DNA of 64,000 bases from Sutcliffiella horikoshii (GTDB taxonomy: Bacteria; Bacillota; Bacilli; Bacillales; Bacillaceae_I), in the NCBI GenBank assembly GCA_001636495.1, contig KV440964.1, positions 3,550,666 to 3,614,665 on the forward strand. Reading direction: 5' to 3'. This document shows positions 1 through 64,000 of this stretch, in pieces (within the stretch, counting starts at the first letter, position 1; each line of letters opens with the position of its first letter). The translations under genes and the position numbers were made by a program. Below the pieces are notes generated by a model. The model worked only from the letters and a program-made list of their open reading frames with translations, ran no database searches and had not been told where the DNA came from.

Positions 1-628
1 CACTGTAAGGAATCAAACTGTACATGGCAGGAGCTGTTTGAGGGTTGCCACCAATGTATAAAGTTTGTAGAGAGTAGGCTTCCCGGAGATGTTCATCCTT
101 GAAGAAGGTTCCAGCAAATTTTTTCGTGGATTGATAAGCTTTTAATCTGAGAAGAGACTTCAAGTTCTTTCCCGTCCAAAAATCCCTTTTTCTCGTAAAT
201 GATTTTTCCAGAAAGGAAGCCTGCCCTATCTCAAAGCTTTTGCGCATCTCTTCCATGTATTTCGTGAAACCTTCCTCTTCTCCAGGGAAAACTTCGCTCA
301 ATTCATTTAGTTGCCTATCGACGTCTTTGTACTTCGTGTACCTTTTTCCATCCTTGAAATGAATGGAGTACAAGGTATCAAGTCCCAGAAGCTCCCATGC
401 GTCACCTGAAACACCTGCCTCATCCAATATCCCTTTTAACATGTGAGGAAGGAGGACGATGGTTGGCCCTTTATCAATTCGGTAACCTTCTTTTTCGACA
501 AAAGATAGGCGACCTCCTGCTTGATTTTCTTTTTCATAGATGCTCACTTCAAATCCCTGCTTCTTTAAAAGAAGCGCTGTGATCATCCCACCTATTCCTG
601 CTCCTGCTATTGCAATATGTCTACTCAT
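1..628 (-). CDS. Carotenoid desaturase/oxygenase family protein (CrtI/CrtN-like), C-terminus outside window
   Basis: FAD-dependent amine-oxidase-fold enzyme of the phytoene desaturase family, expected to dehydrogenate or oxidise a carotenoid precursor at the membrane. About 209 N-terminal codons are visible; the rest lies beyond the left edge. The start reads MSRHIAIAGAGIGG, with the dinucleotide-binding GxGxxG at residues 9-14, followed by EKENQAGGR and GPTIVLLPH, both typical of CrtI/CrtN/CrtP proteins. The ATG overlaps the stop of the upstream desaturase by 4 bases (ATGA), so the two are probably translationally coupled. A paired arrangement of desaturase genes suggests one desaturase and one terminal oxidase, or two desaturation steps, but sequence alone does not say which is which. 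Confidence 0.85.
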   Translation of the reverse strand, partial: MSRHIAIAGAGIGGMITALLLKKQGFEVSIYEKENQAGGRLSFVEKEGYRIDKGPTIVLLPHMLKGILDEAGVSGDAWELLGLDTLYSIHFKDGKRYTKYKDVDRQLNELSEVFPGEEEGFTKYMEEMRKSFEIGQASFLEKSFTRKRDFWTGKNLKSLLRLKAYQSTKKFAGTFFKDEHLREAYSLQTLYIGGNPQTAPAMYSLIPYS

Positions 629-2151
629 TGAGCTTTCTCCAATCTTTTCGCTTGGAAGCTTTTTTGAGGTTGTGTTTCATATTTTTCATGTAATAGTCCG
701 GCAGTGATACGTGCTGACTCCAATATGGTGGGCAACCCGCTTCCTGGATGGGTCCCACCGCCGACAAGCCAGCAGTTATCCAACTCTTCGAATCTGTTAT
801 GTGGACGGAGCACCATCATTTGACTAAGCTGATGTCCAAGGTTAAAAGTGGCCCCTTTATATACAAGCACTTCTTTCTCCCAATCTTCTGGAGTAATAAT
901 CTTCTCTATTTCAATATGATTTCTAAGATCTTTGAACCCGCTTTTCTTTTCTAGTGTCTCAAACACCAATTCCTTGAATCTCTCCTTATTATCCTGCCAA
1001 TCAATGTTACTGAAATTGTTAGGGACAGGCGCAAGGATATAAAGGGCTGACTTGCCCTTAGGAGCCAATGTAGGATCTGTAACCGATGCATTTTGTACAT
1101 AAATGGAAGGGTCACTGGAGAGCTTTTTCGTTTTCGTGATCTCTTCCACATTCCTTTTGTAATCCTCGGCAAATATAATGCTATGGTGAGGAAGGTCGTA
1201 CACCTTATCCAGCCCGAGGTAGATCATGAAGGTAGAACAGGAAAATTTCTTCTTTTCTAATTTTCGCTTGCTGTATTTTTTCAGCACTTTATCGTCCACC
1301 AGATTGGTCATGACGTGGGCAAAGTCACCATTGACCACAACCTCATCCGCTTCGACCTTTGACCCGTCCTCTAAAATCACACCAATCACTTTACGCCCTT
1401 TTAGCCACAGCTTTTTTACGCCAGTGCCAAGGCTAATCGTTCCACCGTGCTCTTTCACGACCTTAGCCATGCTTTCGGAAAGCTGATTGACCCCGCCGAT
1501 AGGATGATAGATTCCATAAGCATGTTCCATCCAGGAAAGGATAGAAAAAGCACCTGGACATTCCCAAGGTGACATTCCCAAGTATTTAGATTGGAAAGTG
1601 AAAGCAAGCTTCAGCTGTTCTTCACGGAAGTATTTGCTTAATTGATCATACAGGCTGCTGCCAAGACTCAATTGCGGAAGAGCTTTAATGACCTTCCATT
1701 GAAAATAATGATAGAAACGGTCCATTCTCCCTTGGAGAATAGGAGTCAGTGCGTCCATCCGTTTTTCCGTTTCCGACATGAACCGCTCATAGCCTTCTCC
1801 ATCACCTGGAAAATACTTTTCGATGGTCTGTTTCATTTTCTCTTGATCACGAGTTACCATAAATGATTTATCTGGGAAAACAAGTTCATACATATCCTTT
1901 AATTCTTTCATTTCCATGTAGTCATGCATGTTCCGTTTCGATTCCTCGAATATCTCTTCAGCAATTTGAGGCATACTCAGAAAGGTTGGGCCCATGTCAA
2001 ACGTAAACTCCCCAATTTTCATGGCAGAGTTCCGGCCTCCAACATAATGTTGCTTTTCCATTACGCTCACTTGATAACCTTTGGCGGAAAGCATCATTGC
2101 AGCTGCCAAACCGCCTGGTCCTGCGCCAACCACGATTATTTTCTTACTCAT
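625..2151 (-). CDS. Phytoene/diapophytoene desaturase family protein (CrtI/CrtN-like)
   Basis: 508-residue FAD-dependent carotenoid desaturase, probably acting on C30 or C40 polyenes at the membrane. GAGPGG at residues 9-14 binds the FAD ADP moiety. Residues 464-474 (GGGTHPGSGLP) form the C-terminal FAD motif of the CrtI family. Middle blocks such as SCSTFMIYLGLDK and DPSIYVQNASVTDPTLAPKGK match the CrtN/CrtI family pattern. It is the first visible gene of a leftward operon and overlaps the next desaturase by 4 bases. A good sigma-A promoter with tandem repeats lies just upstream. No squalene/phytoene synthase (crtM/crtB) is visible, so the substrate (diapophytoene versus phytoene) is undecided. 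Confidence 0.9.
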   Translation of the reverse strand: MSKKIIVVGAGPGGLAAAMMLSAKGYQVSVMEKQHYVGGRNSAMKIGEFTFDMGPTFLSMPQIAEEIFEESKRNMHDYMEMKELKDMYELVFPDKSFMVTRDQEKMKQTIEKYFPGDGEGYERFMSETEKRMDALTPILQGRMDRFYHYFQWKVIKALPQLSLGSSLYDQLSKYFREEQLKLAFTFQSKYLGMSPWECPGAFSILSWMEHAYGIYHPIGGVNQLSESMAKVVKEHGGTISLGTGVKKLWLKGRKVIGVILEDGSKVEADEVVVNGDFAHVMTNLVDDKVLKKYSKRKLEKKKFSCSTFMIYLGLDKVYDLPHHSIIFAEDYKRNVEEITKTKKLSSDPSIYVQNASVTDPTLAPKGKSALYILAPVPNNFSNIDWQDNKERFKELVFETLEKKSGFKDLRNHIEIEKIITPEDWEKEVLVYKGATFNLGHQLSQMMVLRPHNRFEELDNCWLVGGGTHPGSGLPTILESARITAGLLHEKYETQPQKSFQAKRLEKAQ

Positions 2152-2190
2152 CTTTAGTACGCCTCCTCATTCCAAACACACGTTCAATAA

Positions 2191-2240
2191 TTAAACAAAG
2201 ATTATACAAACATTATACATAATAATCTTTGTTCATACAA
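2191..2240 (-). promoter_or_regulatory. Carotenoid operon promoter with three tandem 11-bp repeats (CarH/LitR-type operator candidate)
   Basis: On the minus strand a -35 TTGTAT (2240-2235) and a -10 TATAAT (2217-2212) are separated by exactly 17 bases. On the plus strand, three contiguous 11-bp direct repeats (2191-2201, 2202-2212, 2213-2223) each fit nTnnACAnnnn, the repeat I recall for B12-dependent MerR-family light regulators (CarH/LitR). They cover the -10 and start region. A 12-bp perfect inverted repeat (2194-2205 with 2222-2233) overlaps the same DNA, so another regulator type is possible. Confidence 0.6.
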
Positions 2241-2300
2241 TCGATAACTCTCTATTATGTATATCTGTTAGCCTTAGAAGGCTTGTCTATTGGAATGTTG

Positions 2301-2330
2301 AAATAAAAACTCCCCCACGAGGAGTTTTCA
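2301..2330 (-). terminator. Rho-independent terminator of asnO
   Basis: Arms 2306-2313 and 2321-2328 form an 8-bp stem. On the minus strand the stem runs into a T-rich tail. Confidence 0.75.
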
Positions 2331-2393
2331 TCTCTCTAATACAATAAAGCGCATACTACTTCAATAAAAACACACTTGCCCTTTATTAGCAAT

Positions 2394-4244
2394 TTATTCC
2401 TTTATTGTTACTCCGTATTGAGTAAACCATACATGAATTTGTGCGAGGTGCGCGAGAAGCTGCGGACCAGTCATCAACTGTCCGAACCAAGGCACTTGAA
2501 AGGCTTTTCCTTCTGAAGAAACAATGTCTTGGAGCTTCTTTTTATCAAAAAACTCAAGCAGCGGACTCGTATTATCCTGAAGAATTTCTTCCAGCCAATG
2601 TTTGACGAGATTCGTATAAACAGGATGATGGGTCTTAGGATACGGACTCTTTTTGCGGTAAAGAACTTCCTCAGGCAATATCCCCTCCAAAGCCTTTCTC
2701 AAAATTCCTTTCTCCCTGTTGCCATGCATTTTCATTTCCCAAGGGATGTTCCAAACATATTCCACTAAACGGTGGTCGGCAAATGGTACACGCACCTCAA
2801 GGCTAGCTCCCATGCTCATTCTGTCCTTACGATCAAGGAGTGTGGTCATGAACCAAATCATATTCAAGTAGAAAAGTTCCCTTCTGCGAGATTCCAATAG
2901 ACTTTCCCCTTCTAATCTCGGAGTCTCCCTCACTGTTTCTTCAAATTTTGACGTAATATATTCATCCAGTTTCAGCTTTCGTCTCCATTCCGGTCTGAGC
3001 AACTCCATCCTCGCCTGTGTGGAACGCATCCAAGGAAAGTTACTGGATGCCAAGTCTTCCGGTCTATGGAACCATGGATATCCACCGAAGATTTCATCGG
3101 CACACTCCCCTGATAGACTGACCACATAGTTTTGTTTGATTTCCCGGCAGAACCACAAAAGGGAGGAATCGATGTCTGCCATTCCCGGCTGGTCACGGAC
3201 AAGTACCGCTTCCTTCAGATAGGCTGCGAGATTTGTCTGCGAAATGACGGAGCGGTGATGGACCGTTCCAAAGGATTCCGTCATTTTCCTGATCCATTTT
3301 TCATCGGAGTTTGGCTGAAATTCATTCGCTTTAAAATATTTATCATTTTCCTCATAATCAATGGAATACGTATTTAACGGAGGTTTTCCTTCCTTTTTGA
3401 AAGCATTGGCTGCAATCGCGGTAATTGCACTGGAATCAAGTCCACCTGAGAGAAACGTACATACCGGCACATCCGACACGAGCTGCCTTGTCACCGCATC
3501 TGTAAACAAATAACGAACCTTCTCTACCGTTTCATCCAACGTGTCAGTATGTGGTTTGCTTTCCACATTCCAATAACGCTTGATCTTTAACCCTCCGCTT
3601 TTGGATAATACGAGAAGATGAGCTGGCCGGAGCTCTTTAATATCATGGAACAATCCGTGGCCAGGGGAACGGGAGGGGCCAAGGCCAAAGATTTCTGCCA
3701 AGCCATCATACCCAACTTGACTCGACACATCCGGATGGGCCAGGACCGCTTTCAATTCCGATCCAAATATCAGTTTCCCTTCCTTTTCATGGTAAAAAAA
3801 CGGCTTTACCCCGAGTCGGTCCCTTGCGATGAACAATTGTTCTTTTTCTTCATCCCAGATCGCAAAAGCAAAAATGCCATTCAAATGATGGACACATTCT
3901 TCCTTCCATTCCATATAGGCAGTCAGCAGCACCTCTGTATCAGAGTGACCTCGAAAGGAATAGCCTCTCGCTAAAAGCTCCTTTCTGATATCTTCGGTGT
4001 TATAGAGCTCCCCGTTGTAACAGATGGTATAGTTCTTTTCACCCTTTGTTCTTGTCATAGGCTGTTTGCCACCCTCCAAGTCAACAACAGCCAAGCGTTT
4101 ATGTCCGAATGCCGCATGACGGTCCATCCAGACATTTGTATCATCTGGCCCTCGAAACGATAATGTTTCCGCCATTTTTTTCACTATATCTTTCTGATCC
4201 TTAATATCCCTTTTGAGATCAATCCATCCTGTAATACCGCACAT
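2394..4244 (-). CDS. asnO: Asparagine synthase (glutamine-hydrolysing), AsnO type
   Basis: Converts aspartate, glutamine and ATP to asparagine. 616 residues, close to B. subtilis AsnO (YisO). Cys2 follows the initiator Met and becomes the N-terminal nucleophile of the class II glutaminase domain (about residues 2-210), with RGPDD at 31-35 and NGELYN at 77-82. The synthetase domain carries the ATP-pyrophosphatase loop SGGLDSS at residues 266-272. The block QPGMADIDSSLLWFC is, as I recall it, of the AsnO type rather than AsnB. In B. subtilis AsnO is linked to sporulation. It is followed by its own terminator, and yisN is divergent, as in the yis region of B. subtilis. Confidence 0.92.
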   Translation of the reverse strand: MCGITGWIDLKRDIKDQKDIVKKMAETLSFRGPDDTNVWMDRHAAFGHKRLAVVDLEGGKQPMTRTKGEKNYTICYNGELYNTEDIRKELLARGYSFRGHSDTEVLLTAYMEWKEECVHHLNGIFAFAIWDEEKEQLFIARDRLGVKPFFYHEKEGKLIFGSELKAVLAHPDVSSQVGYDGLAEIFGLGPSRSPGHGLFHDIKELRPAHLLVLSKSGGLKIKRYWNVESKPHTDTLDETVEKVRYLFTDAVTRQLVSDVPVCTFLSGGLDSSAITAIAANAFKKEGKPPLNTYSIDYEENDKYFKANEFQPNSDEKWIRKMTESFGTVHHRSVISQTNLAAYLKEAVLVRDQPGMADIDSSLLWFCREIKQNYVVSLSGECADEIFGGYPWFHRPEDLASSNFPWMRSTQARMELLRPEWRRKLKLDEYITSKFEETVRETPRLEGESLLESRRRELFYLNMIWFMTTLLDRKDRMSMGASLEVRVPFADHRLVEYVWNIPWEMKMHGNREKGILRKALEGILPEEVLYRKKSPYPKTHHPVYTNLVKHWLEEILQDNTSPLLEFFDKKKLQDIVSSEGKAFQVPWFGQLMTGPQLLAHLAQIHVWFTQYGVTIKE

Positions 4245-4484
4245 ATTGTCCCATCCACTCCTTTGCTTTAAGCAAACTACGGCTGTTCTATACTATGCCG
4301 GGAGTGCTTATACCATGAACTGGAGAAAGAGTTTACACGACATTTCCATGTTAGTCCTCCTTCCAGTATTTGTACGGACATTTAATATAAGTACTTCCCG
4401 TTTAAAGCTTTATCAAGTAGGGAAGAATGGCAGAAACAAAGGTTTATCCCCTACAAAACTTCATGATTACTGGAGGAAACGACT

Positions 4485-5063
4485 GTGAATCTTCAAAAAA
4501 GGAAAAGCATCATTTATGAGCAAAAACGTTCCTTTACTTGCGGGACGATCGAAAACATAAATGAACAATGGATATTTTTTGAGGCGGAGGACGATGAAGC
4601 GTTCCTGCTCGAGGAAATTTCAGAAGAGGGTATTGAAATACTTCTCTCCAATGAATGGGTACCAGGAGTACTTTTAGAAACAAGTCAGGTGATCTTACAT
4701 ACAAAACATCTATATGAATTGAATAACGGCGATGCAGTCCGTGTGCGCAAAAAACTTCCTCAACCTTATATGGAGTTGCTAGAAGAGCTAACGGAAGATG
4801 CCTTCATTAAATTCACCACCCTTTTAAACAAATCCAACATTTCGCTGTATGATTGCATTTATTGTCACAATACCATGCAGTTTATGGATCATGTCAAAGA
4901 GCCGTCAGGAGTAAATTTCTTGGTGTATGATAATGAAACATTCATCTGTTCCGTCCAGCACCATTTTACTCGAGGAAAATCTGTGACGGACCGTTTTGAA
5001 TATACCCTTCAGACAGGGAAACGGTATATGTTTACGAATATGGAACGCAGAAAAGCAGAATAG
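4485..5063 (+). CDS. yisN: YisN-like protein (DUF2777 family)
   Basis: 192-residue soluble protein of unknown function. Assignment rests mainly on position: in B. subtilis yisN (DUF2777) lies next to asnO and yisL, as here. The start is GTG at 4485, chosen because GGAGGA at 4472-4477 sits at ideal distance. The N-terminal half is acidic and includes EDDEAFLLEEISEEG. A CIYCHN motif near residue 125 might bind metal but is a single CxxC. No signal peptide or membrane segment is seen. The gene is followed by a bidirectional terminator shared with yisL. Confidence 0.7.
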   Translation: MNLQKRKSIIYEQKRSFTCGTIENINEQWIFFEAEDDEAFLLEEISEEGIEILLSNEWVPGVLLETSQVILHTKHLYELNNGDAVRVRKKLPQPYMELLEELTEDAFIKFTTLLNKSNISLYDCIYCHNTMQFMDHVKEPSGVNFLVYDNETFICSVQHHFTRGKSVTDRFEYTLQTGKRYMFTNMERRKAE

Positions 5064-5110
5064 GACAAAAAAAACGTGACCCGGTTAATTCGGATCACGT
5101 TTTCTTCGTT
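5064..5110. terminator. Bidirectional terminator between yisN and yisL
   Basis: Nine-base arms 5071-5079 and 5095-5103 form a stem, flanked by an A-run on the left and a T-rich stretch on the right, so it can serve both convergent genes. Confidence 0.8.
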
Positions 5111-5117
5111 TAATAGA

Positions 5118-5456
5118 TTACATCGGCAAGCTGAAGCCTAAGTGGATGATATAAGCCAAAGCCAGCACAAATAGTACCCATACCACAACAGTGGACTTTC
5201 CTTTTCTTGTACGGACAGAGATCATCTCCATCAAGCCAATTACCAAGATACCTAATACCATTTTCAATACATATTGACCGTTTGTAATCCAACCCCAGCC
5301 AAGCTGCAATCCAGTAACTACAATAAGTATGTAGAACAATCTCAATACCATCGAAGTGATCTTCGCACCTTTTGCTTTTCCTGCCTTCGTTAAAACAAGC
5401 ACAACAACAAAAAGAATAAGTGCAATTGCCCATGTGGAAATATGCGCGTGTGTCAT
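5118..5456 (-). CDS. yisL: YisL-like small membrane protein (UPF0344/DUF1516)
   Basis: 112-residue integral membrane protein of unknown function. The start MTHAHISTW and the internal GKAKGAKITSMVLRLFYILI closely resemble what I recall of B. subtilis YisL, and the yisK-yisL-yisN order agrees. About four hydrophobic segments span nearly the whole protein (roughly 9-23, 36-55, 66-80, 89-110). GGAGG lies eleven bases before the ATG at 5456. Another ORF in an overlapping frame on the same strand is only a shadow. Confidence 0.85.
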   Translation of the reverse strand: MTHAHISTWAIALILFVVVLVLTKAGKAKGAKITSMVLRLFYILIVVTGLQLGWGWITNGQYVLKMVLGILVIGLMEMISVRTRKGKSTVVVWVLFVLALAYIIHLGFSLPM

Positions 5457-5591
5457 TTTTTCTAACCTCCTTCAATCAACTCAAAACTACTTGTATCATA
5501 CCATACAGTCCGAAAAAAACTAAATAAATTACCTTAATATAAGATTTTGAATTTTAACAAAGCTCTTTTCTCAAAGAACTTGTTACCCGCT

Positions 5592-5621
5592 AGTAAAAAG
5601 TCGGCAATTGGACTTTTTACT
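5592..5621. repeat. Perfect 11-bp inverted repeat upstream of rocD and yisL
   Basis: Arms 5592-5602 (agtaaaaagtc) and 5611-5621 are separated by 8 bases. There is no T-run on either side, so it does not look like a terminator; an operator or RNA hairpin is more likely. Confidence 0.6.
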
Positions 5622-5730
5622 GTTTACCTACTCTTAACGAGCCATTCAATTTATTCTGTTTTTACAGGAAAAGAGCACGACAGCACAAAGTATAACGGCT
5701 AATATGAATATTCGTAAAAACAACAATTTT

Positions 5731-5760
5731 TTCGAAAATAGTCATTAACAATGATATAAT
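5731..5760 (+). promoter_or_regulatory. Probable sigma-A promoter of rocD
   Basis: TATAAT at 5755-5760 lies 18 bases after a weak -35 TTCGAA (5731-5736). The surrounding AATTTTTTCGAAAATA resembles a degraded CodY box. No -24/-12 sigma-L signature was found, unlike B. subtilis rocD. Confidence 0.5.
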
Positions 5761-5804
5761 ACCCTTGAAAGCCATTACATTGATTAGATGGAGGTATTTC
5801 ATAT

Positions 5805-7001
5805 ATGACAACCAAAACTCATGACATCATCAGTATCACAGAAAAATTCGGTGCCAATAACTATCATCCACTTCCAATCGTTATCTCTAAAGCGGAAGGT
5901 GTTTGGGTGGAAGACCCGGAAGGCAATAAATACATGGACATGCTTAGTGCCTATTCCGCAGTCAACCAGGGGCATCGTCATCCTAAAATTATTCAAGCAT
6001 TAAAAGATCAGGCAGATAAAATCACGTTAACATCCCGTGCTTTCCATAATGATCAGCTCGGACCTTGGTATGAAAAAATGGCTGCGTTAACTAACAAAAA
6101 CATGGTCCTGCCGATGAACACAGGTGCAGAAGCTGTTGAAACGGCAGTAAAGGCTGTTCGCCGATGGGCTTATGATGTAAAAGGTGTACCTGTCAATCAA
6201 GCAGAAATCATTGTATGTGAAGATAATTTCCACGGCCGTACGATGACCGCTGTATCTATGTCTTCCAGTGAAGAGTACCAGCAAGGTTTCGGACCGATGC
6301 TTCCTGGCATAAAAGTGATTCCTTATGGAAGCATTGAAGCGTTGAAGGGTGCCATCACACCTAACACTGCCGCTTTCATTTTCGAACCGATCCAAGGAGA
6401 GGCTGGAATTAACATTCCTGCTGAAGGATTCCTAACTGAAGCTTATGAAGTATGTCAAGCAAACAACGTATTATATGTAGCCGATGAAATCCAGGCAGGC
6501 CTTGGCCGTTCAGGCAAACTTTTCGCTTGTGACTGGGAGAATGTTGAGCCTGATATGTACATATTAGGAAAAGCGCTTGGTGGAGGGGTATTCCCGATTT
6601 CTTGCGTAGCTGCAAACAAAGATATCCTAGGTGTATTCAACCCAGGATCCCACGGCTCCACTTTTGGAGGAAACCCATTGGCGTGTGCCGTATCAATGGC
6701 ATCATTGGAAGTGTTAGAGGACGAAAAATTGGTAGAACGCTCCTTTGACCTAGGCAACTATATGATGGAAGAATTGCGCACCATCAATAACCCTGCCATC
6801 AAGGAAGTGCGCGGCCGCGGACTCTTTATCGGCGTGGAACTGACTGAAGCTGCCCGCCCTTACTGTGAAAAACTTAAAGAAGAAGGTTTATTGTGTAAGG
6901 AAACCCATGAAACGGTAATCCGCTTTGCACCGCCTTTAATCATTTCCAAGAAAGACCTGGATTGGGCGATTGATAAAGTGAAGAAAGTATTGTCTGTTTA
7001 A
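5805..7001 (+). CDS. rocD: Ornithine aminotransferase
   Basis: Class III PLP-dependent aminotransferase that converts ornithine and 2-oxoglutarate to glutamate-5-semialdehyde and glutamate, linking arginine breakdown to proline and glutamate. 398 residues, the normal RocD length. Visible family features are the substrate and cofactor region [15 protein letters not shown] (105-119), NFHGRTM (141-147), the PLP-contacting DEIQ at 227-230 and the Schiff-base lysine K256 in [14 protein letters not shown] precedes the ATG at 5805. It is monocistronic, with a strong terminator directly after. No other roc genes are adjacent. Confidence 0.95.
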
Positions 7002-7004
7002 TAA

Positions 7005-7054
7005 AAGCAAAAGCTGTCCAAAAGGTTAGATAAACCTTTTGGACAGCTTTTTTT
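7005..7054. terminator. Strong terminator between rocD and yisK
   Basis: A long stem from about 7009-7027 paired with 7032-7050 is followed by a T-run on the plus strand and has an A-rich left flank. It overlaps the stop of yisK and can serve both genes. Confidence 0.85.
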
Positions 7055-7958
7055 AATCTATTACATTCCTTAATGTTCCGATTTTCTCCACTGACACCTC
7101 TACCACATCCCCCTTTTTCAAAAAGCGAGGAGGCACAAACCCTTTTCCCACACCAGCCGGAGTTCCAGTTGCAATAATATCCCCTGGCTCCAAGGTCATC
7201 CCTTTGGAAATGATCGCAATGATTTCAGGTATCGAGAACATCATCAGTTCCGTAGATGCACGTTGCCGGATCTCCCCATTCACTTTCGTCTCCACCATCA
7301 AGCTTTGTGGGTTTTCCACGAACGATCTATGGACAATTGCCGGTCCCATCGGACACGTACCATCCAGGCTTTTCCCTAAAAAGAATTGTTTATGTCGCTT
7401 CTGCATATCTCGTGCTGTTATATCATTGACGATGGTGTAGCCAAATACATGATCCATGGCAGCTTCAATTGTGATTCCTTTGCCTGACTTCCCGATAACA
7501 ATAGCCAGCTCCCCTTCATAGTCCAGCTGGTCTGTAAGGTCTTCATGGCTCGGGATGGAGGCTTCTGGACCGACAACTGAAGTCGTAGCTTTTGTGAAAA
7601 TCATGATATGCTCCGGTAAGTCGTCTTCACTTCCCATCTCTAACACATGATCCCGGTAGTTCTTTCCGACACAAAAAATATTTTTCTTTGGTCTTGGTAT
7701 CGGGGCATAGAGACGTACTTCCCCCATCGGATAAAAATAGGATTCAGAATCCCTCTGCTTGAATACCCAATCTCTTAACCTAGAGACCGTTTCAATAAAG
7801 GACTCCCCCTGTTCGATCGCTTCTAAGAGAGAGGATGGCCATGTTGTTCCATCCTCTATTTCTCGATGAGCTCTGTGTAGATCTAACACATAATTTTGAG
7901 CCTCATCTGTCAATCCGATTATTCGTTCGCCTTGTATTTCCATTGTTACGAAATGCAT
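7053..7958 (-). CDS. yisK: Fumarylacetoacetate hydrolase-family protein YisK (probable oxaloacetate decarboxylase)
   Basis: FAH-superfamily metal enzyme of 301 residues, the same length I recall for B. subtilis YisK. B. subtilis YisK has been reported to decarboxylate oxaloacetate and to localise with the cytoskeletal protein Mbl; transfer of both roles to this protein is inference. Metal-binding and catalytic acids are visible at E148 and E150 (DYEGELAIVIGK) and D179 (IVNDITARD). FCVGKNYRDH at 95-104 and GDIIATGTPAGVG near the C-terminus are diagnostic of the family. Its place next to yisL supports orthology. It shares a terminator with rocD. Confidence 0.88.
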   Translation of the reverse strand: MHFVTMEIQGERIIGLTDEAQNYVLDLHRAHREIEDGTTWPSSLLEAIEQGESFIETVSRLRDWVFKQRDSESYFYPMGEVRLYAPIPRPKKNIFCVGKNYRDHVLEMGSEDDLPEHIMIFTKATTSVVGPEASIPSHEDLTDQLDYEGELAIVIGKSGKGITIEAAMDHVFGYTIVNDITARDMQKRHKQFFLGKSLDGTCPMGPAIVHRSFVENPQSLMVETKVNGEIRQRASTELMMFSIPEIIAIISKGMTLEPGDIIATGTPAGVGKGFVPPRFLKKGDVVEVSVEKIGTLRNVID

Positions 7959-8115
7959 TTTTCCGGCTTCTCCTTTCCGATCGTGATTGATTCTTTGTAG
8001 TAATTTGTTATATTATGACTTGTTTTATCGAAGTGCTTTTTTTCTTATAAAAGCCGTGCCATAATAAGGACAACCGATTGCGTTACTTAATCTTATAATA
8101 TTGGAGTAGAAAAAA

Positions 8116-8295
8116 ATGTTAGCTTTGAAAATCGAATTAAAAAGGCAGCAAATGATACACTGCGCAAAAGAATACGGATTTACTGCATCCCAAACTGTCC
8201 GATGCAGTCAAGAATTAGATGTCTTGCTGAATAAACAATCGCAACAGCAGATCCCTTTGATGGAAAAGCAAAATAAATATTCCTTTGCACAATGA
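8116..8295 (+). CDS. yisI: Spo0E-like sporulation regulatory aspartyl-phosphatase (YisI-like)
   Basis: 59-residue protein of the Spo0E/YisI/YnzD family, which dephosphorylates Spo0A~P and delays sporulation. The family pattern is clear: IELKRQQMIHCAKEYGF, then the SQELD signature (residues 31-35) followed by VLLN. The whole protein is the two-helix hairpin typical of the family. GGAG at 8103-8106 precedes the ATG. In B. subtilis yisI lies between yisK and gerPA, as here. A hairpin terminator starts two bases after the stop. Confidence 0.85.
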   Translation: MLALKIELKRQQMIHCAKEYGFTASQTVRCSQELDVLLNKQSQQQIPLMEKQNKYSFAQ

Positions 8296-8296
8296 C

Positions 8297-8330
8297 AAAG
8301 ATGTGAGGCTGATGCTCACATCTTTTTAAA
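8297..8330. terminator. Terminator after yisI, overlapping the 3' end of the DUF418 gene
   Basis: 11-bp perfect arms 8297-8307 and 8315-8325 are followed by a short T-run on the plus strand. The left arm flank is weaker on the minus strand. Confidence 0.8.
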
Positions 8331-9491
8331 TTTTGGTTTGCTACCGTATGTTCCTGCTCTCCAGAGCCATTCCATCGGACCATAGTAGAAATGGGACACC
8401 CAGATTTTACTGAAGATGATTTGGAAGATATAGATCCCTAGCACAAGGAATAAACCATAGAACGGTGTAAACGATCCGTATAACCCTAATCCATAACTGT
8501 AGAAGATAAAGGAACAAACGACCGATTGGAACAAATAATTGGTCAAGCTCATTTTCCCTACATACTGAAACGGGGACAAAAGCTTTAACCCTAGGCTTTT
8601 TCTGCTAACCAAAACTACTGTAAGGAAATAGAACACGGCACTCGCCGGACCACCGATGCCATCCTGCAGGTATTCGGTTGTATAGTTTTGTTGTGTGTAA
8701 TATGGAAGTAGCTTAAATATCAATGCCAATACAAACGTCAATACCCAAAGCTTTTTCATCCATGAAAGATTCTCTTCCACTTTTTCAAGCCACTTGGACT
8801 TTGCTGCAGCCGCCCCGAACAGGAACATCGGCAACACAGAAAGCACAATAAAAAAGAAGTTCGCTATATTAACAAAGGACCAATCGGAAATACGCTGTTT
8901 AGTTATCTCCATAAAGGTCCCATTCGCATAAACCTCTAAAGATTGCAGAGCATTCGCTTGTAGCGGTGCATAGATATCCGTATTTCCCATCATCGTGGTC
9001 ACCACGAGCATCAGCAGGGACAACAGGGTGGTTGGTATTACAATAAGCAACAATGCCGTCCATAGCATGGCCTTAGGTGACATTTTCCTCATCATCAATA
9101 AAATAAATCCGCATAAAGCATATGTAATGAGAATATCGCCATGCCAAATGAAGAACGCATGAATGATCCCTATCACCAACAATACGACTAGTCTTCTAGA
9201 AAAATATTTTGGTACAGATAGATTTTTCTCTGCCACCCTATTGGCAAAAATGATAAAACCGTACCCGAACAAAAATGAAAAGAGTGTATAGAAGCTAGCC
9301 TGAGCGAGGATATCCACCCCATTCATTACTACTATATCCCTAGTTTCTGACCAGTATGTTTTCATATTTACATAAAGCATTGGCGAGAAAAACGACGGCA
9401 TATTTACTAAAAAAATACCTAATATCGCAATCCCTCTAATAATATCTAATGCTACAATTCTCTCTTTTTCTTGTATCGGTGCCGCATGCAT
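8316..9491 (-). CDS. DUF418 domain-containing membrane protein (YeiB-like)
   Basis: 391-residue polytopic membrane protein with about ten hydrophobic segments. The N-terminal VALDIIRGIAILGIFLVN and the C-terminal FYYGPMEWLWRAGTYG are hallmarks of the DUF418/YeiB family, which belongs to a wider acyltransferase-like membrane fold. Function is unknown; some relatives have been proposed as transporters. The ATG at 9491 follows GGAGG at good distance. It stands alone between yisI and gerPA, convergent with the former and divergent from the latter, and is absent from the B. subtilis version of this locus. Confidence 0.85.
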   Translation of the reverse strand: MHAAPIQEKERIVALDIIRGIAILGIFLVNMPSFFSPMLYVNMKTYWSETRDIVVMNGVDILAQASFYTLFSFLFGYGFIIFANRVAEKNLSVPKYFSRRLVVLLVIGIIHAFFIWHGDILITYALCGFILLMMRKMSPKAMLWTALLLIVIPTTLLSLLMLVVTTMMGNTDIYAPLQANALQSLEVYANGTFMEITKQRISDWSFVNIANFFFIVLSVLPMFLFGAAAAKSKWLEKVEENLSWMKKLWVLTFVLALIFKLLPYYTQQNYTTEYLQDGIGGPASAVFYFLTVVLVSRKSLGLKLLSPFQYVGKMSLTNYLFQSVVCSFIFYSYGLGLYGSFTPFYGLFLVLGIYIFQIIFSKIWVSHFYYGPMEWLWRAGTYGSKPKFKKM

Positions 9492-9596
9492 CCAGATTCC
9501 TCCCTCTTACCTCTTTTCTTTCATACAGAACATTATAGCTCTTTTTCCTTAATATTCCTATCATCAAATCCCCTTATTCTGTTTCTAAATGTTCTC

Positions 9597-9623
9597 ACCA
9601 TACCGGGCTAATGTCATAGGATA
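9597..9623 (+). promoter_or_regulatory. Sigma-K-like promoter of the gerP operon
   Basis: CATAGGATA at 9615-9623 fits the sigma-K -10 CATAnnnTA exactly, and an AC lies 16 bases upstream at 9597-9598. In B. subtilis gerP is transcribed in the mother cell by sigma-K and modulated by GerE. Confidence 0.55.
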
Positions 9624-9656
9624 TAGCATAAGCGCACAGTAAAGGAGTTAACGTTT

Positions 9657-9878
9657 ATGCCAGCAATCGTCGGAGCTGTAAATGTTAACAGTATCGGTAA
9701 CTCCGGGATTTTTCATATCGGTGACGTTTTTCAGATGTCCCCGGTCAGTTCCGCCAAAACATTTGCAGGAGCCGGAAGTTTCAATACCGGAGACTCTATT
9801 TCCATTAGCAACACCAACAGTCAGACCAACACGTATGACCAAGACGTCAATGACCAACCGGTTGCTTTAAATATGTAG
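9657..9878 (+). CDS. gerPA: Spore germination protein GerPA
   Basis: 73-residue spore-coat protein. GerP proteins are needed for germinants to cross the coat to the inner-membrane receptors. It begins MPAIVGAVNVNSIGNSG and contains GIFHIGDVFQMSP and GSFNTGDS, the small-protein pattern shared by GerPA and GerPF. AAAGGAG at 9641-9647 precedes the ATG. It is the first gene of an operon with gerPB-PF, the same order as B. subtilis, and has a sigma-K-like promoter upstream. The overlapping ORF in another frame is a shadow. Confidence 0.9.
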   Translation: MPAIVGAVNVNSIGNSGIFHIGDVFQMSPVSSAKTFAGAGSFNTGDSISISNTNSQTNTYDQDVNDQPVALNM

Positions 9879-9937
9879 AAAGAAAAGTAGAAAGCGCCCG
9901 TTATGCATCGTAGAAAATGAATACAAGGAGGGTCCTG

Positions 9938-10183
9938 ATGGCTTCCAACTTTTTTATCAACCAGAACATTGTCATCCATCATCTGAAAATCGGGGGAATA
10001 ACGAACTCCTCCGTGTTCCAGATAGGCAGTGCTGGAGTTATTAAATCCCTATCCAATCTTTACAACACTGGAGGGTTTGTGGAACCCGCACCGGTCAGTA
10101 GTGCCGAAATAGGCCAAGGCCAGCAAGGTGGTACACCCACGGGCACTTCCGGACCATTTGTACCTTTAAAGGGAACCAATTAA
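9938..10183 (+). CDS. gerPB: Spore germination protein GerPB
   Basis: 81-residue coat-permeability protein of the GerP set. ATG 9938 is chosen over an upstream ATG at 9917 because AAGGAGGG at 9925-9932 lies between them and the family begins near FINQ. The core SSVFQIGSAGVIKSLSNLYNTG, with a proline-rich FVEPAP segment and an ending in SGPFVPL, matches GerPB. The tail is rich in Gly, Gln and Thr. It sits 59 bases after gerPA. Confidence 0.9.
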   Translation: MASNFFINQNIVIHHLKIGGITNSSVFQIGSAGVIKSLSNLYNTGGFVEPAPVSSAEIGQGQQGGTPTGTSGPFVPLKGTN

Positions 10184-10279
10184 TTTACGCGCTAGGCATT
10201 CACCCATTTTCAATGATTGCATAAGTTATTAGAGATGATTCTCAAAACTCAAGAAGCAGCCAACGAAAGGGGTGGTCCG

Positions 10280-10897
10280 ATGTACACTAATTATCAGTAC
10301 CTTTATCAGTCACAACAGCAAATACAACAACTTCAGCAATTAGTAGAAAATCAAACCAAACAGATCTCCACCCTGGAAGAGCTCGTAAAACTTATGCAGC
10401 AGGAGATCGTCCAACTCAAGGAAAAACCAAGCATGAACATTGAAAGAATTGAATATAAATTCGACCAGCTTAAGGTGGAGACATTGGAAGGGACATTGAA
10501 TATTGGACTGACACCAGGTTCTTCCGGAGAGATTGAAGATTTCATCGTTACCCAGAATAATATGCAAGTCCCAATCCCGCAAAAAAATCAAAACCTGTCA
10601 AAAGGAATAGAGAAGGATCTTAGAGAATACCTGAACAAACATGGGGAAACAAAAATCAAACAAATTGCCGAGCAACAAGGTAGGATGCTTGAAAGCCATT
10701 ATTATGATTTTATGATACAGGATGTTACAAAACAGCTTCCATCCCGAATCAACCATACATTGAATAGCATCACCGCCGAAGCTGTCCAAAAAGGCTATAA
10801 TGATGAAAAGATAAAAGAAGTAACCATCCAACAACTGCAAGGAGACATGGATAAGGCATTTGCAACTTTTATCCGGAGCCTTCCTGCAAATAAATAG
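10280..10897 (+). CDS. gerPC: Spore germination protein GerPC
   Basis: 205 residues from the ATG at 10280, equal to the length recalled for B. subtilis GerPC. This start follows AAAGGGGTGG; an upstream TTG at 10217 in the same frame has no good ribosome binding site. Residues about 5-60 form a Gln-rich coiled coil (QSQQQIQQLQQLV followed by heptads). A middle block IEYKFDQLKVETLEGTLNIGL is characteristic of GerPC. Unlike the other GerP members it is larger and not of the small beta-rich type. It probably acts as an assembly partner or scaffold in the coat; that is inference. Confidence 0.9.
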   Translation: MYTNYQYLYQSQQQIQQLQQLVENQTKQISTLEELVKLMQQEIVQLKEKPSMNIERIEYKFDQLKVETLEGTLNIGLTPGSSGEIEDFIVTQNNMQVPIPQKNQNLSKGIEKDLREYLNKHGETKIKQIAEQQGRMLESHYYDFMIQDVTKQLPSRINHTLNSITAEAVQKGYNDEKIKEVTIQQLQGDMDKAFATFIRSLPANK

Positions 10898-10914
10898 AGT
10901 GTGGTGTTTAATCA

Positions 10915-11091
10915 TTGAATTTTCATGTATCCAACCATAATCTTCAAGTCGACTGCGTTAATATCTTGGGAGTATCCTCTTCCTCCATCTTCTTAGTCGG
11001 AGACACGCAGAATATCTGTTTAACCTCCTACTTTGATACTCCTCCTGAAGCTCTGATAATCGGTCCTTTTGTACCGCTCACAACGGAATAA
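10915..11091 (+). CDS. gerPD: Spore germination protein GerPD (TTG start)
   Basis: 58-residue GerPD, the length expected for the family. The only in-frame start is TTG at 10915, because a stop codon lies two codons upstream. The ribosome binding site is weak (GTGGTG near 10900-10905), so low output or coupling to gerPC is likely. The internal VSSSSIFLVGDT motif and the C-terminal FDTPPEALIIGPFVPLT match GerPD. Its stop at 11089-11091 is five bases before the gerPE start. Confidence 0.88.
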   Translation: MNFHVSNHNLQVDCVNILGVSSSSIFLVGDTQNICLTSYFDTPPEALIIGPFVPLTTE

Positions 11092-11095
11092 ATTT

Positions 11096-11512
11096 ATGAG
11101 AATATCCAGAGTAGAAGAAATCAACTTGCATTCTTTATCATTTAGTTCCTATTTTCACATAGGCGACTCGTATTACATTAATGCTAAGTCTCGCGCCCTT
11201 GCTGTCAAACGGGAGTTTCCTAGATTCTATGGAAATGAGGGGAATTTCTCTTCCTATAAGATATTCTCCATCCAATCCCCTACACCCATATTGAATGAAA
11301 ATGTAAACATGAGCATTTCAAATGTTAATCCCGACATTTGTGTCAATCAAATAAATATTAAAGGGGTTTCCTCCTCATCTGTCCTGCAGATTGGCTCTTC
11401 CCAGACCATCTGTGCAGAAGCGAGGATTAAACACACAAGGCAACTCTTGGGACCGGGAGTAGTTCATGGAATGACCTCCCCTCTTACAAGCGAACAAAGT
11501 GAGGATGATTGA
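11096..11512 (+). CDS. gerPE: Spore germination protein GerPE
   Basis: 138 residues. ATG 11096 (MRISRVEEIN) is preferred to an upstream in-frame start at 11069 inside gerPD. The N-terminal part has YFHIGDSYYI, and a second half carries INIKGVSSSSVLQIGSS and ARIKHTRQLL, the two-lobed GerPE arrangement. The Shine-Dalgarno sequence is poor (GGAATAA), suggesting coupling to gerPD, whose stop is 4 bases upstream. The gerPF ATG follows one base after its stop. Confidence 0.88.
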   Translation: MRISRVEEINLHSLSFSSYFHIGDSYYINAKSRALAVKREFPRFYGNEGNFSSYKIFSIQSPTPILNENVNMSISNVNPDICVNQINIKGVSSSSVLQIGSSQTICAEARIKHTRQLLGPGVVHGMTSPLTSEQSEDD

Positions 11513-11513
11513 T

Positions 11514-11732
11514 ATGCCTGCCATCATTGGCCCGGTAAAAGTGACAAATGTAGGTGGTGGTATTATTAACTTCGGAGACTCCTTTTATATAAGCCCAAAA
11601 GGCACCGGAAAAAACAATTCCGGTTCAGGAGGTCTCAATACAGGAAACGTTGTTAATACCAACAACGGTCTTAGTGCTACCAATTCAATTGATCCAGATA
11701 TTACAGATCAAAACGTAAGTGGAAATGAGTAA
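11514..11732 (+). CDS. gerPF: Spore germination protein GerPF, first copy
   Basis: 72-residue GerPF-type coat protein. ATG 11514 (MPAIIGPVKV) is chosen because all GerPF proteins begin MPAI(I/V)GP and GTGAGG sits upstream. The core GGGIINFGDSFYISPK, then GLNTGN and NNGLSATN, is typical of the family. About two thirds of its residues are identical, by eye, to the next gene, so the pair arose by tandem duplication. It is the last gene of the contiguous gerPA-PF operon. Confidence 0.9.
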   Translation: MPAIIGPVKVTNVGGGIINFGDSFYISPKGTGKNNSGSGGLNTGNVVNTNNGLSATNSIDPDITDQNVSGNE

Positions 11733-11806
11733 CGAGAAGAGTTCTCTCACATTCTTGACAGGGGTTCATATAGTGTAAGTATCACAAAAGAAAAAGGATG
11801 TTCTGC

Positions 11807-12025
11807 ATGCCAGCTATTGTAGGTCCAGTTGCCATAAACAGCGTAGGTGGAGGCGTCATCAACTTTGGAGACTCTTTCTATATATCTCCCAAATCTGCCT
11901 CCAAAACCTCAGCAGGATCCGGTGCCCTAAACACCGGAAACTTCGTCATCACCAACAACGGTCTCAGCGCCACCAATGTAATAGACCCTGACGTAAACGA
12001 CCAGGATATTGTGGCGAACAACTAA
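11807..12025 (+). CDS. Second GerPF-like spore germination protein (tandem paralogue)
   Basis: 72-residue paralogue of the preceding gerPF, beginning MPAIVGPVAINSVGGGV and ending IDPDVNDQDIVANN. ATG 11807 is preferred to an ATG nine bases upstream because AAAAAGG at 11791-11797 then has normal spacing. A 74-bp gap from the first copy contains AC at 11749-11750 and CATATAGTG 16 bases later, a near match to a sigma-K promoter, so this copy may be separately expressed in the mother cell. B. subtilis has a single gerPF at this locus. Confidence 0.87.
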   Translation: MPAIVGPVAINSVGGGVINFGDSFYISPKSASKTSAGSGALNTGNFVITNNGLSATNVIDPDVNDQDIVANN

Positions 12026-12091
12026 AAAAGAGGAAAAAATAAAAAAGAGGGTCAGACCCCTCTAGGATTTTCTCCTTCGACCTCGAAATAA

Positions 12092-12130
12092 CACAAAAGC
12101 CGTGCCCACGCAAGTGGCACGGCTTTTGTG
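12092..12130. terminator. Strong bidirectional terminator between gerPF and yisB
   Basis: 15-bp perfect arms 12092-12106 and 12116-12130. A weaker hairpin at 12046-12063 precedes it directly after the last gerP gene. Confidence 0.85.
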
Positions 12131-12131
12131 T

Positions 12132-12443
12132 TTAACGTTTTTTCTTTCGTTCGTTTGATTTGCGTGTTAGTGGTATTTTGGTAGACGGCTGTTTTTGGAT
12201 CCATTTGATGAAGGAGAAAATTTTCGGGTCATCCTTCAAAAGTAGAACCGTATTCAGACGAATGGCGAGTTCTTCATTTGTGTAAAGAGCATGTATCTGC
12301 TTATGACATGGAATACATAGATTTGCGGTTGGAAGGAAGGTTCCTCCCATTTCTTTAGGGGTCAGGTGATGGACGGTGATTTCCACCTCTTCCCTCTCGC
12401 AAAGCTTACATGTGCCAATATCCCTCTTTTTCTTCTTTGCCAT
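12132..12443 (-). CDS. yisB: HNH endonuclease-domain protein YisB
   Basis: 103-residue HNH nuclease. Zinc-binding cysteine pairs are C12/C15 and C43/C46. The catalytic region shows H25-H26, N41 and H47, consistent with an HNH beta-beta-alpha-metal fold. Both termini are strongly basic (MAKKKKR and ERKKKR), fitting DNA binding. It lies 70 bases downstream of sbcC in the same orientation, as in B. subtilis, so it may be co-transcribed with the repair genes. A role in DNA repair is inferred from position only. Confidence 0.87.
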   Translation of the reverse strand: MAKKKKRDIGTCKLCEREEVEITVHHLTPKEMGGTFLPTANLCIPCHKQIHALYTNEELAIRLNTVLLLKDDPKIFSFIKWIQKQPSTKIPLTRKSNERKKKR

Positions 12444-12513
12444 TCCAGCCTACACCTCCAACATTCGGGATCATCAGCCTTGCATCAATCCACCCTAGCA
12501 AGCACATCAAACA

Positions 12514-15500
12514 TCATAAGTTCTCCAATGTCACTACAGAACCTTTGCCGGAAGATTGTGCAGGTGTAACCACCAGTCGTCTTGGCAGGCGGGCTCTTAG
12601 CTCTTGGACGTGAGAAATCACTCCCACGGCAAGGTGGTCGGACTGAAGCTTCTCCAACGCTGTTACCACTCCATCAAGCAATTCCGAGTCCAATGTTCCA
12701 AATCCTTCATCAAGGAAGAAGAATTGTAATGGGTACTCTCCACGCAATTGAATTTGAGCAGATAGGGACAAAGCAAGTGCAAGGGAGGTCAGGAATGTTT
12801 CACCACCTGATAAGGATGAAACAGGTCTTCTCACCCCACCGTTTGCATCATCACGGATAATGAATCCACCTTGTGAATCCATCTCTAATGCATATCGTTG
12901 TCGTGTAAGATGGCCTAATCTTTCTGATGCATCCCTACTTATTTGAAGAAGCTGTTCCTCTGCCAAATATTCTACAAAACTGTTTCCTTTAAAGACCGCC
13001 TGGAGCTTTTGATAGGCTTGGGTCTCCTCTGTCAACTTTACTTTCTTTTCCTCGAGAGATCGGAACCGTTCATTTCGTTCTTTTATGGAAGTTAGGTTCT
13101 GTTGAAGCGCACTCTTTCTTTCTATCTCTTCGCGCAGGTTTTTTCTGCCCATCTGCAGCTGTTCCTGCAATTCCAGCCATTGTGCCTCTTCCAGTCTTTC
13201 CGTCCCTATAAGGGCATTTAGTCGGGACAAGTCCTTTTCAACAGCTTTCCTTTCTTCCCAATATTGTTCCATTTGTTTTTTCCATAAATTTTTGGAATCT
13301 ATATGGGCAATCGCATCTACTACGGCATCCATGGTTGTAAATATGGATTTTTCCAAAGCAAGCTTCCATTTTTCTTGGATGATTTCAAGACGGGAGCTAG
13401 TCCCCCTTACCATCTGTTCACTTTGAGAAGCAGCTTTCTCACTATCCTGTGCATATTGCTGTGCTGACATCCATTTTTGGTAACTTTCCTTTTCCACTAA
13501 ATTTAAGCTCTCGACGGCACGTTCAACACGTTTAAGCTCATCCTGGATATTATTTTCTCCCACAATGGATTTTATTTCTTCTTGTGCTTCCCTGATACGG
13601 GAGTGAATTTGATCCAGGTTAAGGCTCTCCTGATAAATAGCTTTTTCGATTTCCACTTTCTTTTCTTGCGCTTCTTTACATTCTTTCTCTTTTGTTTCTA
13701 TAAAATCCACGCTTTTATTGATTCTTTCCTGCAAATCCACCCTTAGCTTTTCAGCCTCTTTTGCAGCCTGATATTCCCCGTCCACCTTTTCAAAATTCTC
13801 ATTCTCGAAAGTTTTTTGCCAATGGTTTTTTTTAGTTTCAAGTTCCTGCAGCGAGTTTTCCTGGCGCTTATTCCACTCTTCCCGTTGTTCTATATAACTA
13901 GAAGAAAGCTTGGCTGATTCTTTAAATGTTCCGTTCCAGGTTTTAAAGAATTGGTCCACTTGCTCTTTCTTTTCCTGGAGTTGGATAAGGTCCTGAATCA
14001 ATGACTTTTGCTCTGTCAAGATTCTGCGGTATTTTTCAACCAAAAGCCCTGCTTCATCTGTTGACTCGTCCCATTCCTTCTTCCACTTATCTACTTTCTC
14101 AAAAGTTTCCTTTGGACTTGGGAGTTCTGTCTCCTCATCAAGTTCTCGATGAAGTTCGGAAGCCAACTGCTCCAATTTAAGCTTGATTTTCAGGTTCTCC
14201 TGCTTTTGCAGAGATATAGCAGCAGGAAGTTTTCCCACTCCGTTTTCCTCTTTACTGCTGGCTACCTCTCGATGCCCTTCATGAGAAGCAACGCCAGGAT
14301 GATCCGTGGATCCACAAACCGGACATGCTTCCCCTTCTTCCAGCGATCTGGCCAATTCCAAAGCGAGCTGATGGATTTTGGCGTCTTCGGCAAGCTTTTG
14401 TTCCGCCTTCAAAAACCCTTCTGTCTGTTGCTCGAGCCAGTCTAGATATTGTGTCATTTCAGAAGCATGGTCATAATGCTTCTCTGTTCGCTGAAAGATC
14501 TCCAGCAGTGATACTTTTCCCTTTTGGAGATTCACCTCTGCTTTTTGGTTTTCCGCTTGAAAAGCTGAGATTTTGTTTTGCAGAGCTTGAACTTCAGCAC
14601 CATTCTCCATTACTTTCTTCTCGATATGCAAAATTTCCTGTTTGCCCTCAAATGCCCTTTGAAGCAATTCCAGACGGGCAGGTACCTCAGCATGAGACAA
14701 AAGCTCATCTTTTAACGTTTTCTGCTTTTTGACCGCCTTGGCGTATAATTCTTTTGCTTTTTCTTCCTGTGTTTCTACCTTGGAAAATGCTTCTTTATTG
14801 GAAGCAATAGACTGTTGTAACTCCACTATCTTTGGCTGATGGGCAGCCAAGCCTTCTTCAAGCTTCTGGGCACGTTCCAACTTTTCTTTTTTAGATAGCA
14901 AGACAGGTAGTTCCGCTTCTTTCTTGTGCCTTGCTGTCTCGTAGCTATTGACTGATTTTCCCAATGCTTCTTTCGCTGTTGCATTGGTTGCTTGGTCCTG
15001 ATTGCTTTTATGCTTCCATTGATATAAAGCTTTTTCCACTTCTTTCAAATCATCCAATAACGGCTTTAAGCCTGTCGCCTGCTCGGCTAAGGTATAAGAC
15101 ACTTCAAGTTCCTTGATGGAAGCTTCCTTTAATAGGAAATCATGGAACTTCTGTTCCACCTGTTCTCTTTCTGTCTGCCATTCCCATTGTTTCTTTTTAC
15201 TCTCAAAGACTGTTTCCATTTCCTGCAGTGCTTTTTCCGCCGCTTTGACGAGAGCCTCCACTTCTTTAAACGCTTTTTCCGCTTCTTTCACCGCTTCATC
15301 AGTTGCCTCGCCTAAACCAAGTTGCTCGGCATGAATCTCCCCAAGCAGCCTTGTTTTTTCCTGCAATTCTTCCTTAATTTTACGGGAAAGCTGATCTCCG
15401 TATTTCTCTAGCTGAAAAAGGCGTTGCAGCATCTGTCTTCTGTCTGCCCCTTTCAAGGATAGGAACTCTGCAAATTTCCCCTGTGGCAGCACGACCGCAC

Positions 15501-15939
15501 GGGTAAAGTCATCAATCGTAAGACCTAAAATTTCCTGGATGGCAGTATTTACTTCACTAGCCTTATCCGCAATAACAATGTGCTCACTATCTTTCACTTC
15601 GGTCAACCGGGATATACCCGATTTGACACGGATATCATCTGTACGCTTAAAGGTCCGCTTCACTTTAAAGCGTTGCTTTCCAGTGGCATTTTCCAGGTCA
15701 AATAGGAAGGAGACTTCCAACAAGTTTTCCGCATGATTCATAATTCCTTGAGTATTATTCGAGGCACGCTCCACTTTCCCGTACAGCGCAAGTGTCATTC
15801 CATCTAAAATGGAGGATTTCCCACTGCCAGTGGGGCCGAAGATACCGAACACGCCACCTTCACAAAGCGATTCAAAATCAATTACCTGTTTCTCACGGAA
15901 ACTGTGCAATCCTGCCACCGTTAATGAGATTGGTTTCAT
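12514..15939 (-). CDS. sbcC: Exonuclease subunit SbcC (Rad50-like ATPase)
   Basis: 1141-residue SMC-like ATPase that with SbcD forms the SbcCD nuclease, opening hairpins and processing protein-blocked double-strand ends. Walker A GPTGSGKSS has its lysine at residue 41. A very long coiled coil fills the middle, interrupted near residue 538 by the zinc hook CPVC. The signature LSGGETF and Walker B FFFLDEGFGTLD (near 1080) close the ATPase. Its ATG overlaps the sbcD stop by 4 bases (ATGA), so synthesis is coupled. The gene order addB-addA-sbcD-sbcC places it in a recombination-repair operon. Confidence 0.95.
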   Translation of the reverse strand: MKPISLTVAGLHSFREKQVIDFESLCEGGVFGIFGPTGSGKSSILDGMTLALYGKVERASNNTQGIMNHAENLLEVSFLFDLENATGKQRFKVKRTFKRTDDIRVKSGISRLTEVKDSEHIVIADKASEVNTAIQEILGLTIDDFTRAVVLPQGKFAEFLSLKGADRRQMLQRLFQLEKYGDQLSRKIKEELQEKTRLLGEIHAEQLGLGEATDEAVKEAEKAFKEVEALVKAAEKALQEMETVFESKKKQWEWQTEREQVEQKFHDFLLKEASIKELEVSYTLAEQATGLKPLLDDLKEVEKALYQWKHKSNQDQATNATAKEALGKSVNSYETARHKKEAELPVLLSKKEKLERAQKLEEGLAAHQPKIVELQQSIASNKEAFSKVETQEEKAKELYAKAVKKQKTLKDELLSHAEVPARLELLQRAFEGKQEILHIEKKVMENGAEVQALQNKISAFQAENQKAEVNLQKGKVSLLEIFQRTEKHYDHASEMTQYLDWLEQQTEGFLKAEQKLAEDAKIHQLALELARSLEEGEACPVCGSTDHPGVASHEGHREVASSKEENGVGKLPAAISLQKQENLKIKLKLEQLASELHRELDEETELPSPKETFEKVDKWKKEWDESTDEAGLLVEKYRRILTEQKSLIQDLIQLQEKKEQVDQFFKTWNGTFKESAKLSSSYIEQREEWNKRQENSLQELETKKNHWQKTFENENFEKVDGEYQAAKEAEKLRVDLQERINKSVDFIETKEKECKEAQEKKVEIEKAIYQESLNLDQIHSRIREAQEEIKSIVGENNIQDELKRVERAVESLNLVEKESYQKWMSAQQYAQDSEKAASQSEQMVRGTSSRLEIIQEKWKLALEKSIFTTMDAVVDAIAHIDSKNLWKKQMEQYWEERKAVEKDLSRLNALIGTERLEEAQWLELQEQLQMGRKNLREEIERKSALQQNLTSIKERNERFRSLEEKKVKLTEETQAYQKLQAVFKGNSFVEYLAEEQLLQISRDASERLGHLTRQRYALEMDSQGGFIIRDDANGGVRRPVSSLSGGETFLTSLALALSLSAQIQLRGEYPLQFFFLDEGFGTLDSELLDGVVTALEKLQSDHLAVGVISHVQELRARLPRRLVVTPAQSSGKGSVVTLENL

Positions 15940-17114
15940 GTTTGTCCCTCCTTCACCGTTTCATCTTGTAGCAAGGAGAGAAATAACCGGACTAATTCCT
16001 CCTCAGGCTGCGCTCCACCTGATTGCTTTTCATAGAATTTAACAAACAGTTCCTCAATTGGTACACTGTCCATTTTCACGGCTTTCCGTTCCTCCACCAT
16101 TTCCGGAAAAATAGGACGAATATGCAGGATGCCATCGTGGTGCTTGCGGATACGGTGAATCTCTTCCATGGATAACGCATGTGTCACATGAATTTCAAGA
16201 TCCACCCAAGCATTAAGGTCCTTCTTTTCCTCGAGCCACCCAAACACCTGCTGAACCCCTTCTGTCGCTTTCCATTTCACAAGGGGCTTGCCGCTCGACA
16301 GGTAGATTTCTTTTGTTTCCACCTCTGCACCAGGCTTGGCATCAATGATCGTGACACTTTTTGTATATCCAGCCTCCGAGAAACTATAGGCAAGTGGAGA
16401 TCCAGAATACCTTGCAGCCGTTTTCGCGCGTTTAATAGTCTGAGGACGGTGCAAATGGCCAAGTGCAACATACTGAGCCTGAGCCGGCAAGCTTTCCGCC
16501 GCAACCGTGAATGCCCCACCTACCTCGATCGGCCGTTCCGAATCGGAGGAATTTCCGCCTGCCACAAATAGATGGCTCATCGCAACATTGACCGACCTTT
16601 CCGTGAACTGCTCGCACATTTTCCCAAAGAACTGTCGAATTCGGTCATCATACTGATTGCGGATCAGCTTTTCGTCAAACTCTTCAGACAGCACTTCATT
16701 TAGTCTCGATTCTGATGGATATGGCAAGGAAGCAAGCTTGAGGGTCTCATCTGTTGTAGGAATGTAGATGCTCTGAACGTCTATGGCGGGGTAACCGAGC
16801 AAGGATATATTCTGTGAGCTTGCTAGAGGTCTGGATGCCGATAGACGGTCTGGATTATCATGGTTTCCTGCAATGACCGCAACCGGTCTTTTTCCGTTGT
16901 TTGATAGCTTTTGAAGTGATTCGTAGAACAGCACTTCCGCTTGCGCAGGTGGATTGACCGTATCATACACGTCCCCTGCCATCAGGATGACATCCACCTT
17001 TTCTTCCTCTACTATTTGCAAAAGTTCTTCCAAAAATTGAGCCTGCTCTGGTAACCGGCTTCTTCCTTCCAGCGTCTTACCAAGATGCCAATCTGCGGTA
17101 TGAAGTATTCGCAT
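15936..17114 (-). CDS. sbcD: Exonuclease subunit SbcD (Mre11-like nuclease)
   Basis: 392-residue metallophosphoesterase partner of SbcC with Mn-dependent 3'-5' exonuclease and endonuclease activity. All phosphodiesterase motifs are visible: DWHLGK (8-13), GDVYD (47-51), GNHDNPD (83-89), a later histidine block near SHLFVAGG, and GHLHRPQ. It starts 82 bases after addA. That gap holds a short hairpin of AGGCTCA-type arms (about 17130-17190), which may attenuate transcription between addA and sbcD. Confidence 0.94.
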   Translation of the reverse strand: MRILHTADWHLGKTLEGRSRLPEQAQFLEELLQIVEEEKVDVILMAGDVYDTVNPPAQAEVLFYESLQKLSNNGKRPVAVIAGNHDNPDRLSASRPLASSQNISLLGYPAIDVQSIYIPTTDETLKLASLPYPSESRLNEVLSEEFDEKLIRNQYDDRIRQFFGKMCEQFTERSVNVAMSHLFVAGGNSSDSERPIEVGGAFTVAAESLPAQAQYVALGHLHRPQTIKRAKTAARYSGSPLAYSFSEAGYTKSVTIIDAKPGAEVETKEIYLSSGKPLVKWKATEGVQQVFGWLEEKKDLNAWVDLEIHVTHALSMEEIHRIRKHHDGILHIRPIFPEMVEERKAVKMDSVPIEELFVKFYEKQSGGAQPEEELVRLFLSLLQDETVKEGQT

Positions 17115-17196
17115 TTTCTTCTTCCCCTCCTTAAAAGAGGCTCAAGCAACAAGTTTTCTAACATCTCACTTTTGCCGCCTGAGCCTTTTACTTGTA

Positions 17197-20100
17197 TTAA
17201 TCCATTTTAACTAAATGGTTTCCGTCAAAGAAATATAAATATTTTGCCTTGAGTTTCTTTTTCCAGATCTCCTCCACAGCCTTACCGTATAAGGATACCT
17301 GTTCCTTATATCGATTTCGGAGAACAGGTTCCGCCTCCGCGAAACCTTCTGTGAAGCGACCGCTGATGGTGTCCGTTTTATAATCAATTAAGATAAGTCC
17401 ATCTTCATCCTCCAGGAGGCAGTCAATAACCCCCTGTACCAAGATCGTCTCTTCTCTTAATTCCGTTGTTTCTCCAAGCTCATCTCCTTGAAGCGCGAAG
17501 CTGAAGGGTACCTCTCTGTGGATATGTTCTGCCTTCAGCATGCGTATGCCGACAGGATTGGAAAAAAAGGCTACTATTGCCTCAAAATCTATCACTTCCG
17601 CTTGTTCCGTTGTAATCAGTTCTTTTTGTACCATTTCCAGAACCTGTGCTTGAATGTAGTCTCTATCAATGGTTTCCACGGACAAATCCACATTCTGCAT
17701 CACGGCATGCATCGCTGTTCCGATTTCCGATGGGGAAAGCTGTTTCTTTTGCAAAAATGCAGGGCGATCCAAGAAGTATTTTCTTTCCGTTTGGACAAGC
17801 GTGTTGGCGGCGTAAGGGTCCTGCTGTTCTCTCATTCTTTTTATCTCTGATACCGATTGCTTGGATCGGTGGACACTTGCTTCCTTAAACGGATACGACC
17901 AAGTCAATTGGTCTTTTACTCTCGTTTTATAAGGACTCTCTATCTCTACTGGTACCCCATGCCTCACCTTCTCCAATAGAAGGTTTTCTTCGTCCTTTTC
18001 CGCTTCCATCTCTTCTAAAAGCTGATGAACCTTCGTTACGGATACTTTCCAAGAGGTTGGATGGCTTGTTATGTCCTCAGGTACAGAATCGGACAAACTA
18101 TGTTCCCTCAGGATTTCTGCATCCTTATGGCGAACTAGCGCAGGACCAACCCAGTCCATATAGGATTTCGCTCCTGCTCTCGCATAGTCCGGTAGAAGCC
18201 AGTTCTCATACGCGGTATGTTCATTCCACAGCGCCTGCGATTTTTCAAAGTCCTTTACTGTTCCAACTAGGTACAACTTCTCTTTTGCCCTTGTGAGCGC
18301 TACATATAAGACACGCATTTCCTCTGCAATCAGCTGTGCCTTGGCTTTTCTTTTCAACGCCAGCTGAAGAATGGTAGGATAGGTGATTCGTAGCTTTGCA
18401 TTCACATACTTGGAGCCGAAACCAAGCTCCTTATCAAGCAAATAACTGCTGTTGAGATCCATCATATTGAACTGCCTGGACAAACCGGCAACAAAGACGA
18501 CAGGAAATTCAAGTCCTTTGCTGGAGTGGATAGTCATCATTCGGACAACATCCTCCTGTTCCCCGAGCGCTCTTGCCGCTCCAAGATCTTCTCCACGGTC
18601 TTGCATCCTTTCGATAAAGCGCAAAAAGCGGAAAAGTCCACGGAAGGAGGTGGATTCATATTGTCTTGCACGGTCATAAAGGGCTCTTAGATTAGCTTGA
18701 CGCTGCTTCCCGCCCGGCATCCCCCCGACAAAGTCAAAGAAGTGGGTATCCTGATAAATCTGCCAGATCAATTCTGACAATGCTCCTTCACGGGCAGCTG
18801 TCCGCCAAGTCTGAAGCATGGTGTAGAAAAGCTGGACTCTTTTTGCCAAGTTACGCTCTTCATCTGTATCTGGTGCTTTCTTCATAAAAGCGATTAAGGC
18901 TTCAAAGTAGGATCCTCTTTTTTGCTGGATACGGATGGTTGCCAAGTCATTGGAATCCAGTCCAACAATTGGAGATCTCAATACGGATGCCAAAGGCACA
19001 TCCTGATACGGGTTATCAATTATTTTCAGTAAGGATAAAAGAATGGCCACTTCCGTTGCTTCGAAATACCCTGTGCTCAGGTTTGCATATAAAGGCAGCC
19101 CCTCCTGCTTGAACTCCTCCATGAACTGCGGTGCCCATGGCATGGAACGCATCAGGATGACACAGTCCCTATATGTGATCGGGCGCATCACTTTTCTGTC
19201 CTTATCATAGATTTCATAACCTGATTGGACAAGATGCTTTATTTTCTGTGCAATCATTTTCGCTTCCACCTGAGCCGTTTCCAATTCCACTTTGTCAAAG
19301 CCTGTAGAAACAGCAGAATCCTCTGCCCCCTCGGAAAACTCGTCTCCATCTGGCGCGGAATCACTGCGGTCAATTACCATCAGTTCCGCTTCGCGATTTG
19401 ATGCTTCCGGGTAATAGGCGGCTCCGAATTTAAGTTCCGCATCATTGTCATAGTCGATTTCACCGACGGTTTCGCCCATAATCTGCTTGAATATGAAGTT
19501 AGTTGCGTCCAAGACTTCAGGCCTTGAACGAAAGTTCCTATTTAAATCTATACGAAGTCCTGTATCCTCACCTGTTGTGGTAAACCGCTTATATTTGCTT
19601 AAAAATAGGAAAGGTTCAGCAAGACGGAAACGATAGATGGACTGTTTCACGTCCCCTACCATGAACATATTGCCCTCTTCTTCCCTTTCTTTAGTCACAA
19701 GCTTCAAGATGGCCTCTTGTACCATGTTGGTATCTTGGTATTCATCCACCATCACTTCCTTAAAGGTGGACTGATAACGCAATGCTGCCTCTGAGCGATC
19801 CAACTTGCCATCTTTGTTTTGTGCTAGCACTTCTAAACAAAGATGCTCCAGGTCGGAGAAATCCACCAAGCCCTTTTCCTGCTTCAAAAGGCTGAATTCT
19901 TCCCCATATTTTTTCACAAGGTTCACCAAGGTTCCCATCACTGGTGCAAGCTCCTCCAAGTCCTTCAAGAAGGATTCAGGACGTCTTGAAAAGAGCTCTT
20001 CTTTGATCCCTTGAACCATCGCTTTGGCTTGGTTTCGGACCTTAGTCCATCTTTCTATTAGATCTTTATCATATTCATCACCGCGGCACGTTTTAGCTCT

Positions 20101-20970
20101 GGAAAAATCCAATTCCTGCATCGCTTCATACAATTCGCCCCAAGAAGCATTCAGGGCTCTTTGAAGTCGGTGAAGTTGCGTCAAATCTTGCTCTATATTA
20201 TCTGCACGAGGTGCAGGTCCGCCAGTTTCCAATGTGATCTCCATCGCTTTGTTCAATAAACTCTCCGCTCCAAGGAATTGAAGGTGCATCTCCTTTTTTA
20301 GCGTCTCGATAAAAGGAAGTTCGTCCATCGACAATTTGCTTGTAGATTGATAGAACGATACAATTTCATCCAGCCATATTTCCGGTTTAGGATTTGCCCG
20401 TGAAAAATCATGAAGATCAAGTACAAGATTTTGCAGGGCGCCATCTGAGCGGTCATTCGTATAACGATCCACCAGCTCAAAGAATGCGTCATTCCCCTCT
20501 TTTCCATACTCCTCTTCAAATACATTCTCCAGTACTTCCTCCTGCATCAATTGGATTTCGGTCGTATCGGCTATGCGAAAACCAGGGTCTATATCAATCA
20601 AATAGTAGTATTTCCTTACAACATCCAGGCAAAAGGAGTGGATGGTGGAGATGGAAGCACGATTAAGCAGACTTAGCTGGCGGCGCAAATGAAGGGAGGC
20701 AGGCTTTTTCTCAAGCTGCTTCTCCAATGCTTCTCCAATTCTGTGACGCATTTCAGCGGCGGATCCATTGGTGAAGGTCACGACAAGCAGCCTGTCCACA
20801 TCCACATGTTCCTCGACAATCTTATGAATCATTCTTTCTACAAGGACCGCGGTTTTCCCAGATCCCGCCGCTGCCGCAACCAAGATATCCCTTCCTGATG
20901 CTACAATCGCTTTCCATTGATCATCGGTCCACTGGGCATCTGACGGCTTAGGAATAAGTTCCATACTCAT
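17197..20970 (-). CDS. addA: ATP-dependent helicase/nuclease subunit A (AddA)
   Basis: 1257-residue UvrD-type helicase and RecB-like nuclease. AddAB resects double-strand breaks up to a Chi site and loads RecA. Walker A AAAAGSGKT ends at residue 40; helicase motif II VDEYQDTN lies near residue 410; LYVALTRAKEKLYLVG is motif VI. The C-terminal nuclease domain carries ILIDYKTD near residue 1198, which supplies one of the complex's two nuclease sites. The ATG overlaps the addB stop by 4 bases. Confidence 0.95.
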   Translation of the reverse strand: MSMELIPKPSDAQWTDDQWKAIVASGRDILVAAAAGSGKTAVLVERMIHKIVEEHVDVDRLLVVTFTNGSAAEMRHRIGEALEKQLEKKPASLHLRRQLSLLNRASISTIHSFCLDVVRKYYYLIDIDPGFRIADTTEIQLMQEEVLENVFEEEYGKEGNDAFFELVDRYTNDRSDGALQNLVLDLHDFSRANPKPEIWLDEIVSFYQSTSKLSMDELPFIETLKKEMHLQFLGAESLLNKAMEITLETGGPAPRADNIEQDLTQLHRLQRALNASWGELYEAMQELDFSRAKTCRGDEYDKDLIERWTKVRNQAKAMVQGIKEELFSRRPESFLKDLEELAPVMGTLVNLVKKYGEEFSLLKQEKGLVDFSDLEHLCLEVLAQNKDGKLDRSEAALRYQSTFKEVMVDEYQDTNMVQEAILKLVTKEREEEGNMFMVGDVKQSIYRFRLAEPFLFLSKYKRFTTTGEDTGLRIDLNRNFRSRPEVLDATNFIFKQIMGETVGEIDYDNDAELKFGAAYYPEASNREAELMVIDRSDSAPDGDEFSEGAEDSAVSTGFDKVELETAQVEAKMIAQKIKHLVQSGYEIYDKDRKVMRPITYRDCVILMRSMPWAPQFMEEFKQEGLPLYANLSTGYFEATEVAILLSLLKIIDNPYQDVPLASVLRSPIVGLDSNDLATIRIQQKRGSYFEALIAFMKKAPDTDEERNLAKRVQLFYTMLQTWRTAAREGALSELIWQIYQDTHFFDFVGGMPGGKQRQANLRALYDRARQYESTSFRGLFRFLRFIERMQDRGEDLGAARALGEQEDVVRMMTIHSSKGLEFPVVFVAGLSRQFNMMDLNSSYLLDKELGFGSKYVNAKLRITYPTILQLALKRKAKAQLIAEEMRVLYVALTRAKEKLYLVGTVKDFEKSQALWNEHTAYENWLLPDYARAGAKSYMDWVGPALVRHKDAEILREHSLSDSVPEDITSHPTSWKVSVTKVHQLLEEMEAEKDEENLLLEKVRHGVPVEIESPYKTRVKDQLTWSYPFKEASVHRSKQSVSEIKRMREQQDPYAANTLVQTERKYFLDRPAFLQKKQLSPSEIGTAMHAVMQNVDLSVETIDRDYIQAQVLEMVQKELITTEQAEVIDFEAIVAFFSNPVGIRMLKAEHIHREVPFSFALQGDELGETTELREETILVQGVIDCLLEDEDGLILIDYKTDTISGRFTEGFAEAEPVLRNRYKEQVSLYGKAVEEIWKKKLKAKYLYFFDGNHLVKMD

Positions 20971-23900
20971 GATTCCTCTCCTCCTTCCATTTTTCTTTTC
21001 ATCGAGGCAATGACCTCGTTTTTTGGTATGGTAGATAGCACTCTATAATCATTCTCATCCAGTGAGGTATCAAACTGACAGAAAGATTTATAAGAACAGA
21101 ACGTACATGGCGTCTGATTCTTCAGCTTGTATGGAGCAATGCTTGTCTCCCCTTCGGAAATCTGCATGCCGATATCTTCAAAGGTTTTCCTGACATACGT
21201 CCGGAGCTGAGTGAATTCTTCTTCACTTGCAATGGAAGAATTCGCTTGAAATCCGCCATTCTTTTTTAGGGCGGCAGACACTATTTTGGAGTGTCCGATT
21301 TCAAGCGTCTGATCCATCAGTTTTACAGACTCTTCTTCTCCTAAAAGAAGACCTTTCATTTTGAAGCTTTTGAAAATCTCGTCTTCGATTATATCTTCCG
21401 GCGCCATCCCATTCGTCTTGATCAATGGGTTGTGGACATGGAAGTACAATACACCAGCAGGGGTGGCCTCACTTCCTAGCCAGCCTTGCGAATGCGAAAT
21501 GACAATATCCAGATAGGTCAGCATCTGCAAGGCCAAACCGTAATAAACTTCTGTCAGATCAAGCGCTTTGTTGCTTGATTTATAATCAATGATTCGAAGC
21601 AATAATCCATTGCTCCCCTCCGCCTTATCCACTCGGTCTATACGGCCTACAAGCTCCATTGTGACACCGTTAGGAAGGTTGATTTGGATTGGAGGGAGCT
21701 CCTCTTTATTCCCGAACCCTAGCTCAAGCCCAACCGGCGTAAACTTGCTCGCTTTGGAATGATCACTGAGGATTTGCGATGCTCTTGTAATGATAGTTTC
21801 CAGTTTTCGTTTAATGTAGTGAAAGCGGTTGGAACTGAGCAGTATCTCTCCTTGCAGCTTTGGTGCAAGGAGGTTAACCGCTTCTTTAGCCAGCACCTCA
21901 CATTCCTGCTTGGTCAGATGCTTCCAATCGTTACCGGTCTGTCTTAGCTTGTCGGATATATGCTTCAATGCAGCATGGAAGAGCTGGCCGATATCCGGAG
22001 CTTCCAATCGATAGATTTTTCTGTCCTTGAGCTTCAAGCCATGTGATGCAAAATGGGAGAAGGCGCACGCACTGAATTTTTCCATTCGGGAGACACTTGC
22101 TTCCATAAAGTTTCCGTAAAGCTCACGGCTAACCTTTTGTTCCAGCTTTTTCGCTTCATTTTTATAAAATAGACTCCTTAAGACTTGTTCGGTTTTATCC
22201 TGCCACTCTTCACTATCAAGCAGGATATTGTACACATCCCACCAGATCGGTTCGACCGGATATTTCTTCATCCATGCCTGCAGCTGGACCGCCAAGTTGG
22301 AGAGAGTGGTGGATGGTGTATGCACAAACATCAGCTGTTCCTCTTGGGATAACTCTGCCGGTTCGTTAAAGAGAAGCTTCTCCTCCAATTCAGAGAACAT
22401 TTCCTTGATCCTTTTTATATAGGAGGATGGCAGGAGTGTTTTTCCCTCTTCATCTGCCAGTGCATAGCTTATATACAAGTGATGAGATGGACTTAAGAAG
22501 GATGAGTAAACAAGAAAGTGTTCATCCAGCAACCTTTCCATACTAGTTGGAGCAAGCTCCACCCCGTAATTTGCCAAAAGTTCTCTTTCTTCTTCCGTCA
22601 CAAACCCCTCGTCCTTGATTTTCGCAGGAATTACTCCATCATTTACGCCAATCACAAAACTATGCTTAATATCTGTCAAACGGGAAAGGTCAAAGTTCGC
22701 AACAATCACCTGATCAATCGCTGGAGGAACTAGGCTGAAGCGCAGGCTTTCCAGTCCGCTTTCCACCATTTTGGTGAACATGGTCATGGAAATAGGGTGG
22801 TCCCCGATCAATTCAACCATCTGATCAAGCATCTGGATGATCGCCTTCCACACCTGTTCATTTTCTTTTGCAACGGAAAGGTTGCCTTCCTCCTCCGCCT
22901 TTTTCATTCTTGACTCCAGCTTCTGGGGTATTTTCAAGTCTTCCAAATAATCATAAAGCGCCTTACAATAGCCTTCCATTGTCTTTGCTTTTTTCCAGCG
23001 CTTTTCAAGCATATGAAGTGGTGCAACAATCATTTCTCTCAGTTCATTGATTTCCTTTTCATAGGCGATTTCTTCATCCGTCTGTACATATGGTCCTTCT
23101 GTATCCACACTGAAAAAACGACGGTATTTCCAAAGCTCTTTGGAAGTCCATCTGTGCCCTTGAACCCCGTAGGACAGGCAGTAGTTTTCCAGCTTGTCCG
23201 TTTTTTCCCGCATTTCATTCGTATCCTGGTCCAACGAATAGAAGAAATCCGTCTTCACACAGCGGAAAACCGATTCATAGCGCCAGTTTCTTGTAATTAC
23301 TTCAAGACTTGAGCGCAACAGCTCGACCAATGGGTGATGGAGCATCGTCCGCTTCTGATCTACGAAAAAGGGAATTTTGTAATCTTTGAAAATCGTATTG
23401 ACTAGATCAATATAGGATTCTGCATTCCTTACGATGACCGCTATATCTTTGTATCGATTTTTATCATCTCTCACCAAAGTGGTTATTTCCCTAGCAATCC
23501 CTTCAATTTCCGCACGTCTGTTGACCGCTTGCAGAATGGAGACTTCAGCCTTTCCTTGGTAGCTTACAGTTGGGCGGACATCAAAATATCTTTCCATATG
23601 GTTTAAGGAATCTGCATGAAAACGGGGAGAACCCTCCAAAAGGATTGGTTCTTCCACAACGCACCCTTCTTCCACAGCAAGCTTCTTAAGCTTTTGATAG
23701 GTTGTCCCTGTTTCCCGGAACAAATGCAGATCGTATGGCGCTTCTTCGTCATATGGCTTATCCACTGTCAGGGCCACTGTGACGGAGTTTGCATGCTTCA
23801 TTAATTCCTTAAGCACATTGAGTTCCTGTGGGGTGAAACTATGAAATCCGTCAATGAAAATATCCGCTTGTTGAATGTATCGGGATTGAGGCAATTTTTC

Positions 23901-24479
23901 CGCTAACAATTGCAAATAGTCCTCGCCATCCAAGTACTGCCCTTCTAAGCTTTTTTCCAGTTGGCGGTAGACTACTAGAATATCTGTCAGTTTTTTTGCG
24001 AGCATCTTCTCATGCTCTGAAATGGAGATATCCTCTCCAATTCGTACAATTTCGTCCTGTAAGTAGTCAGGGGTTATGCAATAGCGTTTAAATTCGGTTA
24101 TCATGCTTTCCATCTGTTCAATGAAACCGAACTGCTCTGCTGATCTGCCGAACACTTGAAACTCACTTTTATGTTCCTCTATCACTTTACGAAGAATCAT
24201 GTGGATACCAGTCTGGTCGATATGAAAACGGCTGATTCCTCCTACTTCCTGTAAGATTCTCCAGGCAAGACGGGTAAAGCTGAATACCTGAGCTCGTATC
24301 ATCCCCTTTACGTCCGGCGACTGAACAATGCGGTATTCCGATTGGAATGTCATCTGTTCAGGCACAAGGTACACAACAGGGGGACCTTGAGGGTTTTCCC
24401 TCAGTTTATGTAGGATCTGCTCATTGAACCATGTTGTTTTACCACTGCCTGTTCTTCCTAATAAAAAACGTATAGACAC
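20967..24479 (-). CDS. addB: ATP-dependent helicase/nuclease subunit B (AddB)
   Basis: 1170-residue partner of AddA with an inactive helicase-like region, a Chi-recognition role and a second nuclease domain. GRTGSGKT at residues 8-15 is the N-terminal Walker A. Four cysteines of the iron-sulfur staple are visible: one near residue 803 (FSACAF) and three near the C-terminus in CTFCSYKSFC (about 1123-1132), the same spacing as B. subtilis AddB. LLRIIDYKSSNKA near residue 960 is the nuclease motif. It is the first gene of the addB-addA-sbcD-sbcC unit. Confidence 0.95.
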   Translation of the reverse strand: MSIRFLLGRTGSGKTTWFNEQILHKLRENPQGPPVVYLVPEQMTFQSEYRIVQSPDVKGMIRAQVFSFTRLAWRILQEVGGISRFHIDQTGIHMILRKVIEEHKSEFQVFGRSAEQFGFIEQMESMITEFKRYCITPDYLQDEIVRIGEDISISEHEKMLAKKLTDILVVYRQLEKSLEGQYLDGEDYLQLLAEKLPQSRYIQQADIFIDGFHSFTPQELNVLKELMKHANSVTVALTVDKPYDEEAPYDLHLFRETGTTYQKLKKLAVEEGCVVEEPILLEGSPRFHADSLNHMERYFDVRPTVSYQGKAEVSILQAVNRRAEIEGIAREITTLVRDDKNRYKDIAVIVRNAESYIDLVNTIFKDYKIPFFVDQKRTMLHHPLVELLRSSLEVITRNWRYESVFRCVKTDFFYSLDQDTNEMREKTDKLENYCLSYGVQGHRWTSKELWKYRRFFSVDTEGPYVQTDEEIAYEKEINELREMIVAPLHMLEKRWKKAKTMEGYCKALYDYLEDLKIPQKLESRMKKAEEEGNLSVAKENEQVWKAIIQMLDQMVELIGDHPISMTMFTKMVESGLESLRFSLVPPAIDQVIVANFDLSRLTDIKHSFVIGVNDGVIPAKIKDEGFVTEEERELLANYGVELAPTSMERLLDEHFLVYSSFLSPSHHLYISYALADEEGKTLLPSSYIKRIKEMFSELEEKLLFNEPAELSQEEQLMFVHTPSTTLSNLAVQLQAWMKKYPVEPIWWDVYNILLDSEEWQDKTEQVLRSLFYKNEAKKLEQKVSRELYGNFMEASVSRMEKFSACAFSHFASHGLKLKDRKIYRLEAPDIGQLFHAALKHISDKLRQTGNDWKHLTKQECEVLAKEAVNLLAPKLQGEILLSSNRFHYIKRKLETIITRASQILSDHSKASKFTPVGLELGFGNKEELPPIQINLPNGVTMELVGRIDRVDKAEGSNGLLLRIIDYKSSNKALDLTEVYYGLALQMLTYLDIVISHSQGWLGSEATPAGVLYFHVHNPLIKTNGMAPEDIIEDEIFKSFKMKGLLLGEEESVKLMDQTLEIGHSKIVSAALKKNGGFQANSSIASEEEFTQLRTYVRKTFEDIGMQISEGETSIAPYKLKNQTPCTFCSYKSFCQFDTSLDENDYRVLSTIPKNEVIASMKRKMEGGEES

Positions 24480-24663
24480 AAGATTTCCCCCATTTTATAA
24501 GTTCCTAACTTAATATACGTACTTATGTTCTTCTTCTGGTTCTATTGTACTGAAAAACTAGCATGAATGCCAATGTCTTAGTTATATTCAGAAGGTTGTT
24601 TCTTTCGTGGATGGAACCGGTCAAACCCTTGCTGCATAAGGTGAAATGGGCAGGTGATAGAGA

Positions 24664-25806
24664 ATGACAGTGCGGAATAACCATTATTTTTCAGCAGCAT
24701 TATTAATAATCATGGGGTTTTTAGTAGTCTGTAACCTGTACACGTTGATTCCGCTGTATGATCAGATCAGTATGGAGTGGCGTGTTCCAACCGGCAAAGT
24801 TATACTGGCAAGCAGCTTCTTTAGCATCTTCTACGCCATCGGTCTGCTCACATTCGGCCCACTGTCCGATAGGTTCGGCAGGAAAGCCATCATCAGCTAT
24901 GGGTTTCTCTTTTCCGCTCTTGCCACGATTCTTGTATCCCAATCTACGAGTCTTTCTTATTTGTATCTCTCCCGCTCCATCCAAGGGTTTGCCTTAGGAT
25001 GCTTTGCTCCCGTCGCTTTTGCCTACTGCTTTGATCATTTCACCCAAACCCTTCGGACGTTTACGATTTCACTCATCAATGCAGGATTTTTGCTTTCTGG
25101 TATATTCGGATCGATGATAAGTGAAAAAGTGTCTTTTTATTATCAATGGGACGGAGTTTATGTATTCTTTGCACTTTTATATTTCTTATTGTTTTTGTTT
25201 TCCCTAGTTATTTTAAGACCTTCGAATGCTTCAGGAAGTATAGGGAAAGAGCCCTGGCGGCATTTTTTCGCACTATTGGCTGACCGTGATTTAAGGTTTC
25301 TTTATCTCATTGTTTTTTCCTTGCTGCTCTCCTTCGTGACTTTTTATGATAGTCTTTTTCAATACTTATCCAAGGAGTTTCCTGGAGAGTCATTCATGTT
25401 GGTCCGTTCCATCGGCCTGATAGGTACTGTTACCTGCCTGTTTTCGGATATTCTCCTGAAGCATATTGGTGCAAAACGCCTTATTCTCTTTTGCTCTTTG
25501 ACGATTTCCAGTACATTCTTTTTAATGATGTTCTTTCGTGAAAATCTTTTTTTAATTGGTGCCTTATCCATTATTTACGTCGCAGCCATTTCCTTTTTTC
25601 TACCTGCTGTCATCATCTATATTGGGATACTCGGAGAGAAATTGAGAGGAAGTGCGATTTCACTTTACTCATTTACTTTATTGATTGGAACTGCTCTAAG
25701 TCCCTTAATCAGTCATACCTTTAGTTTTCAATCTGCATTAGCATTTTTAGGGACTTGGTTCCTAGTTAATAGCTGGATGATTATTAGAATTAGGAAAGAT
25801 GCTTAA
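24664..25806 (+). CDS. MFS transporter
   Basis: 380-residue major facilitator with about 12 hydrophobic segments. The loop between TM2 and TM3 carries the signature GPLSDRFGRK, and RSIQGFALGCFAPVAFAY follows in TM4. The overall pattern resembles the YnfM/arabinose-efflux-like subgroup, but the substrate cannot be read from sequence. It is divergent from addB and convergent with yidC. The ribosome binding site AGGTGATAGAG before ATG 24664 is moderate. No regulator gene is adjacent. Confidence 0.85.
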   Translation: MTVRNNHYFSAALLIIMGFLVVCNLYTLIPLYDQISMEWRVPTGKVILASSFFSIFYAIGLLTFGPLSDRFGRKAIISYGFLFSALATILVSQSTSLSYLYLSRSIQGFALGCFAPVAFAYCFDHFTQTLRTFTISLINAGFLLSGIFGSMISEKVSFYYQWDGVYVFFALLYFLLFLFSLVILRPSNASGSIGKEPWRHFFALLADRDLRFLYLIVFSLLLSFVTFYDSLFQYLSKEFPGESFMLVRSIGLIGTVTCLFSDILLKHIGAKRLILFCSLTISSTFFLMMFFRENLFLIGALSIIYVAAISFFLPAVIIYIGILGEKLRGSAISLYSFTLLIGTALSPLISHTFSFQSALAFLGTWFLVNSWMIIRIRKDA

Positions 25807-25871
25807 TAAGCTTTTCCATTTATGGGGCTGATTGCAGAACTTCCTTTCTGAAGATCGGCTCATAAAATTCC

Positions 25872-25957
25872 ATGAAGACCTCTCCCTCTCCATTCTCGCT
25901 TCACACAGGTCTTCATACGCTCCATGAAATGAAGACCTCCCTATCTCCAGCCTCGCT
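25872..25957. repeat. Imperfect direct repeat with alternating inverted arms
   Basis: atgaagacct occurs at 25872-25881 and 25929-25938, each followed by a similar 20-bp tail (total about 30 bp per copy). The inverted copy aggtcttcat lies between them at 25907-25916, so either outer copy can pair with the central one. Confidence 0.55.
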
Positions 25958-25982
25958 TTAAACTTTACGTGAGTGTGATGCA

Positions 25983-26025
25983 AAAAAACCTCCAACTTCC
26001 ATGTATGGAGGTTAGAGGTTTGTAT
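25983..26025 (-). terminator. Terminator of yidC
   Basis: A stem formed by aacctccaa...tcca and its complement with small bulges, loop near 26003, with a T-run (minus strand) at 25988-25983. Confidence 0.7.
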
Positions 26026-26027
26026 AT

Positions 26028-26798
26028 TTATGTGCTCGGAACAGCTGTCATTTGTTCCATCTCTTTCAACGTTTTCATTCTCTTTTTCAAATAAAGGCCT
26101 TGTGCGATTCCAAACATATTCCCGACAACCCAGTATAGAGCTAATGCGGAAGGAAGTGTCAGACCGGCAATCAAGATGAACACTGGAATGATGTTCATGA
26201 CCATCTTCATCTGCGGCTGGATGTCATCTGTCAGTGTAACTCTTGTCTGAATAAATGTGGTGATGGCGGCCACTACCGGCAGGATATACATTGGATCAGG
26301 TTGTCCAAGACTTACCCAGAAGAATGAATGCTCGGCAATTTCCGTCGTTCTGCCAATTGCATAATAGAAAGCCATGATCACGGGCATCTGGATCAACATC
26401 GGAAAGCAACCTGCAGCAGGATTTACTTTATGGGCTTGATACAACCCCATCATTTCTGTTTGCATCTTTTTTTGATCATCGGGATTCCTTTTGTCTTTAT
26501 ATTTCTTTTGGATTGCTTCCATTTCAGGCTTGAGCTTTTGCATGGCTAGCATGTTTTTTTGCTGCTTCAATGCCAGTGGCAAAATAAGCGTGCGAATGGC
26601 AATGGTGACAAGAATGATCGAGATACCGTAACTTCCGCCTGTCCAACCTGCAACTGTCGTCAATGCCAAGGACAGTGGGTAGACGAAGTAATGATTCCAA
26701 ACTCCAGAACTATCAGCCGTGATCGGTTCACTCATATTACAACCTGTTAATAATGCTACTAACAATATTACTAAACTTACTGTCCAAAACTTTCTCAA
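26028..26798 (-). CDS. yidC: YidC/Oxa1-family membrane protein insertase (YidC2/YqjG type)
   Basis: 256-residue lipoprotein insertase that inserts and folds membrane proteins, alone or with Sec. A signal peptide ends at lipobox LLTGC with C20 as the lipidated residue. The conserved pore arginine is R69 (TIAIRTLILPL). Five transmembrane segments and the cytoplasmic hairpin (KLKPEMEAIQKKYKDK) are present. The start is TTG at 26798, preceded by AGGAGGA. It lies 27 bases after a MifM-like ORF whose 3' end can pair with this Shine-Dalgarno, as in the regulated yidC2 of B. subtilis. It is not next to rpmH/rnpA, so it is probably the inducible second insertase rather than SpoIIIJ. Confidence 0.93.
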   Translation of the reverse strand: MRKFWTVSLVILLVALLTGCNMSEPITADSSGVWNHYFVYPLSLALTTVAGWTGGSYGISIILVTIAIRTLILPLALKQQKNMLAMQKLKPEMEAIQKKYKDKRNPDDQKKMQTEMMGLYQAHKVNPAAGCFPMLIQMPVIMAFYYAIGRTTEIAEHSFFWVSLGQPDPMYILPVVAAITTFIQTRVTLTDDIQPQMKMVMNIIPVFILIAGLTLPSALALYWVVGNMFGIAQGLYLKKRMKTLKEMEQMTAVPST

Positions 26799-26803
26799 TG
26801 TGA

Positions 26804-26860
26804 ATTCCTCCTACTTTTTACAAGATTATCGATTCATGTAAGCAAAGTAGAGAGAGGAAT
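26804..26860 (-). promoter_or_regulatory. Hairpin sequestering the yidC Shine-Dalgarno
   Basis: On the transcript, the end of the upstream ORF (26860-26854 and 26849-26844) can pair with 26810-26804 and 26817-26812, which include the AGGAGG before yidC. A bulge of 4 versus 1 base separates the two helices of 7 and 6 bp. A ribosome paused in the last codons would open the left arm. Confidence 0.65.
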
Positions 26861-27098
26861 CTTCATCATCCAAGGTCGTTTCTTTTGTTGGTCTTTTTCT
26901 GAAAATAAACGTTATAAGCCTTCTTCTTTTACCGATGACTGACTGCTGCTTGTTCGTTTCAAGGTCCAAGGATGTCGTGTAGCCGTTATTTTGGCAGACC
27001 ACATACTTTGAATCCACGAAAAAGCAGAACGTCATCAGACAAAGAATGGCGGCTGTTACATATGGTGCATAGAGTAATATATCAAGATAAAATTCCAT
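26826..27098 (-). CDS. mifM: MifM-like regulatory arrest peptide upstream of yidC
   Basis: 90-residue protein with one N-terminal transmembrane segment (about 8-28) and a basic, then acidic, C-terminus. From R60 to D80 it lines up without gaps with the arrest region I recall for B. subtilis MifM (R69 to D89): R60, aliphatic 61, T63, aromatic F64, I65 and the acidic DDED at 77-80. The tail LYFA echoes the MifM SYWA end. In B. subtilis MifM senses membrane insertion: poor insertion prolongs the stall, opens an mRNA hairpin and turns on yidC2. Here the ORF ends 27 bases before yidC and the hairpin is present. AAAGGTG precedes the ATG at 27098. Homology is inferred from memory of the MifM motif. 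Confidence 0.8.
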   Translation of the reverse strand: MEFYLDILLYAPYVTAAILCLMTFCFFVDSKYVVCQNNGYTTSLDLETNKQQSVIGKRRRLITFIFRKRPTKETTLDDEDSSLYFAYMNR

Positions 27099-27191
27099 AT
27101 ATGTGCATTCACCTTTTTGTTTGAGTATAGTAGATACTACTTGTACGAACTGGGATTATATAAGTTTCATTTTAAAGTATATCCTTACAAG

Positions 27192-27236
27192 AAAAAGATA
27201 CACCTAGTCTGCAAAAAATGCTAGGTGTATCTTTTT
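27192..27236 (-). terminator. Terminator of the RND transporter gene
   Basis: 16-bp arms 27192-27207 and 27221-27236, ending in a T-run on the minus strand. Confidence 0.85.
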
Positions 27237-27244
27237 GTAAATTT

Positions 27245-30200
27245 TTATGCTTCTTTCACTTTCTTCCGCTTAATCACAATATAGAATGCTGGTACAAACA
27301 ACAGCGTAAAGAATGTGGAGAAGAAAATCCCTGAAATAATCGAAATCGCAAGTGGGGTAAATAATACATCCCCGCTGAATGCTATTGGAAGCAACGCGGC
27401 AATGGATGTAAAGGCCGTCAGTACGACCGGTCGCAATCTGGCTTTACCTGAATCAATGACCGCCTCACTCAGAGTTGCACCGTCTTGCAAACGGGATTCC
27501 ATGAATTCAATGAATACTGTCGCATTCCGGACCACTATTCCCGCAAGTGATACAATCCCCATCATAGCCATGAATCCTAGTCCGGTTTGAGTGATGAACA
27601 AGCCTATCATCGCACCTGAAATGGCCAAATACACGGAACTCATGATTAACAATGGCAGTCTTAATGAATTGAACTGAACAACCATTAAGATATAAATCAG
27701 GAAAATAACGATCAAGAACAGTTTTCCTACTTCGATAAAGAAGTCACTTCTTGCAGAAGATTCTCCTCCCACAGAAACGGAAATACTATCTGTTTCATAG
27801 GATGCTGCTATATCTTTCACTTCTGCTTCTAATTTCTGTTTGTCATCCTCCCCTGGATACACACGGACCGTTATGGTTCTCTCTCCGTCTTTATGGGGAA
27901 TCAATGGCAACACTTCTGTTTCCTCAACAGACACCAGCTCGGATAGCGGTATGAGAACCGGCGCTCCAAATTCGGTCGTTTCTGTTTTACTTGGAAGTTC
28001 CAACGCATCAAGATCGATTGTTTTCCCATCTTCTAAAAGGTCTTGGACGATGGTCAGCGTTTCTCTCTCAAGTCCTGCTTCATAGGAACCGACGGGGATT
28101 CCTTCTGTAACAAGTCTGATTTGATTGCTTATTTCCTGAGAGGTGATGCCATGCTCTTCCATTGCATCCCTATTTGGAACATAGTTTATGGTAGGTTGCG
28201 GGGACCCTACATCATCGATGACTGCTCCGCTTCCTTCCAAGCTTTCAATCTCTTCTTTCATCCCATTGACGGAGTCCATCAACTCTTCGATATCTTCCCC
28301 GACTACTGTCAGAGCGATTGGAGCTCCAACAGGAGGCCCTGCTTCAATTGTGGAAAGCATAACCACTGCATCCGGGTTTTCATCTCGTAGTTTAGGCTGC
28401 CACTGGGCAATCGTATCTGCCGAAGACTGCTGTTCACGGTCGACCCTGATGACAATCTGCCCAGTGTTTTCACCTGAGTTGGATAATGTGCTGCCGAATA
28501 TCCCGGGTTCTCCGCTCCCTGCAAAGATGGTCGTTTCGTAAATTGCTTCATCTGTTTTGATGCTCTCTTCCATCTGTTGAAGCCTTGATTCTGTTTCCTC
28601 AAGCGGTGTCCCTGCAGGATAAGTGACGGACACAGTTACCTCTTCACGATCTGCACTTGGGAAAAATACGACCGGAATAAATGGAACAAGTGCGTAACTC
28701 GCTGTACAGAATGTAAGAACAGCAAGTCCTGTGAGTAAAGGTTTTTTTACAACTTTTGTTAAAACTTTCGAACTATACCAGTTACTAACTTTATCAAATT
28801 GTGACCCGAGCAGGCCGTCTTTCGTTTTTTTATGCTTCTTTTTCTTTTGACGCCATGCCATGAAAATCGGAACGATGGTCAAAGCGACAATGGTAGAACC
28901 GATGATTGTGGCGATTAAGACGGTCGGAAGTGCGGAAATAAAGGCACCGTTCGGACCACCAAGGAATGTCAATGGCAAGAAAGTAAAGACAATGGCCAAG
29001 GTAGAGGTAATGATCGATACCCTGACTTCTTTTGTTCCTTTGATGGCACCTTCAAGCGGACCGTCTCCAAGCTGGTAACGTCTTTGAATATTGTCATTCA
29101 CTACAATGGCATCATCCACCAAGATTCCTAGCGCAATGATGATTCCGATAATGGAAATCTGGTTTAAATCTACATTTACATACGGAAGGGGAATCAATCC
29201 AAGCGCTATCGAGATAGGAATGGAGATTGCCACCAGAATGGCAGAAACGGCATTTAATCCAAAGAAAGTAATTAATACCACTGCCAAAATGGAAATTAGG
29301 AATGAAATTCCCAAATCTTTAAAAATCTTGGACACAATATCATTTTGAGTATAATAGAGATCCATCTCCACTTCTTCTGGCAGGTCTTTTGCCAGACGCT
29401 CCATCTCAGCATCGACTTTTGCATGAAGGGTCGGAATGTCCACTCCTTTTTCCTGCATGATGGTTAAGGAAAGGGCAGGTGTTCCATTATACGTTATAAA
29501 ATCCTCCTGTTCTGTCGGGATCTGTGTCAGGCTTGCGATATCACCGACATAAAGGGAATTGCCTTCTTCATCCTTCTTCAGAAAAACATTTTCCACTTCT
29601 TCTATGTTTTCAATGTGTTCAAAAGTCAGCTGAGAAATCCTGTTTCCTTCTTGTTGACTGCCAAGCGGCGTGATTTCCAGCTCGTTCTGGATAGCTGTTA
29701 TTACATCAGGAAGCAACACTCTTTCTTCCTGCATACTTTCCGAATCCAAGTTAAGCGTGTAACTAGACTCTTCCAGTCCTTTTACGGTGACTTTTCGTAC
29801 TCCATCAATTTTCTCCAATTGAGGAATCCAATTTTCAATAACATCCTTTTGCTCCAGTAAAAGTTCCCGGTCCTCGTGGATGATATTATAGGAAGCAATG
29901 GCCCCCATTTGAATGTCCGAGTTGACTGTCGGTTCAAAAGCGTCTTCCGGGAACTCCCGGCTTACATCTGACACTTTTTGCTGGACAAGGGAAAATACTT
30001 TGTCCCTGTCTGCATCATCCGTCAGTTCCATTACGATATTGGAAATCCCCAATCCAGAGATGGAAGTGACACTGTCCATCCCATCGATATCCAACAGTTC
30101 CTTTTCAAGCGGGGTGGTGATATCCCGTTCGACCACGTTCGGTGCAGCACCTGGATAGACGGTTGTTATCGTCCCGACATTCAAAGAGATCTCAGGAATC

Positions 30201-30301
30201 TCCCGTTTTGGTATTTGAAAATAGGTCAATGAACCAATGACCACCAATAATAGTAGAAAAATCAATGTTACCTTTGGCTTTTTAATGAGTGCATTAAACA
30301 C
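27245..30301 (-). CDS. RND-family efflux transporter permease (AcrB/SwrC-like)
   Basis: 1018-residue inner-membrane pump of the resistance-nodulation-division superfamily, with TM1 at residues 12-30, a large extracellular loop, TM2-6, a second loop and TM8-12. The proton-relay acidic pair is visible in LGILVDDAIVVNDN near residue 395. In Gram-positives such proteins (SwrC/YerP) export surfactin-like lipopeptides or confer biocide resistance; the substrate here is unknown. No membrane-fusion protein or TetR gene is adjacent, so it seems to be monocistronic. The start is GTG at 30301 after GGAGG. It is not in the equivalent B. subtilis region. Confidence 0.9.
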   Translation of the reverse strand: MFNALIKKPKVTLIFLLLLVVIGSLTYFQIPKREIPEISLNVGTITTVYPGAAPNVVERDITTPLEKELLDIDGMDSVTSISGLGISNIVMELTDDADRDKVFSLVQQKVSDVSREFPEDAFEPTVNSDIQMGAIASYNIIHEDRELLLEQKDVIENWIPQLEKIDGVRKVTVKGLEESSYTLNLDSESMQEERVLLPDVITAIQNELEITPLGSQQEGNRISQLTFEHIENIEEVENVFLKKDEEGNSLYVGDIASLTQIPTEQEDFITYNGTPALSLTIMQEKGVDIPTLHAKVDAEMERLAKDLPEEVEMDLYYTQNDIVSKIFKDLGISFLISILAVVLITFFGLNAVSAILVAISIPISIALGLIPLPYVNVDLNQISIIGIIIALGILVDDAIVVNDNIQRRYQLGDGPLEGAIKGTKEVRVSIITSTLAIVFTFLPLTFLGGPNGAFISALPTVLIATIIGSTIVALTIVPIFMAWRQKKKKHKKTKDGLLGSQFDKVSNWYSSKVLTKVVKKPLLTGLAVLTFCTASYALVPFIPVVFFPSADREEVTVSVTYPAGTPLEETESRLQQMEESIKTDEAIYETTIFAGSGEPGIFGSTLSNSGENTGQIVIRVDREQQSSADTIAQWQPKLRDENPDAVVMLSTIEAGPPVGAPIALTVVGEDIEELMDSVNGMKEEIESLEGSGAVIDDVGSPQPTINYVPNRDAMEEHGITSQEISNQIRLVTEGIPVGSYEAGLERETLTIVQDLLEDGKTIDLDALELPSKTETTEFGAPVLIPLSELVSVEETEVLPLIPHKDGERTITVRVYPGEDDKQKLEAEVKDIAASYETDSISVSVGGESSARSDFFIEVGKLFLIVIFLIYILMVVQFNSLRLPLLIMSSVYLAISGAMIGLFITQTGLGFMAMMGIVSLAGIVVRNATVFIEFMESRLQDGATLSEAVIDSGKARLRPVVLTAFTSIAALLPIAFSGDVLFTPLAISIISGIFFSTFFTLLFVPAFYIVIKRKKVKEA

Positions 30302-30486
30302 CTGGATGTCCTCCTATGCGTAATTATTCAAATTTGACTATTTATCATGAGTTCATCATAAGGTGTTGGCATCACTCTTGGCAAGAATGAATATGCTTTT
30401 AAACACAATGTTACTTTTGTTGTCAAAATAAATGAGATATCAAGTTTTGCTAGGCCTATAAAAAAACAGGCTCTGTTTAACGCCGC

Positions 30487-30608
30487 TGTTCCTTTCCGCA
30501 AATAGCTGCGCTTTCCACGGGGCGACCTTGAGCCTCCTCGGCCTTCGCCTGCGGGGTCTCAAGATTGTCGCTACTCCCCCGTAGGAGTCTACGCTATTTG
30601 CTCCAATC
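30487..30608 (-). repeat. Dispersed structured repeat, copy A
   Basis: About 120 bp with outer inverted ends (caaatagctgcg / cgctatttg) and the shared internal blocks GACTCC, GAGACCCCGCAGG, GAGGAGGCTC and GGAAAGCG, read on the minus strand. It is closest in layout to copy B at 49982-50108. Confidence 0.75.
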
Positions 30609-30676
30609 CACAGCTAGAAATCAGTCATCTCATTAAAATAGTTTTTGGTTATCCTTTCGGTGAATGAAACCACCTT

Positions 30677-30800
30677 GTTGATTGTAGTGGAAGGCGCGAA
30701 GACTCCTGTGGGAGGAAGGGACAGGGGAGACCCCGCAGGCTTGCCGAGGAGGCTCCCGGACCGCCCACTGGAAAGCGAAGCGCCTGGAACGGAAATCAAC
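30677..30800 (+). repeat. Dispersed structured repeat, copy C
   Basis: 124 bp bounded by the inverted ends gttgatt and aatcaac, with an inner AGGCGC/GCGCCT pair and the shared blocks GACTCC, GAGACCCCGCAGG, GAGGAGGCTC and GGAAAGCG. It is nearly identical to copy D at 62535-62656 and opposite in orientation to copy A, 69 bp away. Confidence 0.8.
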
Positions 30801-30839
30801 CGCTTAGTGAAATAACCCAAATATATATACTTATTATGA

Positions 30840-30869
30840 ATAAAAACTAGGTACCAAATCAGTACCTAG
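30840..30869 (-). terminator. Terminator of the SDR gene
   Basis: 8-bp arms 30847-30854 and 30862-30869, T-run on the minus strand at 30846-30842. Confidence 0.75.
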
Positions 30870-30888
30870 CCAGATAAGAAATATACAA

Positions 30889-31626
30889 TTACATCATTAT
30901 GCCGCCATCTACATGCAACACCGTACCATTCACATAATCCGATTCATCTGAAGCCAGATAGAGGTAAGCATTTGCGATATCACTTGGCTTTCCAAGTCGC
31001 TGTAACGGAATTAACTGAAGCATCGTCTGAACCATCTTCTCCGGAATCGTCTCTACCATCCCAGTTTCTACAAAGCCCGGTGCGACTGCATTCACATTAA
31101 TATTTTTACGCCCAAATTCCTTCGCCCATGATTTTGTCATCCCCACTACCGCCGCTTTGGATGCTGCGTAATTAGTCTGTCCGACATTTCCATAAACACC
31201 GCTCACAGAAGACGTGTTGATAATTTTCCCTTTGCCGTTTTCCACCATATGAGGGACCACTGCCTGTGTACAGTGGAAGACACCGTTCACATTGACATCC
31301 ATCACTTTTTGGAAATCTTCTCCGCTCATTTTCAGAAGCATATTATCCTTTGTAATGCCTGCATTGTTGATTAATATATCGATCTTGCCGAATCTTTCTT
31401 TTACCATGGAGACCATCTCCACGACCTTTTCTTGGTTGGCTACATCCACTTGGTAGAATGCTGCTTCCCCTTCTGTTTGAAGCTCTGCTGTTCTTTGTTC
31501 TCCTGTCGTTGCATCATAATCTACAAGGGCCACCTTTGCCCCTTCCTTTAAGAATAATCGTGCCGCTTCCAATCCCAATCCGTTTGCAGCACCCGTTATA
31601 ATAGCAACTTTTCCTTCTAATCTCAT
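30889..31626 (-). CDS. SDR-family oxidoreductase, 3-oxoacyl-ACP reductase (FabG)-like
   Basis: 245-residue classical short-chain dehydrogenase using NAD(P)H. TGAANGLG at 11-18 binds the cofactor, NNAG is at 87-90, and the catalytic residues are S140, Y153 and K157. The C-terminal LHVDGGIMM is typical of FabG and of acetoacetyl-CoA reductases (PhaB). No fatty-acid synthesis or PHA gene is adjacent, so the substrate is open; a beta-ketoacyl-ACP or -CoA reductase is most likely. Monocistronic with its own terminator. Confidence 0.87.
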   Translation of the reverse strand: MRLEGKVAIITGAANGLGLEAARLFLKEGAKVALVDYDATTGEQRTAELQTEGEAAFYQVDVANQEKVVEMVSMVKERFGKIDILINNAGITKDNMLLKMSGEDFQKVMDVNVNGVFHCTQAVVPHMVENGKGKIINTSSVSGVYGNVGQTNYAASKAAVVGMTKSWAKEFGRKNINVNAVAPGFVETGMVETIPEKMVQTMLQLIPLQRLGKPSDIANAYLYLASDESDYVNGTVLHVDGGIMM

Positions 31627-31696
31627 ATCCCTACCCCTTTATATCTGAATATTAAATCTCTTTTAATTATACCTGTTCATCATCAAAAAGGTAAAA

Positions 31697-31728
31697 GAAA
31701 ACAGATTTCCCTTGAAATCTGTTTTTCA
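31697..31728 (-). terminator. Terminator of the signal peptidase gene
   Basis: Arms about 31698-31709 and 31714-31726 with a T-rich tail on the minus strand, overlapping the stop codon. Confidence 0.75.
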
Positions 31729-32283
31729 CTCAAACTTCGTATTAAATTCGTCAAATGGCCAATATCGGACGTGTACCTTTCCGACAATGTCCTCTATTTT
31801 CACAAATCCGAAATGCCGGCTGTCTAAGCTGTTGAGCCGGTTGTCTCCGATGACAAATACATGCCCTTTTGGCACTACTTCTTCTCCTGTAATCTCTGCA
31901 AGTGAAAAGTCCCCTGTGAAATTACCACCGAATACTTTTAAATGATCAGAACGGATAAACGGCTCCAGAACAAGATCACCATTTACATATAACATATCCT
32001 GCTTATACTCTATTTGGTCTCCCGGAAGGCCAATCACTCTTTTGACATAATTGTAATTGGCATTTTCCTGTTGAAAAACAACCACATCAAAACGTTCCGG
32101 CTTGGTGAAGGAGTAGACCATTTTATTGACCATAAGGAAATTACCCTGTTCTAACGTGGGATTCATGGAATGGCCTTCCACAATATAATTAGAAAAGAAA
32201 AGCGCACGAACCATAAGCACCAAAAGAAAAGTGACGATCAACCATTTCATTGCCGATTTATGTTTTGTGATCTTTTCTTTCAA
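31726..32283 (-). CDS. sipV: Type I signal peptidase (SipV-like)
   Basis: 185-residue membrane serine protease that removes signal peptides from secreted preproteins. One N-terminal anchor (about 12-32) is followed by the catalytic S39 in EGHSMNPTL and the general base K81 in YVKRVIGLPGD. The GDNRLNSLDSR box completes the family set. Its size matches the small Bacillus Sip enzymes. It lies 82 bases after the VTT gene, mirroring the yhjE-sipV order of B. subtilis, which supports the SipV assignment among several Sip paralogues. Confidence 0.9.
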   Translation of the reverse strand: MKEKITKHKSAMKWLIVTFLLVLMVRALFFSNYIVEGHSMNPTLEQGNFLMVNKMVYSFTKPERFDVVVFQQENANYNYVKRVIGLPGDQIEYKQDMLYVNGDLVLEPFIRSDHLKVFGGNFTGDFSLAEITGEEVVPKGHVFVIGDNRLNSLDSRHFGFVKIEDIVGKVHVRYWPFDEFNTKFE

Positions 32284-32365
32284 GTCATAACCCCCGAATA
32301 TCTATCTCATAGGTCTTTAGTACTTTAATATTATCATAATATACTGAATTCTTACAAATAAATCT

Positions 32366-32971
32366 TTATTTTCCCCCTGACAACTGCAGGCGAATCTCCA
32401 CTTTCTTCCCGATGAACCAAAGTACCAGCATGATGGTAATCGCAATGGCCGTCTTGATTGGTGCGCGTATGAATGATAGCAAATCATAACCAATATAGCT
32501 GATGGTGAATATCATGACCATTTTCCCAGCTACCAGTGCAAGGAAAAATTGATAGAATTTTATTTTGGAAAGGCCTGCGACCACGTTGATCAGAAACGAT
32601 GGTGTAAAAGGGAAACATAGCAAAAAGAAAATCGGACCGAATCCATGGCGTTCTATCCAGGACATCGTTTTCCTGATTTTTTCTTTTCTGAGCAAAGCCT
32701 GTATCCGGCGGCTTCTCTTTAACTTATGTACAAAATAATAGACAATCACCGCTCCTACCACAGAACCTGCCCATGAAATTAAAAAACCCATCCAAAGACC
32801 AAAAGCAGCAGCATTGGCCATCACGATGACAATCAGCGGCAAAAAGGGCAGAAATGCTTCCAGTACCACCAACAAAAAACCCGGAAGCGGACCAAATGAT
32901 TGATACTCCTCCAAAAGCTCCAGTAGATTCTCCATTGTCAATAATTCTTTTATATAGTCAATAAATTCCAT
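32366..32971 (-). CDS. yhjE: TVP38/TMEM64 (VTT/DedA-like) membrane protein, YhjE-like
   Basis: 201-residue polytopic membrane protein. The start ATG 32971 (MEFIDYIKEL) is preferred to one eight codons upstream because GTGGAG lies between them. The VTT pattern is visible: a re-entrant EAFLPFLPLIVIVMANAAAFG, a central GSVVGAVIVYYF helix, then ERHGFGPIFFLLCFPFTPSFLINVVAGLS. Relatives move or scramble lipids or take part in membrane homeostasis; no precise role is assigned here. Upstream partner of sipV, as in B. subtilis. Confidence 0.85.
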   Translation of the reverse strand: MEFIDYIKELLTMENLLELLEEYQSFGPLPGFLLVVLEAFLPFLPLIVIVMANAAAFGLWMGFLISWAGSVVGAVIVYYFVHKLKRSRRIQALLRKEKIRKTMSWIERHGFGPIFFLLCFPFTPSFLINVVAGLSKIKFYQFFLALVAGKMVMIFTISYIGYDLLSFIRAPIKTAIAITIMLVLWFIGKKVEIRLQLSGGK

Positions 32972-33087
32972 TATGCTATCTCCACTTCTATGCAAATCAT
33001 TCTTACTCTATTGTACTAGTTATTCCTTTATTGCCTCAATAAATAACCTCAAATTAAAAAGAATCTATTTTTCACCGCAATAGTCTT

Positions 33088-34026
33088 CTATTCTGTTTGC
33101 CCAGCATCTATTCCAAGTTGTCCGTACCTTTTTTTATGTAACTTTTCAAATACAAAAATACACGTATAAAAAGGAGTGCTATATGCTTCCCCATCTTCAA
33201 GTGACCAGCATATGGATAGCACACTGTGCGCAAAGCCCCAGGCAAGTAATCGCTTTTCGTCCAGGTCCAATTTATTGACAAGGATTTCTATCCTCTTAGA
33301 AAGGATTTGCTTAATATTTTCTTCAGAGAGTTTGTTTAATAAAAATTGGATTGTGTCGTATTCCCGTTCCCCTACCAATCCTTTAGGGTCGATTGCCAAC
33401 CATGTCTTGTTCGCTCGTAAAATATTATAATGATGAAGGTCCCCATGCAGGATGTACCTTGCCTTTTTCTCCCCTAATAGACTTCGAAAGGTATGTATCG
33501 CTTTCTGTAGGAGCTCTTGCGTAATAGGTGCTTTACCCGTTGGGTGTTTCCAGTAAAAGTTCAAGAGACTCCGCTCTCTTTCCTCTATTTCCGGCAGGCC
33601 GGATGCTGGTGTTTCGGGAACCCATATTGAATCCATAATACCAGCTGCAATCTCGGTTGCTTCTATGTCATCCTCCGTAGCGGCAAGTGTATCGCCTGGA
33701 CTCAGACGTTCTAAAATCAATATCCCTTTTTCGACTTCAGCGTCGATGATCCGCACCATCCCGTCTCCTGCAAAATACCTTAACGCTTCCACTTCATTAT
33801 AATACTCCTTATTAGGGACGGACAGCTTCAAAACGACCTGGGTGCCATCTTCCTTAGTCGCAGGAGCCACAAAGTTATACGAAAGTTCAAAGGGCGGGAG
33901 AACCGTCAGACTCCACCTTTTCTCACAATAATGGATTAGTGCGTCAAAATTCTGGAGCCACTCTTCCCCTTTTTCTTTGTGAATGTTTTTAATTGTTTGT
34001 ATAAAGTTGGACGGAAGTTTCACCAA
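33088..34026 (-). CDS. Aminoglycoside/hydroxyurea antibiotic resistance kinase-like phosphotransferase
   Basis: Protein-kinase-fold small-molecule kinase of the APH(6)/streptomycin 6-kinase type, about 312 residues. The catalytic loop HGDLHHYNIL and the metal-binding AIDPKGLVGE are both present, as is VVLKLSVPNKEYYNEVEALRY for the nucleotide-binding Lys/Glu pair. The open frame extends to 34086, but TTG 34026 (or GTG 34023) is preferred because GGGGAG lies 9 bases before it and it follows the VOC stop at 34031. The two genes therefore form a small operon. Real antibiotic phosphorylation is unproven; chromosomal members may act on other metabolites. Confidence 0.8.
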   Translation of the reverse strand: MVKLPSNFIQTIKNIHKEKGEEWLQNFDALIHYCEKRWSLTVLPPFELSYNFVAPATKEDGTQVVLKLSVPNKEYYNEVEALRYFAGDGMVRIIDAEVEKGILILERLSPGDTLAATEDDIEATEIAAGIMDSIWVPETPASGLPEIEERERSLLNFYWKHPTGKAPITQELLQKAIHTFRSLLGEKKARYILHGDLHHYNILRANKTWLAIDPKGLVGEREYDTIQFLLNKLSEENIKQILSKRIEILVNKLDLDEKRLLAWGFAHSVLSICWSLEDGEAYSTPFYTCIFVFEKLHKKRYGQLGIDAGQTE

Positions 34027-34030
34027 TGTT

Positions 34031-34399
34031 TTATTCTCCCCGTTGTGTAAATGCCCAGCGGTGGCCATCAACGTCCTCCAGTTCAAACTGGATGTCCCCC
34101 CATGGGCGTGTTACCGGTTCCAAAAGAGGTATATTGTCGTTCTGATGGTCTATGGGTGTAAGTCCGTTTTCTTGAACAAGACGGAATAATTCATTCACAT
34201 TATGGACGGCTGCATGAACTTCTGTAATACCTGGGTTTGGTTCATCTGCAGGATGTAGCATGATCAGCCCGCTTCCAAGGTGGAACCAGTGCATCCCTTC
34301 ATAGCCATGGGAATATAGAAACCCTGCTTTTGTATACCATTCTTTTGCGCTTTCCGTGTCTTTACAAAATAATACGATATGATCGAGACCTTTTATCAT
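34031..34399 (-). CDS. VOC-family (glyoxalase/bleomycin-resistance fold) protein
   Basis: 122-residue vicinal-oxygen-chelate protein. It starts MIKGLDHIVLFCKDTESAKEWY, the classic first beta-alpha module, and has H8 as the first metal ligand candidate; E114 near EDVDGHRWAF could be another. The family includes metal-dependent dioxygenases, glyoxalases and drug-binding proteins. It sits directly upstream of an antibiotic-kinase-like gene, which hints at a resistance or detoxification pair, but this is only context. GGAGG precedes the ATG. Confidence 0.85.
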   Translation of the reverse strand: MIKGLDHIVLFCKDTESAKEWYTKAGFLYSHGYEGMHWFHLGSGLIMLHPADEPNPGITEVHAAVHNVNELFRLVQENGLTPIDHQNDNIPLLEPVTRPWGDIQFELEDVDGHRWAFTQRGE

Positions 34400-34440
34400 A
34401 TTGGTTGTTCCTCCTTACATTATTTATAACTGCCTTCTAG

Positions 34441-34470
34441 AAAAACAAAGCTCTCCCAAAAGGAAGAGCC
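34441..34470 (-). terminator. Terminator of the S9 peptidase gene
   Basis: GGCTCTTCC / GGGAGAGC arms with a T-rich tail on the minus strand (TTTGTTTTT). Confidence 0.75.
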
Positions 34471-34488
34471 CCGCCGCATTATACTTTG

Positions 34489-36480
34489 TTATTTAACGCC
34501 TTCCAAATACTCCACAAACCAGTTCTTTATATGCTCAAGTCGATGAATGCGAAGCGCTGGATCACCACTTCTAGAAAGCTCATGATTAGCACCCGGGAAA
34601 CGTACCAGCTTTGTCGTTTTCCCTTGTTTCTTCATAGCAATGAAAAGCTGCTCCGCTTGTTCCACCGGACAGCGGTAATCTTTTTCCCCGTGCAGAATCA
34701 ACAGTGGAGTGTTCACATCTGCCACATACTTAATTGGGGAATGTTCCCAAAGCTTTTCCACATTTTCTCCCATATCGCCTTTCACTTCCCATTCGGAAAA
34801 ATAATAGCCGATGTCACTGACACCATAGAAACTCAGCCAGTTAGAGATGGACCGCTGTGTAACGGCCGCTTTGAAACGGTCGGTATGACTTACCACCCAG
34901 TTTGTCATAAAGCCGCCATAACTGCCGCCTGTTATCCCAAGGTTGTTTTCATCGATAAAATCGAATGTGTCAAGCGCATAATCCATTGCAGCCATTACAT
35001 CGAGATAATCTTTTCCACCGTAATCACCGCGCACGGCATCCACAAATTCCTGACCATACCCATGACTTCCACGAGGGTTTGTAAAGAGCACCACGAACCC
35101 TTGCGCTGTAAGAGTTTGAAACTCATGGAAATACGTATTGGCATACATGGCATGCGGACCGCCATGCACTTCTAGAATTGTTGGGTATTTTTTGCCCGCT
35201 TCAAAGCCTGCAGGTTTCATAATCCACCCATGAAGATCCCAACCATCCGGAGCCTTATAGCGGATCGGTTCTGCCACACTAATCGCCACTTCATTTTTCC
35301 AAGCTTCATTGACATTTGTCAGCTGCTTTCTTGATTGTGATCTAAAATCAAGATGGTAAAGTTCACCCGGATCAGTAGAGTTGCTGACACCAACAATCGC
35401 CTCATGCGTATCAGTCAGCATACTCACTGCGTATACATGCTCATCAGGAAGGTGAATTGGATACATCGATCCATCCAAGGAACCGAAATAGATTCCTGTT
35501 GCACCCTGGTCACTCATCAGAAAATAAAACCCTTCACTATCCTCCGCCCACATAAGACCCGGATTCACATTTCCGGAATGAAAATCACCAATGGCCACGT
35601 CACCAACCTCCACATCGAGGTTCTCTGTGAGACAATGTGTTTCACCGGTAGCAAGTTGCGTCACCCATACTCGTGTCAACGTGGCACTCTGGAACTCTTT
35701 TTCATGACCTAGGAAACCAAGGAACTGTCCATCCGGTGAAAAAGAGATGGTGGAAAAGAAACCGTTGCTATGAGTAATCTTTTTCTTCTGCTTGGTCTCA
35801 AGATCCATCACAAAAACATCTGATACCAACGATACATCCGGATTTTCTTCTAGGTTTGCCACAAAGGCGATACTCGTTCCATCCGGTGACCAGGCAGGAC
35901 TTCCATAATCCCTGTCCCCTTCCGTAAGGAGACTCACTTCTTTTGTGTCCAGATTTAATAAAGCAAGATGATCGTTTTTACTATCGAGGAACCCCTTCGC
36001 ATCGGATTTATAGCGCATTTTCTCCACCACAAGGGGTTCGGGCTTTTTCTTTTCCTCTTTTTTATTGCTTGAAGCACGGAGGTCTTCTGCACATTCCACT
36101 GATGTACTGAACAGAATTTTCGTTCCGCATGGCGACCATACAGGCCCTCTTGCACCATTCTTACAGAAGGTCACCTGCTCTGCCTCGCCACCGTTCACCG
36201 GCATCACATAAATCTGGCTTTTCTCGTTCCGATTCGAAACAAAAGCAAGCTTGCTGCCATCCGGAGACCATCTCGGACTAGTCGCTCGTCCCTTCCCAGC
36301 TGTAAAAGGTACTGCATTCCCCTCTAAATCACCTACATAGATGGTGGAACGATACTCGTTGTCTTCTTCATGTATCGTTGTCTGAACAAACGCATACTTT
36401 CGGGAATGTTTATCCCATTGCGGATCGGTTAAAGATGTTAGACGAAACAGATCGTTTGACTCTATTTTTCTCTTTGCCAT
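34489..36480 (-). CDS. yuxL: S9-family prolyl oligopeptidase / acylaminoacyl-peptidase (YuxL-like)
   Basis: 663-residue cytoplasmic serine peptidase that trims short peptides. The N-terminal half is a WD40-like beta propeller with repeated SPRWSPDGSKLAFVS and PAWSPDGTSIAFVA blades. The C-terminal alpha/beta hydrolase domain carries the nucleophile in GGSYGG near residue 520, Asp in HGEKDYRCPVEQ near 600 and His in GANHELSRSG near 633. Length is close to B. subtilis YuxL (about 657). No signal peptide is seen. A long plus-strand ORF over its 3' half is an antisense shadow. Confidence 0.88.
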   Translation of the reverse strand: MAKRKIESNDLFRLTSLTDPQWDKHSRKYAFVQTTIHEEDNEYRSTIYVGDLEGNAVPFTAGKGRATSPRWSPDGSKLAFVSNRNEKSQIYVMPVNGGEAEQVTFCKNGARGPVWSPCGTKILFSTSVECAEDLRASSNKKEEKKKPEPLVVEKMRYKSDAKGFLDSKNDHLALLNLDTKEVSLLTEGDRDYGSPAWSPDGTSIAFVANLEENPDVSLVSDVFVMDLETKQKKKITHSNGFFSTISFSPDGQFLGFLGHEKEFQSATLTRVWVTQLATGETHCLTENLDVEVGDVAIGDFHSGNVNPGLMWAEDSEGFYFLMSDQGATGIYFGSLDGSMYPIHLPDEHVYAVSMLTDTHEAIVGVSNSTDPGELYHLDFRSQSRKQLTNVNEAWKNEVAISVAEPIRYKAPDGWDLHGWIMKPAGFEAGKKYPTILEVHGGPHAMYANTYFHEFQTLTAQGFVVLFTNPRGSHGYGQEFVDAVRGDYGGKDYLDVMAAMDYALDTFDFIDENNLGITGGSYGGFMTNWVVSHTDRFKAAVTQRSISNWLSFYGVSDIGYYFSEWEVKGDMGENVEKLWEHSPIKYVADVNTPLLILHGEKDYRCPVEQAEQLFIAMKKQGKTTKLVRFPGANHELSRSGDPALRIHRLEHIKNWFVEYLEGVK

Positions 36481-36591
36481 TCTAATCTCTCCCTTATGTA
36501 AAATTCTCCATTCTACTTATTTCGACAAATGAAATAATTCCCCTCTAAAAAATATAAAAAAGCCTGTATTTTTTACGCGCTTAAAAAAGTT

Positions 36592-36642
36592 ACTTGCATA
36601 TTTTTAGATTTTTGGTATAAAATAAATACGAACAAACGTTCT
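36592..36642 (+). promoter_or_regulatory. yhjD promoter with LexA (DinR) box
   Basis: TTGCAT near 36594 and TATAAA at 36616-36621 are about 16 bases apart. Directly downstream, 36629-36642 reads CGAACAAACGTTCT, matching the B. subtilis LexA box CGAACRNRYGTTYC at 13 of 14 positions. Confidence 0.7.
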
Positions 36643-36665
36643 AGTGGGTTAAGGGGGAAAGGTAG

Positions 36666-37043
36666 ATGACCAGATTATCAAAAGAACAAATAAACCTGTT
36701 TGAACAGGCGATTTATCTTCCTTTGTTACTTATTGTCCTCGAGAGGGATACAACCATCATCAAGGACAGCAGCATCAAATTAAAGGAACCCTACCTGGCG
36801 CTTATCGACCAGGTCATGCGAAAAATCCAGCTTCAACTTAAACAAATAAAATTGGACATGAAAAAACAACAGATGAAGCTCCACAAATTGAAGCAAGATG
36901 AGTCGTTTACTATGTATGCTTTTCTATTCAATGGTTACGAAGAACATCATAACTATTTCAACCCGCGAATCAGGAATAGAGTAAATGAGCTTTTAATGCA
37001 ATATATTGTGAAAGCAGAAGATAGCCCCACTAATGAAAAATAG
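36666..37043 (+). CDS. yhjD: YhjD-like hypothetical protein
   Basis: 125-residue soluble protein, mostly helical. Residues about 45-80 form a charged, Lys/Gln-rich helix (RKIQLQLKQIKLDMKKQQMK), likely a coiled coil. Function unknown. Assignment to YhjD rests on general resemblance and on its place beside yhjE-sipV and comK, as in B. subtilis. The promoter carries a strong LexA box, so SOS control is likely. The 3' end overlaps the convergent DUF421 gene by 14 bases with no terminator between. Confidence 0.7.
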   Translation: MTRLSKEQINLFEQAIYLPLLLIVLERDTTIIKDSSIKLKEPYLALIDQVMRKIQLQLKQIKLDMKKQQMKLHKLKQDESFTMYAFLFNGYEEHHNYFNPRIRNRVNELLMQYIVKAEDSPTNEK

Positions 37044-37752
37044 GAATCGACGGGTTTGATGCAGGATTGCGCAAAGACACATGCAATTGATTATTTTCGT
37101 TTATTGACGCGTAAAATACATTCTCCACAGTAGCTATTTGCTGTTTTAGCAGTTCCTCCCGAAGCCATGATTCATCTAACCCTTTATATGTTAGAGTTTC
37201 CCTATAGATACGTCCGTCCATTATGACAGGAAATTCTATTGAGTTTACGTATTCTGCAGGGCGAACATCTTCTACCCTTGCTGCCTCTTTTTCAGGCTTC
37301 AACTTTACAGAGAGATTTCCGTTCGCTTCGATTAGGGCAAAATAGACATCCTCCACCTTGAACACGTCTTTTTCTCTTAGCATCTGAAGAATATTGTCAA
37401 TCGAATAGCTAATCTGTTGCAAGTTTCTTATATGAAATTGCCCTTCATAAATGACCAGAGTTGGTTCAAAGGTTAACAGTCTGCCTACTCGATGGTTTTT
37501 TATCTTCGCCCACGCTATTACTTTCTGCAAAAGGGCTATGGCGATAATGGCACCTGCAGTGGGCAGATGATGGATGCTAGGGTCTGCTATATCAGCCCCC
37601 ACCACAGCCCCAAGCGTAATGATCACAATGAAATCAAATACAGGAAGTTCTCCAATAGATCGCTTTCCCATATATAAAGTAACTATCAACATAAGTGGAA
37701 GAATGGTGATGATTCTTCCAAGAACCTTTATAAAATCCAAGAATAGTTCCAT
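37030..37752 (-). CDS. DUF421 domain membrane protein (YetF/YrbG-like), copy 1
   Basis: 240-residue protein with three N-terminal transmembrane segments (about 10-28, 38-58, 62-80) and a cytoplasmic domain. The YMGKRSIGELPVFDFIVIITLGAVVGADIADP block is the DUF421 hallmark; the second half has EPTLVIYEGQ and a YetF-like C-terminal domain containing LDESWLREEL. Bacillus relatives are spore-associated in some cases; the role is not settled. It lies 23 bases downstream of a close paralogue in the same orientation, so the two form an operon made by tandem duplication. Confidence 0.87.
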   Translation of the reverse strand: MELFLDFIKVLGRIITILPLMLIVTLYMGKRSIGELPVFDFIVIITLGAVVGADIADPSIHHLPTAGAIIAIALLQKVIAWAKIKNHRVGRLLTFEPTLVIYEGQFHIRNLQQISYSIDNILQMLREKDVFKVEDVYFALIEANGNLSVKLKPEKEAARVEDVRPAEYVNSIEFPVIMDGRIYRETLTYKGLDESWLREELLKQQIATVENVFYASINENNQLHVSLRNPASNPSIPIFH

Positions 37753-37775
37753 GTTTGTCTCCCTTCATTTTGCCC

Positions 37776-38498
37776 TTAGTGAAAAATGGGTACACTTTGT
37801 GTGTAGCCGGGGGTTCTCAAAGTAATATGCAGTCTTCTCTCTTCATTGATCGCTGCATAGAAAACATCTTGGGTATTAACAATTTCTTTTTTCAGAAGCT
37901 CCTCTCTTAACCAAGCTTCATCTAACCCCAAAAGCTCAAGCGCTTTTGACTGGATTCTCCCATCCATGATGACAGTGTACTCTATGGAGGTTTTTGGGTG
38001 AGCAGACTGCACATGTTCCAGCTTAACCGGTTCCTTTTCAGGTTTTAATTTCACGGAAAGCTCACCGTTCGCTTCAATTAATGCGAAATGGACGTCCTCC
38101 ATACAAAACACATTCTTTTCCCTTAACATTTGCAGGATATTATCAATGGAGTAACTGATTTTGTGCATGTTTTTGATATGGAATTGTCCTTCATATATGA
38201 CCAAGGTCGGCTCAAAGGAAAGAAGCCTCCCAACTTTATGGTTCTTTATTTTCCACCAAGCAATCAGCTTTTGGAGAAGTGCAATGGCTATAATCGCCCC
38301 CACTGTCGGCAAGTGATGGACATTTGGATCAGCGATGTCCGCTCCAACTACCGACCCGAGCGTCAGGATAACGAGAAAGTCAAAGACAGGAAGTTCGCCA
38401 ATAGAACGTTTTCCCATGAATAGGGTGACGATGAGCATTAATGGCAATATGGTAATTATGCGAAAAAGCACCTTCAATAAGTCAATAAAAAGTTCCAT
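37776..38498 (-). CDS. DUF421 domain membrane protein (YetF/YrbG-like), copy 2
   Basis: 240-residue paralogue of the following gene, of identical length and with nearly the same N-terminal 80 residues (MELFIDLLKVLFRIITILPL versus MELFLDFIKVLGRIITILPL). Divergence is concentrated in the linker around residues 155-180 (KLEHVQSAHPKTS). Both end in a short IPIFH tail. The ATG is followed by the membrane segments without a cleavable signal. It is the first gene of the pair; its upstream region abuts the comK terminator. Confidence 0.87.
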   Translation of the reverse strand: MELFIDLLKVLFRIITILPLMLIVTLFMGKRSIGELPVFDFLVILTLGSVVGADIADPNVHHLPTVGAIIAIALLQKLIAWWKIKNHKVGRLLSFEPTLVIYEGQFHIKNMHKISYSIDNILQMLREKNVFCMEDVHFALIEANGELSVKLKPEKEPVKLEHVQSAHPKTSIEYTVIMDGRIQSKALELLGLDEAWLREELLKKEIVNTQDVFYAAINEERRLHITLRTPGYTQSVPIFH

Positions 38499-38562
38499 AA
38501 CATCGCTCCTCCATCCTTTTTCTTAGCGTTATTCAAAAAGGGTAGGATATGCATATTTGTCC

Positions 38563-38597
38563 AAAAAAAATACACCTTTCTTTTTCAAAAGGTGTAT
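38563..38597 (-). terminator. Terminator of comK
   Basis: 10-bp arms 38570-38579 and 38588-38597, followed on the minus strand by a long T-run. Confidence 0.85.
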
Positions 38598-38612
38598 CAG
38601 TGTGAATGTTAA

Positions 38613-39173
38613 TCAGCAATGCAGGTCCTTATTGTTCCTCAAACGGTACATCATTCCCGGAGTCGCGACAAAGCTCCGGTTGGCAGTGTTTCGCTTCCTA
38701 TTAACCCGTTGTTGGAGCTTGGCCCGAAAAAGGGAGGTGCGATGGACTTGGGCCTCATAAGAGGATTTGGAGATGAGAAATTCCACGATGGTGTTGTTCG
38801 GAAACATGACTTTCGTGTTCCCTGCTGGAGTTTTTTTGTATTCATATGCGTAATGTAGTGAAATCCAGATGCAGTTTTCATTTGTAGGTGATGCAGTGGG
38901 GAAAAAGAATATGTCATTCATCGGGTCAATGACAATTGGGGGTTTGTGTGTATAGCCGGAGATGCCCTTAGTACCTTGTTTTCTTCCTTCAAAGCTGGAC
39001 CCGTAGAAGTTGCAGCTGTCCTCAATAATTTTCATAGGAGGCAATGCTACATAGATTTCCCCTTCTTCCTCTAGTACCTTAGAATAGAGGTTCCCCTCCA
39101 ATTCAACGGGAATAATTGCCATTGTAAATCCATTAATTTCATAATCCACCGATATTTCTACACTATTCTTCAT
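38613..39173 (-). CDS. comK: Competence transcription factor ComK
   Basis: Master activator of late competence genes, binding AT-rich K-boxes in the minor groove. 186 residues from ATG 39173, chosen because AAAGGGTGAG lies directly before it; an in-frame ATG six codons upstream lacks such a site. Core motifs match what I recall of ComK: DSCNFYGSSFEGRKQGT, HKPPIVIDP and IFFFPTASPTNENCIWIS. The C-terminal region that would bind MecA/ClpC is diverged and ends in NKDLHC. The IDEAL gene yhzC is divergent, as in B. subtilis. The presence of the gene does not prove natural competence. Confidence 0.92.
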   Translation of the reverse strand: MKNSVEISVDYEINGFTMAIIPVELEGNLYSKVLEEEGEIYVALPPMKIIEDSCNFYGSSFEGRKQGTKGISGYTHKPPIVIDPMNDIFFFPTASPTNENCIWISLHYAYEYKKTPAGNTKVMFPNNTIVEFLISKSSYEAQVHRTSLFRAKLQQRVNRKRNTANRSFVATPGMMYRLRNNKDLHC

Positions 39174-39283
39174 CGTGCTCACCCTTTCCATACTCGATCT
39201 ACTGTAATCTCATGACAATAGAACTATCATTTTGTCTATATATGTATATTTTCCCAGAAAAACCAACCTGTGTAAAGGTTTTT

Positions 39284-39306
39284 AAAATATTTTAAATATT
39301 TTAAAA
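39284..39306. promoter_or_regulatory. AT-only tract between comK and yhzC
   Basis: A 23-bp run of A and T containing the tandem unit AAATATTTT, in the shared comK/yhzC control region. It is the kind of DNA bound by ComK, Rok or AbrB, but strict AAAAN5TTTT half-site pairs were not found. Confidence 0.35.
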
Positions 39307-39367
39307 ATTTGTTGATTTTTATAGCGTTCCTCAATATACTATTAAAAAGGCTCGAGGTGAGGAACTC

Positions 39368-39613
39368 ATGAAGAATGAGAAGTCTTATACGGAATTGATG
39401 AAAGCGAAAAAGATGAACAAGAAAGTGTCCGTTGAAGCCTATATGATGAATGTGTATGTCCAGATGATCATTGATGAGTCTTTATTCCACTACCACAAAA
39501 ACCTTCTGCAAGAGAAAATTGATTGTGCCCTTGATGCCAACGACCCTTCCCTGTTCCACTTACTTTCCGCCAGATATAAAAAATTCCTGAATGATTGGGG
39601 CGTTTCTGCTTAA
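39368..39613 (+). CDS. yhzC: IDEAL domain-containing protein (YhzC-like)
   Basis: 81-residue protein. The C-terminal half carries the IDEAL-domain pattern (LLQEKIDCALDANDPSLFHLLSARYKKFL), in which the IDEAL motif is represented by CALDANDP. The N-terminal part is basic and helical. IDEAL proteins such as YpiB act in various regulatory complexes; a ComK-associated role for YhzC is not established. It is divergent from comK across 194 bases and shares a terminator with aceA. GAGGTGAGG precedes the ATG. Confidence 0.8.
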   Translation: MKNEKSYTELMKAKKMNKKVSVEAYMMNVYVQMIIDESLFHYHKNLLQEKIDCALDANDPSLFHLLSARYKKFLNDWGVSA

Positions 39614-39634
39614 GAAGAAAAATCCCAAAAAATA

Positions 39635-39661
39635 AGAGAAGAGCTCATTTGGCTCTTCTCT
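39635..39661. terminator. Bidirectional terminator between yhzC and aceA
   Basis: Perfect 10-bp arms 39635-39644 and 39652-39661, T-rich on both exits. Confidence 0.85.
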
Positions 39662-39672
39662 ATTTCTTTTTA

Positions 39673-40962
39673 TTACTTTTTCGCTTGGTAAAACTGTGCC
39701 TCTTCTGTTGACCCACTTAAGGCGGTAGTGGAGGATGTACCACCGGAAACAAGCTTTGCCACTTCATCAAAATAGCCGGTTCCTACTTCACGCTGATGAC
39801 GGGTTGCCGTGTAACCATACTGCTCACTTTCAAACTCCGCCTGCTGCAGCTCAGAATATGCTCCCATACCACGATCACGGTATCCTCTTGCAAGTTCGAA
39901 CATACCATGATTCAACGCATGGAATCCGGCAAGGGTTACAAACTGGAATTTATATCCAAACTGCGCAATTTGCTGTTGGAATGTTTCAATAGTCGCGTCA
40001 TCCAATTTCGCTTTCCAGTTGAAGGATGGAGAACAATTGTATGCCAAAAGTTTTCCTGGGAACTTCTCATGTATTGCTTCTGCAAATGCTCTTGCCTGCT
40101 CAAGATTTGGCTCAGACGTTTCACACCAGATTAGATCTGCATATGGTGCATAGGCAAGACCACGAGCTATTGCCTGGTCAATACCCGCTTTCGTGCGATA
40201 GAAGCCTTCTGCTGTTCTCTCACCAGTTAAGAAAGCATGATCGTTCTCATCAATATCACTTGTGATAAGGTCTGCTGCATCCGCATCCGTTCTAGCAATC
40301 AATACGGTTGGAGTCCCCATCACATCAGCTGCCAGACGCGCCGAGATCAGGTTTTTCACAGCCGTTTGTGTAGGTAGTAACACTTTCCCTCCAAGATGGC
40401 CGCATTTTTTCTCAGAAGAGAGTTGATCCTCGAAGTGAACACCGGATGCACCGGATTCAATCATACCCTTCATTAATTCAAACACATTCAACTGACCACC
40501 GAAGCCTGCCTCTGCATCTGCAACGATTGGTGCAAAATAGTCCACCTCTTCGCTTCCTTCTAAGTATTGGATTTGGTCTGCACGCTGTAGGGCTTGATTA
40601 ATCCGTTTAACCACATGAGGCACACTGTTTGCCGGATAGAGACTTTGGTCCGGATACATATGACCGGATAGGTTTGCATCTGCGGCTACCTGCCAGCCGC
40701 TCAAATAGATGGCCTTCAGACCCGCTTTCACCTGCTGGATCGCTTGATTTCCTGTTAGAGCTCCAAGTGCATGCACGTATTCCTGATTGTGAAGAAGGTC
40801 CCAAAGCTTTTGTGCCCCTCTTTTTGCCAGTGTGTGTTCGATATCAATGGAACCACGTAATCGTAGCACCTCTTCTGCGGAATAGGGTCTTTCAATCCCG
40901 TTCCAGCGTTGTTCTAGCTCCCAGCTTTCCTCTAACTGTGCAATTCTTTCTTCTCTTTTCAT
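39673..40962 (-). CDS. aceA: Isocitrate lyase
   Basis: Cleaves isocitrate to glyoxylate and succinate in the glyoxylate shunt, allowing growth on acetate or fatty acids. 429 residues, normal bacterial length. The signature KKCGHLGGK with the catalytic cysteine near residue 186 is intact; AEAGFGG and SPSFNWK are further family motifs. It lies 30 bases after aceB in the same direction and ends at a terminator, so the two form an aceB-aceA operon. B. subtilis lacks this shunt. Confidence 0.95.
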
Positions 40963-40992
40963 TATTATTTCCTCCCTTATTTTAGGTATCTA

Positions 40993-42588
40993 TTAATCTT
41001 CCAATAAACTATAAGCTGGAAGTGTCAAAAACTCGGCAAAATCATCATCCTTGATCAGGTTTTCAAATAGGGTTGCAGCCTGATCCAACTTCCCTTCTGA
41101 GTAGCGGGTTGGTCCTACTTTATCTAAGATGGCCCTCTTTTCTTCCTGAACCAGTTGTTTGACCAATTCTAGTGTAATTTGTGTTCCATCTTCTAGTGCC
41201 GCTTGTGGATGTCTTATCCATTGCCATACTTGGGATCTCGAAATCTCTGCTGTCGCCGCATCTTCCATCAGGTGGAAGATTGGCACTGCTCCGTTTCCAT
41301 CCAACCATGCAGCAATATACTCCATGCCAACATGAATGTTTTTCCGCAAACCATCTTCCGTTATTGTGCCATCCGGAATCTGTACCAACGTTTCAGGGGC
41401 GGCTATGACATCTTCCCTTTTAATGTGCAGCTGATTCTGTCCTGTCATATGTTCATTGAAAACTTCCAATGCCACCGGTACTAATGCCGGATGAGCCACC
41501 CAAGTTCCATCATGTCCATCTTTCACTTCACGAAGCTTATCTTCCCTTACTTTTGCAAATGCTGCAGCGTTGGCTTCCTCGTCATTCTTTACAGGAATCT
41601 GTGCCGCCATCCCACCGATTGCGAAGGCTCCTCGCTTATGGCATGTCTGTATAACTAATTGCGTGTAAGCCCTCATGAATGGTACTGCCATGGTGACCTG
41701 ACTTCTATCCGGTAACAGGAATGATGGGTCATTTCTGAATTTCTTGATGAAGCTGAAAATGTAATCCCATCTTCCACAGTTAAGTCCTGCAGCGTGTTCT
41801 TTCAGTTCATACAGAATTTCATCCATTTCAAATGCGGCCGTTATCGTTTCAATCAGAACAGTTGCTTTAATGGTTCCTTGTTCGATTCCCAACTCCTTCT
41901 GAGCGAAAATGAACACATCATTCCACAGTCTTGCCTCCTGATGACTCTCAAGCTTCGGAAGGTAGAAATATGGAGCGCTTCCATTTTCCAGAAGGACTTT
42001 GGCATTGTGGAAAACATACAACCCAAAATCGAAGAGGCTTCCTGAAACAGGCTGATCGTTTATCTTGATATGCTTTTCGTCCAAATGCCATCCCCTAGGT
42101 CTTACAAGGAGTGTTGCAATTTCTTTGTTCAGTTTATATTCCTTCCCATTTGACGCTGTGAAATCAATTTTGCGTTGGTTGGCATCCCTCAGGTTAATCT
42201 GCCCCTCAATCATGTTGCTCCATGTTGGGGAGGATGCGTCTTCAAAATCTGCCATAAATACCTTTGCACCGGAGTTGAGTGCGTGAATGATCATCTTGCG
42301 GTCAACCGGCCCCGTTATTTCCACTCTTCTGTCTTGAAGGTCCTGTGGGATTTTATTTACTTGCCAGTCACTTGTGCGAATAGCTTTTGTGCTTTCCAGG
42401 AAGTCTAACTTCTCTCCTTGGTCAATTCTTGCTTGCCTCTCTTTTCTTGATTCTAATAATTCTTTCCTGCGTTCGTTAAATGTGTGATGGAGCTTCTCGA
42501 GGAAAGATAAAGCTTCCTGTGTTAGTACAGTTTTATAGCCATTTTTTAATGGACCTGTAACGGTGATTCCTGTTGTACCAATATTCAC
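40993..42588 (-). CDS. aceB: Malate synthase A
   Basis: Condenses glyoxylate with acetyl-CoA to malate, the second glyoxylate-shunt step. 531 residues, the size of the A isoform. Visible are [11 protein letters not shown] with the general-base region, [24 protein letters not shown], and [21 protein letters not shown], where Glu binds Mg. The start is GTG at 42588 after AGGAG with 9-10 bases spacing. A TATAAT-containing promoter region lies at 42600-42680. First gene of aceBA. Confidence 0.95.
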
Positions 42589-42720
42589 GATATACTTGCT
42601 CCTTTCTTGTTATGAAACAGTTAGTATATTTGTATTGTATTATATAACAGAATGTTCGCGATAAAAAGACTTTTTTGAAAATTTATCCGTAAATATTTTT
42701 CGACACGGTCAAAATTCAAC

Positions 42721-42755
42721 AAAAAAAGCAAGCAACGGATTCTTTCACGCTGCTT
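42721..42755 (-). terminator. Terminator of the M48 peptidase gene
   Basis: 8-bp arms 42730-42737 and 42748-42755 (one G-U pair), T-run on the minus strand, overlapping the stop codon. Confidence 0.75.
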
Positions 42756-44013
42756 ACTCTTGCTCTACGTAACGCTCCAAATAAGCGATTCTGTCCACCA
42801 TTGGAGGGTGAGTATATCGAAAAAATTTCACTAAAGCTGGAGGATTCACTTCACTTAAACTTGATCGCGTTATTTCTTGGAAAGCTAAAATTGCCGGTTC
42901 CGGGTCCCCAGTCAGCTCCATCGCATATACGTCAGCTTTGTGTTCCTGATGACGTGATACCGCATTCGTTATGGGACTGGCAAGGAATAGTAGCAATGAG
43001 ACAAGTAACAGTAAAAGCGGAAGGGACGCAAGCTGACTCAAGCTATAGATTTTCCACCTTCGCCCAAATCTGTCTATGATTTTCCCTGCCGCCCAATAAA
43101 TCAAATAAAAGGCGAAGAAGGAAAAAATGATATAACCGGTAATACCGATTACAACATGATGCATGACGTAATGTCCCATTTCATGTGCCATGATGAACAG
43201 GATTTCATCATCCTGAAGACGCGTGAGGAGTGTATCCCAAAGAACGATACGAGAGTTCCCGCCAACTCCGGTGACATACGCATTGATGCTATTTGTTTTT
43301 TGGGACATATTCACTTCATACACACGGTCTGCCGGAATATCCGATTCTCCTGCAAGGTCCAGGATTTTCTCCTCCAGTACCTTGTCTTGAAGCTCGGTAA
43401 AATCATTATAAAGCGGATCGATGACAACCGGTTGGATGTACATCATAAAGAAAATGAACGGAATAAACAATCCCCAGGCAATGGCCCACCACGACTTTTG
43501 GAATTTACGAATGAGCACATAGAGGATTAGTACCACCAGCCACATGATGAGGATGCCTTCCCAGAAACCGACAATCTGGTCACGCATCCAGCCCGAGTAC
43601 GATTGAACGGTAATGCCATAGTCCCTTGAAAGAGAATAACGAAGGTAGCTTAGTGGAAAATGGATAACCGTGCTGAAAAGGGTCAGCCAAAATAAATAGA
43701 TACCTGCTTGAAGTGTTTTATAGCTTGTTATTTTCTCCGCCCATACTTGAATGGCTCTTGCCCCCCCTAAAACTAGAAGAAGGAAATAGAAAATCCATTC
43801 CACAGGAAGCGTCAAAAAGTAAATGGTGTTTCGTATCTTGGAATACTCTTCTGAGAGCATCAGCTCCTTGTTACTGAGAAACGTGGCTGGGTCGGCTTTG
43901 GTTCCTACAAGCTCAGCCGGAAGTGAGGTGTCCGCGCCCACCCATATATAAAAGGAAACTGCCACGGCATAAAATATGTAGCCAATCAGCGTCAACAAAA
44001 CTATTTTCTTCAC
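42754..44013 (-). CDS. yhfN: M48-family metallopeptidase (Ste24-like, YhfN-like)
   Basis: 419-residue membrane zinc protease. Seven or so transmembrane segments surround the catalytic motif MAHEMGHYVMHH (HExxH near residue 276); a downstream glutamate in EHKADVYAMELTG is the third zinc ligand. The layout is that of Ste24/CAAX-protease 1 relatives rather than the smaller HtpX. It probably cleaves membrane or signal peptides; the substrate is unknown. In B. subtilis yhfN lies near yhfL, as here. Confidence 0.87.
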   Translation of the reverse strand: MKKIVLLTLIGYIFYAVAVSFYIWVGADTSLPAELVGTKADPATFLSNKELMLSEEYSKIRNTIYFLTLPVEWIFYFLLLVLGGARAIQVWAEKITSYKTLQAGIYLFWLTLFSTVIHFPLSYLRYSLSRDYGITVQSYSGWMRDQIVGFWEGILIMWLVVLILYVLIRKFQKSWWAIAWGLFIPFIFFMMYIQPVVIDPLYNDFTELQDKVLEEKILDLAGESDIPADRVYEVNMSQKTNSINAYVTGVGGNSRIVLWDTLLTRLQDDEILFIMAHEMGHYVMHHVVIGITGYIIFSFFAFYLIYWAAGKIIDRFGRRWKIYSLSQLASLPLLLLLVSLLLFLASPITNAVSRHQEHKADVYAMELTGDPEPAILAFQEITRSSLSEVNPPALVKFFRYTHPPMVDRIAYLERYVEQE

Positions 44014-44130
44014 AGTTCCGTCCCCTCTCGTCCAGTCCTATCTTTCTTTATTTTATGGGATTATGCGTGAATATATTTACAGAATTGCAATAAATACCAG
44101 GCTGTTCTATCTTACAGTATGCATTTCTCC

Positions 44131-44439
44131 TCATCCCACAGCCCAGGAATATATACTCAATGCTGCTATGGCACTGATGACAACCAAAATGACATTCGCT
44201 CCAAAATAAGCGACAATGCATGCCACAGCTGCCCCAATCACCCCATACATGATATCTTCATTGATAAGAAAAATTCCTGGTACAATAAGCGCCCCTAATG
44301 TTGCATAGGGAACATTTTTCAATACAGCCTGGACGAATGGCGGGAGCTCCTTGCCTTGAAACATGACAAACGGAATCAGCCTCGGAAGATAGGTGACGAC
44401 GGCCATCCCCACAATCATGATGATAATAGTGCTATTCAA
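44131..44439 (-). CDS. azlD: AzlD-family branched-chain amino acid transport protein
   Basis: 102-residue membrane protein with three or four transmembrane segments, the small partner of AzlC in a branched-chain amino acid (or analogue) exporter. The N-terminal MIVGMAVVTYLPRLIPFVMF is typical of AzlD. It overlaps azlC by 8 bases and starts with TTG at 44439 after GGAGGGG, so translation is coupled. Confidence 0.88.
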   Translation of the reverse strand: MNSTIIIMIVGMAVVTYLPRLIPFVMFQGKELPPFVQAVLKNVPYATLGALIVPGIFLINEDIMYGVIGAAVACIVAYFGANVILVVISAIAALSIYSWAVG

Positions 44440-45157
44440 CTGCTTTCCCCTCCTTCAACCATCTGCTATATAAAATCTCTACACCAACCGCACTCGTGAT
44501 GGTTGCAAGAACGATGGACCATCCTGCAGCTATTCCTAACACTAAGGAAAAGATGGAATTAAGGATAGCAGCGGTCCCTGCAAGTACCACAACTTTCCGG
44601 TGATTTTTCAAGGAAGGCATCAATAAACCAACAAACATTGCATAAAGAGCAACTGCCATACTTTCCTGAAGGGATGCCGGCAGACTGCTTCCGATCACAT
44701 GCCCGACACCTGAACTGACCACCCAACTGGAATAGGCGATAAGGATGACACCGAACATATAGCCTGTCTGAATGGTTCCCTCTTTTGTTGCCGTCACAGA
44801 AAACGTTTCATCTGTAATCCCGAAAGAGAAAAGTGATTTTTTCCAAAGGCTCTCTTCCTCCACTTTTTCGTTCAGCGAGGCGCTCATCAAAAAATGACGG
44901 ATGTTCAGTATAAAAGTGGTCATGACAATTTCAAATACTCCAGAACCTAGAACAATCATATTAAGTGACATATATTGAGCCGCTCCGGCAAACACAAGCA
45001 AGCTCATCAGCACTGTTTCAGAGACCGTTAAGCCCGCCGATTTTGCCAGAAGCCCAAATGTAATAGCGATTGGTATGTAGCCGATTGCGATGCTGACTCC
45101 AGCTTGCAACCCGTTTCGGAAAGAAGAGGTTTTTCTGGCTGTGATGGTAGTTGCCAC
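44432..45157 (-). CDS. azlC: AzlC-family branched-chain amino acid permease
   Basis: 241-residue, roughly eight-segment membrane protein. Pattern GYIPIAITFGLLAKSAGLTVSETVLMSLLVFAGAAQYMSL is the AzlC hallmark. In B. subtilis AzlCD exports or imports branched-chain amino acids and confers azaleucine resistance under control of the Lrp-like AzlB. No azlB is visible here. The start is GTG at 45157 with AGGAG upstream. Two copies of TATACTAGTA lie in the leader (45171-45180 and 45199-45208) and may be regulator sites. Confidence 0.9.
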   Translation of the reverse strand: MATTITARKTSSFRNGLQAGVSIAIGYIPIAITFGLLAKSAGLTVSETVLMSLLVFAGAAQYMSLNMIVLGSGVFEIVMTTFILNIRHFLMSASLNEKVEEESLWKKSLFSFGITDETFSVTATKEGTIQTGYMFGVILIAYSSWVVSSGVGHVIGSSLPASLQESMAVALYAMFVGLLMPSLKNHRKVVVLAGTAAILNSIFSLVLGIAAGWSIVLATITSAVGVEILYSRWLKEGKAVE

Positions 45158-45170
45158 TGTGCATTTCTCC

Positions 45171-45208
45171 TATACTAGTAAATTGAATTATTAATAAATA
45201 TACTAGTA
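45171..45208. promoter_or_regulatory. Paired TATACTAGTA repeats upstream of azlC
   Basis: The same 10-mer, with a palindromic TACTAGTA core, occurs at 45171-45180 and 45199-45208, starts 28 bases apart, immediately before the azlC ribosome binding site. Confidence 0.45.
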
Positions 45209-45259
45209 GTTTGCTCGGTATGTAAAGGGTATTTCGGAATTCGAGATACTTATTTTTAA

Positions 45260-45293
45260 CTAAAAAACTCCCCCTTCATAAAGAAGAGAGAGT
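45260..45293 (-). terminator. Terminator of the enoyl-CoA hydratase gene
   Basis: 11-bp arms 45267-45277 and 45283-45293 with two G-U pairs, T-run on the minus strand. Confidence 0.7.
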
Positions 45294-45305
45294 CACTCAA
45301 AAAAT

Positions 45306-46085
45306 TTATTTTCCTTTAAACTCCGGCGCTCGCTTTTCACCAAACGCAACTAGTGCTTCCACGCGGTCTTCCGTCGGAATAATCACTTCATATGCTTTAC
45401 GCTCGATTTGCAAGCCAGTCTGCATGTCCACTCCCATTCCCTGGCGGATCGCGAACTTCGCTTGTTGCACAGCGACAGGTCCATTTTTCAGCATCTCCCG
45501 GGCAAGCTCCATCGCTCCGTCAAGCACTTGAGAGGCTTCATCTACCAATCTCGTAATCAACCCGAACCCACTCGCCTCTTCCCCGGTAAAACGGCGCGCA
45601 GTCAGAATAAGCTCCATCGCCTTCGCTTCACCGATAATGCGTGGCAGACGCTGCGTACCACCAGCTCCCGGTATAATGGCCAAGCTCGTTTCCGTAAGTC
45701 CCATTTTCACATCACGGGCCGTCACACGGAAATCACATGCCAACAGTAGTTCCATTCCGCCTCCAAATGCGTAGCCATTAATGGCTGCAATCGTTGGTTG
45801 CGGCAAGTCGGCAATCCGGTTAAAGACATCCCCGATCTTGTAGACATTTCGTCTTACTTGTTGCTCTGTCAGGCCTCTTCTTTCTTTGAGATCGGCTCCA
45901 ACACTAAACGCTTTCTCCCCCGCTGCTGTAATCACTACCACGCGGGCGTCGGCATTTGTGCGCAGCTCCTCCGCGACATTTCCCAATTCTACTAACATAT
46001 CATAATTAAACGCATTCATCGCATCTGGGCGGTTAAGCGTTACGGTTGCTACATGGTCTTTTACCTCTACTGCAATATAACTCAT
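45306..46085 (-). CDS. Enoyl-CoA hydratase/isomerase family protein
   Basis: 259-residue crotonase-fold enzyme from ATG 46085, selected because GGAGGGAG lies 10 bases before it; the frame is open for 19 more codons upstream without a ribosome binding site. AFSVGADLKER and the oxyanion-hole region FGGGMELLLACDFRV are present. The catalytic glutamates correspond to ETSLAIIPGAGGTQRLPR. It probably hydrates 2-enoyl-CoAs in fatty-acid or related CoA-ester degradation. It lies 80 bases downstream of the acyl-CoA ligase gene with no terminator between, so the two are likely co-transcribed. Confidence 0.9.
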   Translation of the reverse strand: MSYIAVEVKDHVATVTLNRPDAMNAFNYDMLVELGNVAEELRTNADARVVVITAAGEKAFSVGADLKERRGLTEQQVRRNVYKIGDVFNRIADLPQPTIAAINGYAFGGGMELLLACDFRVTARDVKMGLTETSLAIIPGAGGTQRLPRIIGEAKAMELILTARRFTGEEASGFGLITRLVDEASQVLDGAMELAREMLKNGPVAVQQAKFAIRQGMGVDMQTGLQIERKAYEVIIPTEDRVEALVAFGEKRAPEFKGK

Positions 46086-46165
46086 ATCTGTACTACTCCC
46101 TCCAAGATTGTTAGCGGTTACAAATTTCGCTATTTTATACATTCTCTACAGAGAGCAAATATCCT

Positions 46166-47725
46166 TTATACACCTAATTTTTCTTTTAATGCTCTTCTTA
46201 AAATTTTCCCTGTAGTATTCTTAGGAAGCTCTTCTAAAAATTCAATAGACGTTGGAACCTTATATTTTGCTAGACGCTCCGCACAATAACCAAGTAGATT
46301 TGATTCATTTATCGGAGCATTCGTTACGACAAAACACTTTATCGCTTCACCGAACTGAGGGTCAGGCACCCCGACAACTGCCACTTCCACCACGTTTTCA
46401 TGGCTGTACAGCACCTCTTCCACTTCACGTGGATAAACATTGTAACCGCCAACAATAATCATGTCTTTTTTGCGGTCGACGATATAGAAGTAACCATCTT
46501 CGTCCATTTTCGCTAGATCCCCAGTATATAGCCATCCATCACGTATTGCTGAGGATGTTTCTTCCGGCATTTTATAATATCCTGCCATGACATTTGGGCC
46601 ACGGACAACTAGTTCCCCAACTTCCCCTGGAGCCACTTCCTCTCCCAGTTCGTTTACGACTTTATTTTCTATATTCACGATAGTCGTACCGATAGATCCA
46701 GCTTTACGAGGTTTGTCCAATGGATTGAAACATGTCACAGGTGATGCCTCCGATAAACCGTAGCCTTCTGAAATAATAACATTGTATTTCTTTTCGAAAT
46801 TCTTCAGTAAAGCTACAGGCATAGAAGCGCCACCAGAAATGCATAGTCTCAGAGATTTTAAATCGTCCACTTCTCCTGGAGACTGCAACAGGAAGTTGTA
46901 CATCGTCGGCACCCCTGCAAAAACAGTTGCTTCATATTCTTTTACCACATCAAAAATCACCTGTGGACTGAACCTTGGAACAATGATGACTGTCGCGCCA
47001 TTCATCAATGGTGCGTTCAATGCAACTGTCAAACAAAATACATGGAACATCGGCAGAGTTGCCACAACCTTGTCACTTTCGTTCATCTTCAAAAAGTCCG
47101 CAGAATCCTTTGCATTACGATACAAGTTCTTATGTGTCAGCATGGCCCCTTTCGGCTTGCCTGTAGTCCCTGATGTATAAAGAATCACAGCCACATCGTC
47201 ATCCTTCAATTCCGGACCTTCATATGTATAGCTTCCAGAAGCCATTATGGATGTAAACGATTTCAATTTAGGATAAACAGATAGTTGTTCAAGTGGAAAA
47301 TCTTTCGCTTTTTCTTTTCCGTCAGGTGTTTCGCAAATAATGTAATGCTCGGTTAAAGGCAGGTGACCATGAAGCTTTTCAAAAAGTGGAACAAGAAGGT
47401 CTAAGGTGATGATGGCTTTCACATCGCCATCTCTAAGAATGTAAGAAAGTTCGTCTGGAGTATAAATTGGGTTGATAGGAATAACGGTGGCCCCGATTCG
47501 TGCCGCACCATAAAGTCCAAGGACAAAGTATGGTGAGTTTCCTACAACAAGCCCGACATGATCTCCTTTTGAGATTCCCATCTTTTCAAGTCCTGTAGCA
47601 AATGCGTTAATTGCAGCGTTTAATTCTGCGTAAGTTTTTGAATCCCCTTCAAAAATATACGCTTCTTTCATTGGATTTGTTTTCGCTGTTAGTGCTAATT
47701 GCGATGAAATATTCAAGTGTTTCAT
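46166..47725 (-). CDS. lcfB: Long-chain fatty-acid CoA ligase (LcfB/YhfL)
   Basis: 519-residue adenylate-forming enzyme that activates fatty acids to acyl-CoA. AMP-binding motif YTSGTTGKPKGAM, then EGYGLSEASPVT, YTGDLA, and the C-terminal PKNTTGKILRR with the catalytic lysine. The start ATG 47725 is preferred to 47779 because the latter overlaps the -10 box of the promoter and the FadR-like operator lies between. Ribosome binding site AAGGGGAG is close to the ATG. First gene of a probable operon with the enoyl-CoA hydratase. Confidence 0.9.
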   Translation of the reverse strand: MKHLNISSQLALTAKTNPMKEAYIFEGDSKTYAELNAAINAFATGLEKMGISKGDHVGLVVGNSPYFVLGLYGAARIGATVIPINPIYTPDELSYILRDGDVKAIITLDLLVPLFEKLHGHLPLTEHYIICETPDGKEKAKDFPLEQLSVYPKLKSFTSIMASGSYTYEGPELKDDDVAVILYTSGTTGKPKGAMLTHKNLYRNAKDSADFLKMNESDKVVATLPMFHVFCLTVALNAPLMNGATVIIVPRFSPQVIFDVVKEYEATVFAGVPTMYNFLLQSPGEVDDLKSLRLCISGGASMPVALLKNFEKKYNVIISEGYGLSEASPVTCFNPLDKPRKAGSIGTTIVNIENKVVNELGEEVAPGEVGELVVRGPNVMAGYYKMPEETSSAIRDGWLYTGDLAKMDEDGYFYIVDRKKDMIIVGGYNVYPREVEEVLYSHENVVEVAVVGVPDPQFGEAIKCFVVTNAPINESNLLGYCAERLAKYKVPTSIEFLEELPKNTTGKILRRALKEKLGV

Positions 47726-47742
47726 CTCCCCTTCGAGTAAAT

Positions 47743-47806
47743 TGAATGAATGACCATTCATAAATCTCCCATTATCCATTATAGTAGATTGCTAGATATC
47801 TGTCAT
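47743..47806 (-). promoter_or_regulatory. lcfB promoter and FadR-like operator
   Basis: On the minus strand -35 ATGACA (47806-47801) and -10 TATAAT (47783-47778) are 17 bases apart. At 47743-47760 TGAATGAATGACCATTCA matches 14 of 16 fixed positions of the B. subtilis FadR box TGAATGANTANTCATTCA. In B. subtilis lcfB is a FadR target repressed in the absence of long-chain acyl-CoA. Confidence 0.7.
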
Positions 47807-47854
47807 TAAATTATGTCGATAAAATTAAAATTTTCAGATAAAATATTTTGCTAT

Positions 47855-47880
47855 AAAAAAAGAGCAGGGAATCCCCGCTC
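47855..47880 (-). terminator. Terminator of lplJ
   Basis: 8-bp arms 47862-47869 and 47873-47880 with a T-run on the minus strand. Confidence 0.75.
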
Positions 47881-47893
47881 CCCACTCGCAAAA

Positions 47894-48883
47894 TTAATAT
47901 ATTAGATCTATCAATTCATCTCTGGTAATATTTCCAAAATAATGTTTCACATCGATTCCCTCTAGAGCTTGTGCAATTTCCGCCTTCTCGTACTTCACAC
48001 CGGATAGCAGATTTTCCACTTCTGTTACATCACCAACACCGAAAAAGTCCCCGTATATTTTACAGTTCTCAATTTTTCCTTTTGTTACATCCAGGCGCAC
48101 ATCAATCTGCCCCACTGGAAAGCGGTGGGAATGCTGAAGGTTAAACTTGGGTGATTTTCCGTAATTCCAATCCCAATTTTGGTAACGTTCTTTGGAAAGT
48201 TCGTGAATGTTCTTCCAATCTTCCTCTGTCAGTTCGTACTTTGGAACATCCTTTGATTTGAAGATTGCCTCCAATAAAAGCTGACGGAATTGTTCAATCG
48301 TAATATCCTCTGTTAGGAATTCTTTTATATTTGCCACCCGGCTGCGAATGGATTTAATCCCTTTCGATTCAATTTTATCTTTTTTCACATTTAGTGCAGA
48401 CACAACATGCTCTATCTCGGAATCAAACAACAGAGTTCCATGGCTGAACATACGCCCCTTCGTAGAGAACTGCGCATTTCCTGAAATCTTGCGTCCTTCT
48501 GCCAGAATATCATTGCGCCCGCTCATCTCTGCCACTACTCCTAGACTTTTCAACGCTTCTACAACAGGAGCGGTAAACTTTTTGAAGTTATGGAAGCTCT
48601 CTCCGTCATCTTTTGTGATAAAACTGAAATTGAGGTTTCCGTGGTCATGATAAACCGCTCCACCACCAGATAATCTACGCACAACATGAATGCCATTATC
48701 CTCCACATACTTTGTGTTGATTTCTTCTACACTGTTCTGATTCTTCCCAATGATGATGGAAGGCTCATTGATGTAAAAAAGCAAATAGGTATCTTCAATA
48801 TCAAGATTTTTAAGGGCATATTCTTCTATCGCCAAGTTGATCCTTGGATCTGTAATTCCGTTATTATCTATAAAAAGCATCAT
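47894..48883 (-). CDS. lplJ: Lipoate--protein ligase LplJ
   Basis: Attaches free lipoate to lipoyl domains of 2-oxoacid dehydrogenases and GcvH. About 329 residues from the ATG at 48883, which overlaps the yhfI stop (ATGA); the frame continues six codons upstream into yhfI. Motifs VRRLSGGGAVYHD and GRKISGNAQFSTKGR (lysine for the lipoyl-AMP) are present, and the C-terminal accessory domain has DFFGVGDV and HYFGNITRDELIDLIY. The order yhfI-lplJ-yhfL equals that of B. subtilis. Confidence 0.93.
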   Translation of the reverse strand: MMLFIDNNGITDPRINLAIEEYALKNLDIEDTYLLFYINEPSIIIGKNQNSVEEINTKYVEDNGIHVVRRLSGGGAVYHDHGNLNFSFITKDDGESFHNFKKFTAPVVEALKSLGVVAEMSGRNDILAEGRKISGNAQFSTKGRMFSHGTLLFDSEIEHVVSALNVKKDKIESKGIKSIRSRVANIKEFLTEDITIEQFRQLLLEAIFKSKDVPKYELTEEDWKNIHELSKERYQNWDWNYGKSPKFNLQHSHRFPVGQIDVRLDVTKGKIENCKIYGDFFGVGDVTEVENLLSGVKYEKAEIAQALEGIDVKHYFGNITRDELIDLIY

Positions 48884-49623
48884 TTCTTTCCACTCTCCCA
48901 ACTAAATCCTTTATATGCTAAATCAATTTTTCCTTTATAAATGCTTGCTGCCTCTTCCACCAACTGCTCCACCGTACCGAAATGCGGTAAATGTGTGAGC
49001 AATAGTTGAGGAACATCTGCACCTTGAGCAACCTTTGCCGTATCATGGCTGTTCATATGACCAGCTGCCTTACCATCTTGGTGGGCATACAGATTACACT
49101 CACATATCAATAGATCTGCGCCTTTGGTAAAAGGAATGAATGATTCCTGATAGCTTGTATCTGCCGTGTACACAAACGAACCATCGTTTGTGGAAACCTT
49201 CATGGCATAACAAGGTACAGGATGTGTTGTTTTCAAAAATTCTATTTTAAATGGCCCAACCTCGAGCGGTTTAGAAGGATTATATGCAATCCCTTTTGTA
49301 TATTCTTTATGATTAAGTGCAGAAAACCCAAGCATGTCCTCCTGGTGTCCGTAAATAGGAAGCTGCGTTACTGATTTGCCCATGTAAAAGGAAATTAATC
49401 TCGCAAATTGCAATGGACCTATGTCTGCAACATGATCGTGATGGTAATGTGACAAAATAACGGCATCAAGCTCTGTTACCTCTATGTAATTCTGAAGCTG
49501 TGCTAATACACCACTTCCGCAATCAATCAGTAATTTAAAATTATCATGCTCGACTAAATACCCAGATGTCGCACTGTTAACAGCCGGATATCCTCCCCAA
49601 AACCCTACCACAGTAAGCTTCAT
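48880..49623 (-). CDS. yhfI: MBL-fold metallo-hydrolase YhfI
   Basis: 247-residue metallo-beta-lactamase-fold protein. The metal-binding motif SHYHHDHVADI is intact, with further ligands H and D in DTSYQ and LLTHLPHFG. It resembles the RNase Z/ElaC-like and arylsulfatase subgroup, but YhfI has no fixed substrate in my knowledge. It overlaps lplJ by 4 bases (ATGA), so the two are coupled, as in B. subtilis. Confidence 0.88.
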   Translation of the reverse strand: MKLTVVGFWGGYPAVNSATSGYLVEHDNFKLLIDCGSGVLAQLQNYIEVTELDAVILSHYHHDHVADIGPLQFARLISFYMGKSVTQLPIYGHQEDMLGFSALNHKEYTKGIAYNPSKPLEVGPFKIEFLKTTHPVPCYAMKVSTNDGSFVYTADTSYQESFIPFTKGADLLICECNLYAHQDGKAAGHMNSHDTAKVAQGADVPQLLLTHLPHFGTVEQLVEEAASIYKGKIDLAYKGFSWESGKK

Positions 49624-49712
49624 GGCTATACATCACCCTTCTTATGGTTTCCAAAATCAAGTCTACCATATCCCTGCCCATTTTCCTATATTGATTAGTT
49701 GTTTTAAAACAG

Positions 49713-49740
49713 TTGTTGACAGGACAAGTTCTGTTATAAT
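49713..49740 (+). promoter_or_regulatory. Probable sigma-A promoter of yhfH
   Basis: TTGTTG at 49713-49718 and TATAAT at 49735-49740 with 16 bases between. A nearby TTGACA at 49716-49721 is only 13 bases from the -10. Confidence 0.5.
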
Positions 49741-49776
49741 ACAATAACAACAAATAACAAAACGGAGGGTGATAAC

Positions 49777-49911
49777 ATGTTGATTAAAAGTACAGAATTT
49801 TTCAAAACCTTACCACCTAAAAAATGCGTTGAGTGCAAAAAAACAATGGATGAGCAGCATGAATGCTACGGCAACCATTGTGACGAGTGTATGTCGAGTC
49901 AGTTAAAATAA
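49777..49911 (+). CDS. yhfH: YhfH family small cysteine-rich protein
   Basis: 44-residue protein beginning MLIKSTEFFKTLPPKKC. Five cysteines (C17, C20, C30, C35, C38) with two CxxC pairs make it a likely small zinc-binding protein. Sequence and position beside yhfI match the YhfH family, whose function is unknown. GGAGGGTGATAAC lies before the ATG. A good terminator follows at 49925-49966. Confidence 0.82.
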   Translation: MLIKSTEFFKTLPPKKCVECKKTMDEQHECYGNHCDECMSSQLK

Positions 49912-49924
49912 TATAAAATATAAG

Positions 49925-49966
49925 CCAGGGAATTTGCTAGATTCATAGCGGGTTCCCTGGTTTTTT
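49925..49966 (+). terminator. Terminator of yhfH
   Basis: 8-bp arms 49925-49932 and 49953-49960 followed by six T. Confidence 0.8.
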
Positions 49967-49981
49967 GTTGGGAAAAAAGAG

Positions 49982-50108
49982 TGGATTGGAGCGGAAGGCA
50001 CTCGACTCCGGCGGGAGGTAGCGGTAGACTTGAGACCCCTGAAGCGTTGTGAGGAGGCTCAAGCACCGCCCCGCGGAAAGCGAGTGCCTGCAGCGAAAAG
50101 GAACGTCA
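49982..50108 (+). repeat. Dispersed structured repeat, copy B
   Basis: About 127 bp with inner inverted arms AGGCACTCG (49996-50004) and CGAGTGCCT (50081-50089), and the family blocks GACTCC, GAGACCCC, GAGGAGGCTC and GGAAAGCG. It lacks the gttgatt/aatcaac ends of copies C and D. Confidence 0.75.
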
Positions 50109-50119
50109 AACTTTATCGC

Positions 50120-50157
50120 GAACAACAAAAAGAGCACTCATCCCCATAAGTGCTCTT
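50120..50157 (-). terminator. Terminator of the LacI-family gene
   Basis: 9-bp arms 50130-50138 and 50149-50157, T-rich on the minus strand. Confidence 0.8.
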
Positions 50158-50165
50158 CTTTATAT

Positions 50166-51176
50166 TTATACGTAAACCCCTTGTTTGACCGTTGATTCCC
50201 GAACGATGAGCTCGAGATCATATTCATAGATTTCCTTCTGACGATAGCGTTTGGAACGCACCTTTTCCATCATTACTTGGAAGGCTTTGCGGGCCATTTC
50301 ATTAATCGGCTGGTACACGGTTGTGATGGTCGGCTCGACTAGTTCTGTGATTGCCTGGTTGTCAAACCCTACCACTGCAAGATCTTCTGGGATCTTCCAA
50401 CCAGAACGCTTGGCCTCTGAAATGATGCCGGCTGCTACTTCATCCCCACCTGTAAAGATAGCACTAGGTTTATCGTCCAACTCCAACATCTCTTGAAACA
50501 CCCTTCTTCCATCCTCGATAGTGAAGGCATCACGGAAGGAAAACTCTTCCCGGAATTCCACCTTGAATTCTGCCAACGCTTTTCGGAAGCCTGCCTCCCT
50601 GCACTTGGCAACATTGCTTTTGTAGCCGCCAGTACAATAGGCGATCTTCCGATGGCCAAGCTTTAACAGATGCTTGGTAGATATGTATCCTCCATACGTC
50701 TGGTCAAGCCTTACAGATGGTACTTCCGCTTCTTCTTCAAACTCATTGCATAAAACGATTGGGCCATATTCTAAAAACGGTTCTATTACATTCCAGTCAT
50801 TCTGTATGGAAGAAAGGATAATTCCGTCTACCTGCCTCGTCTTCAACAAGTTCAAATAATCCAGTTCCTTTTTCTTGGAATACTTCGTCTGACAAATAAT
50901 CAGCTGGTATCCGTTCTCAGCAGCCGCCATTTCCATCCGTTCAATCAGCTCACTGAAAAATGGATTCATTACACGTGGAATCAGTAACGCGACCATTTCT
51001 GTCTTCTGACTTCTCAGACTTCTTGCGGAAGAATTCGGAACATATCCTAATTCACTCATTGCATTTGATACAAGTACACGTTTCTTTTCCGACACATACG
51101 GGTGGTTATTTATGACACGGGAAACAGTGGTCCTCGATAACCCTGCCAGTTTTGCTACATCTTCTATTGTTGCCAC
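50166..51176 (-). CDS. LacI-family transcriptional regulator
   Basis: About 336 residues. An N-terminal helix-turn-helix (TIEDVAKLAGLSRTTVSRVINNHPYVS) is followed by a periplasmic-binding-protein-like effector domain with VDGIILSS and PSAIFTGGDEVAAGI. GTG 51176 is favoured over GTG 51188 because AAGGTGG lies 8 bases before it. A perfect cre-like palindrome, TGAAATCGTTTTCA, sits 44 bases upstream at 51220-51233, suggesting autoregulation or CcpA control. No sugar transporter or catabolic gene is adjacent, so the regulon is unknown. A relation to B. subtilis DegA is possible but not shown. Confidence 0.88.
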   Translation of the reverse strand: MATIEDVAKLAGLSRTTVSRVINNHPYVSEKKRVLVSNAMSELGYVPNSSARSLRSQKTEMVALLIPRVMNPFFSELIERMEMAAAENGYQLIICQTKYSKKKELDYLNLLKTRQVDGIILSSIQNDWNVIEPFLEYGPIVLCNEFEEEAEVPSVRLDQTYGGYISTKHLLKLGHRKIAYCTGGYKSNVAKCREAGFRKALAEFKVEFREEFSFRDAFTIEDGRRVFQEMLELDDKPSAIFTGGDEVAAGIISEAKRSGWKIPEDLAVVGFDNQAITELVEPTITTVYQPINEMARKAFQVMMEKVRSKRYRQKEIYEYDLELIVRESTVKQGVYV

Positions 51177-51219
51177 GAGTCTCGCCACCTTAGCTGAATT
51201 GATAGGTTTGTAGAATATT

Positions 51220-51233
51220 TGAAATCGTTTTCA
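51220..51233. promoter_or_regulatory. cre/LacI-type operator
   Basis: TGAAATCGTTTTCA matches the cre consensus TGWAANCGNTNWCA at every fixed position and is nearly a perfect palindrome around the central CG. Confidence 0.7.
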
Positions 51234-51312
51234 TAACTACTAGTATAAAAGGAAATGTAAGTGTTTTCAATAAAAATTTTACAGTTCCCATTTATATTGA
51301 CCTATTCCTATG

Positions 51313-51347
51313 AAAAAAGGAGCCCACACAGCGATATGGTGGACTCC
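51313..51347 (-). terminator. Terminator of yhgE
   Basis: GGAGTCCAC / GTGGGCTCC arms with one mismatch and a T-run on the minus strand. Confidence 0.7.
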
Positions 51348-51358
51348 ATCCGTTACAT

Positions 51359-53572
51359 TTAACCATTCGAAGGTGAAGGTTCTATCGGACTCGTATTCTT
51401 GTAATCTTTTTTAAATTTATAAACAAAATATGCCCAAGTTCCTGCAAGCATCACCAGCATAAATCCGCTTAAGATCCAGACGTTTTCCCACATGTACCCT
51501 ATATCACCGCTTGATATGACCGCTTTAAAACCAGAAACCGAATATGTCATCGGTAATAGCAAGTTAAACGGCTGTAATGCATTTGGAATAAGTTCTAACG
51601 GGAAAGTTCCCGCACTTGTTGTCAACTGGAGTATTAATATAAGGATGGCAACAAAGCGTCCTGGATCTCCAAGTGTTGTGACAAAGAATTGAACCAGTGC
51701 AATAAAGGTGAAGGAAGTGACAATGCTGAATAAGATAAATAAAGGTAAACTTTTCACTTCTACACCTAATCCATAAATCAACACAGCATCAGCTAGTAAT
51801 GCTTGGAATACCCCTACAGCTGCGAGAACTGCCACTTTACCTGCAAACCATGCAGTTCCTGAACGGGGCTCTCCAGCAGGGTCGCGCATCGGATAAACGA
51901 TGGAAAGTAACAAAGCTCCAACGAACAAGCCCAATGATAAAAAGTAAGGCGCAAATCCAGTACCATAATTCGGAACTCCATTTTCCACTTCAGATTTAAC
52001 TTTTACTGGCTCAGAAAACATATTGTACGTTTTGTCTGTCCCTTTAATGGAACTAGATTTTTCCGAAGCATCTTTCAATTTACCCTCTAGCTCTTCTGTT
52101 CCTTTACCGACTTCTGATAGCCCGGAGGAAATTTTATTTGAGCCTTCTGCAAGCTCTTTTGTACCTTGGTGAAATTGTTTGGATCCCCCATATAACTGTT
52201 CCATACCTTCTAAGAGCTGACCGGACCCTTCTGCTAGCTTTTTGCCGCCCTCATTTGCGTCACCCAATTTATCACCGAACTGTGTTAGTCCTTGGTTGAA
52301 TTCCGTTTGACCTTTAAGAAGTTCTGCTGAACCTTCTGAGAGTTGTTTCGTTCCATTTGCCAATTCTGCCAATCCTGACTGAAAGTTTTTATTTCCTTCT
52401 GCAAGTTTTCGGCCATTTTGTTCTAGAGAGGTGGTGCCTGCATTTAACTCTGAAGCTCCTTGTTCAAGGGCCATCAAACCTTGCGAGAATTCACCACTAC
52501 CATTAATCAACTGTTCAAAAGAAGCATTTATTTGTGCTTGTTCTTCTTCGCTTGCCTGATCTATCATTGGTTCGAGTGCTTTTTTCAATTGAACCATTCC
52601 TTGATTCAATTGCTCTGCCTTTTGTTGCGCTTGTGAAGCCCCCTCTTCAAGCTGTGAGGTCCCAGCATTCAGTTTCGCAGCACCATCTGCCAAGCTTCCC
52701 GCTCCATTCGTGAGCTCTTGTTGAGCTTGTTGCAACTGTGCCATGCCATCATTGCTTTTTGATAAACCATCGCTAAGGCTTCCTGCCCCAGCTTGGAGTT
52801 GCTCAGATGCTGAGGTTAACTTGCCTTGCCCTTCAAGCAATTGGCCCAACCCTTGTGAAAGGTCCTGGTTTCCCTTGTGGACATCTTTTACCCCACCATA
52901 AACCTTTCCAACTCCATTTTGGAAGACTATCGATTTTTCTGCCGCTTGTTCCAATCCTTTTTTCAATTCGATTGAACCGTCTTGTAACTCATGCACGCCA
53001 TTGTTTAATTTGTTTGTACCATCTGCTGCCTTTTTATAACCATCGGCCATCTTTTCCAAGTTATCAAACATTGCTTCTGCATAAGTACTTGTGAGCTCTT
53101 TGGCTACTTCTTCTTTAATTTTCTCTACTGCTGTGGACCCGATTTGGGCTGATAGGAAATTGTAGCTCTCATTTGGGACAAACTTCATTTCCAAAGAAGA
53201 AGGGTTATCATCTAATAAAGTTGTCGCCCGCTTTGAAAAGTCTTGTGGTATTTCAATCACCATATAATAGTGTTGCTTGTCCAATCCTTTATAAGCTTGC
53301 TCCTTTGATACAAACTCCCACTTAAATCCGTCATTTTCTTTCAAATTATCCTGAAGGTCCTTCCCAATTGTCAAAGGTTCTCCTTCATAATTGGCGCCTT
53401 CATCCATATTGACCACTGCCACCGGAAGTTCATCCAGCTTCTCATATGGATCCCAGAAAGCCCAAAGAAACATTCCACTATATAGCAGCGGAATCAGTAA
53501 CACAGCTAACACTGGAATCAGTATCTTTTTATTTGTGAGCAATTGCTTCCACTCATACATTACACTTTTCAT
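51359..53572 (-). CDS. yhgE: YhgE/Pip family membrane protein
   Basis: 737-residue protein of the YhgE/Pip (phage infection protein) family. TM1 lies at about 17-37; a long extracellular region (about 180-520) is built from degenerate L..G and Q-rich repeats such as GAGSLADGAAKLNAG and GNKNFQSGLAELANG; five transmembrane segments follow (about 540-720), resembling an ABC-2 permease. ATG 53572 follows GGAGG with 9 bases; an adjacent TTG is less likely. Relatives serve as phage receptors in lactococci or act with type VII secretion. Expression is probably controlled by the neighbouring TetR gene yhgD, whose operator motif lies upstream. Confidence 0.88.
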   Translation of the reverse strand: MKSVMYEWKQLLTNKKILIPVLAVLLIPLLYSGMFLWAFWDPYEKLDELPVAVVNMDEGANYEGEPLTIGKDLQDNLKENDGFKWEFVSKEQAYKGLDKQHYYMVIEIPQDFSKRATTLLDDNPSSLEMKFVPNESYNFLSAQIGSTAVEKIKEEVAKELTSTYAEAMFDNLEKMADGYKKAADGTNKLNNGVHELQDGSIELKKGLEQAAEKSIVFQNGVGKVYGGVKDVHKGNQDLSQGLGQLLEGQGKLTSASEQLQAGAGSLSDGLSKSNDGMAQLQQAQQELTNGAGSLADGAAKLNAGTSQLEEGASQAQQKAEQLNQGMVQLKKALEPMIDQASEEEQAQINASFEQLINGSGEFSQGLMALEQGASELNAGTTSLEQNGRKLAEGNKNFQSGLAELANGTKQLSEGSAELLKGQTEFNQGLTQFGDKLGDANEGGKKLAEGSGQLLEGMEQLYGGSKQFHQGTKELAEGSNKISSGLSEVGKGTEELEGKLKDASEKSSSIKGTDKTYNMFSEPVKVKSEVENGVPNYGTGFAPYFLSLGLFVGALLLSIVYPMRDPAGEPRSGTAWFAGKVAVLAAVGVFQALLADAVLIYGLGVEVKSLPLFILFSIVTSFTFIALVQFFVTTLGDPGRFVAILILILQLTTSAGTFPLELIPNALQPFNLLLPMTYSVSGFKAVISSGDIGYMWENVWILSGFMLVMLAGTWAYFVYKFKKDYKNTSPIEPSPSNG

Positions 53573-53597
53573 CAAATATTACCTCCATGTTACATTA

Positions 53598-53620
53598 TGA
53601 CCAATTTTGTCATTTAGTCA
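53598..53620. promoter_or_regulatory. YhgD operator candidate upstream of yhgE
   Basis: 23-bp motif starting TGACCAA and ending AGTCA. The same-length motif with the same ends lies upstream of yhgD at 54235-54257. Confidence 0.55.
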
Positions 53621-53645
53621 GTTTTGAATAAAATAGGAAGGATCA

Positions 53646-54212
53646 TCAGGTTGACAATCCTTTGATAAAATATAATTCGAATAAATTAGCTATTTCCTCT
53701 TTTGATAACGGGGTGTGATGCTGCTCCCAGTCAACTACTAAGGCCACATAGAGCTTGAGCATTAAAAAGGCGGTCACTTCCGGGTCACACTCTCTTATCT
53801 CCCCTTTTTCAATGGCCTTCTTGATTCTTTCTTTAATAAACGTAATAATCATCTGCTCCAATCGATACAGTTCCTGGTTGACTACACGTGTTCCAAGTTC
53901 TTTCTCTTCCTGGATTAGTTTGACAGTTAATTGATGTTCATTTCGAAAATCAAGTAAACTGACAAGGGCTCGGTGAGCATTTTCAAAAAAGGATTGTTCT
54001 GGATTAACAGACCGATCTGCGACTACCTGCATTTCTTTTATGATGTCTGCCACTATTTCACTAAATAGCTCTTCTTTATTAGAATAGAATGTATAGATAG
54101 TCCCTTTCCCCACATTTGCGATTTTGGCAACTTGATCCATCGTTGTCGCCTTATACCCAAACATTGAGAATGATTTTAATGCTGCATCAAGTATGCTCTG
54201 TTTACGATCCAT
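53646..54212 (-). CDS. yhgD: TetR/AcrR-family regulator YhgD
   Basis: 188-residue regulator. The HTH is at about residues 25-45 (TMDQVAKIANVGKGTIYTFYSNKEELF). The C-terminal ligand domain includes a family-typical EEKELGTRVVNQELYRLE. It lies 73 bases upstream of yhgE in the same direction. Matching 23-bp operator candidates precede both genes, which suggests that YhgD represses itself and yhgE. Ligand unknown. Confidence 0.9.
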   Translation of the reverse strand: MDRKQSILDAALKSFSMFGYKATTMDQVAKIANVGKGTIYTFYSNKEELFSEIVADIIKEMQVVADRSVNPEQSFFENAHRALVSLLDFRNEHQLTVKLIQEEKELGTRVVNQELYRLEQMIITFIKERIKKAIEKGEIRECDPEVTAFLMLKLYVALVVDWEQHHTPLSKEEIANLFELYFIKGLST

Positions 54213-54234
54213 TAAGATTCTCCTTCCTCAAAAA

Positions 54235-54257
54235 TGACCAAATGGATATTCCGGTCA
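54235..54257. promoter_or_regulatory. YhgD operator candidate upstream of yhgD
   Basis: 23-bp imperfect palindrome beginning TGACCAAATGG and ending CCGGTCA, 23 bases upstream of the yhgD ATG. Confidence 0.55.
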
Positions 54258-54301
54258 ATCAGTCTTTATTGTATGCGATATTTTTTATGAAAGCAAGAAA
54301 A

Positions 54302-54340
54302 AAACGGTTCAATCGCAAATATTCGGCGACTGAACCGTTT
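54302..54340 (-). terminator. Terminator of hemEHY
   Basis: 10-bp perfect arms 54302-54311 and 54331-54340 with a T-run on the minus strand. Confidence 0.8.
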
Positions 54341-54342
54341 AA

Positions 54343-55773
54343 TTAAACCTGAACTGCAGGTTTTTTGTTCAAACTAGATAATACAGCTTTCACTGCCGCT
54401 TCACCGGAATCAATGCAATCTGGCAGTCCTACACCTTCAAAAGAACTACCTGCAAGATAAACGCCAGGCATTTCTGCTGACAATCGTTCGTTCATCTCAC
54501 GGAGCATCTTTTTATGGCCTACTGCATATTGTGGCATTGCCTCTCTCCAGCGAGTGACAATAGTGAATTCAGGTTCCGATCCGACCTCCATGATCTTGTT
54601 AAGGTCATCAAGCACAACTTTCTTGATTTCCTCATCGCTTTGGTCAACAATCGCTTCTTCTCCCACTCTACCAACATAACAGCGAAGAATCACTTTTCCT
54701 TTCGGTGTTGTGTGTGGCCATTTCTTGTGAGTCCAGGTACACGCTGTGATCGTGTAATCATTGTTTCTTGATACAACAAATCCTGTTCCATCAATGTCCT
54801 TCTTGAGTGCTGACTCGTCAAACGCCATTGCGATGGTCGCCACGGATGTGGACGACATCTGTTGCAGAGGAGCCAGATAGCCGGCACCCGGAATCAGGGT
54901 TGAAGTAGCATGATGAGGAGTCGATACAATGACATTTTCACAATCGATGGTTGTGCCATTGCTTAAGGATAACCGGTATTGATCACCACTTTTTTGCAAT
55001 GTATCCACTTTCACCGCTTTTAAAATGTTCACTCGATCCAGCTTATCCTCTAGCGCATCCACAAGTGTTTGAAGTCCACCGCGAAGCGTCTGGAACATCC
55101 CCTTTTTCTTTTGGGCAGGTGCTGGCTTCTGTTTAGGAGTTGTCTGTTTCATCCCCAAGATCAGGCTACGATATTTCTCTTCCACCTGTTGAAATTGTGG
55201 GAAAGTGGCTTGCAAGCTGAGTTTATCAATGTCCCCCGCATAAATTCCGGATAACAATGGTTCAATCAGGTTTTCCACCACTTCATCACCAAGTCTTCTC
55301 CTGAAGAAAGATCCAAGCGATTGGTCTTCTCCTCCATTGTTGGAAGCAGGCAAAATCAAATCGGCTGCTGCACGCATTTTCCCCATTGGAGAAAATAGAC
55401 CAGTTGTTACAAATGGGGACAGTTTTGTGGGAATACCCATTACAGCACCCTCTGGCATCGGATGAAGCTGCCCTTTAAGAAGGATGTATGCCTGACCTGT
55501 CGAATTGTGCACAAGCTGATCTTCAAGCCCTACTTCTTTTACCAATCTTCCTGCACTCAATTTGCGTGCCAGGAAGGAATCAGGACCACGTTCAATGGTG
55601 AATCCGTCACGTTTTACAGTTTGGATTTTTCCTCCAAGCCGGCTGCTTGCTTCAATCAGGGTAATCTCTATATCAAGATTTTTTTCTTTGCTTTCCTTTT
55701 GAAGATAATAGGCGGCAGAAAGGCCTGTAATGCCGCCACCGATGATGACAACCCTTCTTTTCTCCTCGTTCAT
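54343..55773 (-). CDS. hemY: Coproporphyrinogen III oxidase (HemY/CgoX)
   Basis: 476-residue FAD enzyme that oxidises coproporphyrinogen III to coproporphyrin III in the Gram-positive heme route (older name protoporphyrinogen oxidase). GGGITGLSAAYYL near residues 12-24 binds FAD; the C-terminal SFEGVGLPDCIDSGEAAVKAV closes the FAD site. A long linker of KPAPAQKKKG near residue 215 is a Bacillus-like insertion. Third gene of hemE-hemH-hemY, 25 bases after hemH, ending at a terminator. Confidence 0.93.
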   Translation of the reverse strand: MNEEKRRVVIIGGGITGLSAAYYLQKESKEKNLDIEITLIEASSRLGGKIQTVKRDGFTIERGPDSFLARKLSAGRLVKEVGLEDQLVHNSTGQAYILLKGQLHPMPEGAVMGIPTKLSPFVTTGLFSPMGKMRAAADLILPASNNGGEDQSLGSFFRRRLGDEVVENLIEPLLSGIYAGDIDKLSLQATFPQFQQVEEKYRSLILGMKQTTPKQKPAPAQKKKGMFQTLRGGLQTLVDALEDKLDRVNILKAVKVDTLQKSGDQYRLSLSNGTTIDCENVIVSTPHHATSTLIPGAGYLAPLQQMSSTSVATIAMAFDESALKKDIDGTGFVVSRNNDYTITACTWTHKKWPHTTPKGKVILRCYVGRVGEEAIVDQSDEEIKKVVLDDLNKIMEVGSEPEFTIVTRWREAMPQYAVGHKKMLREMNERLSAEMPGVYLAGSSFEGVGLPDCIDSGEAAVKAVLSSLNKKPAVQV

Positions 55774-55798
55774 GGTATCATCGCCTTCTTTTCTAGAT

Positions 55799-56740
55799 TT
55801 ACTGTGATACTTTCTTTAATTCTTCCATTACAACGGTTGCCATTGCATCAATAAATTCTGGTTGCGTATTTGGCATTTCCGGACGATAATATTTGGCACC
55901 AATTTCGTCTGTCACAATCTTACACTCGTAATCATTATCGTATAGCACTTCCAAATGATCGGAAACAAATCCTACCGGGGTATAAACAAAGGAAGTATAT
56001 CCTTTATCCTTGTATAGGTCCCGAGTGATGTCCTGTACATCCGGTCCTAACCACGGATCGGGAGTGTTTCCTTCACTTTGCCATGCAATCTCATAGTTTT
56101 TCACACCAGCACCATTAGCGATAAGATCTGCTGTCTCTTGAAGTTGGGCCGGATAAGGATCACCCATTTGGATGATTTTTTCCGGAAGGCTGTGAGCTGA
56201 TACAATCAGCACCGCCTTTTCACGTTCTTCTTCACTCATGGAACCGAATGTTTCTTTGACACGATCCACCCAATACTGAATGAACTTCGGCTCGTCATAC
56301 CAGCTTTCAACAGAAACGATGGAAGGGCCACCGATTTTCTCCGCTTCTTCCTGTGCGCGCCCGTTATAGGATTTAACACTGAATGTCGAGAAGTGAGGAG
56401 CAAGTACGATACTTACCGCTTCTTCTATTCCATCGGCTTTCATTTGTTGAACAGCATCTTCTACGAATGGTTCGATATGCTTTAGGCCCAGATAGACTTT
56501 AAATTCAATGTCATCTTGGGTACTGTTTAGGTATGCACCAAGTGCATTCGCCTGTTCTTCGGTGATGCGTGCAAGTGGTGATATTCCACCAATGGCATTG
56601 TAACGGTCACGCAAGTCTTGCAGCATTTCGTCAGATGGCTTTCTGCCGCGACGGATGTGTGTGTAGTAGCGCTCGAGGTCTTCTTCTTTGTATGGTGTAC
56701 CGTATGCCATAACCAAAAGGCCCATTGTTTTTTTGGACAT
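55799..56740 (-). CDS. hemH: Coproporphyrin ferrochelatase (HemH/CpfC)
   Basis: 313-residue soluble ferrochelatase that inserts iron into coproporphyrin III. The catalytic histidine is in the [12 protein letters not shown] block, and the conserved glutamate lies in the later [16 protein letters not shown] and [15 protein letters not shown] region. Length and sequence pattern match B. subtilis HemH. It lies 40 bases after hemE and 25 before hemY. No cysteine ligands for an iron-sulfur cluster are seen. Confidence 0.94.
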
Positions 56741-56780
56741 ATAATTTACCTCTTTTCTGTTCTATTTTCTTTTTATATTT

Positions 56781-57821
56781 TTATTTATTAGAAGAATAGT
56801 CATGTACAAATGTTGCTAAACGTTTTAGTGTGTCTGGGTTGACTTCCGGGAATACTCCGTGACCTAGGTTGAAGATATAGCCTGGCTGTTCCATTCCTTG
56901 ATCAAGGATGGCTTTCGCCTTTGCTTCGATTACTTCCCAAGGTGCTAAAAGAATTGCTGGATCTAAGTTACCCTGAACTGTTTTGGTGATTCCACGTTGT
57001 CTTGCTTCTGAGATAGGCAAGCGCCAGTCAAGTCCCACTACATCTAGTGGAAGGTCGTGCCATTCGTTAGCAAGATGGCTTGCACCCACTCCAAACATGA
57101 TCAATGGTACATTTTCCTCTTTCAATGAAGAGAAAATGCGGTTCATTACCGGTTTGATGAAATAGCGGTAGTCTTCCACATTCAATGCTCCTACCCAGCT
57201 ATCAAAGATCTGGATCGCTTTGGCACCTGCATGGATTTGGGAGCGAACATAGGTGATGGTCATATCCGCAAGTTTATCCATTAACGCAAACCATGCTTTA
57301 GGCTCTGCATACATGAACGCTTTCGTTTTGTTGTAGTTTTTGGAAGGACCGCCTTCAATCATATAGGATGCAAGCGTGAAAGGTGCACCTGCAAAACCGA
57401 TCAACGGTACATTGAGCTGTTCTTTTGTTAATAGTTTGATTGTATCAAGTACATAAGGTACATCTTCTTCCGGATGGATTTCTCCAAGCTTTTCAACGTC
57501 TTGTACAGAACGTATCGGGTTGTCGATGACAGGACCGATTCCGGATTTGATTTCCACGTCCACCCCTATTGCAGGAAGGGGACTCATAATGTCCTTATAA
57601 AGAATTGCAGCATCTACGTTGTACTGATCTACTGGCAACTTTGTTACATACGCACAAAGCTCCGGCTGATGAGTGATTTCAAACAAAGAATATTTCTCTT
57701 TTATTTTTCTGTATTCCGGTTGAGAACGTCCTGCTTGTCTCATATACCATAATGGGACATGCTCCGTTTTCTCCCCTCTACATGCTCTTAAAAATGTATC
57801 ATTAAATTTAGATTGATTCAC
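56781..57821 (-). CDS. hemE: Uroporphyrinogen decarboxylase
   Basis: Decarboxylates the four acetate side chains of uroporphyrinogen III to yield coproporphyrinogen III. 346 residues with the N-terminal [21 protein letters not shown] signature and the conserved [10 protein letters not shown] and [13 protein letters not shown] blocks. The start is GTG at 57821 after GGAAGGGG. First gene of hemEHY, whose order is the same as B. subtilis. The leader contains AGTGTAAC twice, 17 bases apart, of unknown meaning. Confidence 0.95.
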
Positions 57822-57944
57822 AATGATGACCCCTTCCGTCTGACTTTTTCTACTTTTATTACGTTACACTTCTGTCATGTTACACTATACCTATAAATGT
57901 AAGGAAAGTATAGAATCAGCTCGTATTGTTCATAAAATAGACGA

Positions 57945-59597
57945 TTATTCGGGAAAAGTGGAATGTGGCAGAATGATTTCCACGGTTGATCCCATGTTCT
58001 CTTCACTTTGGATAGTCAATTGACCACCATGGTTTTCAATGATTTTCATGGAAACCATCAACCCAAGTCCGGTTCCCTGCTCTTTGGTCGTGAAGAAAGG
58101 CTGTCCAACTTTATTAATCACTTCTTCGGGAATTCCAGTTCCTTCATCCTTAATCATTAGATGGACAAACCCATCTACAGTTTCTGTCTGTATGGTGATT
58201 TTCCCGCCATCCGGCATAGCTTCCATTCCATTTTTTATGGTATTAATCAGCACCTGTTTCATTTGGTTCGGTTCACAATTCAAGTATATGTATGTGTCTA
58301 AATGATCAACTTCGATGACCACCTGGTGCATAAATGCTTCGCTTTCCAGAAATAAGCAAACTTCCTGAATAAGTTCCATCAAATTTTGTTTTTTGAAGTG
58401 AACAGCCTGAGGTTTGGCTAAAGCCATGAATTCATTGGTGATCTGATTGATGCGCTCCAATTCTTTATCCATAATCGTATAGAATTCTTTGTCTCTCTTT
58501 TCCTGGGAGAGAAGTTGTACAAACCCCTTCAACACGGTAACAGGGTTCCTGATTTCATGTGCCACTCCTGCTGCCAGCTCACCAATCACGGATAGTTTTT
58601 CCGACTGCATCAGCGCTTCTTCTGTCCGTTTTTTATCTGTTATATCCTTCATGAGGAAAACAAGAGCAAGGATAGATCCGTCACTATTTCTCACGGGAGT
58701 AACGGTGATATTCACATCAATGTGCATCCCGCTCCTTGTGGAGGTCAATAACTCAAAAGATAACTGTTTCTTCTTTTTAAATTTGGAAAGGAACACTCTC
58801 AAAGAATTAGCAGCCGTGAATGACAGAAAGCTTGTTTTGGAACCAATCATTCTTCCTTTGTCGACTTCAAACATTTTCTCATAAGATGCATTCGCCTTCA
58901 AAAGAGTACCTTCGAGGTCATACACACCAATTGCGTCGGTAGTATTATTGAAATAGGCTTCTAGATATTCTTTTGTAGACAATAGTTCAAGAGAGGTTCT
59001 CTTTTCCTTTTCTTCTGCCTTTAAAAGCATACTCCCGGTCAGCCTGGAAGAAAAAACAAGAAAAATCGTTACAAAGAAAGAGAACAAGATAAAATAGAAT
59101 ACATCCACTTTCAAATGATTGGAAAATACAAGATTAAAATAGTCGAAATAAAAATAAGAAAACGTAATACATGTTAAAATACTGGCAATTAAAATTGGCA
59201 TAATGCGATTGTAAAGAGAGGACATTATCAACGGCATCGTTAGAAAGAAAAAGTTTATAACGTCCTTATCTAAATATGCTACCACCCAAAAGGGAATAAA
59301 AGATGTACATACGATTATGTACATTCCTTCCTTAGCAAGCTTTGGGTGCAGGACAAAGAATATAACCACTCCACACCCAAGGCCAGCCGTAAGGATAATG
59401 GCAGGAAGGATTTCCGGGAAAATGAACAGGTTGGTTACAATATCCAGAAATAGCAAAGTAACATAAACGCTTAACATCAGTTTATTTTTTTTATGAATGA
59501 TATGCAGCTGATCTTGGTTCATCCTTTTTTCGATATACCACAATTCCCTCACACTTGAATAAAAGTTAGGTAAAATAGTTCCTAGTTTTAAGTTCAT
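57945..59597 (-). CDS. Membrane-bound PAS-domain histidine kinase (sporulation-kinase-like)
   Basis: 550-residue sensor kinase. About five or six transmembrane segments fill residues 40-185, followed by a PAS domain (about 205-325), a HisKA domain with the phospho-histidine near 347 (AAGVAHEIRNPVTVLKGF), and HATPase_c with N, G1 and G2 boxes (DEGTGIPEE, GTGLGL). This layout resembles the KinB/KinD-type phosphorelay kinases of Bacillus. No response regulator is adjacent, which fits a phosphorelay input kinase, but that is inference. GAGGAG lies 9 bases before ATG 59597. Confidence 0.85.
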   Translation of the reverse strand: MNLKLGTILPNFYSSVRELWYIEKRMNQDQLHIIHKKNKLMLSVYVTLLFLDIVTNLFIFPEILPAIILTAGLGCGVVIFFVLHPKLAKEGMYIIVCTSFIPFWVVAYLDKDVINFFFLTMPLIMSSLYNRIMPILIASILTCITFSYFYFDYFNLVFSNHLKVDVFYFILFSFFVTIFLVFSSRLTGSMLLKAEEKEKRTSLELLSTKEYLEAYFNNTTDAIGVYDLEGTLLKANASYEKMFEVDKGRMIGSKTSFLSFTAANSLRVFLSKFKKKKQLSFELLTSTRSGMHIDVNITVTPVRNSDGSILALVFLMKDITDKKRTEEALMQSEKLSVIGELAAGVAHEIRNPVTVLKGFVQLLSQEKRDKEFYTIMDKELERINQITNEFMALAKPQAVHFKKQNLMELIQEVCLFLESEAFMHQVVIEVDHLDTYIYLNCEPNQMKQVLINTIKNGMEAMPDGGKITIQTETVDGFVHLMIKDEGTGIPEEVINKVGQPFFTTKEQGTGLGLMVSMKIIENHGGQLTIQSEENMGSTVEIILPHSTFPE

Positions 59598-59644
59598 CTC
59601 CCGTTTCTCCTCTAACAGTACGTTTCCTCGTTTTCTCTATTTTT

Positions 59645-61843
59645 CTATCTAAAGGTGGGCCTTAAAGTATCGCTTGGTTTGCCTTCTTGTTTTGTTTGTG
59701 AATTGTATGGAACCACATAATACTCCGGCACGTTGAAAATATTAATATTTTTAATGGAATACTCATTTACTCCTGAAACTTCCCCTATCAGATTCTCCTC
59801 GTCCCCTGAAACGGAATAGATTCGGTAGACAATTCGATCATCCTCCGCTTTTGTCCATTCTAAATTAACAGTAAAGAGGCTTAATGGATGGAAGGTCATC
59901 GCCCCGTTCAAATTGATTTTCTCTGGTAGGGTGATTGGATCTTCCAAATCTGTTACACCAACAGGAACCGAAAATGCTCCGTTATCCAAACCAGCATCTA
60001 CTAGGATATCTTTCAACAATCTTGTAGGATAAGCTCCTCCTGCCGTTAAATGCTGTTCTGGCGTTGTCGTATCATAGCCCATCCAAACAGTTCCGATTAC
60101 ATCCTGTGTGTATCCAACGAACCATGTGTCTTTAATGGCCCCATCTATCCCGGGATAGTTAGTCGTGCCTGTCTTCCCGGCTAATTCCCCCTGTAAATCC
60201 CCCGCTTGCGCAGAACCGTCTTGTACCACACCTTCTAGCATTCTTGTCATATTCCAAGCCGTTTGAGGACTGAAGACTTCCTTTTCCTCTTTTTTTGCCT
60301 TGGCAATCACTTCGCCTTTTCTTGTCTTAATTTCTTTAATAAAGTAAGGTTCTATTATTTTCCCATTGTTGCCAAATGATCGATAAGCCTTTGTTAGTTC
60401 CAATGGGGTAACACCTTCCGTAAGACCGCCAAGAGCAATGGCCAGTCCATTATCAGGAATGGAGAGCTCGAGCTTTTCAAGATAACCCTTACTCTTATTT
60501 ATACCTAATTCATTCAACGCCCACACAGCAGGTGCATTCAAAGAATCTTTTATTGCTTCATACATAGTTACTTCCTTTTTATATTGATGGTGATAGTTTC
60601 TGGGCTTGTAAACTTCTTGACCATCTTGATAGGAAAGCAGCTCGTCCTTCAAAAGACTGTATGGCTCATATTTTCCTTCCTCAAGTGCTGGTGCATAAAC
60701 AGCTAGTGGCTTGAACGTAGAACCAGGCTGTCTTTTAGTAGTGACTCTGTTAATTCCTTTTGTCACATAATTCCGTCCCCCGATAACAGCTAAAACACCA
60801 CCGTTATGCTGGTCCATCATGACGAAAGCACCTTCAACATCTCCATTCGTTCCAGGAAAATATTGATCTTCCTGAAAACGTTGGAATGCAGCATCCTGAG
60901 CAGCTACATTCATCGGCACTGTAATTTCATAACCACCTCTATGTAGCTCTTCCGGAGTGAGACCGTACTTTTTTTCCGCTTCTTCTGTCACCATATCAAT
61001 ATACGTCAGATATGCCTGCTTTTCCTGGGATTCTATAATATTCAATCCAAGTGTTCTTCCCATCAATCCGACCGCTTCTTCTGCCTCCAAGTAACCATGA
61101 GTCTCCATTAAATGCAGCACAAGGTCCCTTCGACTCTTCGCTTCCTCGGGATAATTGATTGGGGAATAGCCATTTGGCGCCTTCGGAAGTGCAGCCAATA
61201 ACGCCCCCTGTTCAACCGTCAGATCTTCCACATTTTTATTAAAATAGAACTGTGATGCCGCTTGGACCCCATAGGCACCGTGGCCAAAGTAAATCTGATT
61301 CAGATACATTTCCATAATCTCATTTTTAGTGTATCTTCGCTCAAGGTTAATGGCGATAACAGCCTCTTTTGTTTTTCGAAGCCACGATTTTTCATTTGTC
61401 AGGAATATATTTTTAGCCAATTGCTGAGTAAGAGTACTCCCCCCCTCCGCTTTGCTTCTAGCCAGAATATCCCGATAAACCGCCCTTCCGATCGCTCGGA
61501 CATCAATCCCTCGGTGTTCATAAAAACGGTTATCCTCTACTGCCACAAATGCTTCTTGAACATGCTTTGGAATTTTATTTATATCAACAATTTCCCTATT
61601 TTCAAAAAAGAGAGAGGCTATTTCATTACCGTTTTCATCTACCATCGTGGTAGTGGAATCCATAATCAATTTCTTTTCATCTATAACATAATCTCCTAAA
61701 AAAATGATGAAGATATACCCCAACAAGCCAACCGCTACAATACTTGCAAAAATAAAAGGAAAAAGGAAGTACTTTTTAGATAAGATCATTTTGATGTTCT
61801 GCAGCTTCTTAATCGATAGTTTTTTCCCTCTAAATCTCTCCAA
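59645..61843 (-). CDS. pbpF: Penicillin-binding protein 2C-like (class A, PbpF)
   Basis: 732-residue bifunctional peptidoglycan synthase. An uncleaved TM anchor (about 27-50) is followed by the glycosyltransferase (EDNRFYEHRGID, GGSTLTQQLAKN, about 90-260) and the transpeptidase with SxxK in GSTFKP near residue 376, an SLN-type motif (SLNAPA) and KTGTTN near 558. It resembles B. subtilis PbpF, and the position next to the hem genes agrees. PbpF in B. subtilis helps spore germ-cell-wall synthesis. A C-terminal FN3-like tail is suggested by residues 650-720. Confidence 0.9.
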   Translation of the reverse strand: MERFRGKKLSIKKLQNIKMILSKKYFLFPFIFASIVAVGLLGYIFIIFLGDYVIDEKKLIMDSTTTMVDENGNEIASLFFENREIVDINKIPKHVQEAFVAVEDNRFYEHRGIDVRAIGRAVYRDILARSKAEGGSTLTQQLAKNIFLTNEKSWLRKTKEAVIAINLERRYTKNEIMEMYLNQIYFGHGAYGVQAASQFYFNKNVEDLTVEQGALLAALPKAPNGYSPINYPEEAKSRRDLVLHLMETHGYLEAEEAVGLMGRTLGLNIIESQEKQAYLTYIDMVTEEAEKKYGLTPEELHRGGYEITVPMNVAAQDAAFQRFQEDQYFPGTNGDVEGAFVMMDQHNGGVLAVIGGRNYVTKGINRVTTKRQPGSTFKPLAVYAPALEEGKYEPYSLLKDELLSYQDGQEVYKPRNYHHQYKKEVTMYEAIKDSLNAPAVWALNELGINKSKGYLEKLELSIPDNGLAIALGGLTEGVTPLELTKAYRSFGNNGKIIEPYFIKEIKTRKGEVIAKAKKEEKEVFSPQTAWNMTRMLEGVVQDGSAQAGDLQGELAGKTGTTNYPGIDGAIKDTWFVGYTQDVIGTVWMGYDTTTPEQHLTAGGAYPTRLLKDILVDAGLDNGAFSVPVGVTDLEDPITLPEKINLNGAMTFHPLSLFTVNLEWTKAEDDRIVYRIYSVSGDEENLIGEVSGVNEYSIKNINIFNVPEYYVVPYNSQTKQEGKPSDTLRPTFR

Positions 61844-62004
61844 AGTGGTTTACCTCCTCCTATAATGCGGGAATAATTAGTAAGTAAGGATAGTTTCAAA
61901 GGTCAGTGCACCCTATATTCTACCTTATTCTACATATTTTTTCTCGGGTTTCCCTTATTTTGTAATTATATAGCACTAATTAAACATAAAGGAGAGGGAT
62001 TAGG

Positions 62005-62520
62005 ATGAATTTTTATATGACATTCGGTACAACCGATTACTTGAACGATCTGAAGAACAATCTCGATAATGGAGAAACTTTGTTGATGCATGGCGAGGAT
62101 AATGCTGTTTTAATGCATGAAACCAATGAACAGACGAGCTTCAACTCTGGCAAAAACTTTGAAGTCCTTGATTCTAATGGGGAATTGGCAAATGGTAAAT
62201 TTGCAGTCCTTAATAATATTCCTGTTACAGATGAAGGACGACCAGTGTTTGAATATCGTTTCAGCCAACGTGCAGGCCTCATTGAAGAAGAACAAGGCTT
62301 TGCCGCAATCCGCGTATTGCGACCAACTGATTCAGATACGTATGTCATCTTGACATTGTGGGAGGATGTAAAATACTTTAAGCAATGGCAGGAGTCAAAG
62401 GCTTATGATAAAGCTCACGAGAAACGCGGAACCTCTGAAGGCGTCGACCAGAAGCAACAGATCTTCCCGCGCCCGTCCTACGTAACCACCTACTACGCCG
62501 AAATGCCTGAACAAGATTAA
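62005..62520 (+). CDS. hmoB: Heme-degrading monooxygenase HmoB-like
   Basis: 171-residue ABM-fold protein. The C-terminal half has the family pattern [38 protein letters not shown]-like strands (seen here as [19 protein letters not shown] and FKQWQES), while the N-terminal 60 residues are an extra domain seen in HmoB. In B. subtilis HmoB (YhgC) releases iron from heme and lies beside pbpF, as here. GGAGAGG at 61992-61998 precedes the ATG. It is divergent from pbpF. Confidence 0.82.
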   Translation: [171 protein letters not shown]

Positions 62521-62534
62521 ATAATGAAATCCAT

Positions 62535-62656
62535 GTTGATTGAAGTGAAAGGCGCGCAGACTCCTGCGGGAGGAAGGGCCAGGGAGACCCCGCAGGCTTG
62601 CCGAGGAGGCTCCCGGACCGCCCGCGGAAAGCGAAGCGCTTGGAACGAAAATCAAC
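62535..62656 (+). repeat. Dispersed structured repeat, copy D
   Basis: 122 bp bounded by gttgatt and aatcaac, almost the same as copy C at 30677-30800, with the blocks GACTCC, GAGACCCCGCAGG, GAGGAGGCTC and GGAAAGCG. It lies right after hmoB. Confidence 0.8.
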
Positions 62657-62688
62657 AGTGCATCAGCAAAATACCTAGAAAAACAGTT

Positions 62689-62718
62689 AACCCGCCCTTT
62701 TTTTAAGAAGAGCGGGTT
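62689..62718. terminator. Terminator between hmoB and the response regulator gene
   Basis: Arms 62689-62695 and 62712-62718 extended by weaker pairs; T-rich on the plus side. Confidence 0.65.
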
Positions 62719-62733
62719 TTCTTTATTTAAGAC

Positions 62734-63378
62734 TTATTTCTTCTCACGGAGCACTCCATGTCTGTTGGCATAGATTGCTGCCTGCGTACGATCTGCCACT
62801 TGCAACTTGCTCAATATATTGCTGACATGCGTTTTAACTGTCTTTACCCCAATGAAAAGTTCATCACTTATCTCCTGATTGGTCAACCCGTCTCCAAGGC
62901 ACATGAGCACTTCAAGCTCCCGGTCTGTCAATTCATCATGTGGGAGCTTAGAAGGAGCCCGAAAGCGGTTCATCATTTTGCTTGCCACTTTCGGCTCAAT
63001 GACTGGCTCATTTTTCACAGCCTTCTCGATCGCCTTGATGATATCCTCCGCTCTAGCGGTTTTCAATAAATAGCTATATGCACCAGCTTCAATGGCAGGA
63101 AATACTTGTTCATCATCGAAATAGCTAGTTATGATAATTATTTTGCATTCCGGAAGAAATTTAATAATCTCTCGCGTCGCCTCAATTCCTGTGCCATTAT
63201 CCATTAGCAGGTCCATCAATATTACATCCGGCTTTTCCTTTCTTGCCAATTCAATAGCCGCCTGTCCACTGGAACCTTCGCCGACGATTTCAATAGTTGG
63301 CTCTGTAATTAAATAAGCCAATAGCCCTTTACGCACCATATCATGATCATCCACTACCGCGACTTTTATTCTATCCAT
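62734..63378 (-). CDS. NarL/LuxR-family response regulator (LiaR/VraR-like)
   Basis: 214-residue two-component regulator. The receiver domain has D10/D11, phospho-acceptor D56 and K106 (SYLLKTA), with T/S at 84-85. The C-terminal LuxR-type HTH (about 150-205) has LTDRELEVLMCLGDGLTNQEI and VKTVKTHVSNILSKL. The output block SYLLKTARAEDIIKAIEKA with EPKVASKMM is closest to LiaR/VraR, the cell-envelope-stress regulators. It directly follows the partner kinase: the kinase TAG stop ends where the ATG begins. Confidence 0.87.
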   Translation of the reverse strand: MDRIKVAVVDDHDMVRKGLLAYLITEPTIEIVGEGSSGQAAIELARKEKPDVILMDLLMDNGTGIEATREIIKFLPECKIIIITSYFDDEQVFPAIEAGAYSYLLKTARAEDIIKAIEKAVKNEPVIEPKVASKMMNRFRAPSKLPHDELTDRELEVLMCLGDGLTNQEISDELFIGVKTVKTHVSNILSKLQVADRTQAAIYANRHGVLREKK

Positions 63379-64000
63379 CTAGTTTTCCTCCTCTCTAATC
63401 GGGATATGGATTTCAATATGAGTCCCTTCCCCTGTTTTGGAGCGAATATTGAACTGCCCACCTATTTCTTCACAACGTTCTCTCATAGTATGGAGTCCAT
63501 AAGAAGCCTGTTTTTGTTGATTGATATCAAAACCCTTTCCATTATCACTAATAAATATGTATACATACTGGTTCCCTTTTTGATGCATGTCCAATTTGAC
63601 AATTGTGGCATCTGCGTGCCGAAGAATATTGGAAATGGCTTCTTGGATGATTCGGAAAAGATGATCTTCCGTTGCACTGGAGAGAACCTCGATTTCTTGG
63701 ATATCCTTTTGAAAAGTAATCGGTGTTCGATCTTCCAGTTCTTCTAGCAACTTATTGATTCCCACGCACAACGTATCGTTTGTCAATGAAACAGGTCTTA
63801 AATGGAGAAGAAGCGCTCTCATCTCACCTTGAGCCTGTGCCGCGATGGATGCTATATCCGTCAGTTGCTTTTTCGCTTCTTCCGGGTAGGCATCAAACAT
63901 CCTGATTGCAGCGGAAGACATGATACTAAGTGCAAACAGCTGCTGGCTTACAGAATCATGCAATTCCCTTGCCAACCGCTGCCGCTCTTCTATCGTAGCA
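63379..64000 (-). CDS. Sensor histidine kinase, LiaS/VraS-like (N-terminus outside window)
   Basis: Partial kinase with about 207 C-terminal residues in the window; the gene runs off the right edge, so the apparent internal Met at 63975 is not the start. Frame before it reads ATIEERQRLARELHDSVSQQL, the HisKA_3 box with the phospho-histidine. The HATPase domain has NILRHADA (N box), DNGKGFD (G1) and GLHTMRERCEEIGG (G2). This is the kinase type of LiaS/VraS, which respond to envelope stress. The liaF partner, if any, is out of view. Confidence 0.85.
   Translation of the reverse strand, partial: ATIEERQRLARELHDSVSQQLFALSIMSSAAIRMFDAYPEEAKKQLTDIASIAAQAQGEMRALLLHLRPVSLTNDTLCVGINKLLEELEDRTPITFQKDIQEIEVLSSATEDHLFRIIQEAISNILRHADATIVKLDMHQKGNQYVYIFISDNGKGFDINQQKQASYGLHTMRERCEEIGGQFNIRSKTGEGTHIEIHIPIREEEN

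Follow-up and report, generated by a model that had tools for sequence, protein, structure and literature searches.

MifM (YqzJ), the 95 amino acid leader of yidC2 (yqjG) in Bacillus subtilis, serves as the reference among arrest peptides that monitor membrane insertion, and from its structure the residues that stall a Gram-positive ribosome are known. It is located before yidC2, has an N-terminal transmembrane (TM) segment and carries an acidic DEED near its end. Its arrest motif was published as RIXXWIXXXXXMNXXXXDEED (PMC7897499), with the letters F78-R79-M80-N81-S82, DEED and A90-G91-S92, and D89 is the first mapped arrest site (PMC4423224). The MifM cluster described by Fujiwara et al. (2024) counts 572 sequences and 592 Firmicutes genomes (PMC10987492). 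Two further leaders are described with an N-terminal TM segment: CliM of Clostridia, a YidC-monitoring arrest leader with a stem-loop that represses yidC2, which differs by its KWxIW motif (PMC13183943), and ApcA of actinobacteria, an arrest leader upstream of a secondary yidC that has R-A-P-G near the arrest site (PMC7897499, PMC10987492).

In this work we looked at a 64-kb stretch of the Sutcliffiella horikoshii genome (the window). A sequence-only reading of it had proposed a MifM-like arrest peptide and a hairpin masking the Shine-Dalgarno (SD) sequence of yidC2, which a stalled ribosome would open. The architecture (TM leader, acidic stall site, hairpin over the SD) and the putative mechanism, with yidC2 as target, find support in sequence conservation, selection at the codon level, controlled RNA folds and a test of ribosome geometry; the interpretation as a whole is partly supported and the observation behind it partly confirmed. 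As we read the filters of the Fujiwara cluster (position upstream of yidC, N-terminal TM segment, soluble part of >30 aa and, within residues 70-100, a local stretch of strong negative charge), the window's leader passes them (PMC10987492). Since that cluster was found in 592 Firmicutes genomes, the kind of leader is known, and the window's arrest motif is a variant of it.

Gene Neighborhood and Distribution

The genome has two YidC genes, and directly upstream of the secondary one, at a distance of 27 nt and in the position of a B. subtilis-type MifM, lies a 90-codon ORF (Table 1). This ORF is a real, conserved leader of the secondary yidC in Sutcliffiella. It was found in nine named genomes at 54-92% identity by a scan that reaches close relatives only, the nearest being S. 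horikoshii strains (84-92% identical), and in 11 close orthologues codons 2-84 give a pN/pS of 0.09 in frame and of 1.8 and 2.6 in the wrong frames. The AAGGTGA of its probable SD is kept in 8 of the 9 named orthologues, the exception being L011. Searches of Pfam and NCBIfam (up to E 1) and of PDB sequences (up to E 10) found nothing for the leader.

TABLE 1. Features of the leader-yidC2 region, in window coordinates.
Feature	Position	Strand	Basis
Probable terminator of the upstream RND gene: 16-bp perfect inverted repeat and T run	27192..27236	-	sequence
Probable leader SD, AAAAGGTGA	27109..27117	-	by eye
MifM-like leader ORF, 90 aa, ATG start	26826..27098	-	ORF calls, orthologues, in-frame pN/pS 0.09
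Predicted TM segment, codons 7-25, most hydrophobic 19-residue stretch	27024..27080	-	hydropathy window; many invariant residues
Presumed arrest segment, KRRRLITFIFRKRPTKETTLDDED, codons 57-80	26859..26930	-	pN/pS 0.07; aligned to Bacillus MifM arrest segment in pooled profile comparison
K-R-P, codons 68-70 (K68-R69-P70), K-x-P motif of the non-Bacillus class	26889..26897	-	invariant in 10/10 aligned orthologues
DDED, codons 77-80 (D77-D-E-D80), presumed stall site	26859..26870	-	sequence, orthologues, SD-release geometry
Hairpin 5' arm (26861-26854 and 26850-26844), inside codons 80-85	26844..26861	-	fold, orthologue pairing
Hairpin 3' arm (26803-26810, pairing with 26861-26854, and 26811-26817, pairing with 26850-26844)	26803..26817	-	fold, orthologue pairing
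yidC2 Shine-Dalgarno, AGGAGG	26807..26812	-	paired 1.0 in full fold
yidC2 (secondary YidC/Oxa1 insertase), 256 aa, TTG start, presumed target	26028..26798	-	PF02096, E 2.1e-54
Inverted repeat (arms 88% complementary) with T run 3' of yidC2, probable operon terminator (leader-yidC2)	25986..26021	-	sequence

Inverted repeats follow both the upstream RND gene and yidC2, therefore the leader and yidC2 look like a two-gene unit. The repeat behind the RND gene was missed by the terminator scan because its loop exceeds the limit of the scan, and the promoter scan recognized no - strand site for the leader-yidC2 operon. Rfam gave no match at gathering score in the 64-kb window; five sub-gathering matches in the region were rejected, being weak and looking like chance. 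The gene that ends just upstream of the leader (27245-30301) encodes an RND-family transporter of 1018 aa (ACR_tran, E 2.3e-168), which may resemble the SwrC pumps of Bacillus, and an MFS transporter gene (24664-25806; PF07690, E 1.1e-36) is convergent toward the operon. The TTG start of yidC2 is at 26796-26798; among 14 unique Sutcliffiella-type leaders the downstream gene starts with TTG in seven (one of them, L025, ambiguous) and with ATG in seven, so the strength of initiation may vary between species.

The profile of the window's leader finds leaders in 15 of 18 genomes of GTDB family f1. In the order sample, all 15 f1 genomes with two YidC genes have the leader and neither of the two with one does; for family f44 the corresponding counts are 14/14 genomes with two or more YidC genes and 0/1 with one. 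In G013 and G001, of the same family as the window, only one YidC is encoded and the leader is not matched, so that leader and yidC2 are absent together; no leader match was found in G003 (80% complete), whose YidC genes were left uncounted. These data bear on the idea that the ORF encodes a small membrane protein of independent function and shares an operon with yidC2 by chance, as the strong conservation of its TM half could suggest. We consider this highly improbable, since Pfam and NCBIfam gave no match, the last codons are not conserved as protein (see below), and the ORF was not found in the three single-YidC genomes of f1 and f44.

In the sample of the order, a search with the window's profile alone recovers leaders from 26 of 397 genomes, belonging to 4 of 135 genera; more divergent leaders escape it and were found by position. 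Forty regions were fetched, two of which missed the upstream side; a TM-plus-acidic leader was seen in 23 of the remaining 38 and none in 15. Nine of these 15 leaderless regions have, by eye, rnpA or yidD upstream, as at the primary yidC, and from the 15 the 11 leaderless yidC controls for SD pairing were drawn. A degenerate DNA pattern of the B. subtilis type (W-I..M-N..DEED, <=1 mismatch) was found in 5 of the 397 genomes, all of one genus, and 60 genomes of the family of that genus gave 24 yidC2 loci, again all of the same genus; 23 of them have a recognized leader, L125 being the only Bacillus yidC2 locus of the 24 without one.

Relation of the Leader to MifM

The segment R60-D80 aligns without gaps to R69-D89 of MifM at an offset of 9, both against the published motif (PMC7897499) and against L123, a leader that carries the published B. 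subtilis MifM letters. The sequence-only reading was right in this, as well as in listing R60, T63, F64, I65 and D77-D-E-D80. In the alignment R60 equals R69 and I65 equals I74, DDED replaces DEED as the acidic run close to the C-terminal, and F64 stands for W73 and L61 for I70, both conservative changes. The same reading correctly saw an aromatic F in place of W and no Met equivalent to M80, as T71/K72 are found at M80/N81; K-R-P is found where Bacillus has K-V-F/I. Among the critical tunnel residues R69, I70, W73, I74, M80 and N81 only R69 and I74 are kept, and W73, M80 and N81, which are needed in B. subtilis MifM, are absent here. On the ribosomal side, F85, R86 and M90 of B. subtilis uL22 are all present in the uL22 of this genome. 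Stalling of MifM in B. subtilis was reduced by a K at position 90 and restored by M (PMC4423224), thus the ribosome is of the permissive type at this position.

The spacer from the TM segment to the acidic end is 55 residues in the window's leader (hydropathy window 7-25) and has a median of 58 and a range of 49-62 across 71 leaders (hydropathy only); the published MifM median is 54, for which the definitions may differ (PMC10987492). The tail after the acidic run has 10 residues here and 6 in MifM. It was claimed that the end of the tail, LYFA, echoes SYWA of MifM; yet L123, with the published letters (A90, G91 and S92 in PMC4423224), ends with DEED-AGSLLL, therefore SYWA was a mistake. The tail SSLYFA was also rejected as part of the arrest motif, as its amino acids drift, except for Y84, whose codon lies in the hairpin and which is invariant across 10 aligned orthologues.

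Lack of similarity to MifM in a profile search had been named in advance as a ground for refuting the relation. Direct comparison of Sutcliffiella with Bacillus leaders by hhalign is indeed not significant (probability 0.82% with 5 sequences, 0.67% with 23), and similarity comes via bridging families only: Sutcliffiella against f44 gives 99.5%, f44 against the leaders of f3, f6, f12, f35 and f42 gives 95%, and all of these pooled against Bacillus give 70% (E 4e-5), or 63% without Sutcliffiella, which makes this final link a moderate one. The arrest segment lies within the 70% alignment, and the best of 40 column-shuffled controls gives 5.9%; the profile groups did not include L026. The TM half gave no significant similarity to that of Bacillus MifM. 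Through related leaders, the window's leader is thereby linked by profile to the broad-sense Bacillales MifM-like group, and common descent with Bacillus MifM is probable. Going by its tunnel residues and direct profile, the leader is not a B. subtilis-type MifM; it falls in a broader class that shares the layout and mostly has K-x-P.

The Hairpin that Masks the yidC2 Shine-Dalgarno

The pairing of the last leader codons with the SD of yidC2 was found as the sequence-only reading had claimed it (Table 1): the 5' arm lies within the last codons of the leader and AGGAGG is buried. As in MifM, the codons that mask the SD coincide with the acidic run or follow it immediately. The hairpin folds with -23.0 kcal/mol (z -2.84), and 4 of 200 dinucleotide shuffles are at least as stable. 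In 14 orthologues 85.9% of the hairpin cells are paired, vs. 41-58% after a shift of the partner by 1-3 columns. There is weak covariation, as four pairs changed on both sides, a value that 7/500 shuffles reach and that is also seen in two of the six slid versions.

Synonymous recoding of the last 21 codons reaches the window's SD pairing of 1.0 in 2 of 100 cases; for other single leaders between 0 and 59 of 100 recodings pair the SD equally well. Across 52 unique leaders the mean SD pairing is 0.92 vs. 0.67 after recoding, the latter being high because the amino acids themselves favor pairing. The 11 yidC genes without such a leader have a mean of 0.44 (range 0.02-0.79), and the SD of the primary yidC of this genome is paired 0.28.

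Protein Selection Probably Gives Way to RNA Constraint

In the 11 close orthologues, a set that omits three divergent ones, pN/pS is 0.06 in codons 2-30, 0.09 in codons 31-56 and 0.07 in codons 57-80; with all 14 it is 0.22 for the whole, 0.16 for codons 57-80 and 0.59 for codons 81-89. In the close set codons 81-89 have a pN of 0.17 and a pS of 0.23, vs. 0.04 and 0.45 for codons 2-84. Out of 5000 random codon sets, pN was as high in one, pS as low in 135 and both in none, and none of the 70 nine-codon windows in codons 2-79 matches codons 81-89 in pN and only one in low pS. Where the acidic run ends (codon 80), pN rises abruptly. The decrease of pS is gradual, starting at about codon 66, and codons 10-18 are also low (pS 0.28), so the silent constraint extends beyond the hairpin. 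We read this as protein selection that stops at the presumed stall site, where RNA pairing takes over. By eye, the anti-SD pyrimidine run of L027-L031 is in another codon phase than that of the window (F-L-L vs. S-S), which would be the outcome if selection there maintains RNA pairing instead of the peptide.

Two groups of Bacillus were compared in the same manner. In the tail of the B. subtilis group pN is raised (39 of 3000 sets as high) and the silent constraint is unclear (1297/3000 as low; both in 14), and in a second Bacillus clade the tail is without silent change (460 of 3000 sets as low) and pN is again raised (92 sets; both in none).

Predicted Position of the Ribosome that Frees the Shine-Dalgarno

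A virtual ribosome was placed so that it covered the RNA up to 15 nt beyond the first P-site base, a standard toeprint distance, and the remaining RNA was refolded. The opening codon was defined as the first at which SD pairing drops to 60% of its value, and a leader was usable if its SD was paired at least 0.7 and an opening was found. In the window SD pairing is 1.0 up to codon 75 and 0.95, 0.84, 0.55, 0.42 and 0.46 at codons 76-80, hence the predicted opening falls at the acidic run, as in MifM. P-sites at codons 79-90 leave a pairing of 0.42-0.70, so in this model the SD is partly, not wholly, free. For L123 the drop, from 0.9 to 0.08, comes at codon 87 of its 93-residue reading, which is D89 of the 95-residue MifM.

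From a sample of 70 leaders, four without a recognized SD were omitted, 66 were folded and 60 were usable (L035, L036, L037, L081, L088 and L103 were not). The opening codon and the final acidic-run residue are at most 3 codons apart in 59 of the 60, L091 being off by 4, a count that is not made of independent tests as the leaders are related. The median difference between opening and acid-end codon is -0.5, with r 0.92 and 0 of 5000 permutations as good. This agreement offers a simple rule for stall-site prediction in uncharacterized leaders.

Another option is plain translational coupling, in which ribosomes that read or terminate the leader open the hairpin without peptide-driven arrest. 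The hairpin overlaps the end of the leader, and P-sites at codons 88-90 likewise lower the pairing, to 0.42; SD pairing is thus also reduced by ribosomes close to the stop codon, so simple coupling predicts part of the pattern. It does not explain, however, why codons 57-80 are under protein-level selection (pN/pS 0.07) that is lost after codon 80, why several families have the acidic run in common, or why this run matches the opening codon, and we regard it as improbable.

A Probable Mechanism of the MifM Type

Based on these data the leader very probably works like MifM, as a monitoring substrate that would stall its own ribosome to switch on yidC2. The N-terminal TM segment would be inserted by YidC with the chain still on the ribosome. 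When insertion is prompt, the pull on the chain would prevent or release the arrest and the ribosome would finish; the codons after the acidic run would pair with the yidC2 SD and yidC2 would be off. When YidC capacity is down, the chain would arrest the ribosome around D77-D80, and this ribosome, sitting on the 5' arm of the hairpin, would expose the SD so that yidC2 is made. The contacts with the tunnel would be K68-R69-P70 together with R60, F64 and I65, instead of the W73 and M80-N81 of B. subtilis.

The leader may also arrest the ribosome in order to monitor something besides YidC capacity, such as SecYEG, membrane potential or tunnel stress, since a trigger cannot be read from a sequence and the TM half lacks significant similarity to its Bacillus counterpart. 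We find this unlikely, as yidC2 is the gene that follows, the leaders have the short, uniform spacer that was reported where YidC is monitored (PMC10987492), and MifM and CliM, two leaders of such layout, are described as responding to YidC (PMC13183943).

Two Motif Classes among Bacillales Leaders

Comparison of the leaders gives two motifs. In Bacillus, W-I-x-K-V with R-M is present in 23/23 leaders. In seven other GTDB families, [K/R]-x-P is found in 47 of 48 leaders, 40 to 10 residues before the end, the exception being L092 with R-N-I-P; the motif proline is 3-9, mostly 6-9, residues before the acidic cluster. As background, 1 of 47 non-Bacillus proteins has [K/R]-x-P in residues 26-55. 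A motif filter kept 93 of 95 candidate rows and dropped an unrelated membrane protein (L034) and a true leader (L092, restored), so a count of 47/47 would be partly by construction, and with L092 it becomes 47/48. Of the 48, 26 were found by position, TM segment and acidic run alone, without the window's profile, and 25 of these carry the motif.

By its motif the window's leader can be assigned to the [K/R]-x-P class and not to the W-I..R-M class. This modifies the suggestion that the missing W and Met reflect a differently tuned arrest: both are indeed missing, but the change is a class mark in seven GTDB families and not private to the species, and the F-for-W exchange and lost Met were rejected as species-private tuning because 47/48 leaders outside Bacillus carry the other motif.

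We can tentatively suggest, with somewhat less than even confidence, that the Bacillales yidC2 leaders may share one architecture (TM segment, spacer of ~55-60 residues, acidic run and an anti-SD arm under the stalled ribosome) with two motifs that grip the tunnel. The W-I..M-N form solved by cryo-EM would then be the special case of Bacillus, and the common form, that of the window, would grip the tunnel via a K-x-P mostly 6-9 residues before the acidic run, by an arrest mechanism that is not known to have been studied. Neither Sutcliffiella nor cereus, KIP or RKIP occurs in the main text of PMC10987492, and no title or abstract opening among the matches listed for MifM and related terms names the K-x-P class, which may already have been published. 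In these leaders the acidic run, the spacing and the hairpin are kept and most MifM stalling residues are replaced. They provide a natural test that could tell the essential tunnel contacts from the others and show if K-x-P holds the chain at the constriction in a second way.

At most other YidC loci scanned, with a strict test for YidC, no such leader was found. The leaders L138, L139 and L144, from other genera of the Bacillus family f43, have W-I motifs and shorter acidic runs (DDD, DD); they look like W-I variants, stand outside the class counts and are possible intermediates between both motif classes.
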